From Cryomorphaceae bacterium (GTDB lineage Bacteria; Bacteroidota; Bacteroidia; Flavobacteriales; Schleiferiaceae): 64,000 nucleotides of DNA. Both the position numbers and the translations under genes were made by a program. A model generated the notes under the pieces. The model was not told where the DNA came from, made no database searches, and was given only the letters and a program-made list of their open reading frames with translations. The stretch spans positions 56,869 to 120,868 of the forward strand of contig WTIZ01000054.1 in assembly GCA_011525035.1 (NCBI GenBank), read 5' to 3'. This document shows, in pieces, positions 1-64,000 of this stretch (the stretch's first letter is position 1; the number at the start of each line of letters is the position of its first letter).

Positions 1-1811
1 GAACCAAAGGCGGTAGAGGCCATACTTGTGCTTAAATCAGCACTAATCTTATGGATGAACTGCTTCCGGTATTGAGGAGTTCCCCAGGAACCGGCTGTGA
101 TTGGATAGTTTCCGAAGGTTTGCCCAAACACGAATACGTTCCCAAGTTTATCGACATCCAGCAAGAAGGTTTGGTCGTAATCAGAAGTTCCGACGTAAGT
201 ACTCCGCGTTAGACTTCCTAAAGCGGCATTAAATCGAGCTACGAAACCGTCCTCTGCGGTACCTTGTTTACTGCTCTTGTAAGCTCCAGTGGTTGATGGC
301 AAGTTGTTCCCTTCTGTACCGCCACACAGGTAGACATTTGAGCCACGTACTTTTACACTGTACCCGGCATCATCTGCTGTAGTGCCGTAATAATTACTCC
401 ATTGAATGGCTGTGCCTGAAGGGTTGAGCTTCAAGACCACTGCATCCTGTCCACCTGCCTTTGTACAGCTCGTACAGTTGGTGGTTGGGAAGTTGGTACT
501 GGTGGTAGATGCTGTAATGTAGATGTTATCGTTGTCGTCAACCACAACTTCGCCTCTGGATGCGTCGCCGTAGTTTTTATTGATGTTCATGTTGATACCG
601 TCATTGCCAGAACCGCCGAGGTAGGTGGAACTCAACAAGGCAGATCCAGTTGCGTTAAAACGCGTTACGAAAAGGTCGGAATCTTCGAATTCGTACCCAT
701 TGACATTTACAGTAGCCCCACCTGCATTTGACGATTGTATGGCGTTCTGTGTTGGAAAGTTGGAGGAGCCTGTAGTTCCCATAATGATGAGTTCTCCGTT
801 GGAATTGACCACCATGGAATGCGGATGATCACTTTTCGTACCGCCCAAATAGGTGGCGTAGAGTAGGGTGTTTCCGTTGGGATCAAATACACTGACAGTT
901 ACGTCTGGTAAGAATGCTTGAAAGGGACCGCTTGAGCCGTTATAACCCGTTTGAAAGGCTCCCACAGTGCTGACATAGCCTGTGGCAAAGGCCACTCCGC
1001 CGCCGTACAATCTCCCTTGCTCATCGTAGGTGGCAGTAAATCCCCAATTATCTGTCAGTGAACCGCTGAACGAGGTGAAAATTAACTGTGGATCGATCAC
1101 CAAACTGTCGAGCGTGTAGGCAATAGATTCAACACCGAATGAAATCTGTCCATTGGAGACTTCATACCAACTCCCGAAATCTATCCGTTCGCCATTTTTC
1201 CAGCCCCACGAGATAGGGTTGCTTTCATAAAAATGTCCCACAGAAGTATGAACAATAAGATGTCCCTCCGGATGTACTTCTATGCTTGAAGCACCATTGT
1301 ACCTCCATCGAATATCTGCTAGGGCCTGTGGATCGCTCAAATGCCAATCGTACTTCAATTGCCCGTCTTGGGTATGAAAGTCGAGTAGGGCGTTAGGGTA
1401 TAAACCTTGATAGGTCAGTCCTCGAGCTGGTTCTACTCCTGAGCGCCATGCATCGGGGTTATCTCCTAAAAAGTAATTGTGTTTAAATCCTGTCAAATCT
1501 TGGCCAATGGCGATGTCTTCTGACGCTCCGAGGAATTCCATGTTGAGCACATGAAAATTTAGATTGCTTTCGTGATGCGATAGACCTGCCTCGTGCATAT
1601 CATGGCTGTGTAAATCTTCAATCTGTGCGGCATCTTTTAGTACAAATTGGATGCTGTTTTCCCTAAAAAACAAAGCGCCATATTTCAGCGGCATTTTATG
1701 CGTGAATGCCTCATTCCATTGCCCTTCGTTAGGAATGAATAGTGCTTCTTGTCCAAAAGCATTGGTACAAAAAAGCGTTGCAATCAAAAAGCTCCAAAGG
1801 GAATTCCGCAT
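1..1811 (-). CDS. SBBP beta-propeller surface protein (partial, 3' end off the left edge)
   Basis: The reading frame is open from an ATG at 1809-1811 (complement) to the window edge, giving 603 visible codons. It begins with a Sec signal peptide (MRNSLWSFLIATLFCTNAFG, then QEA). About 250 residues resemble the N-terminal domain found in front of SBBP repeats (DUF7948-like). After that come repeated units with the pattern TYLGG...D..H/G, F.TRFN..G and D...N.Y.TA/TS, typical of SBBP (beta-propeller) repeats. In Bacteroidota such proteins are usually large, exported, and end in a T9SS sorting domain; that end is outside the window. It lies 26 nt after the methyltransferase gene on the same strand. 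Substrate or role unknown. Confidence 0.75.
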   Translation of the reverse strand, partial: MRNSLWSFLIATLFCTNAFGQEALFIPNEGQWNEAFTHKMPLKYGALFFRENSIQFVLKDAAQIEDLHSHDMHEAGLSHHESNLNFHVLNMEFLGASEDIAIGQDLTGFKHNYFLGDNPDAWRSGVEPARGLTYQGLYPNALLDFHTQDGQLKYDWHLSDPQALADIRWRYNGASSIEVHPEGHLIVHTSVGHFYESNPISWGWKNGERIDFGSWYEVSNGQISFGVESIAYTLDSLVIDPQLIFTSFSGSLTDNWGFTATYDEQGRLYGGGVAFATGYVSTVGAFQTGYNGSSGPFQAFLPDVTVSVFDPNGNTLLYATYLGGTKSDHPHSMVVNSNGELIIMGTTGSSNFPTQNAIQSSNAGGATVNVNGYEFEDSDLFVTRFNATGSALLSSTYLGGSGNDGINMNINKNYGDASRGEVVVDDNDNIYITASTTSTNFPTTNCTSCTKAGGQDAVVLKLNPSGTAIQWSNYYGTTADDAGYSVKVRGSNVYLCGGTEGNNLPSTTGAYKSSKQGTAEDGFVARFNAALGSLTRSTYVGTSDYDQTFLLDVDKLGNVFVFGQTFGNYPITAGSWGTPQYRKQFIHKISADLSTSMASTAFG

Positions 1812-1837
1812 GAATCTAAATTAACCAAAAAGTATGC

Positions 1838-3028
1838 CTATTCAATAAGTAGACCTTCGAGAATCTGTTTTGTTCTTCCGTTCTGTAAATAGAAGAGTTT
1901 CTGTTCCCGTCCTTCCTGTAATTTTAGGCGCTTTCGAAGTTCTTTGGCGGTAATCTTTGATCCTATGGATTCTATAGCATACGCGCCCTCCAACCGTACT
2001 TTTTTTAACGATGAGAAGCTCGACTTTATTTCGAACACTTTGTAGAACGGACTTGGGCTGGGGAGCCTATGACTGGTGTACAGGGTTCCAAAGATGAGTC
2101 TTTCCCAGTCCAATTGTTGGGCGAGAAGGGCATGTAAACTGCTTTTGTTCAAGCCCGGGGAAGGCTGGATGATGTACTTTTTAACTGTTTGTACTGGCTG
2201 AATGATAGAAGGTATATGATTGCCCGAAATCGAAGTTAAACTCTCTGCTTCTATCAAAGTAATCGCTACATCAGTGGACTTTTCGTTGCGTTGAATTGTG
2301 AGTACCTCTTTGCATTCGCCTTGGTACTGTACGATCACAAGCTCGTGAAGATTTTCAAGTTCTTGCATGCAAGCTTTCAGATCGAGCATGGGGCTGTGTT
2401 TCGCAACCACACAAGCGGACAGGTTCAGTAACTCTCTTTGCAGTTCGATCAGATTCGGGGTTCCTTCTGCGATACTGAAGGTTTTTTTATTGGAACTGCG
2501 TCTGTCGGGATCCAAATAGACGGTGAGTTCATTTGAAGCGACGTTATGTTCTGATATCCAATCTTTTAACTTACCGATGTCAAAGGCTCCAGGAATGACA
2601 TCTGCTCCAGGTAAATTGTGTTTCAACAGATGTGCGAGCGGTAGGTTTTGCTCAAAACACAGGTGCTTTAAACACTGCGCTGTGTTGAGGATTGTTTTAC
2701 TGTCTATACCCATTCCAGCGCATAGATCAGCAGAATAAGAAGTTTGGAAAAAGCGCGATTTGACGGCTGCCGTTTTTAAGGAAGAGCTTTGTTCTAGACC
2801 AATACCGGTAGGAAATACCCATCGTTCTTCGAAGAGCTCCCTGAATTTCCCAGCGTACTTATTCTTGGCCTCGATTTGTGCGATTGCAGAGGAATACGGC
2901 TCGTTGGTACCGTATTTCAACCGTAGTTCTGTTGTATTGATGGCCGAATTGGATTCAATCCACGCCCAGAGGTCGTCATTGAATACTTCAGGATTTACCC
3001 CTGTAAGCGGATGGTCAATACTAGCCAT
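1838..3028 (-). CDS. THUMP-like domain class I SAM-dependent methyltransferase
   Basis: The 396-residue protein matches the Bacteroidota family of class I methyltransferases with a C-terminal THUMP-like domain (PG_1098 type). Visible signatures are the SAM-binding motif I DLCAGMGIDS (residues 101-110) and a catalytic-type motif YLDPDRR (171-177), where many relatives have DPPRR. The last ~70 residues (KSSFSSLKKV... to the end) are the basic THUMP-like, probably RNA-binding part. The likely substrate is a nucleic acid, probably rRNA or tRNA, but the modified base is not known to me. Its start overlaps the end of the AI-2E gene by 8 nt, so it is probably translated from the same leftward message. 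Confidence 0.8.
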   Translation of the reverse strand: MASIDHPLTGVNPEVFNDDLWAWIESNSAINTTELRLKYGTNEPYSSAIAQIEAKNKYAGKFRELFEERWVFPTGIGLEQSSSLKTAAVKSRFFQTSYSADLCAGMGIDSKTILNTAQCLKHLCFEQNLPLAHLLKHNLPGADVIPGAFDIGKLKDWISEHNVASNELTVYLDPDRRSSNKKTFSIAEGTPNLIELQRELLNLSACVVAKHSPMLDLKACMQELENLHELVIVQYQGECKEVLTIQRNEKSTDVAITLIEAESLTSISGNHIPSIIQPVQTVKKYIIQPSPGLNKSSLHALLAQQLDWERLIFGTLYTSHRLPSPSPFYKVFEIKSSFSSLKKVRLEGAYAIESIGSKITAKELRKRLKLQEGREQKLFYLQNGRTKQILEGLLIE

Positions 3029-4115
3029 CTATAGTTTTGATAACTGTATTGTAAACAATCCTTCCGATGCTGTACACGGGTACTGCGATGATCATACCTC
3101 CAATACCCAATAGTGTGCCGGCTATGGAGATGACCAAAAAGATTTCTAACGGATGGGCGCCAACGCTATTGCTGAAAATAAGTGGCTGAAATAGAACGTT
3201 GTCTAAAACTTGTACTAATCCGAATAGGCCAATGAGCAGGTAGAGGCTCTGGACTAGATTGACACTTGAATCTGGATCTGCAACACCTGCAGCATACAAT
3301 TGTCCCAATCCTAACAAAATGCCAAGGGCAGCACCGATAATTGGTCCTACGTAGGGAATGAGGTTGAATACCGCTGCACACAAGGCCAGCACGATCGCGC
3401 CTTCAACGCCAATGAGTGTCATTCCAATGGCTAGTAGAATGAAGATGGCGGTAATTTGAAAGAGAATACCAAAGCTGTACCGAGTCACTACAGTTTTAAT
3501 CTGTGGCGTCATTGTATCCACTTTATCGTGGTACTTTTTCGGGGTGATAGAATCGACAAAACGGTGGGCCAAATCTTGTTCTCGGAACAAAAAGAAGGAG
3601 ATGAAAGTGATGGAGAAGAGCCCAATGATGAATTGGCCCAAACCACCAACAACACTGCTTAGAACGCTACTGATTGCTTCCATCGAAGCAAATCCTTGGA
3701 GGGTTTCGTTGATCTCCGCCAATTCCGCCGCTGTATCTACACCAAGGGAGGTAAGGAGTGCATCAAGCTGTTGCCATTCGTCTTGCAAACTCACTAAAAG
3801 TGCATCGTATTCTATGGTTCCGATGAAGCTAAATTCTTCGATGATTACTGGAAAAAACCAAGTGGCTAAACCCAGAACAATTCCAGCGAGCACGAGCAAG
3901 GTGATGGTCGCTTTTAAGGTTGCATTTAGATGTGGACCTACCTTTGGAATTCGTCCCAATAGGGCGATAAGAGGTCTTCCGAGAACACTGATATACAAAG
4001 CGATAACGCCATAAACCAGTATGCCTTGGATGAGAAAAAGTGCATATCCTAACAACGCAATCAACAGGATTTGAAGGACCGATTTAGTCAGCGGTTGAAG
4101 TTTGAATTCCAGCAT
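3021..4115 (-). CDS. AI-2E family transporter (PF01594)
   Basis: A 364-residue polytopic inner-membrane protein with about eight hydrophobic segments. The N-terminal pair is residues 10-45, and a helical cluster spans about 210-350. It has the family layout of N-terminal helices, a soluble extracytoplasmic stretch (roughly 85-150) and a conserved C-terminal membrane bundle containing PYVGPIIGAALGILLGL. The family was named for E. coli TqsA, but its members are mostly poorly characterised exporters or ion antiporters, so quorum-sensing transport should not be assumed. It sits between the DUF4159 gene (3 nt gap) and the THUMP-like methyltransferase (8 nt overlap), which suggests one operon. Confidence 0.85.
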   Translation of the reverse strand: MLEFKLQPLTKSVLQILLIALLGYALFLIQGILVYGVIALYISVLGRPLIALLGRIPKVGPHLNATLKATITLLVLAGIVLGLATWFFPVIIEEFSFIGTIEYDALLVSLQDEWQQLDALLTSLGVDTAAELAEINETLQGFASMEAISSVLSSVVGGLGQFIIGLFSITFISFFLFREQDLAHRFVDSITPKKYHDKVDTMTPQIKTVVTRYSFGILFQITAIFILLAIGMTLIGVEGAIVLALCAAVFNLIPYVGPIIGAALGILLGLGQLYAAGVADPDSSVNLVQSLYLLIGLFGLVQVLDNVLFQPLIFSNSVGAHPLEIFLVISIAGTLLGIGGMIIAVPVYSIGRIVYNTVIKTIDG

Positions 4116-4118
4116 GGT

Positions 4119-4763
4119 TTAGTGTCTTACTATTGCCCAATGTACCAAGTTTGCACCCATTTTCAGCGCTTTATCACGTTTTTCCTTTGGGTCGTTATGC
4201 ACTTGTGCATCTTCCCAGCCGTCACCGATGTCGCTTTCTACAGTTAAAAGTGCGACGAGTTCTCCTTGGATGAAGTACCCGATGGCTTTTGGTTGTTCAT
4301 TGTCGTGTTCGTGAATCTTTGGCAACCCATCAAGCTTGAAGAGGGTGTTGAAGATGGGGTGGCTGCTTGCTACGTTGACTTTTTTTGCTTGAGGGAAGCA
4401 CAGGTCTAACTCTTTTTCTGCAAACTCCTTCATTCCATAGTTATCATCAATATGTAAGAATCCTCCGCGCAGGACAAAATCATTCAAAATCTGACGTTCT
4501 TCTTCATCAAAGACGATTCTGCCGTGACCTGTAGCGTGTAAAAAGGAGACGCCGGAGGGCAGTACTTCTTGAAGCGTTAGTTCGCTAGGTGCTACAGAGG
4601 TCTTGGCTCCTGTGGCAGCGTTGTAGAATTCGCTGAGGTTCTCCAGTGCCGTAGGGTTGGCGTACCAATCGCCGCCACCGCTGTATTTCAGCAGGCCGAG
4701 CACTTGCCCGGAAAGCGAAAATTGGCCCATAAAAAGAATGGCGAAAATCAAGCGTTTACTCAT
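4119..4763 (-). CDS. DUF4159 domain-containing exported protein
   Basis: The start at 4763 gives a 214-residue protein with a signal peptide (MSKRLIFAILFMGQFSLSGQ). An in-frame start at 4955 is also open, but it would overlap the divergent T9SS gene and bury the signal peptide, so I rejected it. The rest matches DUF4159, a glutamine-amidotransferase-like (flavodoxin-type) fold: LLKYSGGGDWYANPTAL near the N-terminus, LHATGHGRIVF, and FVLRGGFLHIDDNYG. The function is unknown; in Bacteroidota it often occurs near MoxR/aerotolerance-type genes, but here it heads a group with an AI-2E protein and a methyltransferase. A TATATTTA box ends four bases before the ATG. Confidence 0.8.
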   Translation of the reverse strand: MSKRLIFAILFMGQFSLSGQVLGLLKYSGGGDWYANPTALENLSEFYNAATGAKTSVAPSELTLQEVLPSGVSFLHATGHGRIVFDEEERQILNDFVLRGGFLHIDDNYGMKEFAEKELDLCFPQAKKVNVASSHPIFNTLFKLDGLPKIHEHDNEQPKAIGYFIQGELVALLTVESDIGDGWEDAQVHNDPKEKRDKALKMGANLVHWAIVRH

Positions 4764-4767
4764 GGCA

Positions 4768-4775
4768 TAAATATA
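4768..4775 (-). promoter_or_regulatory. Possible -7 box for the DUF4159 operon
   Basis: TATATTTA on the minus strand has one mismatch to the Bacteroidota -7 consensus TAnnTTTG and ends exactly 4 nt before the ATG at 4763. No TTG -33 element lies at the expected distance. If real, the transcript would be leaderless or nearly so. Confidence 0.25.
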
Positions 4776-4834
4776 CAGGGTCTTTGATAGAATATCTTTA
4801 ATCATTGCTTTGAACATCAGAAATGATTTCGCGT

Positions 4835-4842
4835 TATTTTTG
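4835..4842 (+). promoter_or_regulatory. Candidate -7 box for the T9SS MAM/PKD gene
   Basis: TATTTTTG is a perfect match to TAnnTTTG. A TTTG at 4809-4812 lies 22 nt upstream, close to the 19-21 nt usual for the -33 element. The box ends 4 nt before the ATG at 4847, so transcription would start at or next to the start codon. Confidence 0.4.
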
Positions 4843-4846
4843 ACAT

Positions 4847-7800
4847 ATGAAGCGAAGATTACTACTGACTTTTGCAGTACTATTTGCTTTAGGCCAGAAC
4901 CTAAAAGCCCAGTGCATCCAAAGCACCCCCTACACCGAGAACTTCGACGGTTCATCGTGGCAGGGGCCTAGTTCTTGGAACAACTCAGGTTCTATTCCTA
5001 GTTGCTGGACCAGAAACATCACGACAGCCAACTACTTGTGGATGGCTTCCGACCCAAGCTTTGCCAATACTCTTTCAGGACCGGATGGCGACCACACCAC
5101 CGGAACCGGCGGATACGCTTTTGCCGAAGGATGGTCTTCGGGAGCTTCTTCGAACGCGGTAGTAACCAATCTTATTACGCCGCCTATTGACCTTAGTGGA
5201 GATACCTTACCTCGATTGGTCTTCTATTACCACATGTACGGTTCAGACGTCGAGTGGCTCAACATCCGAGTCCGCGTGGTAGGAACCAATACATGGGTGA
5301 ATCTGCATACCATTAACTCGACCACCGCTTCGAGCCAATTTTCTTCACAGACTTCACCGTGGCGTAAGCATACAGAATCACTCTCTCAATTTGCCGGAGA
5401 TACAGTTCAAATCCGATTCAATGCGAAGCGCGATGTGAATTTTTCGTGGTGGACCAACAGTCGTATTGCCATCGATGATATTGCCGTAGAAGAAACGCCA
5501 TCGTGCGATCAACCCCTGAACCCTGTAGCTTCGTCAGTAACCTCAAGCAGTGCATCTATCAGCTGGTCGTCCTTGAATTCTAATACATTGGGCAGCCAGA
5601 TTCAATATGCCACTGGTACAACGGCCATCGCCAACGGTACTATCAACACCTATTCAAGCAATCCGGCGACGATGTCTGGGTTGAATTCCAATACAACCTA
5701 TAGAATCCGAGTACGTGAGATCTGTGCTGTTGGAGATACCAGCGTATGGTCGAACCTTGGCACCTTTACCACAGGATGTAGTAATTACATCGCGCCTTAC
5801 ACCGAAGATTTTGAAGGATCAGGTTGGGGTCCATCCACCACATGGAACGTCCAAGGAGATATTGACCAATGTTGGATTACCCAAGGTGCAGCACAGAAAT
5901 TTTGGACTGTAGGCCCGCCGGCATTCTCATGGACTCAGACAGGACCTTCTGGCGACCACACATCGGGAAGTGGTCAGTATGCGTTCCACCAAAAAACATC
6001 CACTTTAGCTACGGGTATCGACCCTCGTTTAATCTCGCCTTGGATTGATTTAGATACACTGAGTTCGCCAGAATTGAGTTTCTGGTACCACGGGTATGGT
6101 CAACAAATGGGTGACTTGGACGTATATGTTCAGAAACAGGGTGGAACATGGTCGTCGCTTTGGGATACCAGTGGACTCACACATTCGTCCTCCTCAGCGG
6201 CATGGCTAGAACACATTGCGGATTTGAGCGCTTATGCAGGGGATACCATCAGAGTGCGATTTGATTACTCCGCTTCTTCAGGATCTTTCTACACGCAGTT
6301 CGCTATTGACGACATTAAGATTGATAATGCCCCTTCATGTGCAAAGCCAAAGAACACGGCCGTTACTGCAGTAGGGGTATATGTTGCTCAGCTAGATTGG
6401 GTTGGTGGAGGCGCCTCGAACTGGCAAATTAGATATAGGGCAGTGGGTACCTCGGCTTGGAGTTGGACGACCTCGTCTACATCAAACAAGGGAGTGCCCC
6501 AGCTTAATGCTCAAACTACTTACGAATGGCAAGTACGCGACTCCTGTGGAACGGGTGATGTAAGTCTGTGGGTTGATGGCCCCGATTTTACCACGAACTG
6601 TTCGTTCTTCACAGCACCTTTTACAGAGAATTTCTCGAATTCGAACAAATGGCAGACTGTAGACTTCACCAACACCACAGGCTCAGTAGATCCGTGTTGG
6701 CTGCGTTCAGATACTGAAGATTTGTTCTGGGTGGGTGGAAATAGTACTACGTCTCACTATTCAGGTACTGGTCCTTCAGGCGACCACACTACAGGAAGTG
6801 GAGGGTATGCATTTACGCGCAGTTCCAGTCCTTGGACCGCAACAACAGACACTGAGTTAAGAACCCCACTTATAGATCTCGACACCTTACAATCCCCGGA
6901 ATTGACCTTCTGGTACCACATGTTTGGCCCCGACATTGATAAACTTAGAATATTTGTCAAAAAGCCAGGTACGCCAGCAGTTCTCGTGAATACCATCACC
7001 GGCCAGCAGCAGAGTTCGAGTACTGCGAGTTGGCAAAAACGAACGGTAAGTTTACTTGCCTACGAAGGGGATACGGTACAGATCATCTTCAAAGCCTATC
7101 GAGACGGGTCGGGATTCTTCTCGTACCGTGCAGATATTGCCATTGATGATGTTAAAATTGACGAAACGGCTACTTGCCCGGCACCAAATGTTCTTGCTTC
7201 GAACATTACATACAACAGCGCCGAATTAAACTGGTTAGGTCGTGCGAATACCAGTGCGGTAGAATATGGACCGACAGGATTTACGCAAGGAAACGGCACC
7301 ATGGTAGGGGCACAGAACCAAAATGCCGTGCTCACGGGATTACAAGCTTCCACCACTTATGATGCATACGTTCAGGATACTTGTACTTCTACATTGACCA
7401 GTACATGGACTTTGGTCCAATTCACTACGCTGGCCTGTCCAGCCATCTCAGCTACCGGTTCTATTCAAGGGGCTGGAGCTTCCATTAGCGGTTACAGCAC
7501 TACTGCAGATGCAGATTCAACGGTGTGGTTCTGGGGCGACGGCAATAGTAGCACAGGGGATACCACGAACTATTCTTACACTTCCTTTGGATTGTTTGAT
7601 ATCTACCAAGTAGTGTACAACAGCTGTGGTAATGTAGATTCTTTATTGCACACCTACAGTTACTGTGATACGACCATTGCGGATTACACCTACAGCATTA
7701 ACGGGCTTAGTGTGAATTTTGATGCGAGCACCTCAAGCGGGACTGCGCTGGATTATTATTGGCAATTTGGAGACGGCGGAACAGCCTCTACCGCAACGCC

Positions 7801-8632
7801 AAGCCACGTATATACTGCTTCAGGCACCTACACGATCACGCTCCTTTTAGTCAACAGCTGTGGCGACTCAACAACGACGACCTTTGATTTAACCCTATGT
7901 CCATTAGTGACTCTAGGCTTTACATCAACGGTTACTGGAAGTACGTTCTCATTCACGGCGACACCAGCCGGATTATTGAATTACCAGTGGAGTTTTGGCG
8001 ATGGCAATACGGCTTCTGGAATGACTGCAAGCAATACCTACAGCACGCAGGGCTCATTCACTGTAACCGTAACTGCAGAGGATAGTTGTGGGAACCAATT
8101 CACTTATTCAGACGATGTTGCCACTTGTGATGTACCTGCCGGTGACTTTACTTTCAACATTGTTTCTACTTCAGCCAACGGAATGGTCGTAAACTTCGCG
8201 GCAAATGCCACAGGGGCTGATGAATACCATTGGTACTGGGGCGACGGGACGAACGATAAGGGTACCGCGTCGAATATTCAGCACACCTATGGCGTCATAA
8301 CCACCAACTACATCGTAAACTTATTCCTGATCAATGAGTGTGGCGATAGCACCATGGTAACACACCGATTAAATGAGGTGGGAATAGGAGAGCAGGCTTT
8401 ACCTATTGCGTTGTATCCAAATCCATTGAGCACATTCCTTCATGTGGACTTGCCAGCAGGCGCAGAAACTCTGCTAGATATTTACAATGCTCAAGGTCAG
8501 TTAGTGCGCTTCCAGGTGCCAATTGACGCTACTAACCACCGCGTGGATATGAGTACGCTTTCACCGGGGTCTTATGTCGTTCGAGTGTTGTGGGAGAACA
8601 GGCCATATTACTTTAGCATCACAAAGATTTAG
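4847..8632 (+). CDS. T9SS type A secreted protein with three MAM/FN3 modules and PKD repeats
   Basis: A 1261-residue exported protein with a signal peptide (residues 1-21, ending in LKAQ). It has three consecutive modules, each a MAM-like jelly roll followed by a fibronectin type III unit: about 22-310, 310-583 and 583-862. Each MAM unit starts with a Y/FTENF or YTEDF motif, contains GP.GDHTTG.GGYAF and closes with AIDDI/V.I/V.E. About four PKD repeats follow (862-1180; W.FGDG motifs). The C-terminus (1184-1261) is a T9SS type A sorting domain: LYPNPL, DIYNAQGQ, L..GSYVVRV. Predicted to pass the outer membrane by T9SS and stay on the surface or be released; the modules suggest adhesion or binding to glycans or cells. 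No enzyme domain seen. Confidence 0.85.
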   Translation: MKRRLLLTFAVLFALGQNLKAQCIQSTPYTENFDGSSWQGPSSWNNSGSIPSCWTRNITTANYLWMASDPSFANTLSGPDGDHTTGTGGYAFAEGWSSGASSNAVVTNLITPPIDLSGDTLPRLVFYYHMYGSDVEWLNIRVRVVGTNTWVNLHTINSTTASSQFSSQTSPWRKHTESLSQFAGDTVQIRFNAKRDVNFSWWTNSRIAIDDIAVEETPSCDQPLNPVASSVTSSSASISWSSLNSNTLGSQIQYATGTTAIANGTINTYSSNPATMSGLNSNTTYRIRVREICAVGDTSVWSNLGTFTTGCSNYIAPYTEDFEGSGWGPSTTWNVQGDIDQCWITQGAAQKFWTVGPPAFSWTQTGPSGDHTSGSGQYAFHQKTSTLATGIDPRLISPWIDLDTLSSPELSFWYHGYGQQMGDLDVYVQKQGGTWSSLWDTSGLTHSSSSAAWLEHIADLSAYAGDTIRVRFDYSASSGSFYTQFAIDDIKIDNAPSCAKPKNTAVTAVGVYVAQLDWVGGGASNWQIRYRAVGTSAWSWTTSSTSNKGVPQLNAQTTYEWQVRDSCGTGDVSLWVDGPDFTTNCSFFTAPFTENFSNSNKWQTVDFTNTTGSVDPCWLRSDTEDLFWVGGNSTTSHYSGTGPSGDHTTGSGGYAFTRSSSPWTATTDTELRTPLIDLDTLQSPELTFWYHMFGPDIDKLRIFVKKPGTPAVLVNTITGQQQSSSTASWQKRTVSLLAYEGDTVQIIFKAYRDGSGFFSYRADIAIDDVKIDETATCPAPNVLASNITYNSAELNWLGRANTSAVEYGPTGFTQGNGTMVGAQNQNAVLTGLQASTTYDAYVQDTCTSTLTSTWTLVQFTTLACPAISATGSIQGAGASISGYSTTADADSTVWFWGDGNSSTGDTTNYSYTSFGLFDIYQVVYNSCGNVDSLLHTYSYCDTTIADYTYSINGLSVNFDASTSSGTALDYYWQFGDGGTASTATPSHVYTASGTYTITLLLVNSCGDSTTTTFDLTLCPLVTLGFTSTVTGSTFSFTATPAGLLNYQWSFGDGNTASGMTASNTYSTQGSFTVTVTAEDSCGNQFTYSDDVATCDVPAGDFTFNIVSTSANGMVVNFAANATGADEYHWYWGDGTNDKGTASNIQHTYGVITTNYIVNLFLINECGDSTMVTHRLNEVGIGEQALPIALYPNPLSTFLHVDLPAGAETLLDIYNAQGQLVRFQVPIDATNHRVDMSTLSPGSYVVRVLWENRPYYFSITKI

Positions 8633-8648
8633 CAAGTACTTCGCTTCT

Positions 8649-8656
8649 TATATTTG
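8649..8656 (+). promoter_or_regulatory. Candidate -7 box for the biotin carboxylase gene
   Basis: TATATTTG matches TAnnTTTG exactly and ends 22 nt before the ATG at 8679. The same distance recurs at hisS, and similar ones at sucC and guaB. No TTG at the expected -33 spacing. Confidence 0.4.
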
Positions 8657-8678
8657 TGAGGAACACTTACAATCACAG

Positions 8679-10166
8679 ATGTCAAGAACCGTATCAAAAA
8701 TCCTCGTTGCGAACAGAGGAGAAATAGCCCTTAGAATTATGAGAAGTGCCCGCGAAATGGGCATTCGAACTGTCGCAGTTTATTCTGAGGCGGACCGCAG
8801 AGCGCCACACGTCCTATTCGCGGACGAGGCAGTTTTCATTGGTCCAGCGCCTTCTGCCGAAAGTTACCTCAAGGGCGACCGAATAATTAGTGCCGCACAA
8901 AACCTAGGTGTAGATGCCATACATCCTGGCTATGGATTCCTGAGTGAAAACGCTGCTTTTGCTGAAGCGGTAGAACAGGCAGGGATGATATTCGTCGGAC
9001 CGCGTCCGCACGCCATTCGCATCATGGGCGACAAACTCAGTGCGAAAGCTGCCGTAGCAGATTTTGACGTACCTCTCGTACCCGGTTCCGATGGGGAGGT
9101 TACGGATGTAGACCGCGCGAAAGAATTGGCCTCAGAGATAGGTTTTCCTATTATGATCAAAGCCAGTGCTGGCGGTGGTGGGAAAGGGATGCGTATTGTA
9201 CACAACCCTGAGGAGTTCGATGCTCAAATGGAGCGCGCGGTTAGTGAAGCAACCAACAGCTTTGGAAACGGAGCGGTGTTTGTCGAGAAATACATAGAAG
9301 ATCCAAGGCATATTGAGATTCAGATTTTAGCGGATGAACACGGTAACGTGGTACACCTTTTTGAACGAGAATGCTCCATCCAACGTCGCCATCAGAAGGT
9401 TATCGAGGAAGCGCCGAGCGTAGTACTTACAGAGTCCCTTCGTGAAGCCATGGGTCAAGCGGCTGTAAATGTGGCCAAGGCTTGTGATTATCGCGGTGCA
9501 GGTACGGTGGAATTTATCTTTGAACCTGGTGGAAAGTTTTACTTTCTAGAAATGAATACACGCTTGCAAGTAGAGCATCCGGTTACTGAGCAAATCACGG
9601 GGATTGATTTGGTCAAACAACAGCTACGTATAGCAGAGGGTCACCCCTTAGCATTCGATCAAAAATCCTTGACCATTCAAGGTCACGCCATTGAAGTTCG
9701 TGTATATGCTGAAAATGCTGCCGAGAACTTTATGCCCGCAACAGGAAAGCTGCATGAATACAAGAGGCCGCAAGGACTAGGTGTTCGAGTAGACGACGGT
9801 CTAGAGCAAGGTATGGAGGTGAGTATCTATTACGATCCAATGATTGCTAAGCTGATCACCTTTGGTGCAGATAGGACAGAGGCTATTGCACGAATGAAGC
9901 GTGCCATTTCAGAATACCGCATCGCTGGGGTACAAACCACGCTGGACTTTGCAGATTTTGTGATGAACCATGAAGCTTTTGTAGGTGGCGAATTCAGTAC
10001 TCATTTTGTAGAGAAGTACTTTTCTCCAAACGCATTGCAAAGCGAGGATGCGGAACTCGAAGCTGTGGGAGCCGCCGCAGTGGCAAACCTTTTGCAAGGA
10101 GCTAAAACAAATCAATCTGTAGTTTCACATGGTAAAAGCTCTCGTTGGAAGACGAATAGGTCCTAG
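8679..10166 (+). CDS. Biotin carboxylase subunit of an acyl-CoA carboxylase (AccC/PccA-like)
   Basis: A 495-residue enzyme from MSRTVSKILVANRGEIALRI. It would carboxylate biotin on a carrier protein with ATP and bicarbonate, for acetyl- or propionyl-CoA carboxylation in the cytoplasm. Domain order is the N-terminal fold (ILVANRGEIA), the ATP-grasp domain with the glycine-rich loop KASAGGGGKGMRIV, catalytic motifs ECSIQRRHQKVIEEAPS and FLEMNTRLQVEHPVTE, and the biotin-carboxylase C domain. An upstream in-frame ATG at 8574 lies inside the previous gene and was rejected. No biotin carrier or carboxyltransferase gene adjoins it, so it must pair with subunits encoded elsewhere. Its last 38 nt overlap the DUF4294 gene; the basic tail (SRWKTNRS) resembles that of Bacteroidota relatives, so I read this as a true end. 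Confidence 0.88.
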   Translation: MSRTVSKILVANRGEIALRIMRSAREMGIRTVAVYSEADRRAPHVLFADEAVFIGPAPSAESYLKGDRIISAAQNLGVDAIHPGYGFLSENAAFAEAVEQAGMIFVGPRPHAIRIMGDKLSAKAAVADFDVPLVPGSDGEVTDVDRAKELASEIGFPIMIKASAGGGGKGMRIVHNPEEFDAQMERAVSEATNSFGNGAVFVEKYIEDPRHIEIQILADEHGNVVHLFERECSIQRRHQKVIEEAPSVVLTESLREAMGQAAVNVAKACDYRGAGTVEFIFEPGGKFYFLEMNTRLQVEHPVTEQITGIDLVKQQLRIAEGHPLAFDQKSLTIQGHAIEVRVYAENAAENFMPATGKLHEYKRPQGLGVRVDDGLEQGMEVSIYYDPMIAKLITFGADRTEAIARMKRAISEYRIAGVQTTLDFADFVMNHEAFVGGEFSTHFVEKYFSPNALQSEDAELEAVGAAAVANLLQGAKTNQSVVSHGKSSRWKTNRS

Positions 10167-10806
10167 CATCTTTTTCCTGCTCCTGCTTCTAAGCAATCCT
10201 GCTGCCGCTCAGGTCGATACCTTGAGTGAAGTTAAGGACGGGACCTTGCCCATTGTCGGCCAACTAGTCGTTGGTGGTGATACCATTCCTTGGTCAGTAT
10301 TGGACGAGGTTCTATTTGTGCCCAAACCTACCTTGAGCGATCATCAGGCACGCAGAAATTATTACAGTCTAACTAGAAAAGTACGAAGGGTATACCCTTA
10401 TGTGCGTGAGGCTGCTATCCGAATGGATAGCGTTAACATGGCACTAGAGGGTATTGATAAAAAACGTCAACGGAGAAAATACACTAAGCAATACCAGCGG
10501 TATTTGGAGGAGCGGTTTGAACCTGAATTACGAAAATTGACCCGTAGTGAAGGTCAAATTTTATCCAAACTTATCTACCGTGAAACCGGTCAACCCGTGT
10601 ACGATATCATCAAAACATACCGCAATGGCTTGAGTGCACGTTTTTGGTCGATGACTGCCTGGTGGTATGATATTGATTTGAAGCGCCCGTATGATCCTTT
10701 GAATGATCCTGAAGATCAGCTCATTGAAAACATCCTAATCAGGAAATTCATTTCGGGACAACTAACTCCCGCAAACGAAGAAGAGCGCAGGAAGTACCAG
10801 CCTTAA
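10129..10806 (+). CDS. DUF4294 domain-containing exported protein
   Basis: A 225-residue protein with a signal peptide (hydrophobic residues 12-26, ending in AAAQ). The mature part matches the Bacteroidota family DUF4294: the stretches YYSLTRKVRRVYPYVREA and EGQILSKLIYRETGQ, and the C-terminal WSMTAWWYDIDLKRPYDP are characteristic. The role is unknown; the location is presumably periplasmic. It overlaps the biotin carboxylase by 38 nt and ends in a 4-nt overlap with the convergent kdsB. The ATG at 10129 is the only start that keeps the signal peptide, so the long overlap appears genuine. Confidence 0.8.
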   Translation: MVKALVGRRIGPSIFFLLLLLSNPAAAQVDTLSEVKDGTLPIVGQLVVGGDTIPWSVLDEVLFVPKPTLSDHQARRNYYSLTRKVRRVYPYVREAAIRMDSVNMALEGIDKKRQRRKYTKQYQRYLEERFEPELRKLTRSEGQILSKLIYRETGQPVYDIIKTYRNGLSARFWSMTAWWYDIDLKRPYDPLNDPEDQLIENILIRKFISGQLTPANEEERRKYQP

Positions 10807-11528
10807 CCAAGCTTTGAGAGCATCTTTTCAGCCGCCTCTAAATCCTCCGGAGTATCAATACTCAACGGCTTATTCGGCGCAGTAGCTATGGCCCAACTTT
10901 TTCCGTTTTCCAACCAACGCAACTGCTCGAGCATTTCATGTTGCTCAAGGGGAGTGGGGGACATGGCACAATATGCTTTTAGCGCTTCGGGTTTAAATGC
11001 ATAAACTCCTACATGCTGGTAGCGCTGAGGTTCACCGTTTCGGGCCGCAGGAATAGGGCTTCGAGAAAAGTACAAGGCCCGACCGTCGTTATCAGTAACT
11101 ACATAAACGTTGGAGTTGCTGCTATGTGCAGTTAACGGTGCTTGAATCGTCGCGGCCTCAGGTTGTTTTTCTTCTAGTAGGTCCAATAATGGCTGCAGGA
11201 TCTCTTTGGAAATGAATGCCTCATCTCCCTGTACATTGATAATGTAGTCCACTTCCAAATCGAGCGACAGGAAGGCTTCAAGAGTTCTAGTGGTACCATT
11301 CACATGGTGTGAGCCGGTTCGAATACAGGGTATCTTTTGCGATTCACACTCTGCGAGGATGTCGTCAGAATCAGTAGCGACATATACCCGTTCAAAGAGG
11401 TCTTTTACCCCTGTGTAGGTCCGTCGAATAATTGGTACACCACCAAGAAGTCTTAGCGGTTTGCCAGGAAGGCGTTGTGCACCCATTCGCGCTGGAAGTA
11501 TGACTAAATACCGATTCTGCTTACTCAA
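10803..11528 (-). CDS. kdsB: 3-deoxy-manno-octulosonate cytidylyltransferase (CMP-KDO synthetase)
   Basis: A 241-residue enzyme that activates KDO with CTP to CMP-KDO for the inner core of lipopolysaccharide. The N-terminal nucleotide-binding motif ILPARMGAQRLPGKPL, VYVATDSDDI, the NVQGDEAFI motif, and PQRYQHVGVYAFK fit the family, as does the length. The only start that preserves the first strand is TTG at 11526-11528 (TTG AGT AAG); no ATG or GTG lies in frame upstream or before the PARMGAQ motif. A TTG start is unusual here. The gene converges with DUF4294. Confidence 0.92.
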   Translation of the reverse strand: MSKQNRYLVILPARMGAQRLPGKPLRLLGGVPIIRRTYTGVKDLFERVYVATDSDDILAECESQKIPCIRTGSHHVNGTTRTLEAFLSLDLEVDYIINVQGDEAFISKEILQPLLDLLEEKQPEAATIQAPLTAHSSNSNVYVVTDNDGRALYFSRSPIPAARNGEPQRYQHVGVYAFKPEALKAYCAMSPTPLEQHEMLEQLRWLENGKSWAIATAPNKPLSIDTPEDLEAAEKMLSKLG

Positions 11529-11640
11529 AACGACTTTTATCGAGATTATAATATCCTTCGCAATATCGCATTTAGATGCTATTGCGTTGTAGTGTGGGTA
11601 GAGTTCTTTTCTTAATTTTAACCTTCTTAGCCTCGAATTA

Positions 11641-12525
11641 GTGAAAATAAAGCAAGCTCTTGAAATACTTCAACTTGAGAAACTGCCAGTTTCTAAAGAA
11701 GAAATAGATGCCGCTTACAAGTTGCGTGCAAAGGAACTACACCCTGATGTTGGGGGCAGTGAGGAGGCGTTCCAATCTTTGACAGAAGCTTATGAATTAG
11801 CCTTGCGCGGTCTTGATGTGGTGTTAGATGCTGCAAAGATCGACCCTGTTGAGGAAGCCTTGAAGAAAAAGCGCGCGGCCATGAGGGAGGAAATGTTAAA
11901 GCGCAGGGCTGTGGAAGATCACCAGAGAAATGTACAGGCTACGAAATGGATATACTCCATCCTTACGGTTCTTGGAATCGCGGTGTTGGTCATTTTTGTC
12001 AAGCCCTACATCAATAAATTCATGGTAGAACGCAACCCTATTGAGCAAATGGGTACGGTCACCTATTCAGATCGAACGGATAAATTCACGGTTAAATGGA
12101 ATTGGGACGGCACAAACTATGAAAAGACCTTTAAAGGCAGGTTTGTCGATGCCAAGTGGCTGGTCGCTGATGCAGGCATGCCCGTCATCCTCGGTAACCA
12201 ATACATCGTCCGATTTAATGCCAATCGTCCAAACTTTGCAGTGCTCAAAGACGAATACATCAGTCCGGAAACGGCCGAGGTGTACTTTAATATAGTCCGA
12301 CACCCACTGGCAGAGCACCTTGGGATATCCGTGGAGGACCCATCCGTAGTGTGTTTGTATTGGAGCATACTAGACCGATTCGGAGTAGACGGCCTAGGTC
12401 ATATTTTATTCTCACACACACCGTTTCGAAAAAATTGGTACCACAATGAGGGGACTTTCCAAGGGTTAGTCGAATCAGAGGCGTATAAAAAATTGTACAG
12501 AAGTTGTTTGGTAAGGCCTGAGTAA
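11641..12525 (+). CDS. Membrane-anchored J-domain protein
   Basis: A 294-residue protein starting with GTG at 11641. Residues 1-55 are a J domain with the diagnostic HPD at 34-36, preceded by AAYKLRAKEL and followed by GGSEEAFQSLTEAY. A charged helical linker (65-97) leads to one membrane helix (about 103-121). The remaining ~170 residues form a soluble domain with no family I recognise. J domains stimulate DnaK-type Hsp70 ATPase, so the inference is recruitment of DnaK to the membrane, with the C-terminal domain choosing the client or site. A weak TAATTTTA box lies at 11613-11620, 20 nt before the start. Transcribed away from kdsB and just upstream of hisS. Confidence 0.7.
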   Translation: MKIKQALEILQLEKLPVSKEEIDAAYKLRAKELHPDVGGSEEAFQSLTEAYELALRGLDVVLDAAKIDPVEEALKKKRAAMREEMLKRRAVEDHQRNVQATKWIYSILTVLGIAVLVIFVKPYINKFMVERNPIEQMGTVTYSDRTDKFTVKWNWDGTNYEKTFKGRFVDAKWLVADAGMPVILGNQYIVRFNANRPNFAVLKDEYISPETAEVYFNIVRHPLAEHLGISVEDPSVVCLYWSILDRFGVDGLGHILFSHTPFRKNWYHNEGTFQGLVESEAYKKLYRSCLVRPE

Positions 12526-12540
12526 TTGCCTTTGTCGAGC

Positions 12541-12548
12541 TAACTTTG
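12541..12548 (+). promoter_or_regulatory. Candidate -7 box for hisS
   Basis: TAACTTTG matches TAnnTTTG exactly and ends 22 nt before the hisS ATG at 12571. No clear -33 TTG at the expected spacing. Confidence 0.4.
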
Positions 12549-12570
12549 TGTATCATCCTTAGAATAAATT

Positions 12571-13914
12571 ATGAAGCCATCATTAGCGAAGGGAACTAGA
12601 GATTTTTCTGCCGAGGTCGTTCAGAAGCGTCAATACATCATGAATGTATTGAAAGCGCAGTTTGAACTGCGTGGATACGATCCCATAGAAACACCTTCCT
12701 TCGAGAATATTGAAACTTTGACCGGTAAATACGGAGAAGAAGGAGATAGGCTCATTTTTAAAATTCTTCGCTCTGGAGATTTTACATCAAAAATTTCGGA
12801 AGAGCTGTGGCAGGAAAAGCAGGCTTCAAAATTGGCTCCAAAAATTGCCGATAAGGCCCTCCGTTACGATTTAACGGTTCCATTTGCGAGATACGTTGTC
12901 CAACATAGAAATGAGTTGGCATTTCCGTTCAAGCGTTACCAGATGCAGCCTGTATGGCGAGCGGACCGACCACAAAAAGGAAGATTTAGAGAGTTTTATC
13001 AGTGCGACGCCGATGTAGTAGGTTCCGACAGTTTATGGCAAGAAGTAGAGTTGATTCACATCTACGATGCTTCTTTCTCCAAACTAGGACTGCCTGCCAC
13101 TATTAAAATCAATAACCGCAAGATACTTGCAGGAATGGCTGAAGTACTCGGAATTTCCGACCACTTCATTGCCTTCACTGTAGCTATTGACAAACTAGAT
13201 AAAGTTGGGCCAGAGGGTGTTTGTAAGGAAATGCGCGAACAAGGACTTGCAGCAACTGCGGTGACCACCTTTGAATCTTGGTTACAACAAGGTTTAACCT
13301 TGGAAAATTTGCAAGAATTGCTCCAATCGAGTGAGGAGGGTAAATTAGGCTTGGAAGAGCTAGGGTTTGTTCTTGAGCATGCCTCAGAAGGTTTACAAGG
13401 CTGTGATTTACAATTTGACTTTACGCTTGCGAGAGGATTGAACTACTACACCGGAACTATTTTTGAAGTTGCGGCGAAAGGCGTTGCCATGGGTAGTATT
13501 GGCGGCGGCGGTCGTTACGCTGATCTCACAAGTATTTTTGGCATGAAGGATACCTCAGGAGTGGGGATAAGCTTTGGATTGGACCGCATCTACCTCTGCT
13601 TGGAAGAATTGGATCTGTTTCCTTCAGAAGTGGCACAAAAACCTTCCATACTCTTTGCAAACTTCGGAGCTACTGAGGGTGCTGCAGCCTACCAATGGGT
13701 ACAGAAGCTAGTTGCCCATGGGGTACGAGCTGAATTGTATCCAGATGCATCGAAGCTTAAGAAGCAGTTTGACTTTGCCGATAAAAAAGGAATTCCATTT
13801 ATGGCGATGGTTGGAACCAATGAAATGGGAAGCAATCAAATACCGGTGAAAAATCTTGCCTCTGGTGAGCAAGAGTCAATGACTTTAGAGCAGATACTCG
13901 CGCTAATCAAGTAA
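12571..13914 (+). CDS. hisS: Histidyl-tRNA synthetase
   Basis: A 447-residue class II aminoacyl-tRNA synthetase that charges tRNA-His. Visible signatures: the N-terminal [10 protein letters not shown], motif 1 region ([15 protein letters not shown]), motif 2 ([20 protein letters not shown]), the HisA-type motif [14 protein letters not shown], and motif 3 (GGGGRYADL and [11 protein letters not shown]). The C-terminal ~90 residues form the anticodon-binding domain. The length is at the upper end for the family, as common in Bacteroidota. The last 12 nt overlap the convergent decarboxylase gene. Confidence 0.95.
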
Positions 13915-15162
13915 ACGTTCCCAAAACGCCGGATCGTTGTGTTCAGGCTTCATTAGTACGCTTCTCACAACAATGAGCTCTTCACTGTCCCATTGCAAGT
14001 CCCAAGGCCATTGTTCTCTTTGTACTTTGAGCAGGGCTAGGTGAATGCCTTCATTGGCTTTACGCTCAAAGAAAGCTCTGTTCTGAATGCTTATCTCCGT
14101 ACTGCTAGTTCCCTTAGTCGAGAATATGCAGATGTCCAATTCTGGGTCGAGACTCCAGAATCCTTGCTCTAAAGCGCACTTGTGCAACCCTTTGGCTGCA
14201 AGAAGACTTTCTTGAAGTCGTTTTGCAAACCTTCCATCTTTAGCTAATGGGAATTTCTTCATGGTTGCCCACAATGCAGCCGCAGCGGTGCCTGGCCTGG
14301 AACACTCAAGCGTAATTTCACCTAGATGTAATTCCCCACTGGTAAAATAGGTATACGGACTGTCGTGCTTATAGAACCTTCCTTCAGCAGGGTTTTTGAG
14401 CAAAATGGAGCCACAGCCATAGGGTTGAAGCCCATGCTTGTGCGGGTCTATAACAATGGAGTCGGCGTGTGGCATTGCTTCGAAATGTCGCTGTGTTTCC
14501 TTTGGCAATTGGCTGATTTTGAAGTAACCGCCGTACGCCGCATCGACATGAATTCGAAACGAATACTTCTCTTTTATCGCAACAACATCCGCAAGGGGGT
14601 CAACTTTCCCCAACCCCGTGGTCCCTAGCGTTACTACAACGATAGGAGGTACTTCACTTGCAGCAAGCAGCTGTTCTAGTGCCTCTGTATCCATTCTACC
14701 CTGCGCATCTGTTGGAACTTCCTTGAAAGGCATTCCGAGGACCTCGGACATTCTGCTATGGGTATAATGAGAGGCTGAACTGGCAAGAACGGTTGCCTTA
14801 GGTATGCTTTGGCGACCCACCCACAAGGCTTCAAGATTGGCCATCGTTCCACCAGAGGTTAAATGACCGAGACAAGGGGTATAGCCTACCATGCTTCCAA
14901 GCTGCTCGATAACTTCGAGTTCTAATGCCGAGGTAGCACGACCGCCGTCGAGTGCGTGATTGTTAGGATTTACCAGCGAGGTCATCCAATGCGCGGCTTG
15001 CGCCAGGGCATGTGGTGGTTTAATCATCTGACCGGCATACTCTTGTGCATGATACGGGTAGTTGTCTTGCAAACGTTCCGCAAGCTCTTCAAGGATAGCC
15101 CTGTCCTCCTTGTCTAGGGGTAGATCAGAAAATTGTAGTGCTTTGAGATGGTTCCAGTTCAT
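13903..15162 (-). CDS. Group II pyridoxal-phosphate-dependent decarboxylase
   Basis: A 419-residue cytoplasmic PLP enzyme of the aromatic-L-amino-acid/glutamate decarboxylase fold. Visible: the substrate-domain start ([33 protein letters not shown]), the cofactor-binding stretch [17 protein letters not shown], the PLP-contact aspartate in [12 protein letters not shown], and the Schiff-base lysine in [13 protein letters not shown]. The substrate cannot be called from sequence. It lies 14 nt behind the DASH cryptochrome gene on the same strand, so it is probably the third cistron of a photolyase operon, a partnership I do not know from other organisms. Its 3' end overlaps hisS by 12 nt. Confidence 0.82.
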
Positions 15163-15176
15163 GCACTAAAGGTAGG

Positions 15177-16457
15177 CTACGTCCACGTCTCTACAAACTC
15201 TCCTTTCGGGTCGTAACGCTCGGCTTGCATCTTGGTGTTAAACTTTCTGAATGGTCTCGGATCATTGCCTCTACCGGCATTATAGAGCCAATTCCCATAA
15301 TTCGATGCCGGGTCGTAGTCAATCAAATGCTTTTCAAAAAAAGCAGCACCAGCGCGCCAGTCTATTCCCATGTCGTGCACCAAATAGGATGCTACATTTT
15401 GTCTTCCACGATTGCTCATGAAACCTGTTGCTACGAGTTCTTTCATATTGGCATCCACCAGCGGATCACCTGTATTTCCTGTGGTCCATTTTTCAAAAGC
15501 TCTTGCATTAAAACCTTGCTTCAAAGGCTTTTCTGGCTGCAATCCGTGTGCAGTAAATAAATCCTTACCGTGTTTAAGCGCAATCCACTGGAAGTATTCG
15601 CGCCATAAAAGCTCAAAAAACAGCCAATAAGTACTCTCGTTAGATTCAACCTCTTCCTCAAATCTTTTCAATTCGTCGTAAATCTGTCTAGCACTAATGC
15701 AGCCCAGGGCGAGAAATGCCGAAAACTTCGAACTATAATTACGACCGACCATCCCATTACGGGTCTGCTTGTAAACCAGGACATGTTCGCTTTCCCAGAG
15801 GTAAAAGTCTAATTGTTCCCAAGCAGCCGAGGTACCACCAGCGAAGGGTACTGCGCTGCGTTCATCTTGTGCTACCTCCCACAAGTGGATACCGTCCGAA
15901 CTCAAATCAAAATCAAAGGGGTCGAAGGAGGAAATTTCTGGCTCTTCAATAGGCGGTTGCACGCGAGAGCGTTTTTCGACCTTACCTCTAAATCTCGAGA
16001 ACACTTCAGGAATTTCATTCACACTAAAGGGCAAATCACGCTCCAAGTATAAGGTTCGCTCCGTCATTAAATGAACCGACACTCCTTGTTCTTTGGCTTT
16101 TTCAGTCAATTTGCGCTCGACTTGTCTTTCATTGTAGGCGAACTCTTTTGGCGCATAAATGGCTGTTGCTCCCGTTTTTGTGGCCAATTCAAGCAGCCCT
16201 TTTACCGGGTCAACACCACGAAGCACGAGCAACTCGCTTGAGTCGTTTTCCAAAGCACTGTTCAGGTCAGCGAGGCTTTCCATTAAAAAACGCTTCCTAT
16301 GGTCGCCTTTGCCTTCTTCTACCCATTTAGTATTGTGCCACGACTCTTCATCAAAATACACAGGTATGACGGTATCAAAGCGAGAGTAGGCTTCGGCTAC
16401 AGGGGTATTGTCTCCTAGTCGTAAGTTGTTTCTAAACCAGAGAATACAGGTACTCAT
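15177..16457 (-). CDS. DASH-type cryptochrome/photolyase
   Basis: A 426-residue flavoprotein of the photolyase superfamily. N-terminal alpha/beta antenna-binding domain (ILWFRNNLRLGDNTP), and a C-terminal FAD-binding helical domain with ELLWREYFQWIALKHG, the block ANMKELVATGFMSNRGRQNVASYLVHD, and YDPASNYGNWLYNAGRGNDPR. The last blocks are hallmarks of cry-DASH. Members repair cyclobutane dimers in single-stranded or looped DNA under blue light and may have signalling roles. The start codon overlaps the stop of the upstream FeS photolyase gene by 1 nt (TAATG), indicating translational coupling. At 426 residues it is close to the usual bacterial length, without a long C-terminal extension. Confidence 0.9.
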   Translation of the reverse strand: MSTCILWFRNNLRLGDNTPVAEAYSRFDTVIPVYFDEESWHNTKWVEEGKGDHRKRFLMESLADLNSALENDSSELLVLRGVDPVKGLLELATKTGATAIYAPKEFAYNERQVERKLTEKAKEQGVSVHLMTERTLYLERDLPFSVNEIPEVFSRFRGKVEKRSRVQPPIEEPEISSFDPFDFDLSSDGIHLWEVAQDERSAVPFAGGTSAAWEQLDFYLWESEHVLVYKQTRNGMVGRNYSSKFSAFLALGCISARQIYDELKRFEEEVESNESTYWLFFELLWREYFQWIALKHGKDLFTAHGLQPEKPLKQGFNARAFEKWTTGNTGDPLVDANMKELVATGFMSNRGRQNVASYLVHDMGIDWRAGAAFFEKHLIDYDPASNYGNWLYNAGRGNDPRPFRKFNTKMQAERYDPKGEFVETWT

Positions 16458-17986
16458 TACAGTGCTTCTAAGTTTTCTAAAACATAATTTGCTCGAGCTC
16501 TTATGGCTGCCTTGTTTTCTAAGGACATCTTATCGAACGTGCGATACACCATACCCAGCCTAAAGTTGTTGCCAAGCAGGTCTCTATGTCGTTCAAAGAA
16601 GTTCCAATAGAGCGAGTTAAAAGGACAACTATCAGAATCGGTTTTTGTTTTCTCGTTGTAGAAACAATTCTGGCAATAGTCGCCCATTTTCTTCATGTAA
16701 TTCGCGGATGCGACATAAGGTTTGGTTGCGATCCAGCCACCGTCCGCATATTGACTCATCCCGCGGGTGTTGGTAATTTCAACCCATTCGAAGGCATCAA
16801 TGTAAATGCCCAGGTACCATAAATCCACTTCATCGGGATCTATGCCAGCGAGCAGCATAAAGTTGCCGGTAACCATAAGTCGCTGAATATGATGTGCATA
16901 GGCATGGTCGAGGCTTTGGCCAATGGAGTGCGATAGGCACTTCATCTTCGTATTACCGTTCCAAAACCACTCGGGCAGAGGCGTTTTGTGATTGAAGTAA
17001 TTTTCGTTGCCAAAATCGGGCATGCGCTCCCAATAGACGCCTCTCATGAACTCTCTCCATCCCAAAATCTGACGGATGAAACCTTCGGCCGCATTCAATG
17101 GAATATGCTCATTAGATCTGTAATAGGCCTCTGCACGCTGGCAAATGGTCAATGGGTCTATGAGCTTGACGTTTAGGGCAAATGATATTCTGCTATGGTA
17201 CAGCGCCCAATCACTCACGGTCATTGCATCTTGAAAATCACCAAAGAATTGGAAACAATGTTCAAGCCACTGATCGAATATGGCAAGTGCCTGCTCGGTA
17301 GAAGTTGGCCAATAATAATGTTTGGGATCCTTAAGGTTCCCAATGGTCGGCAACTCCGCCTTCAATACATCGGTATATACTTCTTCCACATTTGTGGACG
17401 GCAAGTAGGGGGGAGGAATCAAATGGTTTTTTGGAAGTTTCTTTCGGTTTTGAGCATCGTAGTTCCATTTGCCCCCATGTGGCGCATTTCCTTCCATTAG
17501 AATACCCGTGCGCTTCCTGAGTTTGCGGTAAAAGGTTTCCATAAGGAAGCTCTTTTTTCCCTTGAAAGTCGCAGTGAATTCCTCTTTTGTGGATATGAAA
17601 TGCTCGCTGGATACAAAGGAGATAGGATGGCCTTTAGTGGCCAATTCTTCAAGGTTTTGTTGCACTCTTATCTCATCCGGCTGCATAAATTGCAACGCTG
17701 TAGCCTGTAGTTTATCACTAATACTGTGTAAGATTTCAGCCAGCTCTACTTGCTCTGAATCGAGTATCCGATGGTAATACACCTCGTGACCCTGCTCTTT
17801 GAGCTTGGCGGCAAAATTCCGCATGGCTTGTAGTATCCCAACCACCTTTTGGATGTGATGGGGCGCATATGAACCTTCACCACGACATTCTATGAATACA
17901 TAGGTAATGGAGGCGTCGATTTGTTGAAACCAGGAATGTGATGGATTAAGCTGATCGCCTAGAACTAATCGGAGGGTACGTGACAT
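16457..17986 (-). CDS. Iron-sulfur (6-4) photolyase (FeS-BCP, PhrB-like)
   Basis: A 509-residue member of the DPRP/FeS-BCP branch of cryptochromes and photolyases. It starts with MSRTLRLVLGDQLNPSHSWF and carries the FAD-site block AEGFIRQILGWREFMRGVYW. Four cysteines fit the 4Fe-4S site: C350 (MKCLSHS), C438 and C441 (DYCQNC), and C454 (SCPF). These numbers coincide with the cluster cysteines of Agrobacterium PhrB as I remember them. The expected role is light-driven repair of (6-4) photoproducts with FAD and a lumazine-type antenna. First gene of a leftward group with cry-DASH (1-nt overlap) and a PLP decarboxylase. Confidence 0.9.
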   Translation of the reverse strand: MSRTLRLVLGDQLNPSHSWFQQIDASITYVFIECRGEGSYAPHHIQKVVGILQAMRNFAAKLKEQGHEVYYHRILDSEQVELAEILHSISDKLQATALQFMQPDEIRVQQNLEELATKGHPISFVSSEHFISTKEEFTATFKGKKSFLMETFYRKLRKRTGILMEGNAPHGGKWNYDAQNRKKLPKNHLIPPPYLPSTNVEEVYTDVLKAELPTIGNLKDPKHYYWPTSTEQALAIFDQWLEHCFQFFGDFQDAMTVSDWALYHSRISFALNVKLIDPLTICQRAEAYYRSNEHIPLNAAEGFIRQILGWREFMRGVYWERMPDFGNENYFNHKTPLPEWFWNGNTKMKCLSHSIGQSLDHAYAHHIQRLMVTGNFMLLAGIDPDEVDLWYLGIYIDAFEWVEITNTRGMSQYADGGWIATKPYVASANYMKKMGDYCQNCFYNEKTKTDSDSCPFNSLYWNFFERHRDLLGNNFRLGMVYRTFDKMSLENKAAIRARANYVLENLEAL

Positions 17987-18032
17987 GTTTGCTTAACACC
18001 CCCAATAGCACGAAAGTTTAGGGCAAAAAAAA

Positions 18033-18052
18033 GGAGCCAATTTCTTGGCTCC
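18033..18052 (-). terminator. Rho-independent terminator on the minus strand
   Basis: Perfect 8-bp stem GGAGCCAA/TTGGCTCC with a 4-nt loop, followed on the minus strand by eight T (plus-strand A run at 18025-18032). It would stop leftward transcripts coming from the lipoprotein gene ending at 18186, before the photolyase operon begins at 17986. Confidence 0.75.
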
Positions 18053-18185
18053 GTACCCCTAACCTAATTCAAAGTTGCCCTTGAATACATGCAATATAGA
18101 AAGAACTTTTTTGTGTGTAGCCCGCTAATTACATATTGAGTATAAAAACTTATGAATTGACCCTTAGAAGACTGATTATGAACTT

Positions 18186-18776
18186 TTAAAGGTAGACTTT
18201 GAAGGATTCTATGACTTCATCCAAACATTTTTCCTGCTTCAAGGAGAAGGAATCTGCAGGGCACTGCATTTGCAATTCAAGCAAAATGGAATTCGATAAT
18301 GTATCTCTCATGACCAATTTATGCGCAATGACAAAATCCCAAGGTTCTTGCTCGTACCTTCCATAATTCACCCACCAACCGTCTACGGTATCTCTTCGCT
18401 CAGTCACCCATGAATCTCTAGCTGCCATTGCCACAGATCTATAAATCAGTGCATTACTTTGCTCACTAACCGAGATATACGCGCCTTGTCGTTTGAAGGG
18501 CATTACGCGTAATAAAATGGAATTCGTTTCAGCATCGTTTACTCTCGCAGCCTCGTAGTAGTAGAAGTTTTGTTTAGCAAATTCAGGCATGCGCACCTGC
18601 CAATTATAGTCCAAACTAAAACTAAAGTCTATCGTTGGTAAGGCGTAATACTGGGCTTGCTCGAAGTTAAAGGTGTAATAGGCGTCGAGGTTACAGTCTT
18701 CTTTTGAAGATTCTGTTGTACTTGAGCAGGAAATGAGTGTTCCTATCAACAATATTGCGCTTATCTTCGTTTTCAT
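18186..18776 (-). CDS. Putative lipoprotein of unknown function
   Basis: From the ATG at 18776 the product has 196 residues and begins with a lipoprotein signal (MKTKISAILLIGTLISC, lipid-attachment Cys17) followed by a Ser/Thr-rich linker. The mature part resembles small Bacteroidota lipoproteins called gliding motility GldD-like or plain hypothetical only in general character; I cannot name a family. It probably sits in the inner or outer membrane facing the periplasm. The start codon is only 11 nt from the divergent bshC start, so its promoter must overlap bshC. A longer in-frame start (18833) would lie inside bshC and lose the signal sequence. The message probably ends at the hairpin at 18033-18052, leaving a 3' region of about 130 nt. 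Confidence 0.6.
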   Translation of the reverse strand: MKTKISAILLIGTLISCSSTTESSKEDCNLDAYYTFNFEQAQYYALPTIDFSFSLDYNWQVRMPEFAKQNFYYYEAARVNDAETNSILLRVMPFKRQGAYISVSEQSNALIYRSVAMAARDSWVTERRDTVDGWWVNYGRYEQEPWDFVIAHKLVMRDTLSNSILLELQMQCPADSFSLKQEKCLDEVIESFKVYL

Positions 18777-18787
18777 CTTTGCTTGCA

Positions 18788-20317
18788 ATGACGTATCAAT
18801 TTGTACCACATACTGAATCTGGTGTCCCTTCAAAGGTAATGAAGGACCTCATTGCTGGGGGTACATTTCTGGAATCAATTGCCAACAGTCCGTACGATTG
18901 GAAAGCCTTCGCTACACAGGCCGAGAAACAGCAGGATTATTCTAAAGAGACACGCAGGGTAGTCCTTCAGGCTTTGGAACGACAAAACCCAGAACCTAGT
19001 GCTTCGGAACAGGCCTCTTTGGACGCTTTCCGAAACGGTGCTTTAACCATCACTACCGGGCATCAATTGATGGTCTGTGGTGGTACGGTATTCTTTGAAG
19101 CTAAAGTGCTCGGTGCCGTTGCATTGGCCCAGGCGGCTTCAAAGGAATTGGGCAAGGAGGTTGTCCCTGTATTTTGGATGGCTAGTGAAGATCATGATTT
19201 TGAGGAGATTGCCTCATTCCGAATAGGCGAACACCAATTCACTTGGAAACAGCCAGATGCAAAAGGTCCGGTGGGGTATTTGCCTACCCAAGATTTAGCC
19301 GACCAATTATCCGCATGGCTCGAACAAGTGCCGTTGAACGAAGCGCAGAAAAAATTGATCCAACCGAGACTTAAAGCGTATCGCGAGGGTAAAAATCTTG
19401 CAGACGCAACGCGTCAATGGGTGCGACAGTGGGCCGAAGGCTTGGGACTTCTCGTCTTAGACGGTCAGGATATGGCGCTCAAAGGTCAGGCTGCTCCACT
19501 TTGGACTGCCGAGATGGAAGGTCAGTACGCCACGCTCATTCAAGCACAGACCGACGCCCTTGTTGCACAAGGGTATAAGGCCCAGGTTTTCCCACGTGAG
19601 ATCAATCTATTCGATCTGCGCGATGGAGATCGTCAACGTTTCGAACAACCCGACCCGGAGTGCCCGTATTTCTACGTTAGTCCCAATGCATTAATGCGTC
19701 CACTATACCAGGAGTGGTTGTTGCCCAATCTGGCCTATGTCGGAGGGGGTGGAGAGTTGGCCTATTGGTTGCAACTGGGTAGTGCGTTTGAACATTTAGG
19801 TCGTCCTATGCCTTTGCTGTACTTGCGCAATAGCGTATTGGTCCAAGATTCCAAGCTCAATAAAAACTTGAAGAAATTGGGCATCACTCTGTCCGATGTC
19901 CTCGCCTCAAATGCGGAAAAGCTCAAAGGGCAGTTGTTGGGTAAAAACACTGTCTTACAGGCCGAAGGAGAGTCACTCCAAGCCCCATTGATGGAAGCTA
20001 TTGACAAATGGAATGAGTCGCTTATAGAGCGTTATCCGGAGTTGCAACAGCACGCGGCTGCGTTGAAAGTGAAGATGGAAAAATTGGCGCAGCGAACAGC
20101 AGAAACAAGATACCGCACACAGAAGCGTCGACACGAGGAACTTATGGGAAGTATCGACCGTGCGGTAGAATCGATTTATCCCAACGGTACCTTTTGGGAA
20201 CGCCGTGCATCTTATGCCGATTTGGTTGGAATTTTAGGTCAAGATCCTCGAGATGCTATCGTTGAAAAAATGTCAACAATAAAGGCCGGAACCCTAGTCA
20301 TTAAGCCGGATTTTTAG
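18788..20317 (+). CDS. bshC: Bacillithiol biosynthesis cysteine-adding enzyme
   Basis: A 509-residue cytoplasmic protein matching BshC, which adds cysteine to glucosaminyl-malate in the last step of bacillithiol synthesis. Characteristic stretches: ALTITTGHQLMVCGGT near residues 80-95, VVPVFWMASEDHDFEEI, and the C-terminal coiled coil followed by GSIDRAVESIYPNGTFWERRASY. The length fits the family. I chose MTYQFVP at 18788; the longer frame from 18737 runs into the divergent lipoprotein gene. Bacillithiol as the main low-molecular thiol fits Bacteroidota. The other bsh genes are not in the window. guaA follows 15 nt downstream. Confidence 0.92.
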   Translation: MTYQFVPHTESGVPSKVMKDLIAGGTFLESIANSPYDWKAFATQAEKQQDYSKETRRVVLQALERQNPEPSASEQASLDAFRNGALTITTGHQLMVCGGTVFFEAKVLGAVALAQAASKELGKEVVPVFWMASEDHDFEEIASFRIGEHQFTWKQPDAKGPVGYLPTQDLADQLSAWLEQVPLNEAQKKLIQPRLKAYREGKNLADATRQWVRQWAEGLGLLVLDGQDMALKGQAAPLWTAEMEGQYATLIQAQTDALVAQGYKAQVFPREINLFDLRDGDRQRFEQPDPECPYFYVSPNALMRPLYQEWLLPNLAYVGGGGELAYWLQLGSAFEHLGRPMPLLYLRNSVLVQDSKLNKNLKKLGITLSDVLASNAEKLKGQLLGKNTVLQAEGESLQAPLMEAIDKWNESLIERYPELQQHAAALKVKMEKLAQRTAETRYRTQKRRHEELMGSIDRAVESIYPNGTFWERRASYADLVGILGQDPRDAIVEKMSTIKAGTLVIKPDF

Positions 20318-20320
20318 TGG

Positions 20321-20328
20321 TATTTTTG
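20321..20328 (+). promoter_or_regulatory. Possible -7 box for guaA
   Basis: TATTTTTG matches TAnnTTTG and ends exactly 4 nt before the guaA ATG at 20333. No -33 TTG at 19-21 nt. It would give guaA its own, nearly leaderless transcript in addition to readthrough from bshC. Confidence 0.3.
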
Positions 20329-20332
20329 TGCC

Positions 20333-21859
20333 ATGCAAGAAACCATTTTGATCCTCGATTTTGGCTCTCAGTACACGCAGTTAATTGCGCGTCGCGTAAG
20401 AGAGCTCAATGTTTATTGTGAAATCCACCCGTTCAATAACCCGCCAGAGATTACTGAAGACGTAAAGGGGGTTATACTTTCCGGTTCTCCATACAGCACT
20501 TTGCAAGAAGATGCGCCTCAGTTTGATTTGAGTCAGATTAAGGGGAATTTACCGTTGTTGGGCGTTTGTTATGGCGCGCAGTACATGGCATTGATTGGTG
20601 GTGGAAAGGTAGCACCGAGTAAAATTCGTGAATACGGCCGTGCGAATCTCAGTGAGGTTGGTACCAACACATTGTTTGAAGGAGTTCCTGTAGGCTCTCA
20701 GGTGTGGATGAGCCATGGAGATACCATTACGGAATTACCACAAGGGTTCAATGTGATAGCATCAACAGAAGATGTTCATGTTGCCGGGTACGAAGTGCAA
20801 GGCGAACAAACTTATGGGATTCAATTTCACCCTGAAGTGTATCACAGTACGGACGGTAAACAACTGCTAGAAAACTTCTTGTACAAGATTGTAGGTGTTT
20901 CTGGCGACTGGACGCCGGCCCATTTTGTCGATGAAACGGTAGCAAATCTAAAGGCTCAGCTTGGAGACGATAAAGTAGTTTTGGGATTATCAGGGGGTGT
21001 AGACAGCTCTGTAGCGGCTATGCTCTTGCACAAAGCTATTGGCGCGAATTTGTATTGTGTATTCGTGAACAATGGTCTTTTGCGTAAAAATGAATTCACG
21101 GACGTTCTGAAGCAGTACGAAGGCATGGGCCTCAATGTAAAAGGCGTTGATGCCACCGATCAGTTCATGGATGCGCTGGCCGGTATAGACGAACCAGAGG
21201 CGAAAAGAAAGACCATTGGACGTGTATTTATTGAAGTATTCGATCAAGAGGCAGCGCTCATCGAAGATGTTAAATGGCTTGCACAGGGTACTATTTATCC
21301 GGATATCATTGAAAGTGTAAGTGTGAAAGGCCCTTCGGCAACGATTAAGTCGCACCATAACGTGGGAGGCTTGCCTGATTTCATGAAACTCAAAGTGGTC
21401 GAACCGCTCAAAACCCTGTTTAAGGATGAGGTTCGTAGAGTAGGAGCTTCCATGGATATGTCGAAAGAACTTCTCGGTAGACATCCATTCCCGGGACCAG
21501 GTCTAGCCATCAGAATTCTAGGAGACATCACAAGAGAAAAGGTTGAGATTTTACAAGAGGTAGATTACATTTTCATCAATGGCCTGAAAAATGCAGGGTT
21601 GTATGATAAGGTGTGGCAAGCCGGTAGTATTTTATTGCCTGTAAATTCGGTAGGAGTTATGGGGGATGAGCGTACGTACGAAAAAGTGGTTGCTCTTCGC
21701 GCTGTAGAAAGTACAGACGGTATGACTGCGGATTGGGTGCACCTACCTTATGAGTTCCTTGCGAAAGTGAGTAACCAGATCATTAACAAAGTAAAAGGCG
21801 TAAATAGAGTGGTTTACGACATTAGTTCTAAACCACCCGCTACAATTGAATGGGAATAA
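20333..21859 (+). CDS. guaA: GMP synthase (glutamine-hydrolysing)
   Basis: A 508-residue bifunctional enzyme converting XMP to GMP with glutamine and ATP. The N-terminal class I glutamine amidotransferase domain has [18 protein letters not shown], the nucleophile elbow [10 protein letters not shown] (Cys in GVCYG), and the catalytic His-Glu in IQFHPEVYH. The ATP pyrophosphatase domain has the P-loop [13 protein letters not shown], and the dimerisation domain closes with the family end PPATIEWE. guaB is found 22 kb away. The 3' end overlaps the LysM gene by 10 nt. Confidence 0.96.
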
Positions 21860-23382
21860 AGCGTAAGCTTTTTGTTACAGTCCTTCTTGCTATTGCGGCC
21901 ATGCCGCTTTCGGCGCAGTCGACTGTTGCTCATGAAATAGTAAAGGGCAATACAATTTACAGCCTAGCCAGAGAGTACGGAAGTACTGTAGAGGCAATCA
22001 ATGAAGCCAACCCAAATATCGGTGTTCGCAGCTTAGTCATAGGTGAAACACTGATGATCCCTGTTCCGAAGGATACGCTGGTAAATGAAGTCGTTGACTC
22101 ACAGGTACCGAGCCAGCCCATTACGCAAGCTCCAGAATATGAGGTATACCTGGTGAAAAGAAAGGATACACCAGAGTCTTTGACCGCATCTTGGGGACTG
22201 CCAGATGTAGAGGCTTTCTTTACACTTAATCCAGATGCGCGTATTCAATGGTCTAAGGGTATGGCGTTAGTCAAACCTGCTAATGCAGCTGCAATTGCTT
22301 TTAAAACGCCTACTAACAGCAAAGAAACCAATGACACTATTGCCAGTTTGGGCAATGAGATTCGTGTGGCTTGCATACTGCCATTTTTCTTAGATCAATA
22401 TGTGAATGAAGGTCCAGGAAGAAAACGTTCAGAGCTGTCATTCAGTTATCGCCAAGGGGTAGAGTTGGCTATTGAGGAATTCACAAAAGATTCCTCACTT
22501 GTAATTGATGTTCAATTTTTTGATTCAATGAATCAGCGAGATACGGTTCAAGGTATCGTGCAAGAGCTCATTACAAATCAACCTGACCTTGTTTTGGGGC
22601 CGATGTATAGTTCTCGACTAATGCAGCTCAAAGGAACGCCTCTAGAGGAGTTGGCTGTCAACCTCATCTCGAAGCAGGAATCTGTTCGAAACACGGGTCT
22701 TTGGAATGATGTGGTTTCCGAAGATGTGTTTTGGAGTGCGATTAAAAATTTCCATGATTTGCCGCCGCAGCAAGACACAGCGAATGATTCTACTGTTGTC
22801 CTTCCTAGAAAGTTATTAGTGGTTGGGATTAATTCTGGCAAGAGTGCAAAGGCTTCTAGGTATCTGACAAATGACTTAGAAGCTGAAGAATATCTTCTTA
22901 TTGAAGGTGATAATTCCTGGATACATAACGAACAGCTCGCTGCATTAGATTCTACCATAGGCTATGATTTGGTAATCACTGAAAACGATCCGGCGTATAT
23001 CCTGGATGTACTTAGAAATCTTCGATCGGTGAATCTTGATTACCATTGGTATACGCACGAATACCAAGCTTTGGACAATGGTTTAGTTAGTTCAGTGTTC
23101 GCGCGTGAGACGGTCCATATGTTCACCGCGAATTTTACCGATTATGACCGCGAAGCGTCCACCGAATTTATTCGTGAGTTTAGAAATCGCTTTGAGCGCC
23201 ATCCAGATAGAATGGCGATTGAAGGGTACGACAATGCCAAGTTCCATTTGCTTAGGTTAACAGAAGGGACGACCTCATGGAGAGGTGTACGCAAAGGATT
23301 TTCTTTTGAAAATGCATCAAGAGAAAACTCATTCATAGAAATGCGGAGCTTCAAAAATCTCCGCTGGGAATTACAGCAGTAA
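21850..23382 (+). CDS. Exported LysM protein with periplasmic ligand-binding-type domain
   Basis: A 510-residue protein with a signal peptide (residues 1-23, ending in LSAQ). One LysM domain follows (about 27-72: [19 protein letters not shown]...), then a weaker second LysM-like unit (about 97-140). The C-terminal two thirds (about 175-505) resembles type I periplasmic-binding/receptor ligand domains as in ABC transporter substrate-binding proteins ([30 protein letters not shown]). LysM binds peptidoglycan, so the protein is likely held at the cell wall in the periplasm; the ligand is unknown. This architecture is common in Bacteroidota. It overlaps guaA by 10 nt and ends one base before the convergent AAA gene. 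Confidence 0.8.
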
Positions 23383-23383
23383 T

Positions 23384-24856
23384 TTATTCCTCAGGCGAAA
23401 GCCCGCTAATCATGTTGCCGAAAAGGTCGTTAAAATCAGTCTTAACGTTGGTTCTTTCTTTATTCACCTGACTGTATTCGGCCAGTGACCAGAGCACCAT
23501 TTCTTTCAAGAATTCCTGTGGGGCTTCAATCTTGTTCTTCCAATGCTTTTTAACAAAGGCATTCAAAGCATCCACATCCAACGCGTTGGCATATTCTTTT
23601 GAAGAAAAATCATCGAGTAACTCAATCTTACCTCCAGCGCTAAACCAGTCTTGAATACTTAAAAACGGATTGTTGTCGTTGGTTCTTTTTAAGTTTCGGA
23701 ACTTAGGGAAATAGCGCTCGTACGCTGCCTTTACTGCTTGTCCTAGTAAGTTTTCCGCTACACTTTGAGCGCCTTCTTGCTCTCCCTCATAAACGAGTTC
23801 TACCTTTCCTACAATGGCACTGATCGTTCCATAAAAGTCAGTGAGTCGAACGCTGCTTTGCTTGGCTCCTTCAATCAATCTTCGACGTTCTGCTGTCGTC
23901 AATAGCGCTTCATAGGCACTTATAGTCATCCTTGCACTGACACCACTTCCTGCATCGATAAAAGAACTTTCGCGAGCGCTAAAAGCAAGTTGTTCTATAA
24001 TCTCCTTGGCTAAAGCGCTCACTTCAATGTTGGGATACAGCGATGCAATCTGCGCACTTTCCTGCGCAGTGATCTTTAACGCAGTCTCTAAATCCTCTGG
24101 GTAATGCGTATGAATCTGTGAACCAATTCTATCCTTTAAAGGTGTTACTATAGATCCACGATTTGTGTAATCCTCGGGATTGGCAGTAAATACAAATTGC
24201 AGATCCAATGGCAAGCGTTTTTGAAACCCTCGAATCTGTATATCGCCTTCTTGTAGAATGTTGAACAAGCTCACTTGTAGTCTAGGTTGAAGATCAGGGA
24301 GCTCATTGATGACAAAGATGGAACGGTGTGCTCTTGGAATCATTCCGTAATGGATAACCCGATCGTCCGAGAAGCTGAGCTTTTCATTTGCTGCTTTGAT
24401 AGGGTCAATGTCTCCGATGAGGTCTGCAACCGTGGTATCGGGCGTGGCAAGTTTTTCAAAGAAACGGTCGTTCCTATGTATCCAATCGATTTCTAAATCA
24501 TCTCCTTGTAACACTACCTGCTCTTGCCATTCCTTGGTAATAGGGGCCATGGGGTCTTCATTGAGCTCACTTCCTTTGATGTAGGGAATCCATTCGTCGA
24601 GCAATTCCACCATCTGTCGAGCTATTCTTGTTTTCGCTTGTCCGCGAAGTCCCAAGAGTAGAATGTCATGTGCAGCCAGAATACCGCGTTCTACCGCAGG
24701 CAGTACACTGTCCTCATAGCCAAATATCCCTTTAAACGGGTGTTTGCCCGCCTTCAACATTGGTATGAGATTTTGGCGCATTTCTTCCTTGATGGAACGG
24801 CTGTTGTACCCTGAGTTTTTTAACTCGCCGAAAGTGTGAATGCTTGGCTTTGTCAT
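23384..24856 (-). CDS. Magnesium-chelatase-like AAA+ ATPase
   Basis: A 490-residue AAA+ protein resembling the chelatase I subunit/MoxR branch. The Walker A-like loop is LGLRGQAKTRIAR. The Walker B position reads FVINELPDL, with NELP in place of DEI, as in this subfamily as I know it. A sensor-type stretch FVFTANPEDYTNRGSIVTPLKDRIGSQI follows, then a helical lid and a C-terminal alpha-helical region. It is translationally coupled (ATGA, 4-nt overlap) to a VWA-domain gene just upstream. The pair should work like other AAA+/VWA chaperone systems that remodel or metallate a partner. No chelatase H subunit or other client is next to it. Confidence 0.78.
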   Translation of the reverse strand: MTKPSIHTFGELKNSGYNSRSIKEEMRQNLIPMLKAGKHPFKGIFGYEDSVLPAVERGILAAHDILLLGLRGQAKTRIARQMVELLDEWIPYIKGSELNEDPMAPITKEWQEQVVLQGDDLEIDWIHRNDRFFEKLATPDTTVADLIGDIDPIKAANEKLSFSDDRVIHYGMIPRAHRSIFVINELPDLQPRLQVSLFNILQEGDIQIRGFQKRLPLDLQFVFTANPEDYTNRGSIVTPLKDRIGSQIHTHYPEDLETALKITAQESAQIASLYPNIEVSALAKEIIEQLAFSARESSFIDAGSGVSARMTISAYEALLTTAERRRLIEGAKQSSVRLTDFYGTISAIVGKVELVYEGEQEGAQSVAENLLGQAVKAAYERYFPKFRNLKRTNDNNPFLSIQDWFSAGGKIELLDDFSSKEYANALDVDALNAFVKKHWKNKIEAPQEFLKEMVLWSLAEYSQVNKERTNVKTDFNDLFGNMISGLSPEE

Positions 24857-25956
24857 TTTGAATTTCGTTTTTTCTGTTGTTGGTAGTCGCTGAAAATGAG
24901 TTGTCCCAACTTATTCAACCCGGTGTAATAGGCATTTCCTCCATTGATTTCACTAAAGGAGCGAATGAAGTGCTGGAGGTACGCATCTTTCGCGATCATA
25001 AAGGTGTTCACTGGAATTTTCGCTTTCTTGGTTTTTGCAGCCATTTCAAGGCACTTACCAGTGATGTACGGGTCTAAGCCGAAACTGTTCTTGTAAAAGC
25101 TGCCATCTGGCTCAACGAGGCAGCTTGGCTTACCGTCTGTGATATTGAATATTTGTTTGTTGGCACTTTTTCTCCGTTTTAGTAGACCCATGGCCAACTC
25201 AAGGCCGGCCACAAAATTCGTGTGGTACGGTCCAACCTGAAGGTAGGGTAGGTCCTTAATCTGAATGGGCCAGCTTTCGTTACCGTAAACGATTATATCT
25301 AAAGTGTCCTTTGGGTATTTCGTTGTGATCCATTCTGCCAACGCCATGGCGACCATTTTTGCCGGAGTAATTCGGTCTTCACCGTAAAGAATCATACTAT
25401 GGCTGATATCAATCATTAGGACAGTGCTGAGACTCGTATTCTGATAGGCTTCTTCTACGACGAGATCTTCTTGAGTCAAGCGGAGTTCATCAATCCCTCC
25501 TGATACCAAAGCATTCTTTAGACTTTCATTCATAACAATGTTGTCGAGCGCATCGCCGAATTGAAAGCTCCTAAAATCTCCGGTGCTATCACCTTTGCCC
25601 ATGGGGCTGTCGCTCTGATGTTCGCCTGAATCTCCTTTTTTTAATGTGCCGAAGAGTTGATCCATCGCAGCCTTTCGAACAGCACCTTCCGCTTTTGAGG
25701 TAAGTCCCATACCACCTTGACCGTCGGAATTATCGCGTAAGTATCCCTTGTCCTTTAATTCCTGAATGAAATCCTCAAAGGTGTATTCGTCATTAGTGAT
25801 GTTGTAGTGCTGGTCAAGCTGTCTCAACCAATCAAGTGCTTCGTCGACCTCTCCGGAGGTATGGACAATCACCTCCTTGAACAGTCCTAAGAGGGTTTCA
25901 AAGGGGCTGCTCTGTGCATCTGAATGTGCTGAAAAAAGAATTCCTCGCATGCACAT
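24853..25956 (-). CDS. von Willebrand factor A domain protein, partner of the AAA+ ATPase
   Basis: A 367-residue soluble protein. The N-terminal half (about 1-170) is helical and polar, with a Gly/Ser/Asp-rich linker around 115-135. The C-terminal half is a VWA domain with the MIDAS motif MIDISHSMILYG (DxSxS), the threonine-bearing region VGPYHTNFVAGLELA and the NITDGKPS strand. VWA/AAA+ pairs use the MIDAS metal to bind clients. Two in-frame ATGs lie at 25956 and 25950; I kept the longer one. The gene's 4-nt overlap with the ATPase gene implies coupled synthesis. The start lies 74 nt from the divergent peroxiredoxin start. Confidence 0.78.
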   Translation of the reverse strand: MCMRGILFSAHSDAQSSPFETLLGLFKEVIVHTSGEVDEALDWLRQLDQHYNITNDEYTFEDFIQELKDKGYLRDNSDGQGGMGLTSKAEGAVRKAAMDQLFGTLKKGDSGEHQSDSPMGKGDSTGDFRSFQFGDALDNIVMNESLKNALVSGGIDELRLTQEDLVVEEAYQNTSLSTVLMIDISHSMILYGEDRITPAKMVAMALAEWITTKYPKDTLDIIVYGNESWPIQIKDLPYLQVGPYHTNFVAGLELAMGLLKRRKSANKQIFNITDGKPSCLVEPDGSFYKNSFGLDPYITGKCLEMAAKTKKAKIPVNTFMIAKDAYLQHFIRSFSEINGGNAYYTGLNKLGQLIFSDYQQQKKRNSK

Positions 25957-26030
25957 TAAACATTACCAAGGGGGACAATGTTGTAGATTTGAATAGAATT
26001 TTACGATTCCAATTTTGGAACCAAAAGTTT

Positions 26031-26504
26031 ATGCCTAGAAATACCCCATTAACCGTCGGTGAGCCTATACCGTCGTTCGAACTTTTTGATCAAGACGGTC
26101 AACTTTTCTCATCCGAGAACTTCAAAGGGAAACCTTTGGTAATTTTTTTCTATCCCAAAGACCATACACCGGGATGTACAGCCCAAGCGTGCAGCTTTCG
26201 TGACCATGAGAGTGAATTTGCTGCTGTAGGTGCACAGGTCGTTGGTGTGAATAGCGGCTCGGTAAAAGAGCACAAGGGTTTTGTAGACAAATACAAATTG
26301 AATTTCCCGGTATTGAGTGACCCTGGGCACAAGGTGAGAAAGTCCTTTGGCGCGCCCGGGCTATTGTTCAATATGGTGGCGGATCGTATTACTTTTGTTA
26401 CTGATGAGCAGCATAGGGTAGCCTATGTTTTTAAGAGTATGACCAAGGCGACCGATCACATTGATGAAAGTCTTAACTTTTTACAAAATCTACAAACGGT
26501 ATGA
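26031..26504 (+). CDS. Peroxiredoxin, Bcp/PrxQ type
   Basis: A 157-residue thiol peroxidase reducing hydrogen peroxide and organic hydroperoxides. The core motif is FFYPKDHTPGCTAQACSFRD, with peroxidatic Cys49 and resolving Cys54 five residues on, the alpha-2 arrangement of PrxQ/Bcp. LSDPGHKVRKSFGAPG also fits. An upstream in-frame start at 25914 lies inside the divergent VWA gene and was rejected. Its stop overlaps the crtZ start (ATGA, 4 nt), so it is translationally coupled to carotenoid hydroxylase. An imperfect promoter (TTG at 25989-25991, then CAATTTTG at 26010-26017, spacing 18) precedes it. Confidence 0.9.
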   Translation: MPRNTPLTVGEPIPSFELFDQDGQLFSSENFKGKPLVIFFYPKDHTPGCTAQACSFRDHESEFAAVGAQVVGVNSGSVKEHKGFVDKYKLNFPVLSDPGHKVRKSFGAPGLLFNMVADRITFVTDEQHRVAYVFKSMTKATDHIDESLNFLQNLQTV

Positions 26505-26971
26505 GTACGTTAGAAATCAGCTTGATGTTATTGACCTTCTTTGCAATGGAAGGGACTGCATGGTTGGCGCATCGTTATTTGATGCACGGTTTCTTATGGT
26601 TCTTACATGAGGATCATCACATTAAGACTCCTGGTGCGCTTGAAAAGAACGATTCGTTCTTTCTGATCTTCGCCATTCCGTCGTGGTTGTGCATCATGTT
26701 AGGCTCGTTCAATCATAATGGAATATCTGTTGCCATCGGTCTTGGTATTGCACTTTACGGCCTAGCCTACGCCATTGTACACGAAGTATTTATTCACCAG
26801 CGTTTGCCGTTCCTGAGAAAAAGTAAGAGCGTTTACTGGGAAGCAGTCCGACTCGCCCATAAAATGCACCACAAAACTCTAGGGAAGGAGGGAAGCGAGA
26901 ATTTTGGTATGTTATGGGTACATCCTAAATACATCCGCCAAGTTCGTGCAATGAAATCCGCCAACACCTAG
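26501..26971 (+). CDS. crtZ: Beta-carotene hydroxylase (CrtZ-type, sterol desaturase fold)
   Basis: A 156-residue integral membrane di-iron hydroxylase expected to add 3-hydroxyl groups to beta-ionone rings (beta-carotene to zeaxanthin). The histidine clusters HRYLMH, HEDHH, HEVFIHQRLP and HKMHH match CrtZ. It is hydrophobic between the clusters and the length fits. The second gene of a peroxiredoxin-crtZ-cyclase operon, with a 4-nt overlap upstream and a 3-nt gap downstream. crtB, crtI and crtE are not in the window. Confidence 0.9.
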   Translation: MSTLEISLMLLTFFAMEGTAWLAHRYLMHGFLWFLHEDHHIKTPGALEKNDSFFLIFAIPSWLCIMLGSFNHNGISVAIGLGIALYGLAYAIVHEVFIHQRLPFLRKSKSVYWEAVRLAHKMHHKTLGKEGSENFGMLWVHPKYIRQVRAMKSANT

Positions 26972-26974
26972 TAT

Positions 26975-27676
26975 ATGTTAGAAACCAAGTGGTTATATCT
27001 CATCCTAAACGCCTTTACCATAAGTTTCCCACTGATTAGAAGTTTCGAATCAAAGGTGGCCTATTACAAGGGTTTTCCTTCGCTTTTCAAATCAATGGCC
27101 ATTGTTAGCGGCTTTTTCCTCGTATGGGACATTTGGTTTACTGAGATGGGTGTTTGGGGCTTTACTCCAGAGTATCTTTCGGGAATCGCGCTATTTGGCT
27201 TGCCCCTCGGTGAATACCTATTCTTTATAACTGTCCCTTTTGCGTGCTTATTTATTTACGAGTGCATGCGTTACTTTTTTCCGGACGGGCTTCTTAAACC
27301 CGCTGGTTCAAAGTATGTCTCAACTTTTCTTTTGCTTCTTTGTGCCGCTCTAGGCGCGTATTCAGTCGTAGAAGGTCTCTGGTATACAGGGTCGACCTTT
27401 GTTTTACTTGGTCTATTTACTGCCTATGCACAATATGTGGTCAAAGCAAAATGGTTGCCTCGATTTTATGAAAGTTACCTTCCGTGTTTGGTTCCATTTT
27501 TCATAAAAAATGGTGTACTCACCGGATCCTTTTTGGCTACCCAGGTAGTTTGGTACAACAATGCTGAAAACCTTGGGATACGCTTGGGCACAATTCCATT
27601 TGAAGATATTTTCTATGGCATGTTGCTCGTGATGGGGACTGTGCACTTCTACGAAAAGTTTGAGGCGACCCGTTAG
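26975..27676 (+). CDS. Lycopene cyclase, fused heterodimeric type (CrtYcd-like)
   Basis: A 233-residue membrane protein with about seven hydrophobic helices. It has two copies of the lycopene-cyclase domain motif: the first copy has FFLVWDIWFTEMGVWGF followed by LGLPLGEYLFFITVPF-like residues, and the second has TQVVWYNNAENLGIR and GTIPFEDIFYGMLLV. Duplicated c/d-type domains in one chain are typical of CrtYcd enzymes, which close the ends of lycopene to beta-rings, in contrast to the flavoprotein CrtY. Together with crtZ it should give zeaxanthin-type end groups. It ends in a stem-loop that overlaps the stop codon region. Confidence 0.82.
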   Translation: MLETKWLYLILNAFTISFPLIRSFESKVAYYKGFPSLFKSMAIVSGFFLVWDIWFTEMGVWGFTPEYLSGIALFGLPLGEYLFFITVPFACLFIYECMRYFFPDGLLKPAGSKYVSTFLLLLCAALGAYSVVEGLWYTGSTFVLLGLFTAYAQYVVKAKWLPRFYESYLPCLVPFFIKNGVLTGSFLATQVVWYNNAENLGIRLGTIPFEDIFYGMLLVMGTVHFYEKFEATR

Positions 27677-27686
27677 GATCGCCTCA
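27661..27686 (+). terminator. Stem-loop at the end of the carotenoid operon
   Basis: Perfect 8-bp stem TGAGGCGA/TCGCCTCA with a 10-nt loop spanning the cyclase stop codon, between convergent genes. The following AAAGTTT gives only a weak U-tract, so termination strength is uncertain. Confidence 0.45.
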
Positions 27687-27712
27687 CAAAAGTTTCATTA
27701 AATAGTAGGAAG

Positions 27713-28291
27713 TTATTCAAGGACTTCCACAGGTTGCATAGTCTGCTGTTCCGCTACTTCATTCGCGATAGCTTCGCGTTCTGCGTAAGCAGTAAGGTTT
27801 GCCAGCCCGGTCTCAAAGTCAGGTCCTACCCATTTGTCCATCTGGGCACCCATCCAACGCATGAGCAGTGGCATTTCTCCACTAAAGCCCCAAGAAACTA
27901 ACGCCTTCCCTTCGTCCGAGGTTGAGAATTCCCAGTGCCCATAGCTAGTTCCTTGACCTACGAAGTCAATTTTGGTTTCCATGGCTGAGGCAGTTAGTTG
28001 TAGTATCTCCATTGCGCCGCTACCAGAATTTTCACTGGTCCAACTGTAGGTTGCACCTTCGCCAACATAAGTGGTACCTAATTCATATTCCATGGTGGAA
28101 TCTGCAAGGAACCATGCACTCCACTCTGGCCATGTGCTAAAGTCGCTGACGATTTGCTGTACAAGCGCTGGGTCCACGTCCATTGTGGTACTTCGGCTTA
28201 CGCTGTATTCTTTGCTTAATGTTGCGTTGTAGAGGGTAAATATTCCCACCACGACAGCAACGATAACGAGAACAATCTTCAAAATTTTCAT
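27713..28291 (-). CDS. SRPBCC (START/Bet v 1-like) family protein
   Basis: A 192-residue protein with an N-terminal membrane anchor (MKILKIVLVIVAVVVGIFTLYNA). Then follows an SRPBCC fold with YSVSRSTTMDVDPALVQQIVSDFSTWPEWSAWF near the start and LLMRWMGAQMDKWVGPDFETGLANL as the C-terminal helix, matching the polyketide-cyclase/dehydrase-like subgroup. It binds a hydrophobic ligand, identity unknown; the anchor puts the domain in the periplasm. It is divergent from the TerC gene, with start codons 60 nt apart and overlapping -7 boxes. Confidence 0.78.
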   Translation of the reverse strand: MKILKIVLVIVAVVVGIFTLYNATLSKEYSVSRSTTMDVDPALVQQIVSDFSTWPEWSAWFLADSTMEYELGTTYVGEGATYSWTSENSGSGAMEILQLTASAMETKIDFVGQGTSYGHWEFSTSDEGKALVSWGFSGEMPLLMRWMGAQMDKWVGPDFETGLANLTAYAEREAIANEVAEQQTMQPVEVLE

Positions 28292-28297
28292 GGTAAG

Positions 28298-28328
28298 TTG
28301 TGTTTAGTAGTGGATAAATATAACTTTA
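28298..28328 (+). promoter_or_regulatory. Candidate promoter of the TerC gene
   Basis: TTG at 28298-28300, a 20-nt spacer, then TAACTTTA at 28321-28328 (one mismatch to TAnnTTTG), ending 23 nt before the ATG at 28352. Both elements and spacing fit the Bacteroidota primary sigma consensus. Confidence 0.5.
28315..28322 (-). promoter_or_regulatory. Possible -7 box of the SRPBCC gene
   Basis: TATATTTA on the minus strand, one mismatch to TAnnTTTG, ends 23 nt before the SRPBCC start at 28291 and overlaps the divergent TerC -7 box by two bases. No -33 TTG found. Confidence 0.3.
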
Positions 28329-28351
28329 AAACTCCTTTGAAACATTCGCAT

Positions 28352-29053
28352 ATGGAAGCCTTTTACTCGCTGGATGGATGGATCTCTTTGATGACTCTGA
28401 CCTTACTTGAAATAGTCTTGGGAATAGACAATATTATATTCATCTCTCTGGTTACAAGTGACTTGAAGGAGAAAGAGCAGCCTCTAGCGCGCCAATTAGG
28501 TCTCGGCTTGGCACTGCTCTTCAGAGTGCTCATGCTATTGGGGATTACTTGGCTCATCGGCTTGACAGCACCACTTTTTGAAATAGGATCACACCCAGTA
28601 AGTGGGCGAGATTTGATCCTTTTTATTGGTGGGGTTTTCCTTTTGGCAAAGGCGAGTCAGGAAATGGTAAAGAAGATCGAGGGCTCTCACGGCCATCGAG
28701 AATCTAAAGCACTGACCCTCGGTGCCGCCATAGTGCAAATTGGATTACTCGACATTGTATTTAGTTTCGATAGCGTGCTTACTGCCATAGGAATGTCTGA
28801 ACACCTAACGGTGATGATTGCAGCTGTCGTTTTGTCCATGATAGTGATGCTTTCTTTCGCGGAATCTATTAGCGACTTCATTTCAAAGCATGTATCACTG
28901 CAAATTTTAGCGCTGAGTTTTTTGATACTCATTGGTACGGTACTAGTTGCAGAAAGTGCACACGTTGAAATTCCTAAACCATACATCTATTGTAGCGTAG
29001 GCTTTGCCTTAGGGGTGCAACTTCTTACGATTAGAGCAAGCCGACGCCGTTAG
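28352..29053 (+). CDS. TerC family integral membrane protein
   Basis: From MEAFYSLDGWISL at 28352 this is a 233-residue protein with seven predicted membrane helices. Family signatures are EIVLGIDNIIFISLV (conserved acidic residue in helix 1-2), the loop GHPVSGRDLILFIGG-like segment, and the mirrored helix IVQIGLLDIVFSFDSVLTAIGM. Members (Alx, MntE-like TerC) export Mn2+ or other divalent metals; tellurite resistance is historical and not implied. The longer open frame begins with a TTG that is part of the predicted promoter, so the ATG is preferred. Confidence 0.85.
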   Translation: MEAFYSLDGWISLMTLTLLEIVLGIDNIIFISLVTSDLKEKEQPLARQLGLGLALLFRVLMLLGITWLIGLTAPLFEIGSHPVSGRDLILFIGGVFLLAKASQEMVKKIEGSHGHRESKALTLGAAIVQIGLLDIVFSFDSVLTAIGMSEHLTVMIAAVVLSMIVMLSFAESISDFISKHVSLQILALSFLILIGTVLVAESAHVEIPKPYIYCSVGFALGVQLLTIRASRRR

Positions 29054-29056
29054 CCG

Positions 29057-29626
29057 TTATTGGAATCGGCCAATTAGCCTGAAATAATCTTTCAGAACTA
29101 CAGTATTGTTTTTGAGATTGGGCTGCGTACCAAAGAGCAGCAGTGAATCCTGACCTTGGATGAGATAGGGCTGCTGATATTCTAGCATCTTTTGAAATAG
29201 GAGTGCAGCAAACTTATAGTGGTCGTTGTAGTCCATGTGATCGAGGACCAGCTTTACCGTGGTATCGCCTATGACAATGGCCGAAGTGTCTCCAAATAAA
29301 CCTCTCAGGTTCGGTTCGCAAACGATATAGGCAAGGTCGTTTCGCCAATGATTAACAATAGCGAAGTTTAAAACTGGGTAAGCTGTATCATTGAACGCCT
29401 TAGTGCTTCTGTGCACTTTGAATCCTTGTTGGTTGAGCGCATCACTTTCTTCTGTTCGGTATTGTACGATTCGTGTATTGTTGAAGTACAACTCGTCGCT
29501 TTCCAAAACCTCATAGTTGGCTGGGCTGTCCCAATCAATTAATTTCTGTTCATAGGGCCAGAGCACACTTAGTAAAAGCGCGGCAGTAATAAAGCCCAAG
29601 GCCAGTTTGTAGATGCGATTCTCCAT
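29057..29626 (-). CDS. Membrane-anchored protein of unknown function
   Basis: A 189-residue protein from the ATG at 29626. The first ~20 residues (YKLALGFITAALLLSVLW) form an N-terminal membrane anchor or uncleaved signal; the rest is soluble, presumably periplasmic, with mixed alpha/beta character. I recognise no family. An open frame extends upstream to 29722, but it would overlap the divergent cruF gene. Its 3' end is 3 nt from the convergent TerC gene. Upstream, TTTG and GAATTTTG separated by 20 nt on the minus strand may be a weak promoter. Confidence 0.55.
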   Translation of the reverse strand: MENRIYKLALGFITAALLLSVLWPYEQKLIDWDSPANYEVLESDELYFNNTRIVQYRTEESDALNQQGFKVHRSTKAFNDTAYPVLNFAIVNHWRNDLAYIVCEPNLRGLFGDTSAIVIGDTTVKLVLDHMDYNDHYKFAALLFQKMLEYQQPYLIQGQDSLLLFGTQPNLKNNTVVLKDYFRLIGRFQ

Positions 29627-29691
29627 GTATTGTGCAACAAAATTCACTCGATAGTGTTTAACTTGCAAACGTCTAGACCGACTTATTACTG

Positions 29692-30330
29692 ATGCAATTG
29701 GACTTTCCGACAATCCGCTCATTTTTTCGCCGTTATGGTGGGTATGTGATCATATTCTTTCACACCATCGGCCTGTTTTTATTAGGCGGGCATTGGCGAC
29801 AGGATTTTGTATTTCTCACTTCCTACAACCTTCTCTTACTGATGGCTGTGTATTTGGTGAGTACAGAAACTCCTAAAAACAAGCTCACTTACATACTTCC
29901 TGTCGTACTTGGTTTTGCTATTGAGGTAGTGGGTACGAATACCGGTTGGCCTTTTGGTGAATACACCTACGGGAGTGCCCTAGGACTATCTATTGCGAAC
30001 ACACCATTGATGATAGGTGTGTTGTGGTGGCTTTTGATTCGTTCTATGTACGATGTATTGTCGGTGAAGATTTCCTCCGTGTGGACTAAATCCTTGTTGG
30101 TAGGTGTTGCAATGACTGCTATGGATGTACTGATAGAACCGGTCGCGATTGAATTAAATTTCTGGAGTTGGGAGGGTGAATCTGTCCCAATGTCCAATTA
30201 TATCGCTTGGTTTGTGCTTTCCACGCTATTCACGAGAATTACTGCATCTGGTCATGCGAAAAACCCAATGAGTTTATGGGTACTCATGGTCTTGAATGTA
30301 TTCTTTACAATTCTCGGTTTACGGTACTAA
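29692..30330 (+). CDS. cruF: CruF-like carotenoid 1',2'-hydratase
   Basis: A 212-residue polytopic membrane protein of the CruF family (formerly DUF422). Diagnostic segments are EVVGTNTGWPFGEYTYG and MDVLIEPVAIELNFWSWEG. CruF hydrates the 1',2' double bond of acyclic carotenoid ends (gamma-carotene or lycopene) and in Bacteroidota works toward saproxanthin or myxol-type monocyclic pigments. It is 2 kb from the crtZ-cyclase operon but has its own promoter region. Together these genes suggest a pigment with one hydroxylated beta ring and one hydrated linear end (inference). Confidence 0.82.
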   Translation: MQLDFPTIRSFFRRYGGYVIIFFHTIGLFLLGGHWRQDFVFLTSYNLLLLMAVYLVSTETPKNKLTYILPVVLGFAIEVVGTNTGWPFGEYTYGSALGLSIANTPLMIGVLWWLLIRSMYDVLSVKISSVWTKSLLVGVAMTAMDVLIEPVAIELNFWSWEGESVPMSNYIAWFVLSTLFTRITASGHAKNPMSLWVLMVLNVFFTILGLRY

Positions 30331-30353
30331 AAAACCGACGCTAATAGCGCCGG
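30329..30353 (-). terminator. Terminator of the PadR-PspC operon (minus strand)
   Basis: Hairpin at 30335-30353 (CCG-A-CGCT, loop AAT, AGCG-C-CGG, with one A/C mismatch), followed on the minus strand by six T (A run at 30329-30334). It lies between convergent cruF and the PspC gene; the U-tract supports leftward termination. Confidence 0.6.
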
Positions 30354-30381
30354 CTTCACAGTACAGAACTAGAGTAGGGGT

Positions 30382-32019
30382 CTAGTTTTCTTTCAATTTT
30401 TTAATCTCAAGTTCGAGCGCTTCTATTTGCTCTTCAACAGCTTCAGACTCAAAATAGTCGATTTCTTCGCAGTCCATACACACCAGACCGCGACGCTCCA
30501 TTTTCCACGTGTGTCCAATCATTTCACCGTCCCACATATTGTGAGCGTTTTCTACGCCGTACAACAGATTTTCAACACTAGGATCTAAGTATACCTCACT
30601 ACCTATGGGGAGATACAGTGTTACTTCGAGCTCTTGGCCTCGATACAGAGCGTCCTCAGGCACGGTGAAATACTCGCTCAGGCTCATAACAGGGCCGACT
30701 TGCTCGAAGGGGTATTCGAACTGCATCGCACGCTTTCGAGCATCTGAATTACTTGAGCCTCTGGCGCGATGTTTCATGGCTAATGAAGCCGACGGGTTAA
30801 AAGACTTTTTAATGTCCAGTTTAACATTTTCGATACGCAGATTGTCGTCGTCTATTTCAAAGAGAAATCCATCGGATTCTTCAAGTAATTCGGCCCGCAG
30901 GTCAAACGTGTTTCCTTGAAGTTCTACCGTTCGCATTTCTGTAGTGCTTACTTTGAAACTGCTGAGAACATTACCACCCGCATATAAGAGTAATGCAAGG
31001 CCTACAAAGAAACTTGTACCACCAACAATGTTGATCAATCTTCCATTCGCCAATGGCCTTTTAAAGGCTTTAGCGAGCAGAGTGGTTAGTCCAAGAATAG
31101 GGAATAGAAGGGTTAGCAGCGTTCCAATGCGCATTAATGTGAGTTCTATACCGGATCCTAAAACGGCTTCGGCTGCATTCATTCCCAGAATATTTCCGTC
31201 AATAGATATAAAATCTATCCCTCCAAAATTCCAGGTACTTGCGATCACTCCAAACAATGCGATAAACAACGTAAACCCAATAACTAATCCGAACAGAATA
31301 AAGAGCAGTCCAAAAAATTTAAAAACTAATCTGAAGAGCCACTCTAGGATATTGATGATAAAATTCAACCCTCTATTTATCGTCCTTCTTATCGATTGAC
31401 CAGTGCCTTGATTTTCCTCACGAAACCTTCCAAATCGTTCCTTGACGCCGTCCAGCTCTTCCTTTACACTTCGTTCAATATTGCTAAGGTTAACCGGTTC
31501 ACCGCGCATTTGAAGTTTCTGCGCAGTCGTTTTTGCCTCAGGAATAGCCATCCAAAGAATAAGGTAGGTGATAAAGCCAATGCCGGTAAAGAACAGCAGT
31601 ACTAGAAAGATGATACGAATCCAAACGACATCGGTTCCAAAATAAGCTGCGATACCACTTGCAACCCCACCGATGATAGACTCATCTGTATTTCGAAACA
31701 ATCGTTTCTTACCTAAAGGAATCCCTGCAGAAGTATGAGGGTCCTCATCGCTGTCGTCTTCAAAATCTTGTGGAGCCCCAAGGGTGGCTTGGATGAAATT
31801 GACATCCTCCATAGTGATGGCTTCTCTTTTGAATTTCTGCATCCGCATTGAAAAAAGTTCAGCAATACGCGCTTCAATATCTGCGATGATTTCAGCACCT
31901 CCTTCTTGAGACTCTAAGGCGTTCTTTACTTGATTCAAATAGTCTTTAAAGGATTCATAGGCACCTTCGTCAAGGTGAAAAATAATCCCTGCTAGGTTGA
32001 TGTTAATCGTTTTATTCAT
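30382..32019 (-). CDS. PspC-domain membrane protein
   Basis: A 545-residue protein. The N-terminal ~90 residues (NKTININLAGIIFHLDEGAYE...) are the cytoplasmic leader usual in Bacteroidota PspC proteins. The PspC domain follows at about 105-165: KRLFRNTDESIIGGVASGIAAYFG, then a helix with LFFTGIGFITYLILWMAIPE. There are further membrane helices at roughly 220-275 and 290-340, then a beta-rich C-terminal domain and a short coiled coil ending the chain. PspC proteins relate to envelope stress. The start overlaps padR by 4 nt (ATGA), so it is probably under PadR control. Confidence 0.85.
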   Translation of the reverse strand: MNKTININLAGIIFHLDEGAYESFKDYLNQVKNALESQEGGAEIIADIEARIAELFSMRMQKFKREAITMEDVNFIQATLGAPQDFEDDSDEDPHTSAGIPLGKKRLFRNTDESIIGGVASGIAAYFGTDVVWIRIIFLVLLFFTGIGFITYLILWMAIPEAKTTAQKLQMRGEPVNLSNIERSVKEELDGVKERFGRFREENQGTGQSIRRTINRGLNFIINILEWLFRLVFKFFGLLFILFGLVIGFTLFIALFGVIASTWNFGGIDFISIDGNILGMNAAEAVLGSGIELTLMRIGTLLTLLFPILGLTTLLAKAFKRPLANGRLINIVGGTSFFVGLALLLYAGGNVLSSFKVSTTEMRTVELQGNTFDLRAELLEESDGFLFEIDDDNLRIENVKLDIKKSFNPSASLAMKHRARGSSNSDARKRAMQFEYPFEQVGPVMSLSEYFTVPEDALYRGQELEVTLYLPIGSEVYLDPSVENLLYGVENAHNMWDGEMIGHTWKMERRGLVCMDCEEIDYFESEAVEEQIEALELEIKKLKEN

Positions 32020-32354
32020 GATTGATTAGGTCTGGTGGTTAATATGGTTACTGCGCTTTGAAGCTCCTCCCAAGTCATTTTTAGTTCTTTTTGAAAGGCA
32101 CGCCCTGAATCGGACAAAGAGTAATATTTACGTGGAGGTCCTGAAGAGCTTTCTTCCCATCGGTATTCCAAGAGGCCTGCATTCTTCAAGCGAGTCAAGA
32201 GTGGATACAAGGTTCCCTCAACTACGATGAGTTTGGCCTCCTTTAGTTGATCTATGATGTCAGAAGCGTATGCATCTGAGGAATCTAGAATACCTAAAAT
32301 GCAGTATTCTAAGATGCCCTTACGCATCTGCGCTTTTGTATTATCAATCTTCAT
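32016..32354 (-). CDS. PadR family transcriptional regulator
   Basis: A 112-residue winged-helix protein of the short PadR subfamily. Helix-turn-helix region: KGILEYCILGILDSSDAYASDIIDQL, then the wing VVEGTLYPLLTRLKNAGLLEYRWEES, with GPPRKYYSLSDSGRAF and a C-terminal dimerisation helix. PadR proteins usually repress their own operon. A 27-bp inverted repeat upstream of the operon (32848-32874) is the likely operator. It overlaps the preceding lipoprotein gene by 11 nt and the PspC gene by 4 nt. Confidence 0.9.
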   Translation of the reverse strand: MKIDNTKAQMRKGILEYCILGILDSSDAYASDIIDQLKEAKLIVVEGTLYPLLTRLKNAGLLEYRWEESSSGPPRKYYSLSDSGRAFQKELKMTWEELQSAVTILTTRPNQS

Positions 32355-32805
32355 GCAGCTTCTTATTTAGCGTGAAGTCTCCATACACCGTAAGAAGCAT
32401 AGTCATATTTTCTTCTTTAATTAGAAAATGAGCTTCATCGAAGCGTGTCCTGCTTCCTCTGATGTAGACGTAATTTTCTTCATCGTCATTGTCAAATGCT
32501 ACGCGGTGATAGCCAGTTCGCTTTAAGAATCGTTCCCAGTCTTTGGTGACTTCTGCGAGGTATCGGTCGTCATTTACCTTGAGCCACTGTATACGCTTGA
32601 TTTCACCATTGAGTGTTTTTTCTAAATCTCCTGAAGTTGTAAAGTCTATGTCTATTGGAAGTGCACTTAATAGAGAGCCGCCAAAGCTAAACCCGCTGAC
32701 GTAGGGTTTTGGATCGTATTTCTCGTAGAGTTCGTCGGCTTTGCCTTTCGGCTGTGAACAAGCCATAAAGGGGATGAACAGGGCAAACAATAGTATTCGT
32801 TTCAT
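32344..32805 (-). CDS. Small lipoprotein, possibly DUF4252-like
   Basis: A 153-residue protein with a lipoprotein signal (MKRILLFALFIPFMAC, lipid Cys16) and a predicted periplasmic domain. The C-terminal half (KRIQWLKVNDDRYLAEVTKDWERFL..., then IKEENMTMLLTVYGDFTL) resembles DUF4252, but I am not certain. First gene of the lipoprotein-PadR-PspC operon, with a well-placed promoter and probable operator upstream. The role may be to sense or respond to envelope stress; that is inference from context. Confidence 0.65.
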   Translation of the reverse strand: MKRILLFALFIPFMACSQPKGKADELYEKYDPKPYVSGFSFGGSLLSALPIDIDFTTSGDLEKTLNGEIKRIQWLKVNDDRYLAEVTKDWERFLKRTGYHRVAFDNDDEENYVYIRGSRTRFDEAHFLIKEENMTMLLTVYGDFTLNKKLHED

Positions 32806-32829
32806 CGAGTAGGGATTTTAAGTTTAATG

Positions 32830-32861
32830 CAAAGATATATGTATAAATAGGTACTATGCAA
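32830..32861 (-). promoter_or_regulatory. Promoter of the lipoprotein-padR-pspC operon
   Basis: On the minus strand, TTG (plus coordinates 32859-32861), a 21-nt spacer, then TATCTTTG (32830-32837), a perfect TAnnTTTG box that ends 24 nt before the ATG at 32805. The best two-part promoter match in the window. Confidence 0.6.
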
Positions 32862-32874
32862 TACAAAGTACCTA
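32848..32874. promoter_or_regulatory. Probable PadR operator (27-bp inverted repeat)
   Basis: Perfect 8-bp arms TAGGTACT and AGTACCTA separated by 11 nt. It covers the -33 element and part of the spacer of the operon promoter. Its position right upstream of a padR operon makes it the likely autoregulatory site; the centre-to-centre distance of 19 bp suits a winged-helix dimer. Confidence 0.55.
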
Positions 32875-33026
32875 AAAAATTATCGGATTGATCATTATGA
32901 TTCAATTTGACTCAAATATGAAACTGCGGTACAAAAGTTATTACCGCCATAGGCCTTTGCGGTAGGTTATTTACACGATTTGAGAATTATTTGAAGGATT
33001 TCGTTTATCTTGAAAGGGACCTTTAA

Positions 33027-33050
33027 CCTAATAAGCTAAACACTATTAGG
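33027..33050 (+). repeat. Inverted repeat directly before the CarF-like gene
   Basis: CCTAATA and TATTAGG are perfect 7-bp arms around a 10-nt spacer, ending one base before the ATG at 33052. It could be an operator or an RNA hairpin limiting translation start; nothing else in the sequence decides between them. Confidence 0.4.
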
Positions 33051-33051
33051 T

Positions 33052-33609
33052 ATGTTAGAATCTATATTGACCGTCGCCATTCAAGTAGTAGGGCTTTACT
33101 TCCTGCTTGATTTTGTAACTGGAGTTGTACATTTTTGGATGGATCGCTACGGTAGAGAGGATATGCCCATTGTGGGCAAAGCCGTTATTGAAATCAATAC
33201 TTGGCACCATGAAAATCCTCGTAAAATGACTACTCGGAGTTACTGGTACCTCTGTAAAAGTACCTGGGTTGGAGTCGCATTTATGCTATTGGCCGTTTAT
33301 TTAATCACAGGTGCTGTAAGCTGGAGATGGTGGTTCGTAGCTATTCTTGGGGGGAATGCAAATATCGTCCACCAATGGGCGCACATGTTTCCCAACGAAA
33401 AGCCTGCAGTAGTGAATTGGCTGCAGAAAGTAGGCGTTATTCAGCGTCCTCACAATCACGCTAGACACCACACGAAGCCAGAAACTCGTGCATATTGCAC
33501 CTATACACCCTGGTTAAACCCATTTTTAGATCGTATTCGTTTTTGGTTTACTATTGAGGCCATTCTGGCTCGAGTAAATATCTACACGACCGATCGTATC
33601 GATGGTTAA
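33052..33609 (+). CDS. CarF/TMEM189-family lipid desaturase (plasmanylethanolamine desaturase-like)
   Basis: A 185-residue membrane protein of PF10520. The histidine pattern follows that of CarF/TMEM189: H27 (VVHFW), H52-H53 (WHHENP), H107 and H111 (HQWAH), and H134, H136, H139, H140 (HNHARHH), followed by YCTYTPWLNPFLDRIRFW. In Myxococcus CarF makes vinyl-ether plasmalogens and is needed for light- and singlet-oxygen-induced carotenogenesis. Whether this homologue acts on ether lipids is unproven; bacterial family members may have other substrates. It stands alone between the PadR operon and a convergent methyltransferase, with an inverted repeat at its start. Confidence 0.78.
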   Translation: MLESILTVAIQVVGLYFLLDFVTGVVHFWMDRYGREDMPIVGKAVIEINTWHHENPRKMTTRSYWYLCKSTWVGVAFMLLAVYLITGAVSWRWWFVAILGGNANIVHQWAHMFPNEKPAVVNWLQKVGVIQRPHNHARHHTKPETRAYCTYTPWLNPFLDRIRFWFTIEAILARVNIYTTDRIDG

Positions 33610-33614
33610 GAACT

Positions 33615-33641
33615 AAAAAGCCGCGCTGAGCGCGGCTTTTT
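33615..33641. terminator. Bidirectional rho-independent terminator
   Basis: AAAAAGCCGCGC, loop TGA, GCGCGGCTTTTT: a perfect 12-bp stem whose A and T runs give U-tracts in both directions. It lies between the convergent CarF-like and methyltransferase genes. Confidence 0.9.
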
Positions 33642-33647
33642 CATGTA

Positions 33648-34457
33648 TTAAACTTTTTTCTTCTCGGCTTTAATGGCATAGACCAGAGGGAACATTCCTT
33701 CCTTGCCTTTGATTTGGTATTGACCCGGTTTGCGCTCAGTGGCTTCAAATATTTCATAGGGACTCCAGTCGTATTCATTGAAGAATACCATAGATCTATC
33801 TTGATGGTCCACGATGGGTTTTACGAGATCACTAATGCTGTGGTTCCAGGTATAATTGACCATTTTCTCTGCCTCTGGCGAGGCATAGCTTCCTTCGCGC
33901 TCTTCTTTAATCACGCCGGTATTGAAGTAGGGATATTTTACTTCCTTGAATTCCTCGTCCAAGATCCAAAGTACTGGGTGGAAATCAACCAGTAGCAGTT
34001 TGCCTCCTGGCTTTAGATAATGAAAAGCGGCATCCATCCATGCCTTGGCATCTGGGTGCCATCCTACGACACCATAGGAAGCAAATACAAAATCAAAAGC
34101 GCCAGCTCGAGCCGGATCAACATCGAGAGCATCTCGTTGAATAAACGTAGCGTCTACGTTGCACTCTTTGGCAAGCTGCTGTGCTTGTGAGATCGCCTCA
34201 CCGCTGAAATCTAATCCGGTGATGCTCTTTGCCCCAAGTGTTTTCAAGCTGATGGTATCCTGGCCAAAGTGACATTGCAGATGAAGTACATCCTTTCCCT
34301 TTATATCATGAAGTAAGTCCAATTCAATGGCATTCAGCGCCATCTGATGTTCAACGAAAGACGCATTATCATAGAACGCACTACTGGGGTGTAAGGATGC
34401 CCAATGGTCCCACAGGGCTTTATTAGCGACCTTATAAGCTTCAAATTCGCTCATCAT
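33648..34457 (-). CDS. Class I SAM-dependent methyltransferase
   Basis: A 269-residue soluble enzyme. The SAM-binding core has DVLHLQCHFGQDTISLKTLGA (motif I region, with LQCHFGQD where many have LGCGxG), ITGLDFSGEAISQAQ, FDFVFASYGVVGWHPD and LKPGGKLLLVDFHP. The C-terminal lid has YTWNHSISDLV. This subgroup, with the CHFGQD variant, is widespread; the substrate is probably a small molecule but is unknown. It overlaps the preceding gene on the same strand by 4 nt (ATGA), suggesting coupling. Confidence 0.8.
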   Translation of the reverse strand: MMSEFEAYKVANKALWDHWASLHPSSAFYDNASFVEHQMALNAIELDLLHDIKGKDVLHLQCHFGQDTISLKTLGAKSITGLDFSGEAISQAQQLAKECNVDATFIQRDALDVDPARAGAFDFVFASYGVVGWHPDAKAWMDAAFHYLKPGGKLLLVDFHPVLWILDEEFKEVKYPYFNTGVIKEEREGSYASPEAEKMVNYTWNHSISDLVKPIVDHQDRSMVFFNEYDWSPYEIFEATERKPGQYQIKGKEGMFPLVYAIKAEKKKV

Positions 34458-35218
34458 TTATAGTTTTTCGTTGCCTCTTGACGCTCTTTTTCTCGTTCGT
34501 ACAACTCGTAGCAATCAAGAAGTGAAACCAAGAATTGGTAGTCATTAAAAGTGCGTATCTCTGCGTCTGAATACTTGCAATAAAACATGAACGCCTCCAT
34601 CTCTGCCTTCGGAATACCAGTCAATTCTTCCAAAATTTCCCGGTTGCTGCCTTCTTCAAGCTTACGACGGTAGTAATCCTCCTGTTGTAGTTTGCGAAGT
34701 GCGGCCAATTGTCGAGGTCGCTTACCAAAGCTGTAATACAACAAATCCAGTGGATTAGCGAGGGTAGGAGCGACTGCCTCAGGAATTCTAATATCGGCAT
34801 TGCTCGGTACCCGTGGTTTCGCCTGGGGCATAGTCCTAGGGTTGTTCGAGGTAATGGCGTAAATACTGACTTCATCCAGGAGGAAGTTTTTAGGGACCAA
34901 TTTTATCAGCCTTTCTTCCTTGATTTTAGCAACCACTGCAGAATCAATAGCGAGGTATTTGAATTGGTATCCGACGTTCGAGAAGACAATCGTATCACCT
35001 TGAGCCACTGAGATTTCGAAGTATCCAATCCCGTTTGTAACTGTGCCTGCAAAGGTCTTATTGTTCACCACATAGGAATTTGGCAGTGCAAAAGATGAAT
35101 CTCTATCGACAACAGTCCCTTTCAATATGTAACTTTGAGCCAAGGCGCTTGTACTGCTGTAGAGCAGTAGCCCAACGATCAATGCAATTTTAAATAAACG
35201 CTTAACGCTATAAATCAT
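34454..35218 (-). CDS. Exported protein with carboxypeptidase-regulatory-like (CarbD) domain
   Basis: From the ATG at 35218 the product has 254 residues, with a signal peptide (VKRLFKIALIVGLLLYSSTSALAQ). A carboxypeptidase D regulatory-like beta-sandwich follows (about 30-110: LKGTVVDRDSSFALPNSYVVN, GYFEISVAQGDTIVFSNVGY). The rest is helical and rich in Arg, Glu and Tyr, without a recognised family. Likely periplasmic or outer-membrane associated. Its start codon overlaps the ettA start codon on the other strand, so its promoter must lie within ettA. A longer frame to 35296 is inside ettA and was rejected. Confidence 0.72.
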   Translation of the reverse strand: MIYSVKRLFKIALIVGLLLYSSTSALAQSYILKGTVVDRDSSFALPNSYVVNNKTFAGTVTNGIGYFEISVAQGDTIVFSNVGYQFKYLAIDSAVVAKIKEERLIKLVPKNFLLDEVSIYAITSNNPRTMPQAKPRVPSNADIRIPEAVAPTLANPLDLLYYSFGKRPRQLAALRKLQQEDYYRRKLEEGSNREILEELTGIPKAEMEAFMFYCKYSDAEIRTFNDYQFLVSLLDCYELYEREKERQEATKNYK

Positions 35219-36908
35219 GTCTGACGACGGTAAAAAAGTCATTTTTTCGATGTCCAAGGTGAGCAAAGTCTTACCGCACAATAACAAGGCCATCATAAAA
35301 GATATCTATCTCTCTTTCTTCTATGGAGCCAAAATAGGCATCTTAGGTTTAAACGGCTCGGGTAAATCGACTCTTTTGAAAATCATTGCTGGAGTGGACA
35401 AGAGCTACCAAGGCGATGTTGTTTTTGCACCGGGATATACTGTGGGGTACCTCGAACAAGAGCCGCAGCTCGAAGCTGGAAAAACAGTTATGGATATCGT
35501 AAAAGAGGGTGCTGCAGAAACGGTGGCAGTTCTTGACGAATACAACAAGATCAACGACATGTTTGGTCTTCCTGAGGTTTATGAGAATCCTGATAAGATG
35601 GAAGAGCTCATGGCCAAACAGGCAGAACTTCAGGATAAGATTGATGCAACGAATGCATGGGAGCTAGATACGATGTTGAACAGGGCAATGGACGCACTAA
35701 ACTGTCCGCCTTCGGACCAACTTGTGGATCACCTCAGTGGGGGTGAGGCCCGTCGTGTCGCTCTTTGTAGGCTGCTTATCCAACAACCGGATGTATTGCT
35801 CCTTGATGAGCCTACCAACCACCTTGATGCCGAAAGTATCTTGTGGCTTGAGCAGCACTTGCAGCAGTATAAGGGGACTGTCATTGCAGTTACTCACGAC
35901 CGTTACTTCTTGGACAATGTAGCCGGTTGGATTCTTGAACTAGACCGCGGTGAAGGCATTCCATGGAAAGGAAATTACTCTTCGTGGTTGGACCAGAAGA
36001 CCAAGCGTTTGGCCCAAGAAGAGAAACAAGCTTCCAAGCGTCGCAAAACGCTCGAACGAGAGTTGGAGTGGGTTCGAATGAATCCTAAGGGGCGTCAAAG
36101 CAAGAACAAGGCGCGTTTGAGCAATTACGAAAACCTGCTTTCTCAAGAGGAAAAGGAGAAAGAGAGCAAACTAGAGATCTTTATTCCAGCGGGACCGCGT
36201 TTGGGTACGAATGTGATTGAGGCGAAAGGTGTGAAAAAAGCCTTCGGTGAAAAGCTGCTCTACGACGATCTAAACTTCAAACTACCACCTGCAGGAATTG
36301 TCGGTATTATTGGACCTAACGGTGCTGGTAAGACGACTATTTTCAAGATGATCATGGACCAATTGGCCCCGGATGCAGGTCAGTTCGATGTGGGTGAAAC
36401 AGTGAAGATTTCATACGTGGATCAGAACCACGAGAAAATGGATCCGGAGAAGTCTATTTTTGAAGTTATCGGGGACGGAACTGAAGAAGTTTTACTCGGT
36501 GGACAACGCGTAAATGCCCGCGCATATCTGAGTAGATTCAACTTCGCAGGCGGTGATCAAAGCAAGAAAGTAGGCGTGCTTTCCGGAGGAGAAAGAAACC
36601 GACTTCACCTCGCCATGGCGCTCAAAGAAGGTGGTAATGTATTGCTTTTAGATGAGCCAACTAATGATTTGGATGTCAACACTTTACGGGCACTTGAAGA
36701 GGCTCTAGAAAATTTTGCGGGTTGTGCAGTAATCATCTCGCACGACCGCTGGTTCTTGGACCGTGTTTGTACACATATTTTAGCGTTTGAAGGTGATTCA
36801 GAGGTGTATCCTTTCGAGGGAACGTTCTCGGAATACGAGCAAAATAAATTGAAGCGTTTGGGCAAGACAGAACCAACGAGATTCAAGTACAAGAAGTTGA
36901 TGAAATAG
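35217..36908 (+). CDS. ettA: Energy-dependent translational throttle protein, ABC-F type
   Basis: A 563-residue cytoplasmic ABC-F ATPase that binds the ribosomal E site. Two nucleotide-binding domains: Walker A GLNGSGKST with signature LSGGEARRVALCRLL and Walker B VLLLDEPTNHLD; then GPNGAGKTT with LSGGERNRLHLAMAL and VLLLDEPTNDLD. Between them lies the charged linker (KRLAQEEKQASKRRKTLERELEWVRMNPKGRQSKNKARL) typical of EttA. The N-terminus DDGKKVIFSMSKVSKVLP is the usual EttA start, fixing the ATG at 35217. A 13-bp terminator follows at 36941-36970. Confidence 0.93.
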   Translation: MSDDGKKVIFSMSKVSKVLPHNNKAIIKDIYLSFFYGAKIGILGLNGSGKSTLLKIIAGVDKSYQGDVVFAPGYTVGYLEQEPQLEAGKTVMDIVKEGAAETVAVLDEYNKINDMFGLPEVYENPDKMEELMAKQAELQDKIDATNAWELDTMLNRAMDALNCPPSDQLVDHLSGGEARRVALCRLLIQQPDVLLLDEPTNHLDAESILWLEQHLQQYKGTVIAVTHDRYFLDNVAGWILELDRGEGIPWKGNYSSWLDQKTKRLAQEEKQASKRRKTLERELEWVRMNPKGRQSKNKARLSNYENLLSQEEKEKESKLEIFIPAGPRLGTNVIEAKGVKKAFGEKLLYDDLNFKLPPAGIVGIIGPNGAGKTTIFKMIMDQLAPDAGQFDVGETVKISYVDQNHEKMDPEKSIFEVIGDGTEEVLLGGQRVNARAYLSRFNFAGGDQSKKVGVLSGGERNRLHLAMALKEGGNVLLLDEPTNDLDVNTLRALEEALENFAGCAVIISHDRWFLDRVCTHILAFEGDSEVYPFEGTFSEYEQNKLKRLGKTEPTRFKYKKLMK

Positions 36909-36940
36909 ACGCGACTTCTCAAAAATTCGAGTAAAATTCT

Positions 36941-36970
36941 GAAAGCCTGCAAACCAATTTGCAGGCTTTC
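36941..36970 (+). terminator. Rho-independent terminator after ettA
   Basis: Perfect 13-bp stem GAAAGCCTGCAAA/TTTGCAGGCTTTC with loop CCAA, followed by TTGTTATCTT. Placed 32 nt after the ettA stop. Confidence 0.8.
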
Positions 36971-37010
36971 TTGTTATCTTCCCATTGCCTAAAACAAACA
37001 GAAGATATCT

Positions 37011-38162
37011 ATGAGAATCACCATGAGTGATGAGCGCTTAGAAACGCTCGAATTAATCCGCCAATCCGCCAAAGATTTCGCAGAATCGAAAATTCGCCCA
37101 CATGTAATGGAGTGGGATGAAAGCCAACACTTTCCGGTAGACGTTTTTAAAGAACTGGGTCAACTTGGTTTCATGGGAATCCTAGTGCCAGAAGAATATG
37201 GTGGCGCAGGGATGGGTTACCAAGAATACATTACCGTCATTGACGAAATTGCACAAGTCTGCGGTTCTATTGGTCTTTCGGTAGCAGCCCACAACAGCCT
37301 CTGCACCGGACATATTTTACAATTTGGTACTGAAGCTCAGAAAGCCAAATGGCTCCCAAAATTGGCCACTGCAGAGTGGATTGGTGCTTGGGGTCTGACA
37401 GAAACCGGTACAGGTTCTGATGCTGGCGGTATGGATACAACAGCTATCCTTGATGGCGATCACTATGTGCTAAATGGTTCAAAAAACTGGATTACGCACG
37501 CGATTTCATCGAGTATTGCGGTGGTCATTGCAAGAACAGGAGAGAAAGGCGATTCCCACGGTATGACAGCCTTTGTCGTAGAAAAAGGAACACCTGGATT
37601 TACCGCTGGCCAGAAAGAAAATAAACTAGGCATGCGTGCCTCAGAAACGGCATGTCTCTTCTTTGACAATTGCCGCGTGCCCAAAGAAAACGTCCTCGGT
37701 GAAGTGGGCGAAGGCTTCATTCAAGCCATGAAAATCCTGGACGGCGGCAGAATCTCAATTGCCGCACTCTCCGTGGGTATCGCCCGTGGAGCGATGAATG
37801 CAGCTATTCAATATGCTGATGAGCGCCAGCAGTTTGGCCGAAAAATTCGCGCTTTTCAGGGGGTTAGTTTCAAGCTCGCAGAAATGTCGACCAAGGTATA
37901 TGGTGCTGAGTTGATGACGCGCCATGCCGGCGCGCTCAAGGAAGAGGGCAAGCCAATGACCCAAGAAAGTGCGATGTGTAAGTTGTACGCTTCAGAAATA
38001 TCTACCGAAGTGGCTAATGAGGCCGTTCAAGTCTTTGGTGGTTATGGTTACACGAAGGATTATCCGGTAGAGAAATTCTACCGTGATTGTAAGCTTTGTA
38101 CCATCGGTGAGGGCACCTCGGAAATACAGAAAGTTGTGATTTCCAGAAACTTATATCGTTAG
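37011..38162 (+). CDS. Acyl-CoA dehydrogenase
   Basis: A 383-residue FAD enzyme of fatty-acid or branched-chain acyl-CoA oxidation. Domain order is normal: helical N-terminal domain, beta domain with [17 protein letters not shown] and KNWITHA, and C-terminal helical domain with [25 protein letters not shown]. The catalytic-base region has [39 protein letters not shown], with Glu in IGEGTSE. The chain may start at 37011 or at the second ATG (37023, MSDERLE). Its stop codon overlaps the convergent DUF2256 gene by 4 nt. Confidence 0.92.
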
Positions 38163-38299
38163 GACTTGGGTCGATTTGAGTTGCAGCGCTTGCTGCAATA
38201 TTTGACATTTTCCCAATTCCTTTCCCATTTTTTGCGCCATGTGAAGGGTCTTCCGCACGTGGCGCAAACTTTTTCGGGTAAATGAGGTTTTTTGTGCAT
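38159..38299 (-). CDS. DUF2256 zinc-ribbon small protein (46 residues)
   Basis: A complete small frame: ATG at 38297-38299 (complement), stop TAA at 38159-38161. The product starts [19 protein letters not shown], continues [19 protein letters not shown], and ends NSNRPKS. This is a full-length match to DUF2256, with the conserved CxxCGRPFxWRKKWxxxW...VKYCSxRC, four cysteines fit to bind one zinc. The function is unknown; I recall the family as a frequent neighbour of photolyase and cryptochrome genes. It overlaps the acyl-CoA dehydrogenase stop by 4 nt and is divergent from TIGR03643 with 23 nt between the starts. Easily missed because of its size. Confidence 0.88.
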
Positions 38300-38322
38300 A
38301 GACTTTGAAAACAACCCGGCAG

Positions 38323-38616
38323 ATGAAAGGTTCCAAAATAGCGAAGAATTTTACCGAGCGAGAGATTGATCGCATCGTGGAAATGGCTTGGGAGGATCGT
38401 ACGCCTTTCGATGCCATTAAAGACCAGTTCGGCATATCTGAAGCCGAAACTATAGCGCTGATGCGCCATCAAATGAAGGCCAGTTCTTGGCGTATGTGGC
38501 GTGCTCGAGTGCAGGGCAGGAGCACCAAGCATCGCGCGCGAAGAGGCTTTGAAGTCGGTCGCCACAAGTGTTCTCGTCAGCGTCATATTTCACACAACAA
38601 AATCTCGAAGCGTTAA
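38323..38616 (+). CDS. TIGR03643 family small protein
   Basis: A 97-residue basic protein from the ATG at 38323 (an upstream TTG at 38305 is less likely). The core [33 protein letters not shown] and [20 protein letters not shown] defines TIGR03643. The basic C-terminus ([18 protein letters not shown]) is the usual extended end of the family as I know it. The N-terminal part looks like a helix-turn-helix-like helical unit, so nucleic-acid binding is possible but unproven. It is divergent from the DUF2256 gene; the pair shares a 23-nt intergenic region. The function is unknown. Confidence 0.85.
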
Positions 38617-38747
38617 TTTAAAGCTTCAACTGCTTGTTAATCAGTAGATAAAGCCGTTCTCTCATTCGGTGAAAACCAATGGCAATTGAGGTGCGAAAAG
38701 TGGAATAAATCCGTTATTTTCGGAGTTCTATGTATGGCGTAAAGACT

Positions 38748-41700
38748 ATGAAGAAATTATTACTCACTCTAGCTCTCGGGCTGTTCGCGTTTCAAGCGAA
38801 TGCTTCACACCTTTTGGGTGGTGAGATTATCTGGAAGTGTAAACCCAACGGAAAATACCAGTTTACCCTGGTAGTTTATCGCGATTGTGGTGGTATTACG
38901 ATTTCAACCACACCCCAGACCTTAGCGAATAATGCAGGTGTTTCAATCACCTGTAACTATGTCAGTACGACGGATGTAGTACCGGCATGTTACACGGGTA
39001 CTACCTCTTGTTCAGGAGCAACCTCGGGTCAAGGAAGAATGCAGAAATATGTTTTCCGTTCGGGAGACATTACATTGACAGGTACGCCGCCGGCTGGTGG
39101 ATGGTACTTCACTTGGAACAGCTGTTGTCGTCCGGGATCGATCTCAAATGGACCTTCCAACCAAGGTTACTTGCTTCGTGCTGTGATGTTCCCATATACT
39201 CCTCCGGGCTCTACTACGCCATTGTCTGCAGGAACTACGGGTAACCCAACATGTTTCGATAATTCTCCAAACTTCTTGGAAGATCCACAGGTAATCTCAT
39301 GTACCAACGTTGATGTTATTTACAACAACCTCGGTTACGATCCAGATCTTGATTCATTGTACTACGACTGGGCATCACCATTGCAAGGTTCTTCTTGGCC
39401 AGGCAGTTCTGTGACGTTCTCTTCTGGGTATAGTGCTTCATCACCGCTACCGAGTGGTACAGGTAGTACACCTGCAGCCATCAATGGCGAAACTGGTGAA
39501 ATCACCTTCAAATCTGCTCAGGCAGGTTCATGGGCCACTTGTGTGAAGATTGAAGAATGGCGATGTGGACAAAAGGTCGGGGAGATCTTCCGCGATATCC
39601 CAATCGTTACTCTTGGATGTACGCCTCCTTCAGGGCTATGTTCATCAGCCTTCGTTGATGTTGAGCCAACCATGGATTTGACACCAGATCCAAACCAACA
39701 GACGCCAACAGTACTAAACCCGGTAACGAATACAGCGGGTGATACTATCTATTACTATACTGATGCGTACCCAGGTGATACAATCAAATTCAAAATTTCT
39801 TCATCTGATCCATACCCGAACCCGAACTGTTCTTCTCAAAATATCGAGTTTAGCGCTTCAGGAGGGAACTTGAGTTCTGCATCGAATTACGGTAATGCGA
39901 ACAACTGTTTGTTTAACCCGCCTTGTGCGACGATTACCTCATTGAACACAGGTGGTGTTTACACTTACCCAGGTATTAACGATGTTGAATTTGAATGGCA
40001 CATTGACTGTAACCACCTGTTTTATCAGGAATACCAGTGTGGTAACTTGAAATCAGAATATTCGTTCTATTTGAGAATGCAGGACGATCAATGTCCTTTG
40101 AACCGATTCACCTACAAGAAAGTAGTGGTAGAAGTTCTCAATTACATGCCGAGAAATGTAAACGTGGATAACACGTGTATTTCTCAAGACCCTGTGACGG
40201 GTGCAGTGACCTTTGACTGGGTGAATGACGCAGATACAGGTTTCAACTTCGATTATTACATCATTAACCACATCGATACAATGGGGAACACCACAGTAGT
40301 GGATACCATTTACGATTGGGCGACACAGACATACACCCACACTTCAGCGGATCCAAATGCGAAGAATGCCTACACCATTCAAACCGCCGGGGGTTGTGGA
40401 CTTTTGACAGTACCGACGGATACCATTCAGAACATCCGTGTTGGCCTTCAAGCTTTCCCACCACCACCAAACAGCAGTATTGCACGTTTGGATTGGAACC
40501 GTTGGAAGGTGAGCGATACCACTATTTCGTACGATGTATGGGTAGAGGCGCCGGCAAACTCGGGTCAATGGACGCAGTTAGGAACAACGACAGATACTAC
40601 TTGGATTGATACAGTAGCCTTCTGTGGTTCTTGGTTGAACTACCAAGTACGTTACAACTCGACCTGTGAGAGTTCTTTAGATTCAGGATTCTTCTCGGAC
40701 AAAACGGCACCTTCAGCGGTAGTCTTTGACTCTGTAACCGTGGCTGGTGGTAACCTGAGTGCCCTTGCTTGGAAATCATCGAGCGACAGTGATGTCGTGT
40801 ACTACGTGATATACAGAGAGGATAATAGTGGGTTCTTTGTTCCTATTGATTCCATCCCTGCTTCGGATTGGGCAACTTCGATGCCTTGGGTGTACAACTT
40901 GAGTAACGCAGAAAACCAGAGCGAGAACTTCGTTGTAACTGCTGTGGACAGTTGTGGTAACCAAAGCTCCGTAGGAAACACAATACCTTCTAGTTCTATT
41001 CACTTACAAATTGGTATTGACCCATGTGATGGCTATGCTCGTTTGCGTTGGGGTACGTACAAGACTTGGACACAAACACAGCCGTTAGAGTACAATCTTT
41101 ACGCGGACATCACGGATCCAGTTGGTGGTACCATTTCCGGAGTACTGCTTAAAGGAGGTACGTTGGATACAGCCTTCAACCACTACGGCATCATTAACGG
41201 ATACACCTATTGTTATTACGTGAAAGCTGTGGATACGACTCGAACAGTTTCTTCAACATCAAACCGTGTATGTAATAGTTCTGCGGTTGTTCAAGGTTCA
41301 CGTGTGCTTTACTTAGGTAGAGCCTCTGTAAACAGCCAGAACGGCGTAGATATGTACGCTTACATCGATAAGGATGCTGATGTAATTGATTATCAGATTC
41401 AACGTGCAGACGACGAAATTGGACCGTATTTGACGATCGGTAATGTTGCTAAACCGGCCTTAGGACCGTGGGAGGTGAAGTTTGTCGATTACACGGCTGA
41501 TCCGATGTCGCGTAGATACTACTACCGCATTTCTTCTCGCGATTCGTGTGGATCTTTGGATACTATCTCGAATTTAGCGACCAACATATTATTGAATGTT
41601 GAAGCAGTCGGTAATTTGACCTGTGCATTGAACTGGACGCCTTACCGTGATTTTGACGGAGGTGTAGAGGAATACGAAATCTACCGTTCTTCTGACGGTG

Positions 41701-42173
41701 GAAATTCGTTCAATTACGTAACGTCTACTTTAGACACAGGATTTATCGACGATATCAAGCCGTATTCTAACTCTAAGGGTAAGTTCTGCTACTACATTAA
41801 AGCAATTGCTGCTGATGGTATCATTCCTTGGAGAGACGAGTTCGGTATGAAATTTAATGCTAGATCAAACGTAGCTTGTGCCGTTCACAAAGCACGTCTA
41901 TGGTTCCCTAGTGCATTCAACCCGAATTCAGACGTAGTTGAAAATAGAGTGTGGAAGCCACAAGGTGTATTCGCTCGTCCAGACAGCTACACATTGTTTA
42001 TCATGGACCGTTGGGGACAAGAAGTGTTCCGCACCACAACCATCGCAGAAGGATGGGACGGTAAGATTGGCGGTAAAGATGCTGGCATGGGCGTTTACAC
42101 GTATTACGTGAAGTATCGCTCTATTGAAGATGTGCCAATTGAAGAGCGCGGTAACTTCACTTTGCTCTATTAA
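38748..42173 (+). CDS. T9SS type B (gliding motility-associated C-terminal domain) surface protein
   Basis: A 1141-residue exported protein. Signal peptide KKLLLTLALGLFAFQANA from the ATG at 38748; an in-frame ATG at 38730 only adds six residues. The N-terminal part begins SHLLGGEIIWKC, an opening I know from many Bacteroidota surface proteins. Several fibronectin type III-like stretches occur in the second half. The last ~90 residues are the type B sorting domain: FPSAFNPNSDVVENRVWKP, YTLFIMDRWGQEVFRT and GWDGKIGGKDAGMGVYTYYVKY. It should be exported by T9SS and fixed to the surface. Cysteine- and glycine-rich segments suggest disulfides. No enzymatic domain seen. Confidence 0.85.
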   Translation: MKKLLLTLALGLFAFQANASHLLGGEIIWKCKPNGKYQFTLVVYRDCGGITISTTPQTLANNAGVSITCNYVSTTDVVPACYTGTTSCSGATSGQGRMQKYVFRSGDITLTGTPPAGGWYFTWNSCCRPGSISNGPSNQGYLLRAVMFPYTPPGSTTPLSAGTTGNPTCFDNSPNFLEDPQVISCTNVDVIYNNLGYDPDLDSLYYDWASPLQGSSWPGSSVTFSSGYSASSPLPSGTGSTPAAINGETGEITFKSAQAGSWATCVKIEEWRCGQKVGEIFRDIPIVTLGCTPPSGLCSSAFVDVEPTMDLTPDPNQQTPTVLNPVTNTAGDTIYYYTDAYPGDTIKFKISSSDPYPNPNCSSQNIEFSASGGNLSSASNYGNANNCLFNPPCATITSLNTGGVYTYPGINDVEFEWHIDCNHLFYQEYQCGNLKSEYSFYLRMQDDQCPLNRFTYKKVVVEVLNYMPRNVNVDNTCISQDPVTGAVTFDWVNDADTGFNFDYYIINHIDTMGNTTVVDTIYDWATQTYTHTSADPNAKNAYTIQTAGGCGLLTVPTDTIQNIRVGLQAFPPPPNSSIARLDWNRWKVSDTTISYDVWVEAPANSGQWTQLGTTTDTTWIDTVAFCGSWLNYQVRYNSTCESSLDSGFFSDKTAPSAVVFDSVTVAGGNLSALAWKSSSDSDVVYYVIYREDNSGFFVPIDSIPASDWATSMPWVYNLSNAENQSENFVVTAVDSCGNQSSVGNTIPSSSIHLQIGIDPCDGYARLRWGTYKTWTQTQPLEYNLYADITDPVGGTISGVLLKGGTLDTAFNHYGIINGYTYCYYVKAVDTTRTVSSTSNRVCNSSAVVQGSRVLYLGRASVNSQNGVDMYAYIDKDADVIDYQIQRADDEIGPYLTIGNVAKPALGPWEVKFVDYTADPMSRRYYYRISSRDSCGSLDTISNLATNILLNVEAVGNLTCALNWTPYRDFDGGVEEYEIYRSSDGGNSFNYVTSTLDTGFIDDIKPYSNSKGKFCYYIKAIAADGIIPWRDEFGMKFNARSNVACAVHKARLWFPSAFNPNSDVVENRVWKPQGVFARPDSYTLFIMDRWGQEVFRTTTIAEGWDGKIGGKDAGMGVYTYYVKYRSIEDVPIEERGNFTLLY

Positions 42174-42197
42174 TTGTTAAGATTTCATAAAACATCA

Positions 42198-42218
42198 CGG
42201 GCGGCCATGGGCCGCCCG
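42198..42218 (+). terminator. Rho-independent terminator after the T9SS type B gene
   Basis: Perfect 9-bp GC-rich stem CGGGCGGCC/GGCCGCCCG with loop ATG, followed by TTCTATTTC. Lies between the T9SS gene and the guaB promoter. Confidence 0.75.
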
Positions 42219-42239
42219 TTCTATTTCGTAGAAATTGCT

Positions 42240-42247
42240 TAATTTTG
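42240..42247 (+). promoter_or_regulatory. Candidate -7 box for guaB
   Basis: TAATTTTG matches TAnnTTTG and ends 24 nt before the guaB ATG at 42272, right after the upstream terminator. No exact TTG at -33 spacing. Confidence 0.4.
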
Positions 42248-42271
42248 GGCGCAATTCAAATCGGAATTGCA

Positions 42272-43744
42272 ATGTCAGATTCAACGAACAAAGTAATAGG
42301 CTTAGGCCTTACTTACGACGACGTACTCCTCGTTCCCAACTATTCAGAAGTTCTTCCGCGCGATGTGGATTTATCTTCGAAAGTAACTCGTAACATCGAG
42401 CTGAAAACTCCAATCATTTCTGCTGCTATGGATACAGTGACAGAAAGCGCCATGGCTATTGCTATTGCGCAGGAAGGAGGTATCGGTGTCATTCATAAGA
42501 ACATGACCATCGAGCAACAAGCGATTGAGGTGAGAAAGGTGAAACGTGCCGAAAGCGGTATGATCCTAGATCCGGTTACCCTTTTGAAAAATGCGACAGT
42601 CGCGGATGCCAAAGCGATGATGGCGGAATTTAAGATCGGCGGGGTTCCCGTGGTCAATGAAGCTAAAAACCTCATTGGTATCATTACGAATCGCGATTTA
42701 CGCTTTGAAAAGGACAACGGTCGTTTGATAGACGAAGTAATGACCAAGGAAAACTTGATCACTGCTACTCCTGAAACAACAATGGTTGAAGCAGAGGCCA
42801 TTCTTCAAGAACATAAGATTGAGAAATTACCGGTACTCGATTCAAACAATCAGCTTGTAGGTTTGATTACCTACCGTGATATCACGAAAAACAGAGTAAA
42901 ACCGAACGCGAATAAAGACAAGTATGGACGTTTACGCGTAGCAGCGGCTGTAGGTGTTACAGGTGATGTTGTAGAGCGCGTAGGTGCTTTGTATGAAAGT
43001 GGTGTTGATGCAGTAATTATCGATACAGCACATGGACACACTAAAGGTGTGGTGACTGCTTTGCAAAGCGTGAAGGCCAAATTCCCAGAACTTGATGTAG
43101 TGGTGGGAAATATTGCAACTGCAGAAGCGGCCTTGTACCTCATGGAGGCAGGTGCTGATGCGGTAAAAGTTGGAATTGGACCAGGTTCAATCTGTACCAC
43201 AAGAATTGTTGCTGGTGTTGGTTTCCCGCAGTTGAGTGCAGTCATGGAGGTAGCAAAAGCTATTGACGGACGCATTCCAGTGATTGCTGATGGTGGTATT
43301 CGTTTTACCGGTGATATTGTTAAAGCCCTCGCTGCAGGCGCAGATTGTGTGATGTTGGGTTCTATGTTCGCTGGTACCAAAGAAAGTCCAGGAGAAACGG
43401 TTATTTACGAAGGTAGAAAGTACAAGACTTACCGTGGTATGGGTTCAGTAGAGGCCATGTCAGACGGTTCCAAAGACAGATACTTCCAAGATGTGGAGGA
43501 CGATGTCAAAAAACTAGTACCAGAAGGTATTGTAGGCCGAGTACCGTATAAAGGAGAAGTAGGGGAAGTAATGTACCAATTCATCGGTGGTCTTCGCGCC
43601 GGAATGGGATACTGTGGTTCAAAAGACGTACCGACGCTGAAAAAATCGGCCCGCTTTATTCAAATAACTGCTGCGGGTATGCAGGAAAGTCATCCCCATA
43701 ACGTTAGTATCACAAGAGAAGCTCCTAACTATAGTAGAAGATAA
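42272..43744 (+). CDS. guaB: IMP dehydrogenase
   Basis: A 490-residue enzyme oxidising IMP to XMP with NAD+, the committed step to GMP. It shows [22 protein letters not shown] at the start, and a tandem CBS (Bateman) regulatory module at about 95-210. The active-site loop [20 protein letters not shown] (catalytic Cys in SICTT) and the flap region [10 protein letters not shown] are also present. I chose MSDSTNK at 42272 because it gives the standard 490-residue length; a start at 42245 overlaps the promoter box. The gene abuts the PPIase gene without a gap. Confidence 0.96.
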
Positions 43745-45691
43745 ATGATGAAGAAAATCATTCTAATCGCCATCTGTTTTTTTGGCGTACAACTTCAGGC
43801 TCAAGAAGTATTGTTTACAGTTGGTAACCAGACTGTTACAGCAGAAGAGTTCAAAGCCGTTTATGAAAAAAATAAAGGCGTAGGAAATGCTATTGATCCA
43901 AAAACTCCTGAAGAGTACTTGGATTTATACGTGCGTTTTAAGTTAAAAATTGCTGAGGCGTTCGATCAACAGAGAGATACTGCTGCCAAATTTGTGAAAG
44001 AGTTCGGTGGTTATAGAGCTCAATTGGCAAAACCTTACCTAAGTGATGCAGGCTCTGAAGATGCTTTGATCAAGGAAGCATACAGCCGTATGTCGCAAGA
44101 AGTACGTGCGGCACACATCATGTTCGAACTTGCTTCTAGTGCCTTGCCGTCAGATACACTGCGCGTCTACAAGGCAATGATGGAATTGCGCGATGAAATA
44201 GTGAGCGGTAAACTCTCTTTCGAGGATGCTGCGCGCTCAAAAAGTGCGGATACTTGGAGTGCAAAGCAGGGCGGAGATCTTGGCTATTTCACTGCTTTTA
44301 ATATGGTATATCCCTTCGAATCGGGTGCTTACGATCAAGAAATTGGTTCCATAAGTAAGCCTATCCGTTCTCAATTCGGGTACCACTTGATTAAAACCAT
44401 TGATAAGCGTCCAGCAAGCGGTACCGTTCGTGTCCGTCAAATCTTTTTCGCTGCAGGGGAAAAGGCTAAATTGGCTGAAAAGCAGCGTGCTGAGCGCAGT
44501 GCACAAGAGATTTATACTCGTTTGCAGAACGGTGAAGAATTCGGAGCGTTGGTCTCTTTTAGCGAGGATAGAAAAACGAAAGACCGCGGCGGTGAGATGC
44601 CGGAGTTCGGGTTGAACAAAATGATGCCTTCGTTTGAAAATGCGGCCTTTGCCTTAGAAGAGCCTGGTGATTTCTCAGCACCTATCCAAACCAATATTGG
44701 TTGGCACGTCATTCAATTGATTGAAAAGAAGCCGTTGCCTGATTTCGAGTCCTTAGAGAAGGAGATCAAATCGAAGGTAAAACGCGATTCTAGAAGTCAA
44801 GTTGGCGCAAAGAAATTCGTGAATACGCTTAAGCGCAATTATAACTTCACGGTAAATGAAAGAAACTATAGACGCACCGTTGCGCTAGTCGATGCAGCAA
44901 AATTTGCGACGGGCCAATGGGAAGCTCCTAGCATCAAAACCGATAGAGTAGTAGCGACCTATGCTGATGCTGAGCTACGCCAAAGTACAGTACTCGCATT
45001 TTGGGCAAAAAATCAAAAACCTCAAACTACTGAGGGTGTGGAGGAATACCTTCGATTACTGTTCAATGTGGTAAGCAATGACAACATCATTGCCTACGAA
45101 GACAGTCAATTGGAGTCGAAATATCCAGACTTTAGAAATTTGGTGAGAGAATACCGTGAAGGAATTCTGTTGTTTGACCTTACCCAAGAAGAAGTTTGGG
45201 ATAAAGCAGCGAAGGATAGTGTGGGCATTTATAACCACTACCAAACGATCAAAAACAACTTTACTTGGGACGACCGCATTAGCTATAAACTATGGGTAGC
45301 TCAGAACGAGAAGGACGCCAAGAAAATTGCAAGATGGGTTACTAAGGGTAAAACAGATAAGCTCAATGAATTCTTGACTTCGAATGATGCCCTAGCCGTT
45401 GCTGTTTCAGAAGGTACTGCACAACAGAAGGACGAAGAGGTATTCCAGATGCTATGGAATACATCTCCAGGTGTTCACGGTCCAATTGCCTTCAATGAAG
45501 GTTTCGCTGTTCTACAAACCATTGACTACTTACCTGCAGGCCCTAAAGCACTGAACGAAGTAAAAGGTCTAGTGATTGCAAGCTATCAGAACGAGCTTGA
45601 AGAAAAGTGGGTAGCTACTTTACAAGACAAATTTGAGGTTTCTATTAACGAAAGTGTGAAAGAGAAACTCTTCGCAGAGCTTGCTGATTAA
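43745..45691 (+). CDS. Periplasmic peptidyl-prolyl isomerase with two parvulin domains
   Basis: A 648-residue exported protein with a signal peptide (KKIILIAICFFGVQLQAQ). An N-terminal SurA/PrsA-like helical region is followed by two parvulin domains, about 118-222 (RAAHIMFELAS... GGDLGYF... FGYHLIKTIDKRP) and 229-333 (VRQIFFAAGEKAK... RGGEMPEFG... IGWHVIQLIEKKP). A long C-terminal helical region follows. It likely helps fold outer-membrane or T9SS proteins. First of three SurA-type genes after guaB; its stop overlaps the next ATG by one base (TAATG). Confidence 0.85.
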   Translation: MMKKIILIAICFFGVQLQAQEVLFTVGNQTVTAEEFKAVYEKNKGVGNAIDPKTPEEYLDLYVRFKLKIAEAFDQQRDTAAKFVKEFGGYRAQLAKPYLSDAGSEDALIKEAYSRMSQEVRAAHIMFELASSALPSDTLRVYKAMMELRDEIVSGKLSFEDAARSKSADTWSAKQGGDLGYFTAFNMVYPFESGAYDQEIGSISKPIRSQFGYHLIKTIDKRPASGTVRVRQIFFAAGEKAKLAEKQRAERSAQEIYTRLQNGEEFGALVSFSEDRKTKDRGGEMPEFGLNKMMPSFENAAFALEEPGDFSAPIQTNIGWHVIQLIEKKPLPDFESLEKEIKSKVKRDSRSQVGAKKFVNTLKRNYNFTVNERNYRRTVALVDAAKFATGQWEAPSIKTDRVVATYADAELRQSTVLAFWAKNQKPQTTEGVEEYLRLLFNVVSNDNIIAYEDSQLESKYPDFRNLVREYREGILLFDLTQEEVWDKAAKDSVGIYNHYQTIKNNFTWDDRISYKLWVAQNEKDAKKIARWVTKGKTDKLNEFLTSNDALAVAVSEGTAQQKDEEVFQMLWNTSPGVHGPIAFNEGFAVLQTIDYLPAGPKALNEVKGLVIASYQNELEEKWVATLQDKFEVSINESVKEKLFAELAD

Positions 45692-46530
45692 TGAGATTTA
45701 TCCCTGTCATAGTAGCACTAAGCCTTATTTCTTGCAGTCAGAATTTGACGCGCAATGACGAGGTAGTGGCACAACTAGGCGGGAAAGAACTCTTGTTAGA
45801 GGAAATTGAAGATCAGTTGCCAAAAGCAGGGACTTTAGCTGAGGCTGATAGTATTGCGCTTGTTCAGACCATTGCTCGAAATTGGGCAAAAAATGAATTA
45901 TTGGTCGAGGCGGCTGAATTCAACTTAAAGGCAGATTTAAGGGATTTTGAAGATCTTGTACGGCAGTACAGAAATGACTTGCTAAAACATGCCTATATCG
46001 AACGGTACGTAAGCGAGAACCTCGACACTAATGTCAGTGACGAAGAAGTGGCTGCTTATTACGAGGAGAATCAAAGCAATTTCGAGCTCAAAGAGAGTAT
46101 TGTTCGTGCTCAATACACGGCCGTACCGCTTGAGGCACAGAAAATGAAAGAGGCGAAGCGCTGGTTTAAATCCCGCAACCAGGAGAGCAAGTATTTGGAT
46201 TGGATTGAAGTTTTTGCCACTAAACAAAGTGCCTACACGGATTCTTCATGGGTTCCTTTAGACGATTTCCTCAATGATATTCCGTTGGAATCTAGCAATC
46301 CGTACAGCTATCTAAAACGTACACCAAGGTTTACTTGTGAGGACACAGTTATGGTGTATTTTGTCAGTGTGAACGACATACGAATCGAGAACAGTTATTC
46401 GCCACTAGAATATGTGCGTGAAAACATTAGAAAGATGATTCTTAACAAGCGCCGACTGGAGCTTATTGAGCGCATCGGAGAAAACATAATAGCAAATGCA
46501 ATTGAAAAAGGCGACTTACTTATTCCTTAG
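45691..46530 (+). CDS. SurA-like chaperone lipoprotein with degenerate parvulin domain
   Basis: A 279-residue protein with a lipoprotein signal (MRFIPVIVALSLISC, lipid Cys15). The SurA-type N-terminal fold is recognisable: NDEVVAQLGGKELLLEEIEDQLP, NWAKNELLVEAAEF and VSDEEVAAYYEENQSNFELKE. The following part (IVRAQYTAVPL... to VYFVSVNDIRIENSY) aligns in layout with a parvulin domain but lacks the HIL, GGDLG and FGYH motifs, so isomerase activity is doubtful. Probably a membrane-tethered holdase that works with the flanking isomerases. It overlaps surA by 35 nt. Confidence 0.7.
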   Translation: MRFIPVIVALSLISCSQNLTRNDEVVAQLGGKELLLEEIEDQLPKAGTLAEADSIALVQTIARNWAKNELLVEAAEFNLKADLRDFEDLVRQYRNDLLKHAYIERYVSENLDTNVSDEEVAAYYEENQSNFELKESIVRAQYTAVPLEAQKMKEAKRWFKSRNQESKYLDWIEVFATKQSAYTDSSWVPLDDFLNDIPLESSNPYSYLKRTPRFTCEDTVMVYFVSVNDIRIENSYSPLEYVRENIRKMILNKRRLELIERIGENIIANAIEKGDLLIP

Positions 46531-47851
46531 TGTATTCGGGTTCATTTTAATGGCTCAAGGTCAATCGCAAACCGTGGATGGTGTCGTAGCCATCGTGGGA
46601 GGTGATATTATTTTGAAGAGTGAGGTGGACGAGCAATACGATATTATGCGTCGCCAAAACTTTGGAGAAGAATTGAGCGAGTGTGCGGTCTTCGAAGAGT
46701 TGTTGTTCCAAAAACTACTTATTCACCATGCTGCCATTGATTCGGTAACTGTTGGTGAAGAAGAAGTAGAATCTAATATGGATCGCCGTATTCAGCAGCT
46801 CATCGCGCAAATGGGCGACCAGAAAAAGCTCGAGGAATTTTACGAAAAGTCCGTGGTAGAAATCAAAGAGGATATGCGAACTCTGATTCGTGACCAGCTC
46901 ACGGCTCAACGCATGCAGATGACGGTTGTAGAAGGTATTGAAGTCACGCCTTCTGAGGTTCGTGAGTACTACGAAAACCTTCCGCAGGACAGCATTCCCT
47001 TGATCAATGAAGAGGTAGAGCTTAGCCAAATCGTGAAATATCCGGAGATTTCGAAAGAAGCAGAGCAGGAGGTAATCGACAAGCTGAAATCATTGAAGGA
47101 GCGTATTGAAAACGGAACGTCCTTTTCTTCAATGGCCATCTTGTATAGTGAAGATCCTGGATCAAACAAGAAAGGTGGAGAATACAAAGCCATTCAGCGC
47201 GGTGTGTTCGTCAAGGAATTCGAGGCCATTGCATTCAATTTAAAGCGTGGTGAGATCAGTGATCCATTCAAAACGGAGTTTGGTTATCACATCGTTCAAC
47301 TGCTCGAGAAACGTGGAGAAGAGCTGGACTTGCGCCATATTCTGATTAAACCAAAGATGACTCAGGAGAACTTGCAGGAAGCAAAGAATTTCCTAGACAG
47401 TATCGCTGTAGCAATTAGCAATGGTGATATGACCTTTGAAGAGGCAGCCAATAAGTACTCGGAAGATGAGCAGACCAAGTTTAACGGCGGGCAGATGAGT
47501 AATTTCCAAAGCGGTAACAACCGTTTCGAAGTAAGTGCGCTGGATAGAGGTCTATTTGCAGTGGTAAATAAAATGGAGCAAGGCCAGATTTCTGAGACGG
47601 GTTACTTCCAAAGCCAGGACCAACGTGAAGCTTTCCGCATCGTACGCTTGGACAAGAAATTTGAACCGCACAAAGCAAATCTAGACATCGACTTTACACG
47701 AATTAAAGGTTTTGCATTGCAGGAGAAGCAAAGCAGAATTGTGGAAGAGTGGAAGGAAGAAAAACTCGTGGAAACCTTCGTGAAAATCAACACAGGGTAT
47801 TTTTCATGCGACCAAACGCTTGCTAACTGGAACAGTAACAGAGATGACTGA
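46496..47851 (+). CDS. surA: SurA-like peptidyl-prolyl isomerase/chaperone
   Basis: A 451-residue exported protein with a signal peptide (KKATYLFLSVFGFILMAQGQ). The SurA N-domain starts VDGVVAIVGGDIILKSEVDEQ. Two parvulin domains follow: about 178-275 (ELSQIVKYP... SNKKGGEYKAI... FGYHIVQLLEKRG) and about 284-385 (LRHILIKPKMT... FNGGQMSNFQ... FRIVRLDKKFEP). It escorts outer-membrane proteins through the periplasm. The start overlaps the previous gene by 35 nt, and the 3' end overlaps the MoxR gene by 8 nt, so the guaB-ppi-ppi-surA-moxR run is probably one transcript. Confidence 0.88.
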   Translation: MQLKKATYLFLSVFGFILMAQGQSQTVDGVVAIVGGDIILKSEVDEQYDIMRRQNFGEELSECAVFEELLFQKLLIHHAAIDSVTVGEEEVESNMDRRIQQLIAQMGDQKKLEEFYEKSVVEIKEDMRTLIRDQLTAQRMQMTVVEGIEVTPSEVREYYENLPQDSIPLINEEVELSQIVKYPEISKEAEQEVIDKLKSLKERIENGTSFSSMAILYSEDPGSNKKGGEYKAIQRGVFVKEFEAIAFNLKRGEISDPFKTEFGYHIVQLLEKRGEELDLRHILIKPKMTQENLQEAKNFLDSIAVAISNGDMTFEEAANKYSEDEQTKFNGGQMSNFQSGNNRFEVSALDRGLFAVVNKMEQGQISETGYFQSQDQREAFRIVRLDKKFEPHKANLDIDFTRIKGFALQEKQSRIVEEWKEEKLVETFVKINTGYFSCDQTLANWNSNRDD

Positions 47852-48806
47852 TAATCAGGTCATAGCAACACTCGAGCAAGCACCAGCGAAACTTAGTGCC
47901 TTTAAAAAAGAGGTTGCTAAGGTCATTGTTGGACAGCAAGAAGCCGTTGATTTAATCACTCAGAGCATCCTTGTGGGAGGCCACAGTCTCTTGATAGGTG
48001 TTCCTGGGTTGGCGAAGACGTTGCTGGTAACCACCGTGAGCAAGGCCTTGGGATTAGATTTTGCCCGCATCCAGTTCACTCCCGATTTAATGCCAACGGA
48101 CATTACAGGTACCGAAGTGCTTACTAAGGAACGTTCGTTTGAGTTTCGCAAAGGGCCGGTGTTTGCCAACGTCGTACTTGCAGATGAAATCAACAGAACT
48201 CCTCCTAAAACACAAGCGGCGCTTTTAGAAGCAATGCAAGAGAAACGCGTCAGTGTAGGTGGCGTCTCGTACGATTTACCGAAACCGTTCTTCGTACTAG
48301 CAACTCAAAATCCCATTGAGCAGGAGGGTACCTATCCTTTACCAGAGGCGCAGCTCGATCGCTTTTTATTCAACATTGCTGTTGGATATCCAACGCAGGA
48401 AGAGGAACAGCAGGTCGTTAAGCAAACAACTACAAGCACAGAAACAAGTGTTGAGCAGGTATTTACTGCACAGGAAATTATAGACCTTCAAACAGCGCTA
48501 AAGCGATTACCTGTGGTTGATGAGACTATTGATTATGCGGTTTCTTTGGTGCGTAAAACACGACCAGGTGCTGAAGGTGCTCATCCAAAAGCAAATGAAT
48601 ACTTGAACTGGGGCGCTGGACCGCGTGCCAGCCAAAACTTGATTCTGGCAGCTAAGGCTGTTTCCATTATGCACGGTGCAGGTTCTCCGACTGTCGAGCA
48701 CGTAAAAGCTGTAGCCAAGCCTATTTTAAGACACCGAATTGTAGTGAATTACAAGGCGAAGGCTGAGGGTTTAAATGCCGATGACATCATTGACGCATTA
48801 TTGTAG
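47844..48806 (+). CDS. MoxR family AAA+ ATPase
   Basis: A 320-residue cytoplasmic AAA+ protein from MTDNQVIATLEQ at 47844. Walker A-type LIGVPGLAKT, DLMPTDITGTEV, Walker B VLADEINRTPPKTQAALLEAMQE, sensor 1 FVLATQNPIEQEGTYPLPEAQLDRF, and the lid region with YLNWGAGPRASQNLILAAKA are all canonical MoxR. MoxR proteins usually act with VWA proteins, often in aerotolerance (bat) operons; none is next to this gene in the window, so DUF58 or VWA partners must be elsewhere. It is the last gene of the SurA run. Confidence 0.9.
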   Translation: MTDNQVIATLEQAPAKLSAFKKEVAKVIVGQQEAVDLITQSILVGGHSLLIGVPGLAKTLLVTTVSKALGLDFARIQFTPDLMPTDITGTEVLTKERSFEFRKGPVFANVVLADEINRTPPKTQAALLEAMQEKRVSVGGVSYDLPKPFFVLATQNPIEQEGTYPLPEAQLDRFLFNIAVGYPTQEEEQQVVKQTTTSTETSVEQVFTAQEIIDLQTALKRLPVVDETIDYAVSLVRKTRPGAEGAHPKANEYLNWGAGPRASQNLILAAKAVSIMHGAGSPTVEHVKAVAKPILRHRIVVNYKAKAEGLNADDIIDALL

Positions 48807-48851
48807 GTGTTAAACGGCGTTAAAACTCGTACATTGAAATAGTTCGAGTAG

Positions 48852-48859
48852 TACATTCG
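48852..48859 (+). promoter_or_regulatory. Weak -7 box for the two-component system
   Basis: TACATTCG, one mismatch to TAnnTTTG, ends exactly 4 nt before the histidine kinase ATG at 48864. No -33 at the expected spacing. Confidence 0.2.
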
Positions 48860-48863
48860 CCCT

Positions 48864-50270
48864 ATGTTCCAAAGCATCCTAGATCATTTAAAGGCAAATT
48901 CTATCACTGCAGTATTGACAGCGGCTGTTATCGGTGCGCTATTTCTACAGTTGAATCTTTTATCTGGTCAATTAGAATTACAGCGTCAACAGTTTGAACA
49001 ACAAGTTGGTACGACTTCAACGAGTTTAAATGAGCGCGTACGCATGTTTGTTCGTCGTAAAAGCATGGGGGCTTTTAGCAATAGAAGCGCCGCGGATAGT
49101 ACGGTGACGATTACAACACCAATGGGGCAGACGACTTTGCGTTGGACTACAGGACAGGTCCCAAATGCTATGGGGTTCTCAGATTCCTCCCTGTTCGAAG
49201 GGTTAATAGATAACTTTCAGAATTCACTGCCTTGGTCTGCACAAGTCACCCAGGTTGAACTTGATAGCATCATCAATGCACAACTCCTTCAAAACGGCGT
49301 GCGAACTTCACCGAAATGGGCAATCGTTGAAAATGGCTACCTCAGTAATCTAGCTTCGGCCGAATTTGATCCAAATCTGACCACATTTAATTATGTCTTG
49401 GCTGAAAGTTTTTTCGGACCCACTAGACAGTTGCTCCTTTATTTTCCATCAGAGAAATTTTATTTAGCCCGACGTGTATACATGTCATTGATTGCCTCTC
49501 TGCTGTTTTCTGCAGTAATACTGGTGGCATTCTTTGGAGTGCAACGTCAAGGTCGCAAGCAGAAGCGCTTGGCAGAAGTAAAGAGTGACTTCATCAATAA
49601 CATGTCTCATGAGTTCAAGACACCACTTGCGACAATAAATTTAGCAGTGGATGCATTGATGAAAAATGGTGAGAAGATGACTCCATCGCAGATGCAGAGC
49701 TATTTGAACATAGTTAAGAAAGAAAATAAGCGGATGAATGCCCAAATGGAGAGCGTCCTTCAGATGTCAATGATGGATAAAGAAGAGCTCACCCTAGATA
49801 AGGCGGCGATGGATATTTCCGAAGTATTGACTGAGGCCGTTCAGCACTTCAAACTTGCCGTTCAAGAAAAGCAGGGGTGGATTGATTTAAACATTACTGA
49901 AGGCAACTATTCCTACTTTGGAGACCGTACTCAGTTCAAAAGTGCATTGACAAATCTTATCGATAATGCGGTGAAGTACAGCAATGGAACGCCAAAGATT
50001 AGTATTCAGATGACACATTCCACGAAGGCCTTTACCATTTTAGTGCGCGATAGAGGTATCGGTATGGATGAGGACACATTGAATCAAGTCTTTGATCGAT
50101 TCTACCGTGCGACTAAAGGCAATATTCATGATGTAAAGGGGCACGGATTGGGCCTTTCGTTCGTTAAAGAAATTATAGAAAAGCACCGGGGAACCATTTC
50201 TGTTCAAAGTGTTGAAGGAGAGGGTACCACGTTCAAAGTAGTATTAGAAAACATCCCACACAATGACTAA
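48864..50270 (+). CDS. Membrane sensor histidine kinase
   Basis: A 468-residue kinase. Membrane helix 1 at about 14-32, a periplasmic sensor region of about 170 residues (35-205), helix 2 at about 207-226, no obvious HAMP domain, then a HisKA domain with phospho-acceptor His249 (NNMSHEFKTPLATI). The HATPase domain follows: N box LTNLIDNAVKYS, G1 DRGIGMDEDT, F box FDRFYR, G2 GHGLGLSFVKEI. The signal is unknown. It overlaps the response-regulator gene by 8 nt; the pair resembles RprX/RprY-type systems of Bacteroidota. Confidence 0.88.
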   Translation: MFQSILDHLKANSITAVLTAAVIGALFLQLNLLSGQLELQRQQFEQQVGTTSTSLNERVRMFVRRKSMGAFSNRSAADSTVTITTPMGQTTLRWTTGQVPNAMGFSDSSLFEGLIDNFQNSLPWSAQVTQVELDSIINAQLLQNGVRTSPKWAIVENGYLSNLASAEFDPNLTTFNYVLAESFFGPTRQLLLYFPSEKFYLARRVYMSLIASLLFSAVILVAFFGVQRQGRKQKRLAEVKSDFINNMSHEFKTPLATINLAVDALMKNGEKMTPSQMQSYLNIVKKENKRMNAQMESVLQMSMMDKEELTLDKAAMDISEVLTEAVQHFKLAVQEKQGWIDLNITEGNYSYFGDRTQFKSALTNLIDNAVKYSNGTPKISIQMTHSTKAFTILVRDRGIGMDEDTLNQVFDRFYRATKGNIHDVKGHGLGLSFVKEIIEKHRGTISVQSVEGEGTTFKVVLENIPHND

Positions 50271-50949
50271 GCAACGTATTTTACTTGTTGAAGACGACAC
50301 GAATTTTGGAAACCTACTTCGTGATACATTGATGTTTAACGATTTTGAGGTTGACCTAGAACGCGACGGTGTACAAGGGTTAAGAGCTTACAAACAAGGA
50401 GAGTATGACCTGTGTATCTTCGACATCATGATGCCTAAAAAAGACGGTTTAACCCTTGCTACCGAAGTGAAGGCAATCGACAATGGCCAGCCGCTTATCT
50501 TCTTAACAGCAAAAGGTCAAAAGGAAGATATCATTGCAGGCTACAGTGCAGGGGCTGATGATTACTTGGTTAAACCGTTTGACACAGACGTCTTGCTTTA
50601 TAAAATTCAGGCAATCATTGGTCGTAATCTTGCAGATATAGAGGAGGAGCCGGATGAAATCCAAATAGGAAAGTTGACATTCAAACCAAAGATCCGTCAG
50701 CTAATAGTAGGGGATTCAATCACGAAACTTAGTCCAAAAGAGTGCGATTTGCTAAAACTCTTAGCGGCTCATAAAAATCAACTGCTACCAAGATCGAAGG
50801 CCTTGCTCAAGATTTGGAAGGAAGACAACTACTTCACAGGGCGCTCGATGGATGTTTACGTCGCGAAACTTCGTAAATACTTGAAGGTGGACGAGAGTCT
50901 TCGTATTGAAAATGTACACGGCGAAGGATTCCGATTGGTACAAGATTAA
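50263..50949 (+). CDS. OmpR-family response regulator
   Basis: A 228-residue regulator. The receiver domain (1-120) has the acidic pair [10 protein letters not shown], phospho-acceptor Asp54 ([12 protein letters not shown]), the switch threonine in IFLTAKG, and Lys in DDYLVKPFD. The C-terminal winged-helix domain (about 135-228) has [23 protein letters not shown] and [13 protein letters not shown]...NVHGEGFRL. It is translated with the upstream kinase (8-nt overlap). Its regulon is unknown. The 3' end overlaps the convergent cryptochrome gene by 4 nt. Confidence 0.92.
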
Positions 50950-52403
50950 GATTTCCGAGGTCCAGGATTCACATGCTTGTTCAGGATTCGACGTGCTTCC
51001 TTTTTAGTGCTTTTTTCTTTTCTCTTCGCATAGAGCGTATCGCTCGCTCTTTTCCGAGCTTTTCCTAAATCTATCACTGGTTCTAAGGGGTATGAACCCG
51101 TATTGTAGCCTTGCATGGTTAGTTCCATTGGTGGAATCTTCCAAGGTTCATGGATGTATGGAGCCGGTATTTGAAATAGCTCGGGTACCCATTGTTTTAT
51201 GAAGGCTCCCTTGGGGTCGTGGTCTTGACTTTGCTTCACTGGATTGTAGATTCTAATGGTATTTACACCGGTATATCCGCTCTGCATTTGAAATTGGGCA
51301 TAATGAATACCAGGCTCGAAATCCGTAAATAATGATGCTAGGTAGTCTGCACCTGGCTTCCAAGGTTGCCATAGGTATTGGCTGTAAAAACTCACTACCA
51401 TGGCACGCATTCTAAAATTCAGATATCCTGTGGCGGTAAGACATCGCATACATGCGTCAACCAGCGGTACTCCTGTTTTCCCTTCTTTCCAAGCGGTAAA
51501 TAGTTTTGGATCAAACACCTTACTCTCATCGATGGCTGTGTAGGCTCTGTTAATGGGTAGGAATTCGTATTCCCATTCGCTTTCAAACTTTTGAATAAAG
51601 TGTGCTTGCCATCTCAATCGATCCGCAAATGCACGGATATTGCGCTTGGAACCAGGGATATCTGTTACTTCCATGATCTGGACCAATTGTCGCACACTGA
51701 CGTTTCCCCAGGCAAGATGTGGTGATATTCGGCTGCACCCTTTTCGAGATTCTTGGGGTTTGGAAATGCTGTATGCGTATCGAGAAATCCGTTTTGTTAA
51801 AAAGCTTCTGATAATGCTGTGTGCACGACGTTCACCTCCGCGCTGAAAAAACGGGTGTTCCTCGAAGACGGTAGGCATTAACTCGGCAAAGTTGGGCGCG
51901 GCTAATGCACGCTCGCTAATCTGTTTTAAATCAATATTAATCAGGGGTTGCGCGGCATCATGGTGCCATTTTTTGACCCAGTCTCTCCGGTTTCTTAGGC
52001 CACGTCGAACGCCATTGGCATCAGATTCTAGCCATGGTATCCCATGTGATTTAAAGAGTTTATGGATGGCAATATCACGATCAAAAGTATGTTTAATACC
52101 AGTTTCCTTGTGGCTAAAGACACGAACAATATCATAGTTAGCTATGAGCTTCTTGAAAAAATCTAGAGCTTCAGTACGGATGAAATGAACGGTGCCATTG
52201 CCAGCTTGCTGATTAAGATCTTCAATAGAGTCCGCAATAAATCTCAGGTGCCTTTCGTCGTATTGTTGGAGCTCAAACAGCGAAGGTTCGTACAAGGCAA
52301 AATACAGCGTTGGAAGATTACCTTGAATACTTTCATAAACGGGCTTATTATCAAACCACCGCAGATCGCGCTTGAACCAAACAAGTTGAATTTTTTGACG
52401 CAT
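50946..52403 (-). CDS. Cryptochrome/photolyase family flavoprotein (third paralogue)
   Basis: A 485-residue member of the photolyase superfamily, distinct from the two paralogues near 16 kb. The alpha/beta domain starts [35 protein letters not shown] and the FAD domain blocks [49 protein letters not shown] and [26 protein letters not shown] define a subgroup I know mostly from marine bacteria, usually annotated FAD-binding or deoxyribodipyrimidine photolyase. The repaired lesion or signalling role is undetermined. A basic C-terminal tail may contact DNA. Third gene of an SDR-flavin reductase-cryptochrome operon, with a 1-nt overlap (TGATG). Confidence 0.82.
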
Positions 52404-53029
52404 CAGAATCCGTATTTAGCGGCATTCGGGTAGGGGAGCTTTATGGCTGTTTCTGTGGTGGTATATTGTCGTAAACCTATAGCGAGAGTTGGTGGTGTAT
52501 CAAAAGAAACCTGTCCTTCTTCATCGACTTTCAATGCTACGCCTGTCGTGATACTTTTAATTTGACCTACGGTATAAACGCAGCCGTTATTGAGCGTAAA
52601 GCGTTCTACAAATTCAAGTGATATAGCATATAGGTAGTCCTTTGGTAGAGGATGTGGACAGCCTTCAACGTGGCATGTAGATGCTTCCAGCACATCGAGC
52701 TCAAAAGTGCCTTCAGGTGCATTCATGCTCACTTCATGAACTAGGTTTACCTGATTGAAGGGCATACAAACCAGAGTCAGTGGGCTGCCGTTCAAGAAAT
52801 TTTGAAGTGTATGACGCTTGCCGTTATCCGGTCGAAACAAGATGCTCATCTGCGCAGGATGGGCACCTACGTGTGTTACGTTAGTTAACGTAGAGGCATT
52901 TAAACGTCCATGGCTATCGGCAGTAATAGCGATAAAGGCCGTTCGGACTCCAGACAAACTATTGATAAGCGTGGTGCGTGCTTGACGATCCATGCTATTC
53001 AGGGAAGTGCTGTCTAAGAGGATTGACAT
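52403..53029 (-). CDS. Flavin reductase-like (FMN-binding split barrel) protein
   Basis: A 208-residue soluble protein of the flavin reductase-like domain family. [38 protein letters not shown] matches the FMN-contact region (SxR and TxxN-type motifs in looser form), and the [21 protein letters not shown] part is the preceding strand pair. Expected to bind FMN or FAD and reduce it with NAD(P)H. Its setting between an SDR gene (1-nt gap) and a cryptochrome gene (1-nt overlap) suggests it serves reduced flavin to the light enzyme; that is inference. Confidence 0.75.
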
Positions 53030-53030
53030 T

Positions 53031-53717
53031 TTAAAGTACGCTTTGGCCGCCGTCGATGTGTATGATTTGCCCGGTCATCCAAGAGCTCTTATCGCTCAAC
53101 AAAAAGGCGGTCATCTCCGCAATATCATTGGCCTCTCCAACACGTTTCATTGGATTGTTATTGCCCATGGCTTCTTTCTTCTCGGGAGTACTCAATAATT
53201 TACCGGCCAATGGGGTGTCGGTCAGTGAAGGGGCGATACAATTTATTCTCGCTTTTGGTGCCCATTCACTTGCAATAGCTCTGGTCAAGCCTTCGATGGC
53301 ACCTTTAGAAGCACTGACTGTGGCATGAAAAGGCATTCCCCTTTGAACAGCAACCGTAGAGTAGAGTACCACTGAAGGGATGCTGTTTGCATTGAAGTTT
53401 TTATAAGCAGCTTGTAGCGCTTTAATAGCACCCATAACGTGCAGCTGGAAATCAGCTTCAAATACCTCGGTTTTGAGGCCACGGAAGGGTTTGAGGTTGA
53501 TGGAGCCTACACTGTACACAAGACCGTCAATGTCTTCTGGCATTTGATCTTCCCAAGAATCCTCAAGGACATCAAATTCCTCCCATTCTATGGTATGTGC
53601 AGGCCCTTCATAAGGTGTTCTGCTGAATACTGTGACTTGGTGACCTTCTGCGGCGAGCAGTTCTGCGGTTTCTTTTCCAATGCCTTTGCTTCCGCCAACG
53701 ATTACGTATTTCTTCAT
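53031..53717 (-). CDS. SDR-family protein lacking the catalytic tyrosine
   Basis: A 228-residue Rossmann protein of the classical SDR family. The nucleotide-binding motif VGGSKGIGKETA (residues 8-19), DGLVYSVGSINLKP at the NxxG position, Ser120 (LYSTVAVQRG), Lys138 in SASKGAIEGL, and the C-terminal DGGQ are all present. But the YxxxK tyrosine is replaced by valine (Val134 in HATVSASKG), so ordinary oxidoreductase chemistry is unlikely. First gene of the SDR-flavin reductase-cryptochrome operon. It may be a nucleotide-binding sensor or structural partner. Nothing suggests a frameshift: the fold is intact to the end. Confidence 0.85.
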   Translation of the reverse strand: MKKYVIVGGSKGIGKETAELLAAEGHQVTVFSRTPYEGPAHTIEWEEFDVLEDSWEDQMPEDIDGLVYSVGSINLKPFRGLKTEVFEADFQLHVMGAIKALQAAYKNFNANSIPSVVLYSTVAVQRGMPFHATVSASKGAIEGLTRAIASEWAPKARINCIAPSLTDTPLAGKLLSTPEKKEAMGNNNPMKRVGEANDIAEMTAFLLSDKSSWMTGQIIHIDGGQSVL

Positions 53718-53823
53718 TTTTAGTCTAATGTTCTAAGATTCTAAACGCATTTTCAGCAGTGCGGTTCAGTTATTCTACTAAAATTGGCCGCTTGTGCGTA
53801 ATTTGAGGGCACAACTTCTTGCC

Positions 53824-55341
53824 ATGACACAAAATATCATTCTAGGGGCTTCTCCTTTATCCTATTCAGAATATGAATCCATTGCGAAAGGCAATGCCAC
53901 AATTGCCCTAGATGCTGCGGCAGCGGAACGCATTCGCAACTCACGTGCCTTCTTAGAAGAACGTACCAAAACACGTAAAACGCCCATATATGGGGTGAAT
54001 ACGGGATTTGGGGCATTGTGTAACGTAGTGGTGGACAATGATGATCTAGGCAGGTTACAGACAAATTTGGTGCGTTCGCACGCTTGTGGTGCCGGTGCTG
54101 TAGTGGGTCAGCATATCGTCCGATTGATGATGGCCTTGAAGGTTCAGAGTTTTGCAGTTGGAGTAAGTGGCATTCGTTTAGAAGTTGTTGAGCAAATCAT
54201 CTCCATGTTTAATAGCGGTGCCGTGCCGGTAATTTATGAGTTGGGCTCTTTGGGCGCTTCCGGTGATTTAGCGCCACTTGCACACATGTCCTTGCCGTTA
54301 TTGGGTGAGGGTGAAGTGTATTTGAATGATGAGAGAATTTCTACCTCAAAAGCGTTGCAGGTTCTTGGAAATAGTGCTTGGCGACCGTTTGAGCTGGCTT
54401 CAAAAGAAGGATTAGCACTTTTGAACGGTACACAGTTTATGTCGGCACACGGTATTTACGCGCTTATACAGGCACGTAGAATTGATTTTTTGGCAGATCA
54501 ATTGGCCGCCTTGTCGACTTTAGCATACGACGGACGAATAGAGCCTTTTACTCCGGGAGTACATTTAACTAGGCCGCATCGAGGTCAGTTGCTTACGGCA
54601 AAGCGCATATTACAGTGGTTAGAACCTTGTCATGCTATGCATCGAGAAAAGGAGCATGTACAAGATCCGTACTCTTTCCGTTGTGTACCTCAGGTTCACG
54701 GTGCTTCGAAAGGAGCATTAAAACACATGATGGATGTTTTTGAAGTTGAAGTAAATGCAGCAACTGATAATCCGGTTGTTCTCAGCGAGGAGGGACGTGT
54801 AATTAGTGCGGGTAATTTTCATGGACAGCCGTTGGCTTTAGCCTTGGACTATGGAGCCCTTGCTGTACATGAGTATGGAAGCATATCCGAGCGAAGAACC
54901 TATCAACTCATATCTGGCCGCAGGGGATTGCCGCCATTCTTGGTCAAGAATCCTGGTATAAATTCAGGTCTAATGATTGCTCAATACACAGCGGCAAGTA
55001 TGGTCAGTCAAAACAAGCAGCTATGTACTCCAGCATCAGCGGATAGTATTGAAAGTTCCAACGGCCAAGAAGATCACGTAAGTATGGGGGCAAATGCCGC
55101 AACGAAGTTGCTGAAGGTAGTGGACAATGTATACGGTATTCTTGGAGTTGAATTGTTGAATGCAGCTCAGGCCTTGTGGCTAAGAGGTGAGGAGATTCAA
55201 GGACCACTTGGTGAACTCTACCATGAATTCATAACCGAAAGTCCGGCGATTGAAGAGGATATTTACTTGCATGAGCGGATGGAATTGGCCAAAAACTTCC
55301 TAAAGAATCGTGCGCTTGATGAGCGTGCTTTACTTTTGTAG
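53824..55341 (+). CDS. hutH: Histidine ammonia-lyase
   Basis: A 505-residue enzyme converting histidine to urocanate and ammonia. The MIO cofactor triad is Ala145-Ser146-Gly147 in GSLGASGDLAPLAH; other signatures are YGVNTGFGALCNV, NLVRSHACGAG (Ser-His, the HAL form rather than the TAL form) and the region with QEDHVSMGANAATK. I took MTQNIILG at 53824; the longer GTG start at 53794 adds a short poor leader. The other hut genes are not adjacent. A DUF493 gene follows 15 nt downstream. Confidence 0.9.
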   Translation: MTQNIILGASPLSYSEYESIAKGNATIALDAAAAERIRNSRAFLEERTKTRKTPIYGVNTGFGALCNVVVDNDDLGRLQTNLVRSHACGAGAVVGQHIVRLMMALKVQSFAVGVSGIRLEVVEQIISMFNSGAVPVIYELGSLGASGDLAPLAHMSLPLLGEGEVYLNDERISTSKALQVLGNSAWRPFELASKEGLALLNGTQFMSAHGIYALIQARRIDFLADQLAALSTLAYDGRIEPFTPGVHLTRPHRGQLLTAKRILQWLEPCHAMHREKEHVQDPYSFRCVPQVHGASKGALKHMMDVFEVEVNAATDNPVVLSEEGRVISAGNFHGQPLALALDYGALAVHEYGSISERRTYQLISGRRGLPPFLVKNPGINSGLMIAQYTAASMVSQNKQLCTPASADSIESSNGQEDHVSMGANAATKLLKVVDNVYGILGVELLNAAQALWLRGEEIQGPLGELYHEFITESPAIEEDIYLHERMELAKNFLKNRALDERALLL

Positions 55342-55356
55342 TAGAATTCAATCCCT

Positions 55357-55629
55357 ATGAGTCAAGATCCTTGGAAAGGCCTGCGCGAGAAATTAGAGGA
55401 GCGCAAATGGCCAGCAGTATATCTCTTCAAATTTATTGTACCTGCTGATAATCAAAAGGTAGCGCAAACTGAGGCGTTGTTTGATAGTGATACGGCGCAG
55501 ATTGAGCTGCGTAAGAGTAAAACCGGGAAGTTCGTTTCGGTTAGTGCCAAAGAAATGATGATGGACGTCGATTCCGTTATACAGCGCTATGAAGAGGCAG
55601 TCAAAATACCAGGTTTAATGGCGCTATAA
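55357..55629 (+). CDS. DUF493 family (YbeD-like) protein
   Basis: A 90-residue soluble protein with the DUF493 ferredoxin-like fold: FKFIVPADNQKVAQTEALF, the SKTGKFVSVSAKEMMMDVDSVIQRYEEA stretch, and a C-terminal PGLMAL end. E. coli YbeD belongs here; it resembles ACT-like regulatory domains, and the function is not settled. Lies 15 nt after hutH and is probably co-transcribed. Confidence 0.85.
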   Translation: MSQDPWKGLREKLEERKWPAVYLFKFIVPADNQKVAQTEALFDSDTAQIELRKSKTGKFVSVSAKEMMMDVDSVIQRYEEAVKIPGLMAL

Positions 55630-55630
55630 G

Positions 55631-56404
55631 CTATTTCCAACCCTCATAAACACCCAGCCCGAAAAGGGCATAATCTAATCTTGCAGGGTCATTAGGTTCG
55701 ATTTTACGAACAGCACCGTCAAGTTCTAATACAGCCTTCCAGTCGCTTTGCTTTCGTTTTAGAAGTCCAAGGCTGCGTGCCACTCGGCCGCTATGTACAT
55801 CAAGCGGAAGCGACAATAACGAAGGGTTTATGTCCCAAATTCCGAAATCAATCCCTTCCTTGGCACTGCGAGTCATCCAGCGCGAATACATGGTGATGCG
55901 TTTACAAGCGCTCCCTTTTGTAGGGTCACCAAAGTGTTTTGCCGCCCGATTAGGCAAGCCGTTATCGAGTAAATATCGCTTAAAGGCAGTGTAAGCGGCT
56001 CCTAAATGCTCTTGACCATCGAGGTGTTGCCCAAAGAAATCCCCAATACTATCGTATTCTGAATACAACACTTTTAATGCGCTGATCAGACCCTTGATAT
56101 CCTCTGCTTGAAAGGTGCGGTGCACGAATCCGTTAAAGGTTTCAAGGTCATTTGTGCTGGCATTTTTTACGAAATCTGCCGGTGCATTATCCATGCGCTC
56201 GATGAGATCTTCACTTTTGGCAATAATGGTCTTGCGTTGTCCCCAAGCCAATGTTGCCGCGAGCAGACCACTGATTTCTATATCGTCGTTTTGGCTAAAG
56301 CGATGGGGGATAAGAATGGGATCTTCTTCAATGAAGCTTTTTCGAGCATATAAATCAGCTTTTTCCAGTAGGAAATCACGCAGTTCGCTCTTTTTAAGTT
56401 TCAT
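55631..56404 (-). CDS. TIGR02757 family protein
   Basis: A 257-residue soluble helical protein matching TIGR02757: FIEEDPILIPHRFSQNDDIEISGLLAATLAWGQRKTI near the start, the central LPNRAAKHFGDPTKGSACKRITMYSRWMTR, then LLSLPLDVHSGRVARSLGLLKRKQSDWKA and the ending YALFGLGVYEGWK. The pattern recalls HhH-GPD DNA-glycosylase-like folds, but no catalytic assignment is established. Convergent with DUF493 (1-nt gap) and downstream of the LolD-like gene on the same strand with no gap. Confidence 0.85.
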   Translation of the reverse strand: MKLKKSELRDFLLEKADLYARKSFIEEDPILIPHRFSQNDDIEISGLLAATLAWGQRKTIIAKSEDLIERMDNAPADFVKNASTNDLETFNGFVHRTFQAEDIKGLISALKVLYSEYDSIGDFFGQHLDGQEHLGAAYTAFKRYLLDNGLPNRAAKHFGDPTKGSACKRITMYSRWMTRSAKEGIDFGIWDINPSLLSLPLDVHSGRVARSLGLLKRKQSDWKAVLELDGAVRKIEPNDPARLDYALFGLGVYEGWK

Positions 56405-57058
56405 TTACTCACTGAGTTTACCGTCTGTCATAGACCATTTCGTAGCGCCTAGAGCTGCGAGTTCTTTGTTGTGAGTTACCACCACGATGGTTTGCCCGAG
56501 CTCTTGATTGAGTTTTAGAAGCAATTCATGCACAGCAGCGGCATTGGCACTGTCTAAGTTTCCAGTAGGCTCATCTGCCAATAACAGTGCGGGTTCGTTA
56601 ATTAAAGCTCGCGCGATGGCTACGCGTTGTTGTTCACCACCACTCATTTCATTTGGCAAGTGGTGTGCCCGATGCTCAATGCCTAACAATTGTAATAATT
56701 CGTTTGCTTTGCGTTCGGCGCTATCGTCCATCTGTCCACTAATCCATCTCGGTAAGGTGATGTTTTCTAGTGCGGTCAATTCTGGCAGAAGATTGTGGAA
56801 CTGAAAAACGAGTCCAACATGGTTGTTGCGGTAATCGTTCAATTCTTTTTTCGAAAGATTTCCCAAGGACATACCATCAAAGGAAATAGAACCGCTGTTG
56901 TAGCTGTCCAGTCCAGCAACTAGATGTAACAATGTGCTTTTGCCAGCGCCAGAGGCACCCACAATAGTGATAAAATCGCCTTTTGAAATGCGACCATTGA
57001 CACCCTTGAGCACTTCCGTCGTGCCGTACGATTTATGGAGTTCCTTGACTTCGATCAT
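56405..57058 (-). CDS. ABC transporter ATP-binding protein, LolD/MacB-like
   Basis: A 217-residue ATPase subunit. Walker A GASGAGKST, Q-loop FQFHNLLPELTALEN, signature MSGGEQQRVAIARALINEP, Walker B LLLADEPTGNLDS and switch His in VVVTHNKE are intact. The FHNLLPELTALENI stretch and length fit LolD, which powers lipoprotein release toward the outer membrane, but MacB/FtsE relatives are close. No permease gene is adjacent, so the partner is elsewhere. Lies between TIGR02757 and a DUF5916 gene with no gaps, suggesting one leftward transcript. Confidence 0.85.
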   Translation of the reverse strand: MIEVKELHKSYGTTEVLKGVNGRISKGDFITIVGASGAGKSTLLHLVAGLDSYNSGSISFDGMSLGNLSKKELNDYRNNHVGLVFQFHNLLPELTALENITLPRWISGQMDDSAERKANELLQLLGIEHRAHHLPNEMSGGEQQRVAIARALINEPALLLADEPTGNLDSANAAAVHELLLKLNQELGQTIVVVTHNKELAALGATKWSMTDGKLSE

Positions 57059-59485
57059 TTAACGCAAGGTAGCTGATTTCTTGATTTGGGCATAATCTAG
57101 GAAATACACCAAACGCAATGAGAAGATATTGTCTGCGGGTAGGCCACTAAGGCTTTGCATGTTCTGTATATATCCGAGATTGGCAGCATCATCAGAATTG
57201 GCCAAGGAGGCTCGATACAATAGGTTGAGTTCTCGCCCAGGCGCAAACCACAACACATACTTTAGGTCGATATTAAAGAAGTTGATTCGAAGGGTAGGGT
57301 CGACATAAGCATCCGAAGGGGTTAAGCTGCCGTCTGCATTCAGATGATACATGGCTTCATTTTCTATCCGGTTCCAGCTGTGTCGAAGATCTAAGGTGAG
57401 GTAAGAATTCGGACCGAAAAGGTACTGACCGCGCAAGGTCTGTTCAAAGTTCCTTCTGTGACGAAGGGCCATGCCTATGGAGTCTGTACTAATGGTTTGG
57501 GCCCAACCCATTTGGTGATTGTTGCCAATCTCAATTTCTGCACGCAAATTGAATTGATCACTAATTCTGCCAATAATTTCTACCTCGCCATAACGGCCGC
57601 GAGCGTCCCAATCGGCCCACCACCATTGTCCTCCACGTACTTCAAAGGCAAGTGGTTTTCTAAAGTCTGTACTGATCCACCCATTGTGCCAGAACGAGGC
57701 TGGATTTACGCGGTAGCGGCCCCAGACACGGGGGTCGTAGTAATCGTATTCATTCCCACGCGTTTCGACATTATAACCAAAGGCAAGAAAGCTCTTGGTC
57801 AAACCGAAGAAACTGTATTCAGCATGTAAACGCTCAAAGTTCCCCGGATTATAAAGCCGGTTGTATTGAATGCCTAGTCGGTGTCTTCTGCGTAGGAAGA
57901 ACTTGTTTGGCTCCAAAAGATTGTGGCTCATTCTGAACCTCTGGTGAAACTTGTTTCCACGCGCTTGGAAGCCAAGATCATTCGGGTCAAAATCGTTCGA
58001 CAGCACTTCCAAACTATGGGTCCATCGCCAGGCTCCCGTTTGTTTACCCATATCCCAAGCACCGGCAAGACCTGCGTAGTTGTCATCCGTATCATAGATG
58101 CTTGAACGGCCAAATGCACCGTTGAAATAATGGCTGTTTTGTAGGAAGTTCAAGTTTGCAGTGATTGCAGTAACATTTGCGTCTCGAGCGTTACCGTCAG
58201 TATTCATTCGGGTGACGTTCGTGTTAATAAGCCCTATAGAGCTGTTACCACCAATTCTCTGGTCTACGGCTGTAACATTGTAATTGGTCAGCGGCTCAGT
58301 CAATACCTCTACTTGGTTGCCCAAAGAATCAGTGCCTTGGATGTAATTGGCCGCGGTGATGGCATTTAAAAAACCTACACTCAGGTTGTTGTCTGTGGTT
58401 CCGGTGAGCTTTGTAGCATTGAGCATTCGCGTGAAGCTCTGGGTGGTGTTGCTCAGATCATCCAGGTTGGCATTGGTGAAATTCTGCGGGTTTCCGCCAA
58501 TTCTTCTGCTGTAAAAAAGGTCGGCTTTATTGAAAAGATTGACCCCTTCGGTAAAGAATTGACGGTTTTCATCAAATTGGCGTTCAAAGGCCTCGAAATT
58601 GACAAATTGCTCATCGAATGCTACTTGAGAGAAATCAGGCAACAAGGTCATGTCAAGGGTGAAGCTTTTGTTTAAGCCGATTTTGATATCTGCTCCGCCC
58701 GCACGAGTCATTCGCCAATCCGTATCTCCAGATTTCTGTAATCCTCCCGTTATGTTTGGACGAAGGCTGATTCGAACGGGTGGGTCAATGACATTAATGC
58801 CTGTAAGTAGACCACTTTGTAAACTTTCGTTATCAAAATTTCTATCAATAGGATTCCAGCTATACATGGTTCTATCACTTCGAATAGAACGCTTGATATT
58901 AAATCCCCAAGCTGGAGGCTGCGTACCGGCGCCTCCTTGAGGTATACGCAGTACTTGATAAGGGATGTATATTTCGAAACTCCATTGGTGCTCTTCTTTT
59001 ACTACCGCACTCCACCAGACGGCATTCCAACTCCCGTCTTCATCGTTGTCGCTGGTTTGACGCGAATCACCTTGCACACCTGCAGCACTCAAATAGAAAT
59101 TGAAATCATTGGCTCCGTCATTGAACGGATTAATAATGAGGTGAATCCAATCCGTATTGGCATTCACACGATCTCTAGGGGTCAATTGTGAAAGTATAGG
59201 TGCGCGATCATCTTTGAGTATGCCGGCAAAATAAATTCCTTCTTGTGTGTAGAAGATCCTGATGTCACTTTCTATACCCTCGGCGGCAGGCGCAGGTACA
59301 GGAAAGTACTGATCAAGTGTATTAATCCTGGCGCTTCCGGCCCATGTAGGCTCGTCGAGGACGCCATTCACGGTGATCGAAACGTCCTGGAATTCAGGTA
59401 CCTCAAGGCGTTTCTTTTCCGATTCTTGACCGAAGCTTTTGAGGGAAAGGGCTACGGTTAAACAGGTTAGGATGTATTTGGTCAT
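57059..59485 (-). CDS. DUF5916 outer-membrane protein with CBM9-like domain
   Basis: An 808-residue exported protein. From the ATG at 59485: signal peptide TKYILTCLTVALSLKSFGQ, then a CBM9-like carbohydrate-binding domain (about 25-210: VNGVLDEPTWAGSARI, DIRIFYTQEGIYFAGI). The rest is a large beta-rich DUF5916 region with features of an outer-membrane beta-barrel and alternating aromatic strands, such as FFTEGVNLFNKADLFYSRRIGG and the C-terminal strand pair. A start at 59530 is also open but would put leader residues before the signal. Probably surface-exposed; the ligand is unknown. Confidence 0.82.
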   Translation of the reverse strand: MTKYILTCLTVALSLKSFGQESEKKRLEVPEFQDVSITVNGVLDEPTWAGSARINTLDQYFPVPAPAAEGIESDIRIFYTQEGIYFAGILKDDRAPILSQLTPRDRVNANTDWIHLIINPFNDGANDFNFYLSAAGVQGDSRQTSDNDEDGSWNAVWWSAVVKEEHQWSFEIYIPYQVLRIPQGGAGTQPPAWGFNIKRSIRSDRTMYSWNPIDRNFDNESLQSGLLTGINVIDPPVRISLRPNITGGLQKSGDTDWRMTRAGGADIKIGLNKSFTLDMTLLPDFSQVAFDEQFVNFEAFERQFDENRQFFTEGVNLFNKADLFYSRRIGGNPQNFTNANLDDLSNTTQSFTRMLNATKLTGTTDNNLSVGFLNAITAANYIQGTDSLGNQVEVLTEPLTNYNVTAVDQRIGGNSSIGLINTNVTRMNTDGNARDANVTAITANLNFLQNSHYFNGAFGRSSIYDTDDNYAGLAGAWDMGKQTGAWRWTHSLEVLSNDFDPNDLGFQARGNKFHQRFRMSHNLLEPNKFFLRRRHRLGIQYNRLYNPGNFERLHAEYSFFGLTKSFLAFGYNVETRGNEYDYYDPRVWGRYRVNPASFWHNGWISTDFRKPLAFEVRGGQWWWADWDARGRYGEVEIIGRISDQFNLRAEIEIGNNHQMGWAQTISTDSIGMALRHRRNFEQTLRGQYLFGPNSYLTLDLRHSWNRIENEAMYHLNADGSLTPSDAYVDPTLRINFFNIDLKYVLWFAPGRELNLLYRASLANSDDAANLGYIQNMQSLSGLPADNIFSLRLVYFLDYAQIKKSATLR

Positions 59486-59571
59486 AAGGCGGCAAATATC
59501 GGTATAAACGCGCATATATCGATTTAACAACTTTACCTGTTGAATATGTTCATGATTCGACGGCTGTGCCC

Positions 59572-59579
59572 TAAATTTG
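59572..59579 (+). promoter_or_regulatory. Candidate -7 box for sucC
   Basis: TAAATTTG matches TAnnTTTG and ends 21 nt before the sucC ATG at 59601. No exact TTG at -33 spacing. Confidence 0.4.
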
Positions 59580-59600
59580 CGCTCAAATCAAGGAAAAACT

Positions 59601-60788
59601 ATGAACCTTCACGAATATCAAGGGAAAGAGATTTTAGCCGGTTACGGTGTACGTATCCAGCGCGGTAAAGTAGCACAAACTCCAGCAGAGGCTGTAGAGG
59701 TTGCAAAGCAGCTAACTGAAGAAACGGGTACCTCATGGTACGTGGTTAAAGCACAGGTACATGCTGGTGGTCGCGGTAAAGGCGGTGGTGTAAAGCTTGC
59801 TAAAGGCATTGATAAAGTTGAAGAAGTAGCAGATAGCATCATCGGTATGCAATTGGTGACTCCTCAAACTTCTGCAGAAGGTAAGAAAGTACACCAAGTG
59901 TTAATCGCTGAGGATGTATACTACCCAGGCGAAAGCGAAACTTCTGAGTTCTACATGTCGGTACTTTTGAACCGCTCGACGGGTCGCAACATGATCATGT
60001 ACTCTACAGAAGGTGGTATGGACATTGAGACTGTGGCAGAGGAAACACCACACTTGATTTTCACAGAAGAAATCGACCCAAAAGTAGGTTTGACTGGATT
60101 CCAAGCGCGCAAAGTAGCGTTCAACCTAGGTTTGAGCGGAGCAGCGTTCAAGGATATGACCAAATTTGTAACGGCGTTGTACAAAGCATACGAAGGTGCT
60201 GATGCGTCATTGTTCGAGATCAACCCAGTACTGAAAACATCAGACGATAAAATCTTAGCGGTAGATGCAAAGGTGACTATCGACGATAACGCATTGTACC
60301 GTCATAAGGACATCGCTGAGATGCGTGATACCCGTGAAGAAGACGCTACGGAAGTAGAAGCTGGCGAGGCTGGTTTGAACTTCGTAAAGCTAGACGGTAA
60401 CGTAGGTTGTATGGTCAACGGTGCAGGTCTTGCGATGGCTACTATGGACATTATTAAGATGGCAGGTGGTAACCCAGCTAACTTCCTGGATGTTGGTGGT
60501 ACTGCTGATGCAGCGCGTGTTGAGCAAGCATTCCGAATCATTCTTCGCGATGAGAATGTAAAGGCAATCTTAGTGAACATCTTCGGTGGTATCGTACGTT
60601 GTGATCGTGTTGCACAAGGTGTTGTTGATGCCTATAAGAACATGGGTAACATTAACGTACCAATCATTGTACGTCTTCAAGGAACGAACGCTGAGGAAGC
60701 GAAGAAATTGATCGACGAGAGTGGACTAGAAGTACACAGTGCTATTGCATTGCAAGAAGCAGCTGACTTGGTTCAAGAGTTGGTATAA
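59601..60788 (+). CDS. sucC: Succinate-CoA ligase (ADP-forming) subunit beta
   Basis: A 395-residue TCA-cycle subunit from MNLHEYQGKEILAGYGV. The ATP-grasp domain has VVKAQVHAGGRGKGGGVKLA and the metal-binding residues in FEINPVL. The C-terminal CoA-ligase domain carries GAGLAMATMDIIKMAGGNPANFLDVGG and VNIFGGIVRCDRVAQGV. sucD is not adjacent, as is common in Bacteroidota. The gene ends at a strong terminator. Confidence 0.95.
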   Translation: MNLHEYQGKEILAGYGVRIQRGKVAQTPAEAVEVAKQLTEETGTSWYVVKAQVHAGGRGKGGGVKLAKGIDKVEEVADSIIGMQLVTPQTSAEGKKVHQVLIAEDVYYPGESETSEFYMSVLLNRSTGRNMIMYSTEGGMDIETVAEETPHLIFTEEIDPKVGLTGFQARKVAFNLGLSGAAFKDMTKFVTALYKAYEGADASLFEINPVLKTSDDKILAVDAKVTIDDNALYRHKDIAEMRDTREEDATEVEAGEAGLNFVKLDGNVGCMVNGAGLAMATMDIIKMAGGNPANFLDVGGTADAARVEQAFRIILRDENVKAILVNIFGGIVRCDRVAQGVVDAYKNMGNINVPIIVRLQGTNAEEAKKLIDESGLEVHSAIALQEAADLVQELV

Positions 60789-60813
60789 GTCCAAAGAGAT
60801 AATCTTAAATTAG

Positions 60814-60841
60814 CCCCGAGCACTTATGCTCGGGGTTTTTT
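60814..60841 (+). terminator. Rho-independent terminator after sucC, abutting pnuC
   Basis: Perfect 9-bp stem CCCCGAGCA/TGCTCGGGG, loop CTTA, followed by six T (60836-60841). The pnuC ATG starts at the next base, 60842. Confidence 0.9.
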
Positions 60842-61390
60842 ATGTCCTTAGATTTTATTTTAGAATGGAGTGCCACGCTGCTGAGTTTGATCTTCCTTGT
60901 AGGAATCATTCAGCGTAAGGTATGGGCATGGCCCGCAGGTACCTTGTCTAGTGCGCTGTCGGTGGTTTTATTCTACCGTATTGGACTCTACGCAGAAACT
61001 GGACTCTACGTTTTTTACGTCGCAATGGGATTTTACGGTTGGTCTCAATGGCGCAAGAATACTTCACAAGCGACGGTTGCGCTTGTCGATCTTTCGGTGA
61101 AGACGCAGCTTTTAGCCCTACTGGGAATCCCCTTAGCTCTGATTTTAGGCTACGGATTGAATGCATTGCCCGGCGTTAGTTTTGCCTATTTCGATTCGTT
61201 TACTACCGTTTTTGGATTATGGGCTACTTGGCAGGAAACCAGACGGATACGAACTGCTTTTCACTACTGGATTCCCTTGAATATTGCCTCCATGGTGCTC
61301 TACGGAATGAAGGGATTGCCAGTGTATGCGGGCTTAATGGGTATATATTCTATTCTAAGCGTGGTCGGATTTATACGATGGCGCAAATAA
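60842..61390 (+). CDS. pnuC: PnuC-type nicotinamide riboside transporter
   Basis: A 182-residue membrane protein with about seven helices. WAWPAGTLSSALSVVLFYRIGLYAETGLYVFYVAMGFYGWSQW is the diagnostic PnuC motif region, and the C-terminal YWIPLNIASMVLYGMKGLPVYAGL fits too. It takes up nicotinamide riboside for NAD salvage by facilitated diffusion. No later Met fits, so the start at 60842 directly follows the U-tract of the sucC terminator. The gene therefore needs readthrough of the terminator or a promoter hidden in that hairpin. A SIS-domain gene follows 35 nt downstream. Confidence 0.9.
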   Translation: MSLDFILEWSATLLSLIFLVGIIQRKVWAWPAGTLSSALSVVLFYRIGLYAETGLYVFYVAMGFYGWSQWRKNTSQATVALVDLSVKTQLLALLGIPLALILGYGLNALPGVSFAYFDSFTTVFGLWATWQETRRIRTAFHYWIPLNIASMVLYGMKGLPVYAGLMGIYSILSVVGFIRWRK

Positions 61391-61425
61391 ATCAGTTATT
61401 TTAGTGGCCAATTCAGAGAATTAAG

Positions 61426-62025
61426 ATGCAAGCACAACAATACATTGACCTGGTTAAATCGACTTTAGATGCCTTAGATCCCAAAGCGCTAGATGCTTTG
61501 GTTGAAGCATTCCACACGACCTATGAAAAGGGTGGCAACATCTACACCATGGGTAACGGAGGCTCGGGTGCCTCGGCTTCTCATGCGGCAGGTGATTTCT
61601 TAAAAGGCGCGAGCTACGGCTTAGATAAGCGTTTTAAGATGATTTGTTTGAACGACAACCTTCCATCAATGATGGCCATTGCCAACGACATTGGTTGGGA
61701 AAGTATTTTTGTGGAGCCTTTGAAGAACTTCCTCAGTGAGGACGATCTAGTGATCGGTATCAGCGGTTCTGGAAACAGTAAGAACGTGGTGAACGCCCTA
61801 GAATATGCAAACGCTAACGGTGCTACTACTGTGGCAATGAGCGGTTTTAAGGGTGGTAAAATCTCACAGATCGCGAGCATCAACGTTCATGCGCCTGTCA
61901 TGGACATGGAAGTCACGGAAGATGTGCATATGGTCATTTTCAACATCGTAAAGAAGCAAATGATGGCGCGTTTGATGGGCGATAATCCATCGATGGGCGA
62001 TACCTACGACCAAAGAATAGGCTAA
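61426..62025 (+). CDS. SIS-domain sugar-phosphate isomerase (GmhA-like)
   Basis: A 199-residue protein of the GmhA/sedoheptulose-7-phosphate isomerase-like SIS family. The SIS core has YTMGNGGSGASASHAAGDFLKG and the phosphate-binding VIGISGSGNSKNVVNALEYAN. GmhA makes the ADP-heptose precursor of LPS core; paralogues act on other sugar phosphates for surface polysaccharide. It is coupled to wlbA by a TAATG overlap, which favours a role in nucleotide-sugar or glycan synthesis over core heptose (inference). Confidence 0.85.
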   Translation: MQAQQYIDLVKSTLDALDPKALDALVEAFHTTYEKGGNIYTMGNGGSGASASHAAGDFLKGASYGLDKRFKMICLNDNLPSMMAIANDIGWESIFVEPLKNFLSEDDLVIGISGSGNSKNVVNALEYANANGATTVAMSGFKGGKISQIASINVHAPVMDMEVTEDVHMVIFNIVKKQMMARLMGDNPSMGDTYDQRIG

Positions 62026-63005
62026 TGAAGCGTTTTGCGCTCATTGGTGCGGCAGGATACATTGCACCACGTCATCTAAAAGCCATCGCAGATTGTGGCG
62101 GAGTACTCGTTGCGGCGTACGATCCTAGCGATAGTGTTGGTCATCTTGATGCCTATTTTCCTGAAGCTGCATTTTTTACGGAATTCGAACGCTTCGATCG
62201 TCATTTGAATAAGCTCAGTGATGCTGGGAAAGGGGTAGATTTTATTTCAATATGCTCCCCAAATTACCTGCACGACAGTCATATCAGATACGCCTTGCGC
62301 AGCGGTGCGCACTGTATTTGTGAGAAGCCATTGACCCTTCGTCCTTGGAACATTGAAGGTTTAACTAAAGTAAGTCAAAACACAGGTAATCAAGTGTTTA
62401 CAATTCTTCAGTTGCGATTACACGAAAACGTGATAGCGTTGAAGAAAGAGGTTCAAAAGAAACTCCAGGAGGATCCGGAATATGTGTTCGACGTGGATCT
62501 GACCTACATTACTTCGAGAGGGAATTGGTATTACGCTTCATGGAAGGGTGATGAAGAAAAGAGTGGAGGTATTGCGACCAATATAGGGGTCCATTTCTTC
62601 GATATGCTTCACTGGATTTTCGGCGATTTAAAGGACCAAAAAGTATATACTAGAACGCACGATCGAGCTTCGGGTACGATGTATTTCAAAAACGCGAAGG
62701 TGCGTTGGTTCTTAAGTATCAATGCCGATACACTCCCTGATAGTGTAAAAGGGCAAGGAGGCCGCATACACCGTTCGTTGAGTTTTGATTCTTGGTCGTT
62801 TGATTTCACTGAAGGATTCACAGAATTACACAGCACTTCATACAGGCACATCCTAGAAGGTGGAGGTTTTAACGAAAAGGCAGCAGAAGCGGCGATAGAA
62901 ATCGTACACAACATGCGAGAGCAGGAATTGGCCCCAATGGGCGAGGATGCTCATCCACTGGCTGACCTACCTCTTGCTGCACACCCATTCTATCCGAAGA
63001 AATAG
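62025..63005 (+). CDS. wlbA: UDP-GlcNAc acid 3-dehydrogenase, WlbA/WbpB-like (Gfo/Idh/MocA family)
   Basis: A 326-residue NAD-dependent oxidoreductase. ALIGAAGYIAPRHLKAI is the dinucleotide-binding motif of WlbA/WbpB. FTEFERFDRHL, ICSPNYLHDSHIRYALRSGAHCICEKPLTL (EKP lysine), and LTYITSRGNWYYASWKGDEEKSGGIATNIGVHFFD match that branch closely. WlbA oxidises UDP-N-acetylglucosaminuronic acid at C3 toward 2,3-diacetamido sugars of LPS O-antigen. The next pathway genes (aminotransferase, acetyltransferase) are not in the window. Start overlaps the SIS gene stop by 1 nt. Confidence 0.85.
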   Translation: MKRFALIGAAGYIAPRHLKAIADCGGVLVAAYDPSDSVGHLDAYFPEAAFFTEFERFDRHLNKLSDAGKGVDFISICSPNYLHDSHIRYALRSGAHCICEKPLTLRPWNIEGLTKVSQNTGNQVFTILQLRLHENVIALKKEVQKKLQEDPEYVFDVDLTYITSRGNWYYASWKGDEEKSGGIATNIGVHFFDMLHWIFGDLKDQKVYTRTHDRASGTMYFKNAKVRWFLSINADTLPDSVKGQGGRIHRSLSFDSWSFDFTEGFTELHSTSYRHILEGGGFNEKAAEAAIEIVHNMREQELAPMGEDAHPLADLPLAAHPFYPKK

Positions 63006-63016
63006 CATTTAAACAC

Positions 63017-63039
63017 CTCTTTACCAATCAGTTAAAGAG
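63017..63039 (+). terminator. Weak stem-loop after wlbA
   Basis: Perfect 7-bp stem CTCTTTA/TAAAGAG with a 9-nt loop, 12 nt after the wlbA stop. No U-tract follows, so it may not terminate. Confidence 0.25.
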
Positions 63040-63085
63040 TAGTCAATAGTTATTCACACCCGTTTTATTTGGCTGCGTCATTTGT

Positions 63086-63093
63086 TAGATTTG
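63086..63093 (+). promoter_or_regulatory. Candidate -7 box for dnaE
   Basis: TAGATTTG matches TAnnTTTG and ends 28 nt before the dnaE ATG at 63122. The nearest TTTG upstream (63068-63071) is only 14 nt away, too close for a standard -33 element. Confidence 0.35.
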
Positions 63094-63121
63094 AGTATTC
63101 AGCTCAGCTAACAGGATACCT

Positions 63122-64000
63122 ATGTTTTTAATTTTTGATACCGAGACGACCGGTTTTCCAAAAGATTGGAATGCGCCCATCACGGATTTAGACAATTGGC
63201 CACGTGTGGTACAATTGGCTTGGCAAATCCATGATGAGAAAGGGGCATTGGTCGAGGTTCAAGACCACATTATCTATCCTGACGGTTTCGATATTCCGTT
63301 TAATTCGACGAAAATTCACGGTATTTCTACCGAGCGAGCACGCAATGAAGGTAAGCCACTTGAAGAAGTGCTCGCACTGTTCGAAGCCTCCATGGACAAG
63401 TGTGAATACCTCATAGGTCACAACGTCAAATTTGATCTAAACGTCACTGGCTGTGAATATTACAGGGTGAAAGGAGCGAATCCTTTGGACCAAAAGACGC
63501 CTGTAGATTCCTGTACAGAGACTACGGCCGAACTATGCCAGTTGCCTGGTGGACGCGGGGGGAGATACAAGCTTCCAAAGCTCGAGGAGCTCTATTTCCA
63601 CTTGTTCAATGAAGGTTTTGCAGAAGCACATAATGCGGCATTTGACGTCGAGGCGACGGCCCGTGTTTTCTTAGAGTTGGTTCGATTAAATATCATTACA
63701 CCTGAGTCTATTGGGAAGGATCAGGATTTTTTGAGTCGATTCAAAACCGCCAATCCTTCAACCATTCAAGCCATTGGCCTTGCTGTCGAGGAAGCCAAGA
63801 AAAAGCGGGCTGAAGGCTTAGGGAAATCCGAAACAACAAATACTACAGCTTCCAAATCGACTGCTTTGCATGCAGCGGATGTGGAGTTTGCCCATCTGCA
63901 TAACCACACGCAGTTCTCTATACTCCAGGCAACCACAGTAGTGGCAGATTTAGTCAATGCGGCAGTGGATAACGGACACGCAGGTGTTGCCATTACCGAT
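63122..64000 (+). CDS. dnaE: DNA polymerase III alpha subunit with fused N-terminal 3'-5' exonuclease (partial)
   Basis: Open from the ATG at 63122 to the window edge (293 codons visible, 3' end missing). Residues 1-185 are a DEDDh exonuclease of DnaQ type: D6 and E8 in FDTETTG, D105 in LIGHNVKFD, H170 and D175 in HNAAFDVEA. A polar linker (about 225-253) leads into the PHP domain, which starts EFAHLHNHTQFS (His258-260-262) and runs on with VDNGHAGVAITD. This is the DnaE layout with fused proofreading exonuclease seen in Bacteroidota, not PolC, where the exonuclease is inserted in the PHP domain. It is the replicative polymerase. Confidence 0.93.
   Translation, partial: MFLIFDTETTGFPKDWNAPITDLDNWPRVVQLAWQIHDEKGALVEVQDHIIYPDGFDIPFNSTKIHGISTERARNEGKPLEEVLALFEASMDKCEYLIGHNVKFDLNVTGCEYYRVKGANPLDQKTPVDSCTETTAELCQLPGGRGGRYKLPKLEELYFHLFNEGFAEAHNAAFDVEATARVFLELVRLNIITPESIGKDQDFLSRFKTANPSTIQAIGLAVEEAKKKRAEGLGKSETTNTTASKSTALHAADVEFAHLHNHTQFSILQATTVVADLVNAAVDNGHAGVAITD

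Follow-up and report, generated by a model that had tools for sequence, protein, structure and literature searches.

Photolyases are, in the textbook view, stand-alone enzymes. DPRP is the family of Fe-S bacterial (6-4) photolyases, and the DNA gyrase inhibitor YacG is DUF329. Members of the DPRP family have been described (PMC9178010, PMC3204975). Regulons controlled by LitR/CarH and ChrR/sigmaE, such as the light regulon of Vibrio cholerae (PMC5241685), contain photolyases that are induced by blue light via a MerR-type regulator, and their content of CFA-synthase and MerR-phr genes is similar to that of loci described below; no 'DUF' name occurs in the main text of that paper. The protein families DUF2256 and DUF329 have both been placed in the TRASH clan (PMC4047054), and a DUF2805-zf-NADH-PPase-NUDIX architecture has been listed (PMC6856373). 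A sequence-only reading of the DNA studied here had called DUF2256 and TIGR03643 functionally uncharacterised, and the literature agrees with it: both families are frequent and strongly conserved, and our search found no functional or other experimental study of DUF2256, TIGR03643 or DUF2805.

The divergent gene pair and its surroundings

The window, which is the whole stretch of 64,000 nucleotides that was analysed, carries the following genes of interest.

15177-16457, minus strand: CRY-DASH (TIGR02765, 490.8 bits, cut-off 317); overlaps the DPRP stop
16457-17986, minus strand: DPRP, Fe-S (6-4)-type photolyase/CryPro family (PF04244, E 2e-67)
37011-38162, plus strand: acyl-CoA dehydrogenase (ACAD), with Pfam ACAD domains; syntenic in close relatives only
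38159-38299, minus strand: DUF2256 gene (PF10013), 46 amino acids, four-Cys (CxxC...CxxxC) zinc-finger protein of the TRASH/FCS type
38300-38322: gap of 23 nt between the divergent start codons
38323-38616, plus strand: DUF2805/TIGR03643 gene, 97 amino acids, basic, predicted all-helical and HTH-like; conserved C-terminal tail RQRxISxNKISKR
50946-52403, minus strand: 'cryX', cryptochrome/photolyase-like protein of 485 amino acids (PF03441 over 200 of 203 positions)
52403-53029, minus strand: flavin-reductase-like protein (PF01613, E 1e-7), a recurrent photolyase-cluster member
53031-53717, minus strand: SDR oxidoreductase (PF13561, E 2e-41), also a recurrent member of photolyase clusters

The minus-strand frame had been read as a complete DUF2256 pattern of 46 residues, and a profile search bears this out with a significant match to positions 1-39 of the 40-position PF10013 model (E 2.7e-22, 79.1 bits, cut-off 25 bits). 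The protein has the CxxC and CxxxC cysteines together with FxWRxKW that mark the family. Thirteen residues are invariant in 46 DUF2256 homologues, including all four cysteines (C12, C15, C35 and C39) and the WR-KW motif, with F19, W21, R22, K24 and W25 among them; zinc binding is predicted from the cysteines and the clan. The partner gene was correctly named TIGR03643, which is the same family as PF10985/DUF2805, and it matches both models over their full length, with E 5e-34 and 116.3 bits for TIGR03643 (NCBIfam cut-off 66.55) and E 9.4e-35 and 119.2 bits for PF10985 (Pfam cut-off 22.5). Among 31 DUF2805 homologues 21 columns are invariant, and these include E20, M21, W23-T27, F29, Q35, F36, S55, W59, R60, R62, K69 and H70. 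Each gene is present as a single copy in the window's own assembly (2.0 Mb, 93% complete).

The DUF2256 frame is a selected gene under purifying selection, as follows from the codon changes between the window and the two closest relatives found, the syntenic loci L101 and L102: synonymous differences number 12 and 17 and nonsynonymous ones 10 in either relative, with dN of about 0.15-0.16 and dS of about 3.1 or saturated. Most of the amino acid changes are in the last seven residues. Both relatives keep the order of ACAD and DUF2256/DUF2805, with a gap of 22 nt between the divergent genes. DUF2805 starts with TTG in these two loci (position 10001) and with ATG in the window.

The AlphaFold model of DUF2256 has a mean pLDDT of 82. 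Foldseek gave YacG first (probability 0.82, E 0.39) and an FCS zinc finger next, both weak, and the fold matches of the DUF2256 and DUF2805 models fall short of significance (best E 0.39 and 0.67, respectively). Sequence searches of the PDB gave no credible relative of either protein; a match of DUF2256 to PRDM9 (2e-5) was dismissed as a short Cys-rich match. A search of PHROGs with DUF2256 returned only weak HNH-type zinc matches.

The spacing reported earlier, 23 nt between the starts and a 4-nt overlap of DUF2256 with the ACAD stop (38159-38162), is exact. The nearest photolyase-family genes, cryX at 12.3 kb and DPRP at 20.2 kb, are on the same contig and do not form one operon with the pair; the carotenoid genes lycopene cyclase and Caroten_synth, and BshC, are located between. 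The cryX product is not a DASH protein and stays under every NCBIfam photolyase cut-off. The DASH, DPRP and cryX genes of the window are probably the dispersed remainder of a photolyase cluster, scattered over 39 kb. Compared with members of the two families elsewhere, the sequences show nothing unusual, with full-length matches far above the curated cut-offs and typical length and motifs, and the arrangement alone (a tight divergent pair away from photolyases, overlapping the ACAD tail) is clade-local. Both genes are ordinary and well conserved for their uncharacterised families; what is unusual is how they are arranged locally.

Linkage to photolyases across genomes

Six profiles were searched in the same set of 217 Bacteroidia genomes. 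DUF2805 was found in 77 genomes, DUF2256 in 80, DPRP in 77, cryX in 45, DASH in 61 and any PF03441 protein in 141. DUF2805 and DUF2256 have 69 genomes in common (69/77 and 69/80; phi 0.81, p 2e-35), and the link persists when only photolyase-bearing genomes are counted (69/7/11/54, p 4e-20). By genus the tallies are similar, at 58 of 126 genera for each of the two. The strongest partner of DUF2256 is DPRP (71 common genomes, phi 0.85), which also shares 65 genomes with DUF2805 (phi 0.76); both small families therefore co-occur with photolyases beyond chance, at Fisher p < 1e-29 with kinship ignored, and genome relatedness inflates these p-values. A PF03441 photolyase is present in all 80 DUF2256 genomes and in 76 of the 77 DUF2805 genomes, the single exception being a fragment hit. 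Of the 45 cryX genomes, 44 have DUF2256 and 43 have DUF2805. Weighing against the inflation by relatedness are the genus tallies and the families f3, f4, f5, f12 and f14, each of which includes some members that have all three genes and others that lack all three. Among 14 named control genomes DUF2256 was found only in Caulobacter and Synechococcus, both of which have DPRP, and DUF2805 in none.

The genes are also linked in position. Where DUF2256 and DPRP share a contig (40 cases), they are at most 1 kb apart in 26. At least 54 of the 80 genomes have a DPRP, cryX or DASH gene no more than 3.5 kb from DUF2256, and at least 30 of 77 have one no more than 4.5 kb from DUF2805; these are lower bounds, since the cryX and DASH coordinates were used only in part and many of the assemblies are in fragments. 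Typical clusters have the order DUF2805-cryX-DUF2256-DPRP with SDR and flavin reductase genes, or DUF2256-DASH-DPRP-cryX-DUF2805. Rhizobium has the order DPRP-DUF2256, and in Salinivibrio the photolyase gene overlaps DUF2256 by 11 nt. The earlier statement that both families are frequent photolyase neighbours is therefore correct, and they are often found inside photolyase/cryptochrome clusters. Some plasmids of Pseudoalteromonas, Vibrio and Nostoc carry DUF2805 without an annotated photolyase nearby; because such plasmids and the phage records described below have DUF2805 without one, it cannot depend strictly on an adjacent photolyase. A protein of about 380 residues that comprises only the FAD-binding part of photolyases recurs beside DUF2805 (L159:3461-4609, L167:10347-11633, L008, L016, L019, L030) and may be the uncharacterised FAD-domain family of PMC9239080.

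The spacing of DUF2256 and DUF2805 to each other varies from touching genes to separate contigs. Matches to both on one contig were found in 38 cases; the two are at most 5 kb apart in 33 of these and at most 250 bp in 11. Of these 11 pairs four are divergent, as in the window, and the rest codirectional. On the Acinetobacter plasmid p1AsACE (L297) the two genes are convergent with a 4-nt overlap and adjoin DPRP, nudC, lipocalin, desaturase and CFA synthase genes, so that nudC is found beside the DPRP/DUF2256/TIGR03643 cluster. Since orientation and spacing differ between genomes, with divergent, codirectional and convergent forms, control of the pair from one 23-nt region, as had been suggested, is not a conserved principle. 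The suggestion that the two genes form a unit with each other holds in part: they do co-occur and are adjacent also on the Acinetobacter plasmid, but the correlation of each with photolyases is about as close as that with its partner, and both are often inside photolyase clusters, which argues against reading their distance from the photolyases here as a sign of an independent two-gene unit. Neither a missing DUF2256 match nor missing co-occurrence of the two families, which would have refuted the earlier reading, was observed. From the linkage counts and the varied arrangements we conclude that conservation applies to the photolyase cluster as a unit, the tight divergent pair being just one among several arrangements. 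The membership of DUF2256 and DUF2805 in the photolyase toolkit is well supported.

Candidate operators and light regulation

Upstream regions were compared in 80 bacterial loci (L101-L180). The inward palindrome TTGTTTA-N18-TAAACAA, allowing one mismatch in 14 positions, occurs 48 times, as compared to 1-3 times in second-order Markov sequences; any other spacing of the two half-sites from 0 to 40 gives at most 10 copies. The outward TAAACA...TGTTTA palindrome had no more copies than expected and was rejected as a general regulon signal. Often a TATCTTT-type -7 box follows the inward element downstream. It is located just upstream of DUF2256-led photolyase operons (L106, L119, L135, L153), upstream of a small gene that precedes DUF2805 (L116, L154, L157, L169, L170), upstream of SDR genes, and before folE and a PTPS gene. 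In L177 it flanks the gene of a MerR-like protein whose C-terminal half is of the B12 type and which resembles CarH/LitR in sequence, and a homologue of this protein (E 1e-50) is encoded in the window's own genome. Examples are:

L106:5500, L119:5512, L153:7037 and L177:17547: TTGTTTA-N18-TAAACAA
L310:8174 and L310:8220: TTGTTTA-N18-TAAACAA, own genome
L310:7282-14025 (G000 contig C50:65281-72024): own-genome CarH/LitR-like operon, gene names by sequence inspection

In this operon the two operators come directly after the CarH/LitR-like gene and are followed by genes for an ECF sigma factor, phytoene desaturase, phytoene synthase, IPP isomerase, PTPS, folE and a CPD-type photolyase, a composition like that of the LitR/CarH regulons. 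We regard TTGTTTA-N18-TAAACAA as a candidate light operator of Bacteroidota; a limited literature search found no description of it. Unlike genes of a LitR/CarH-type regulon, the pair in the window has no such operator, as there is no copy with up to two mismatches anywhere in the window, and inspection by eye found no promoter motif common to the light genes of the window. If the pair is under light control, this could perhaps run through the ECF sigma factor of its own genome.

A second palindrome, AAACA-N15/16-TGTTT, is found in the 60 nt that precede DUF2805 in 8 of the 15 divergent pairs compared, while as background 0.17% of all 60-nt windows from these loci contain it. It has a fixed position 32-34 nt before the DUF2805 start (L103, L104, L118, L121, L127, L137, L138, L147). 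It would suit a DUF2805 protein acting as the transcription regulator of a light or photo-oxidative regulon, which binds a palindrome in its own divergent promoter by its HTH and controls the photolyase genes. The AlphaFold model fits to the extent that residues 11-60 (pLDDT > 90) are all helical with an HTH-like pair and weak matches to LsrR, sigma region 4 and DeoR, and small HTH proteins are suited to phages. However, the putative recognition helix of 12 residues is conserved mainly in hydrophobic and acidic residues and most of the conserved polar residues are elsewhere, the second palindrome is absent from the window and its closest relatives, and a regulator of the CarH/LitR type already suits the regulon operator. 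Regulation by DUF2805 is therefore possible but rather unlikely.

Phage copies and function of the pair

DUF2805 is encoded on 79 IMG/VR contigs, about 65 of which have a short form of some 75-90 amino acids that lacks the bacterial NKISKR tail.

IMG/VR L193-L257: DUF2805 loci of large marine phages, short DUF2805, close to position 10000 in most of them

At least some carriers are beyond doubt phages, because a major head protein is encoded about 1 kb from DUF2805 in L234 and a tail-fibre-like protein adjoins it in L204. A flavodoxin-like (PF02525) reductase is encoded in 34 of the phage loci, often next to DUF2805; this Flavodoxin_2 partner was found in none of the 80 bacterial loci. Other neighbours in phages are thymidylate synthase, an Fpg/Nei-type glycosylase, an ATP-dependent ligase and a sigma factor. 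No PF03441 photolyase was found in 50 phage records with DUF2805 (11-380 kb, not necessarily complete), PF03441 being the only photolyase profile applied to them. Since all 50 lack PF03441, the use of DUF2805 needs no such gene in the same genome, and the protein either works with host enzymes or has a broader role. In genomes of cultured phages neither DUF2805 nor DUF2256 was found at E 1e-5. DUF2256 on IMG/VR contigs is probably not a phage gene; the copies are mostly near-identical, a good many are placed 8-10 kb short of the end of the sequence retrieved, and they look like host flanks of prophages.

The reading that we prefer, and to which we give about an even chance, is that DUF2256 and DUF2805/TIGR03643 are small basic nucleic-acid-binding accessories of the photolyase toolkit that help to handle UV-damaged DNA. 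In its favour we count the family membership, the repeated co-occurrence and co-location, the candidate light-type operator common to several relatives, the invariant cysteines and W/R/K residues of DUF2256, the HTH-like model of DUF2805, and the DNA-repair genes (Fpg/Nei type, ligase) near DUF2805 in phages; the 50 phage records, the plasmids that carry DUF2805 with no annotated photolyase close by, five DUF2256 genomes that have neither DPRP nor cryX nor DASH, the insignificant fold matches and the absence of the operator from the window count against it. As to the mechanism, we infer that DUF2256 would be a four-Cys zinc knuckle serving as adaptor or nucleic-acid binder with photolyases, those of the DPRP type first. 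DUF2805 would bind nucleic acid as an HTH-fold protein, not by a typical recognition helix but by its conserved basic segment (W59-R-x-R ... K69-H70) together with the basic tail; this putative binding through the basic C-terminal part is proposed because the invariant residues are mostly outside the presumed recognition helix. Together the two would let photolyases find or handle UV-damaged DNA in the light response. An extension to phages, in which DUF2805 is an accessory factor of photoreactivation or photo-oxidative stress taken over by large marine phages that steers or boosts host repair of viral DNA in sunlight, is speculative and unlikely.

For DUF2256 a role as maturation factor or metallochaperone of the [4Fe-4S] photolyase DPRP is suggested by its four cysteines and by DPRP being its best profile partner (phi 0.85) and often adjacent (26 within 1 kb). 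On the other hand, DPRP is absent from 9 of the 80 DUF2256 genomes, some of them about 100% complete (G188, G175, G058), and six DPRP genomes lack DUF2256. The gene is also found beside DASH and cryX, which are not known as Fe-S proteins, and such a role is quite improbable. Much the same holds for mere hitch-hiking, by which both genes would ride on mobile or habitat-specific islands of bacteria from sunlit waters and have no joint function: many carriers are indeed aquatic and both families are found on plasmids, but the co-occurrence extends over many of the families in the class, single members of the five named above, which otherwise have the genes, lack them together, the genes are adjacent in phyla as distant as Bacteroidota and Pseudomonadota, and one operator is common to several clusters. 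That DUF2256 acts like its clan relative YacG, of similar size, by binding DNA gyrase or another conserved enzyme and altering topology in light stress, is suggested by the four top fold matches, all gyrase-bound YacG (probability up to 0.82, TM 0.51), and by the common TRASH clan (PMC4047054), but it is highly improbable, since these matches have E values of 0.39-1.2, profile search of PDB sequences did not find YacG and so gave no significant sequence relation, and tight photolyase linkage is not a known trait of YacG.

With DUF2256 and DUF2805 as photolyase accessories, the pair is probably part of the bacterial response to sunlight damage and not a separate system. The most useful new leads are the operator TTGTTTA-N18-TAAACAA and the phage copies of DUF2805, and together with the co-occurrence table they make the label 'function unknown' directly testable. 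If the phage reading is true, the short copy may serve the repair of viral DNA by the host in sunlight. If the two proteins are indeed accessories, the view of photolyases as stand-alone enzymes would fall short for many aquatic bacteria, and partners may be overlooked when photoreactivation is assayed with purified enzyme.
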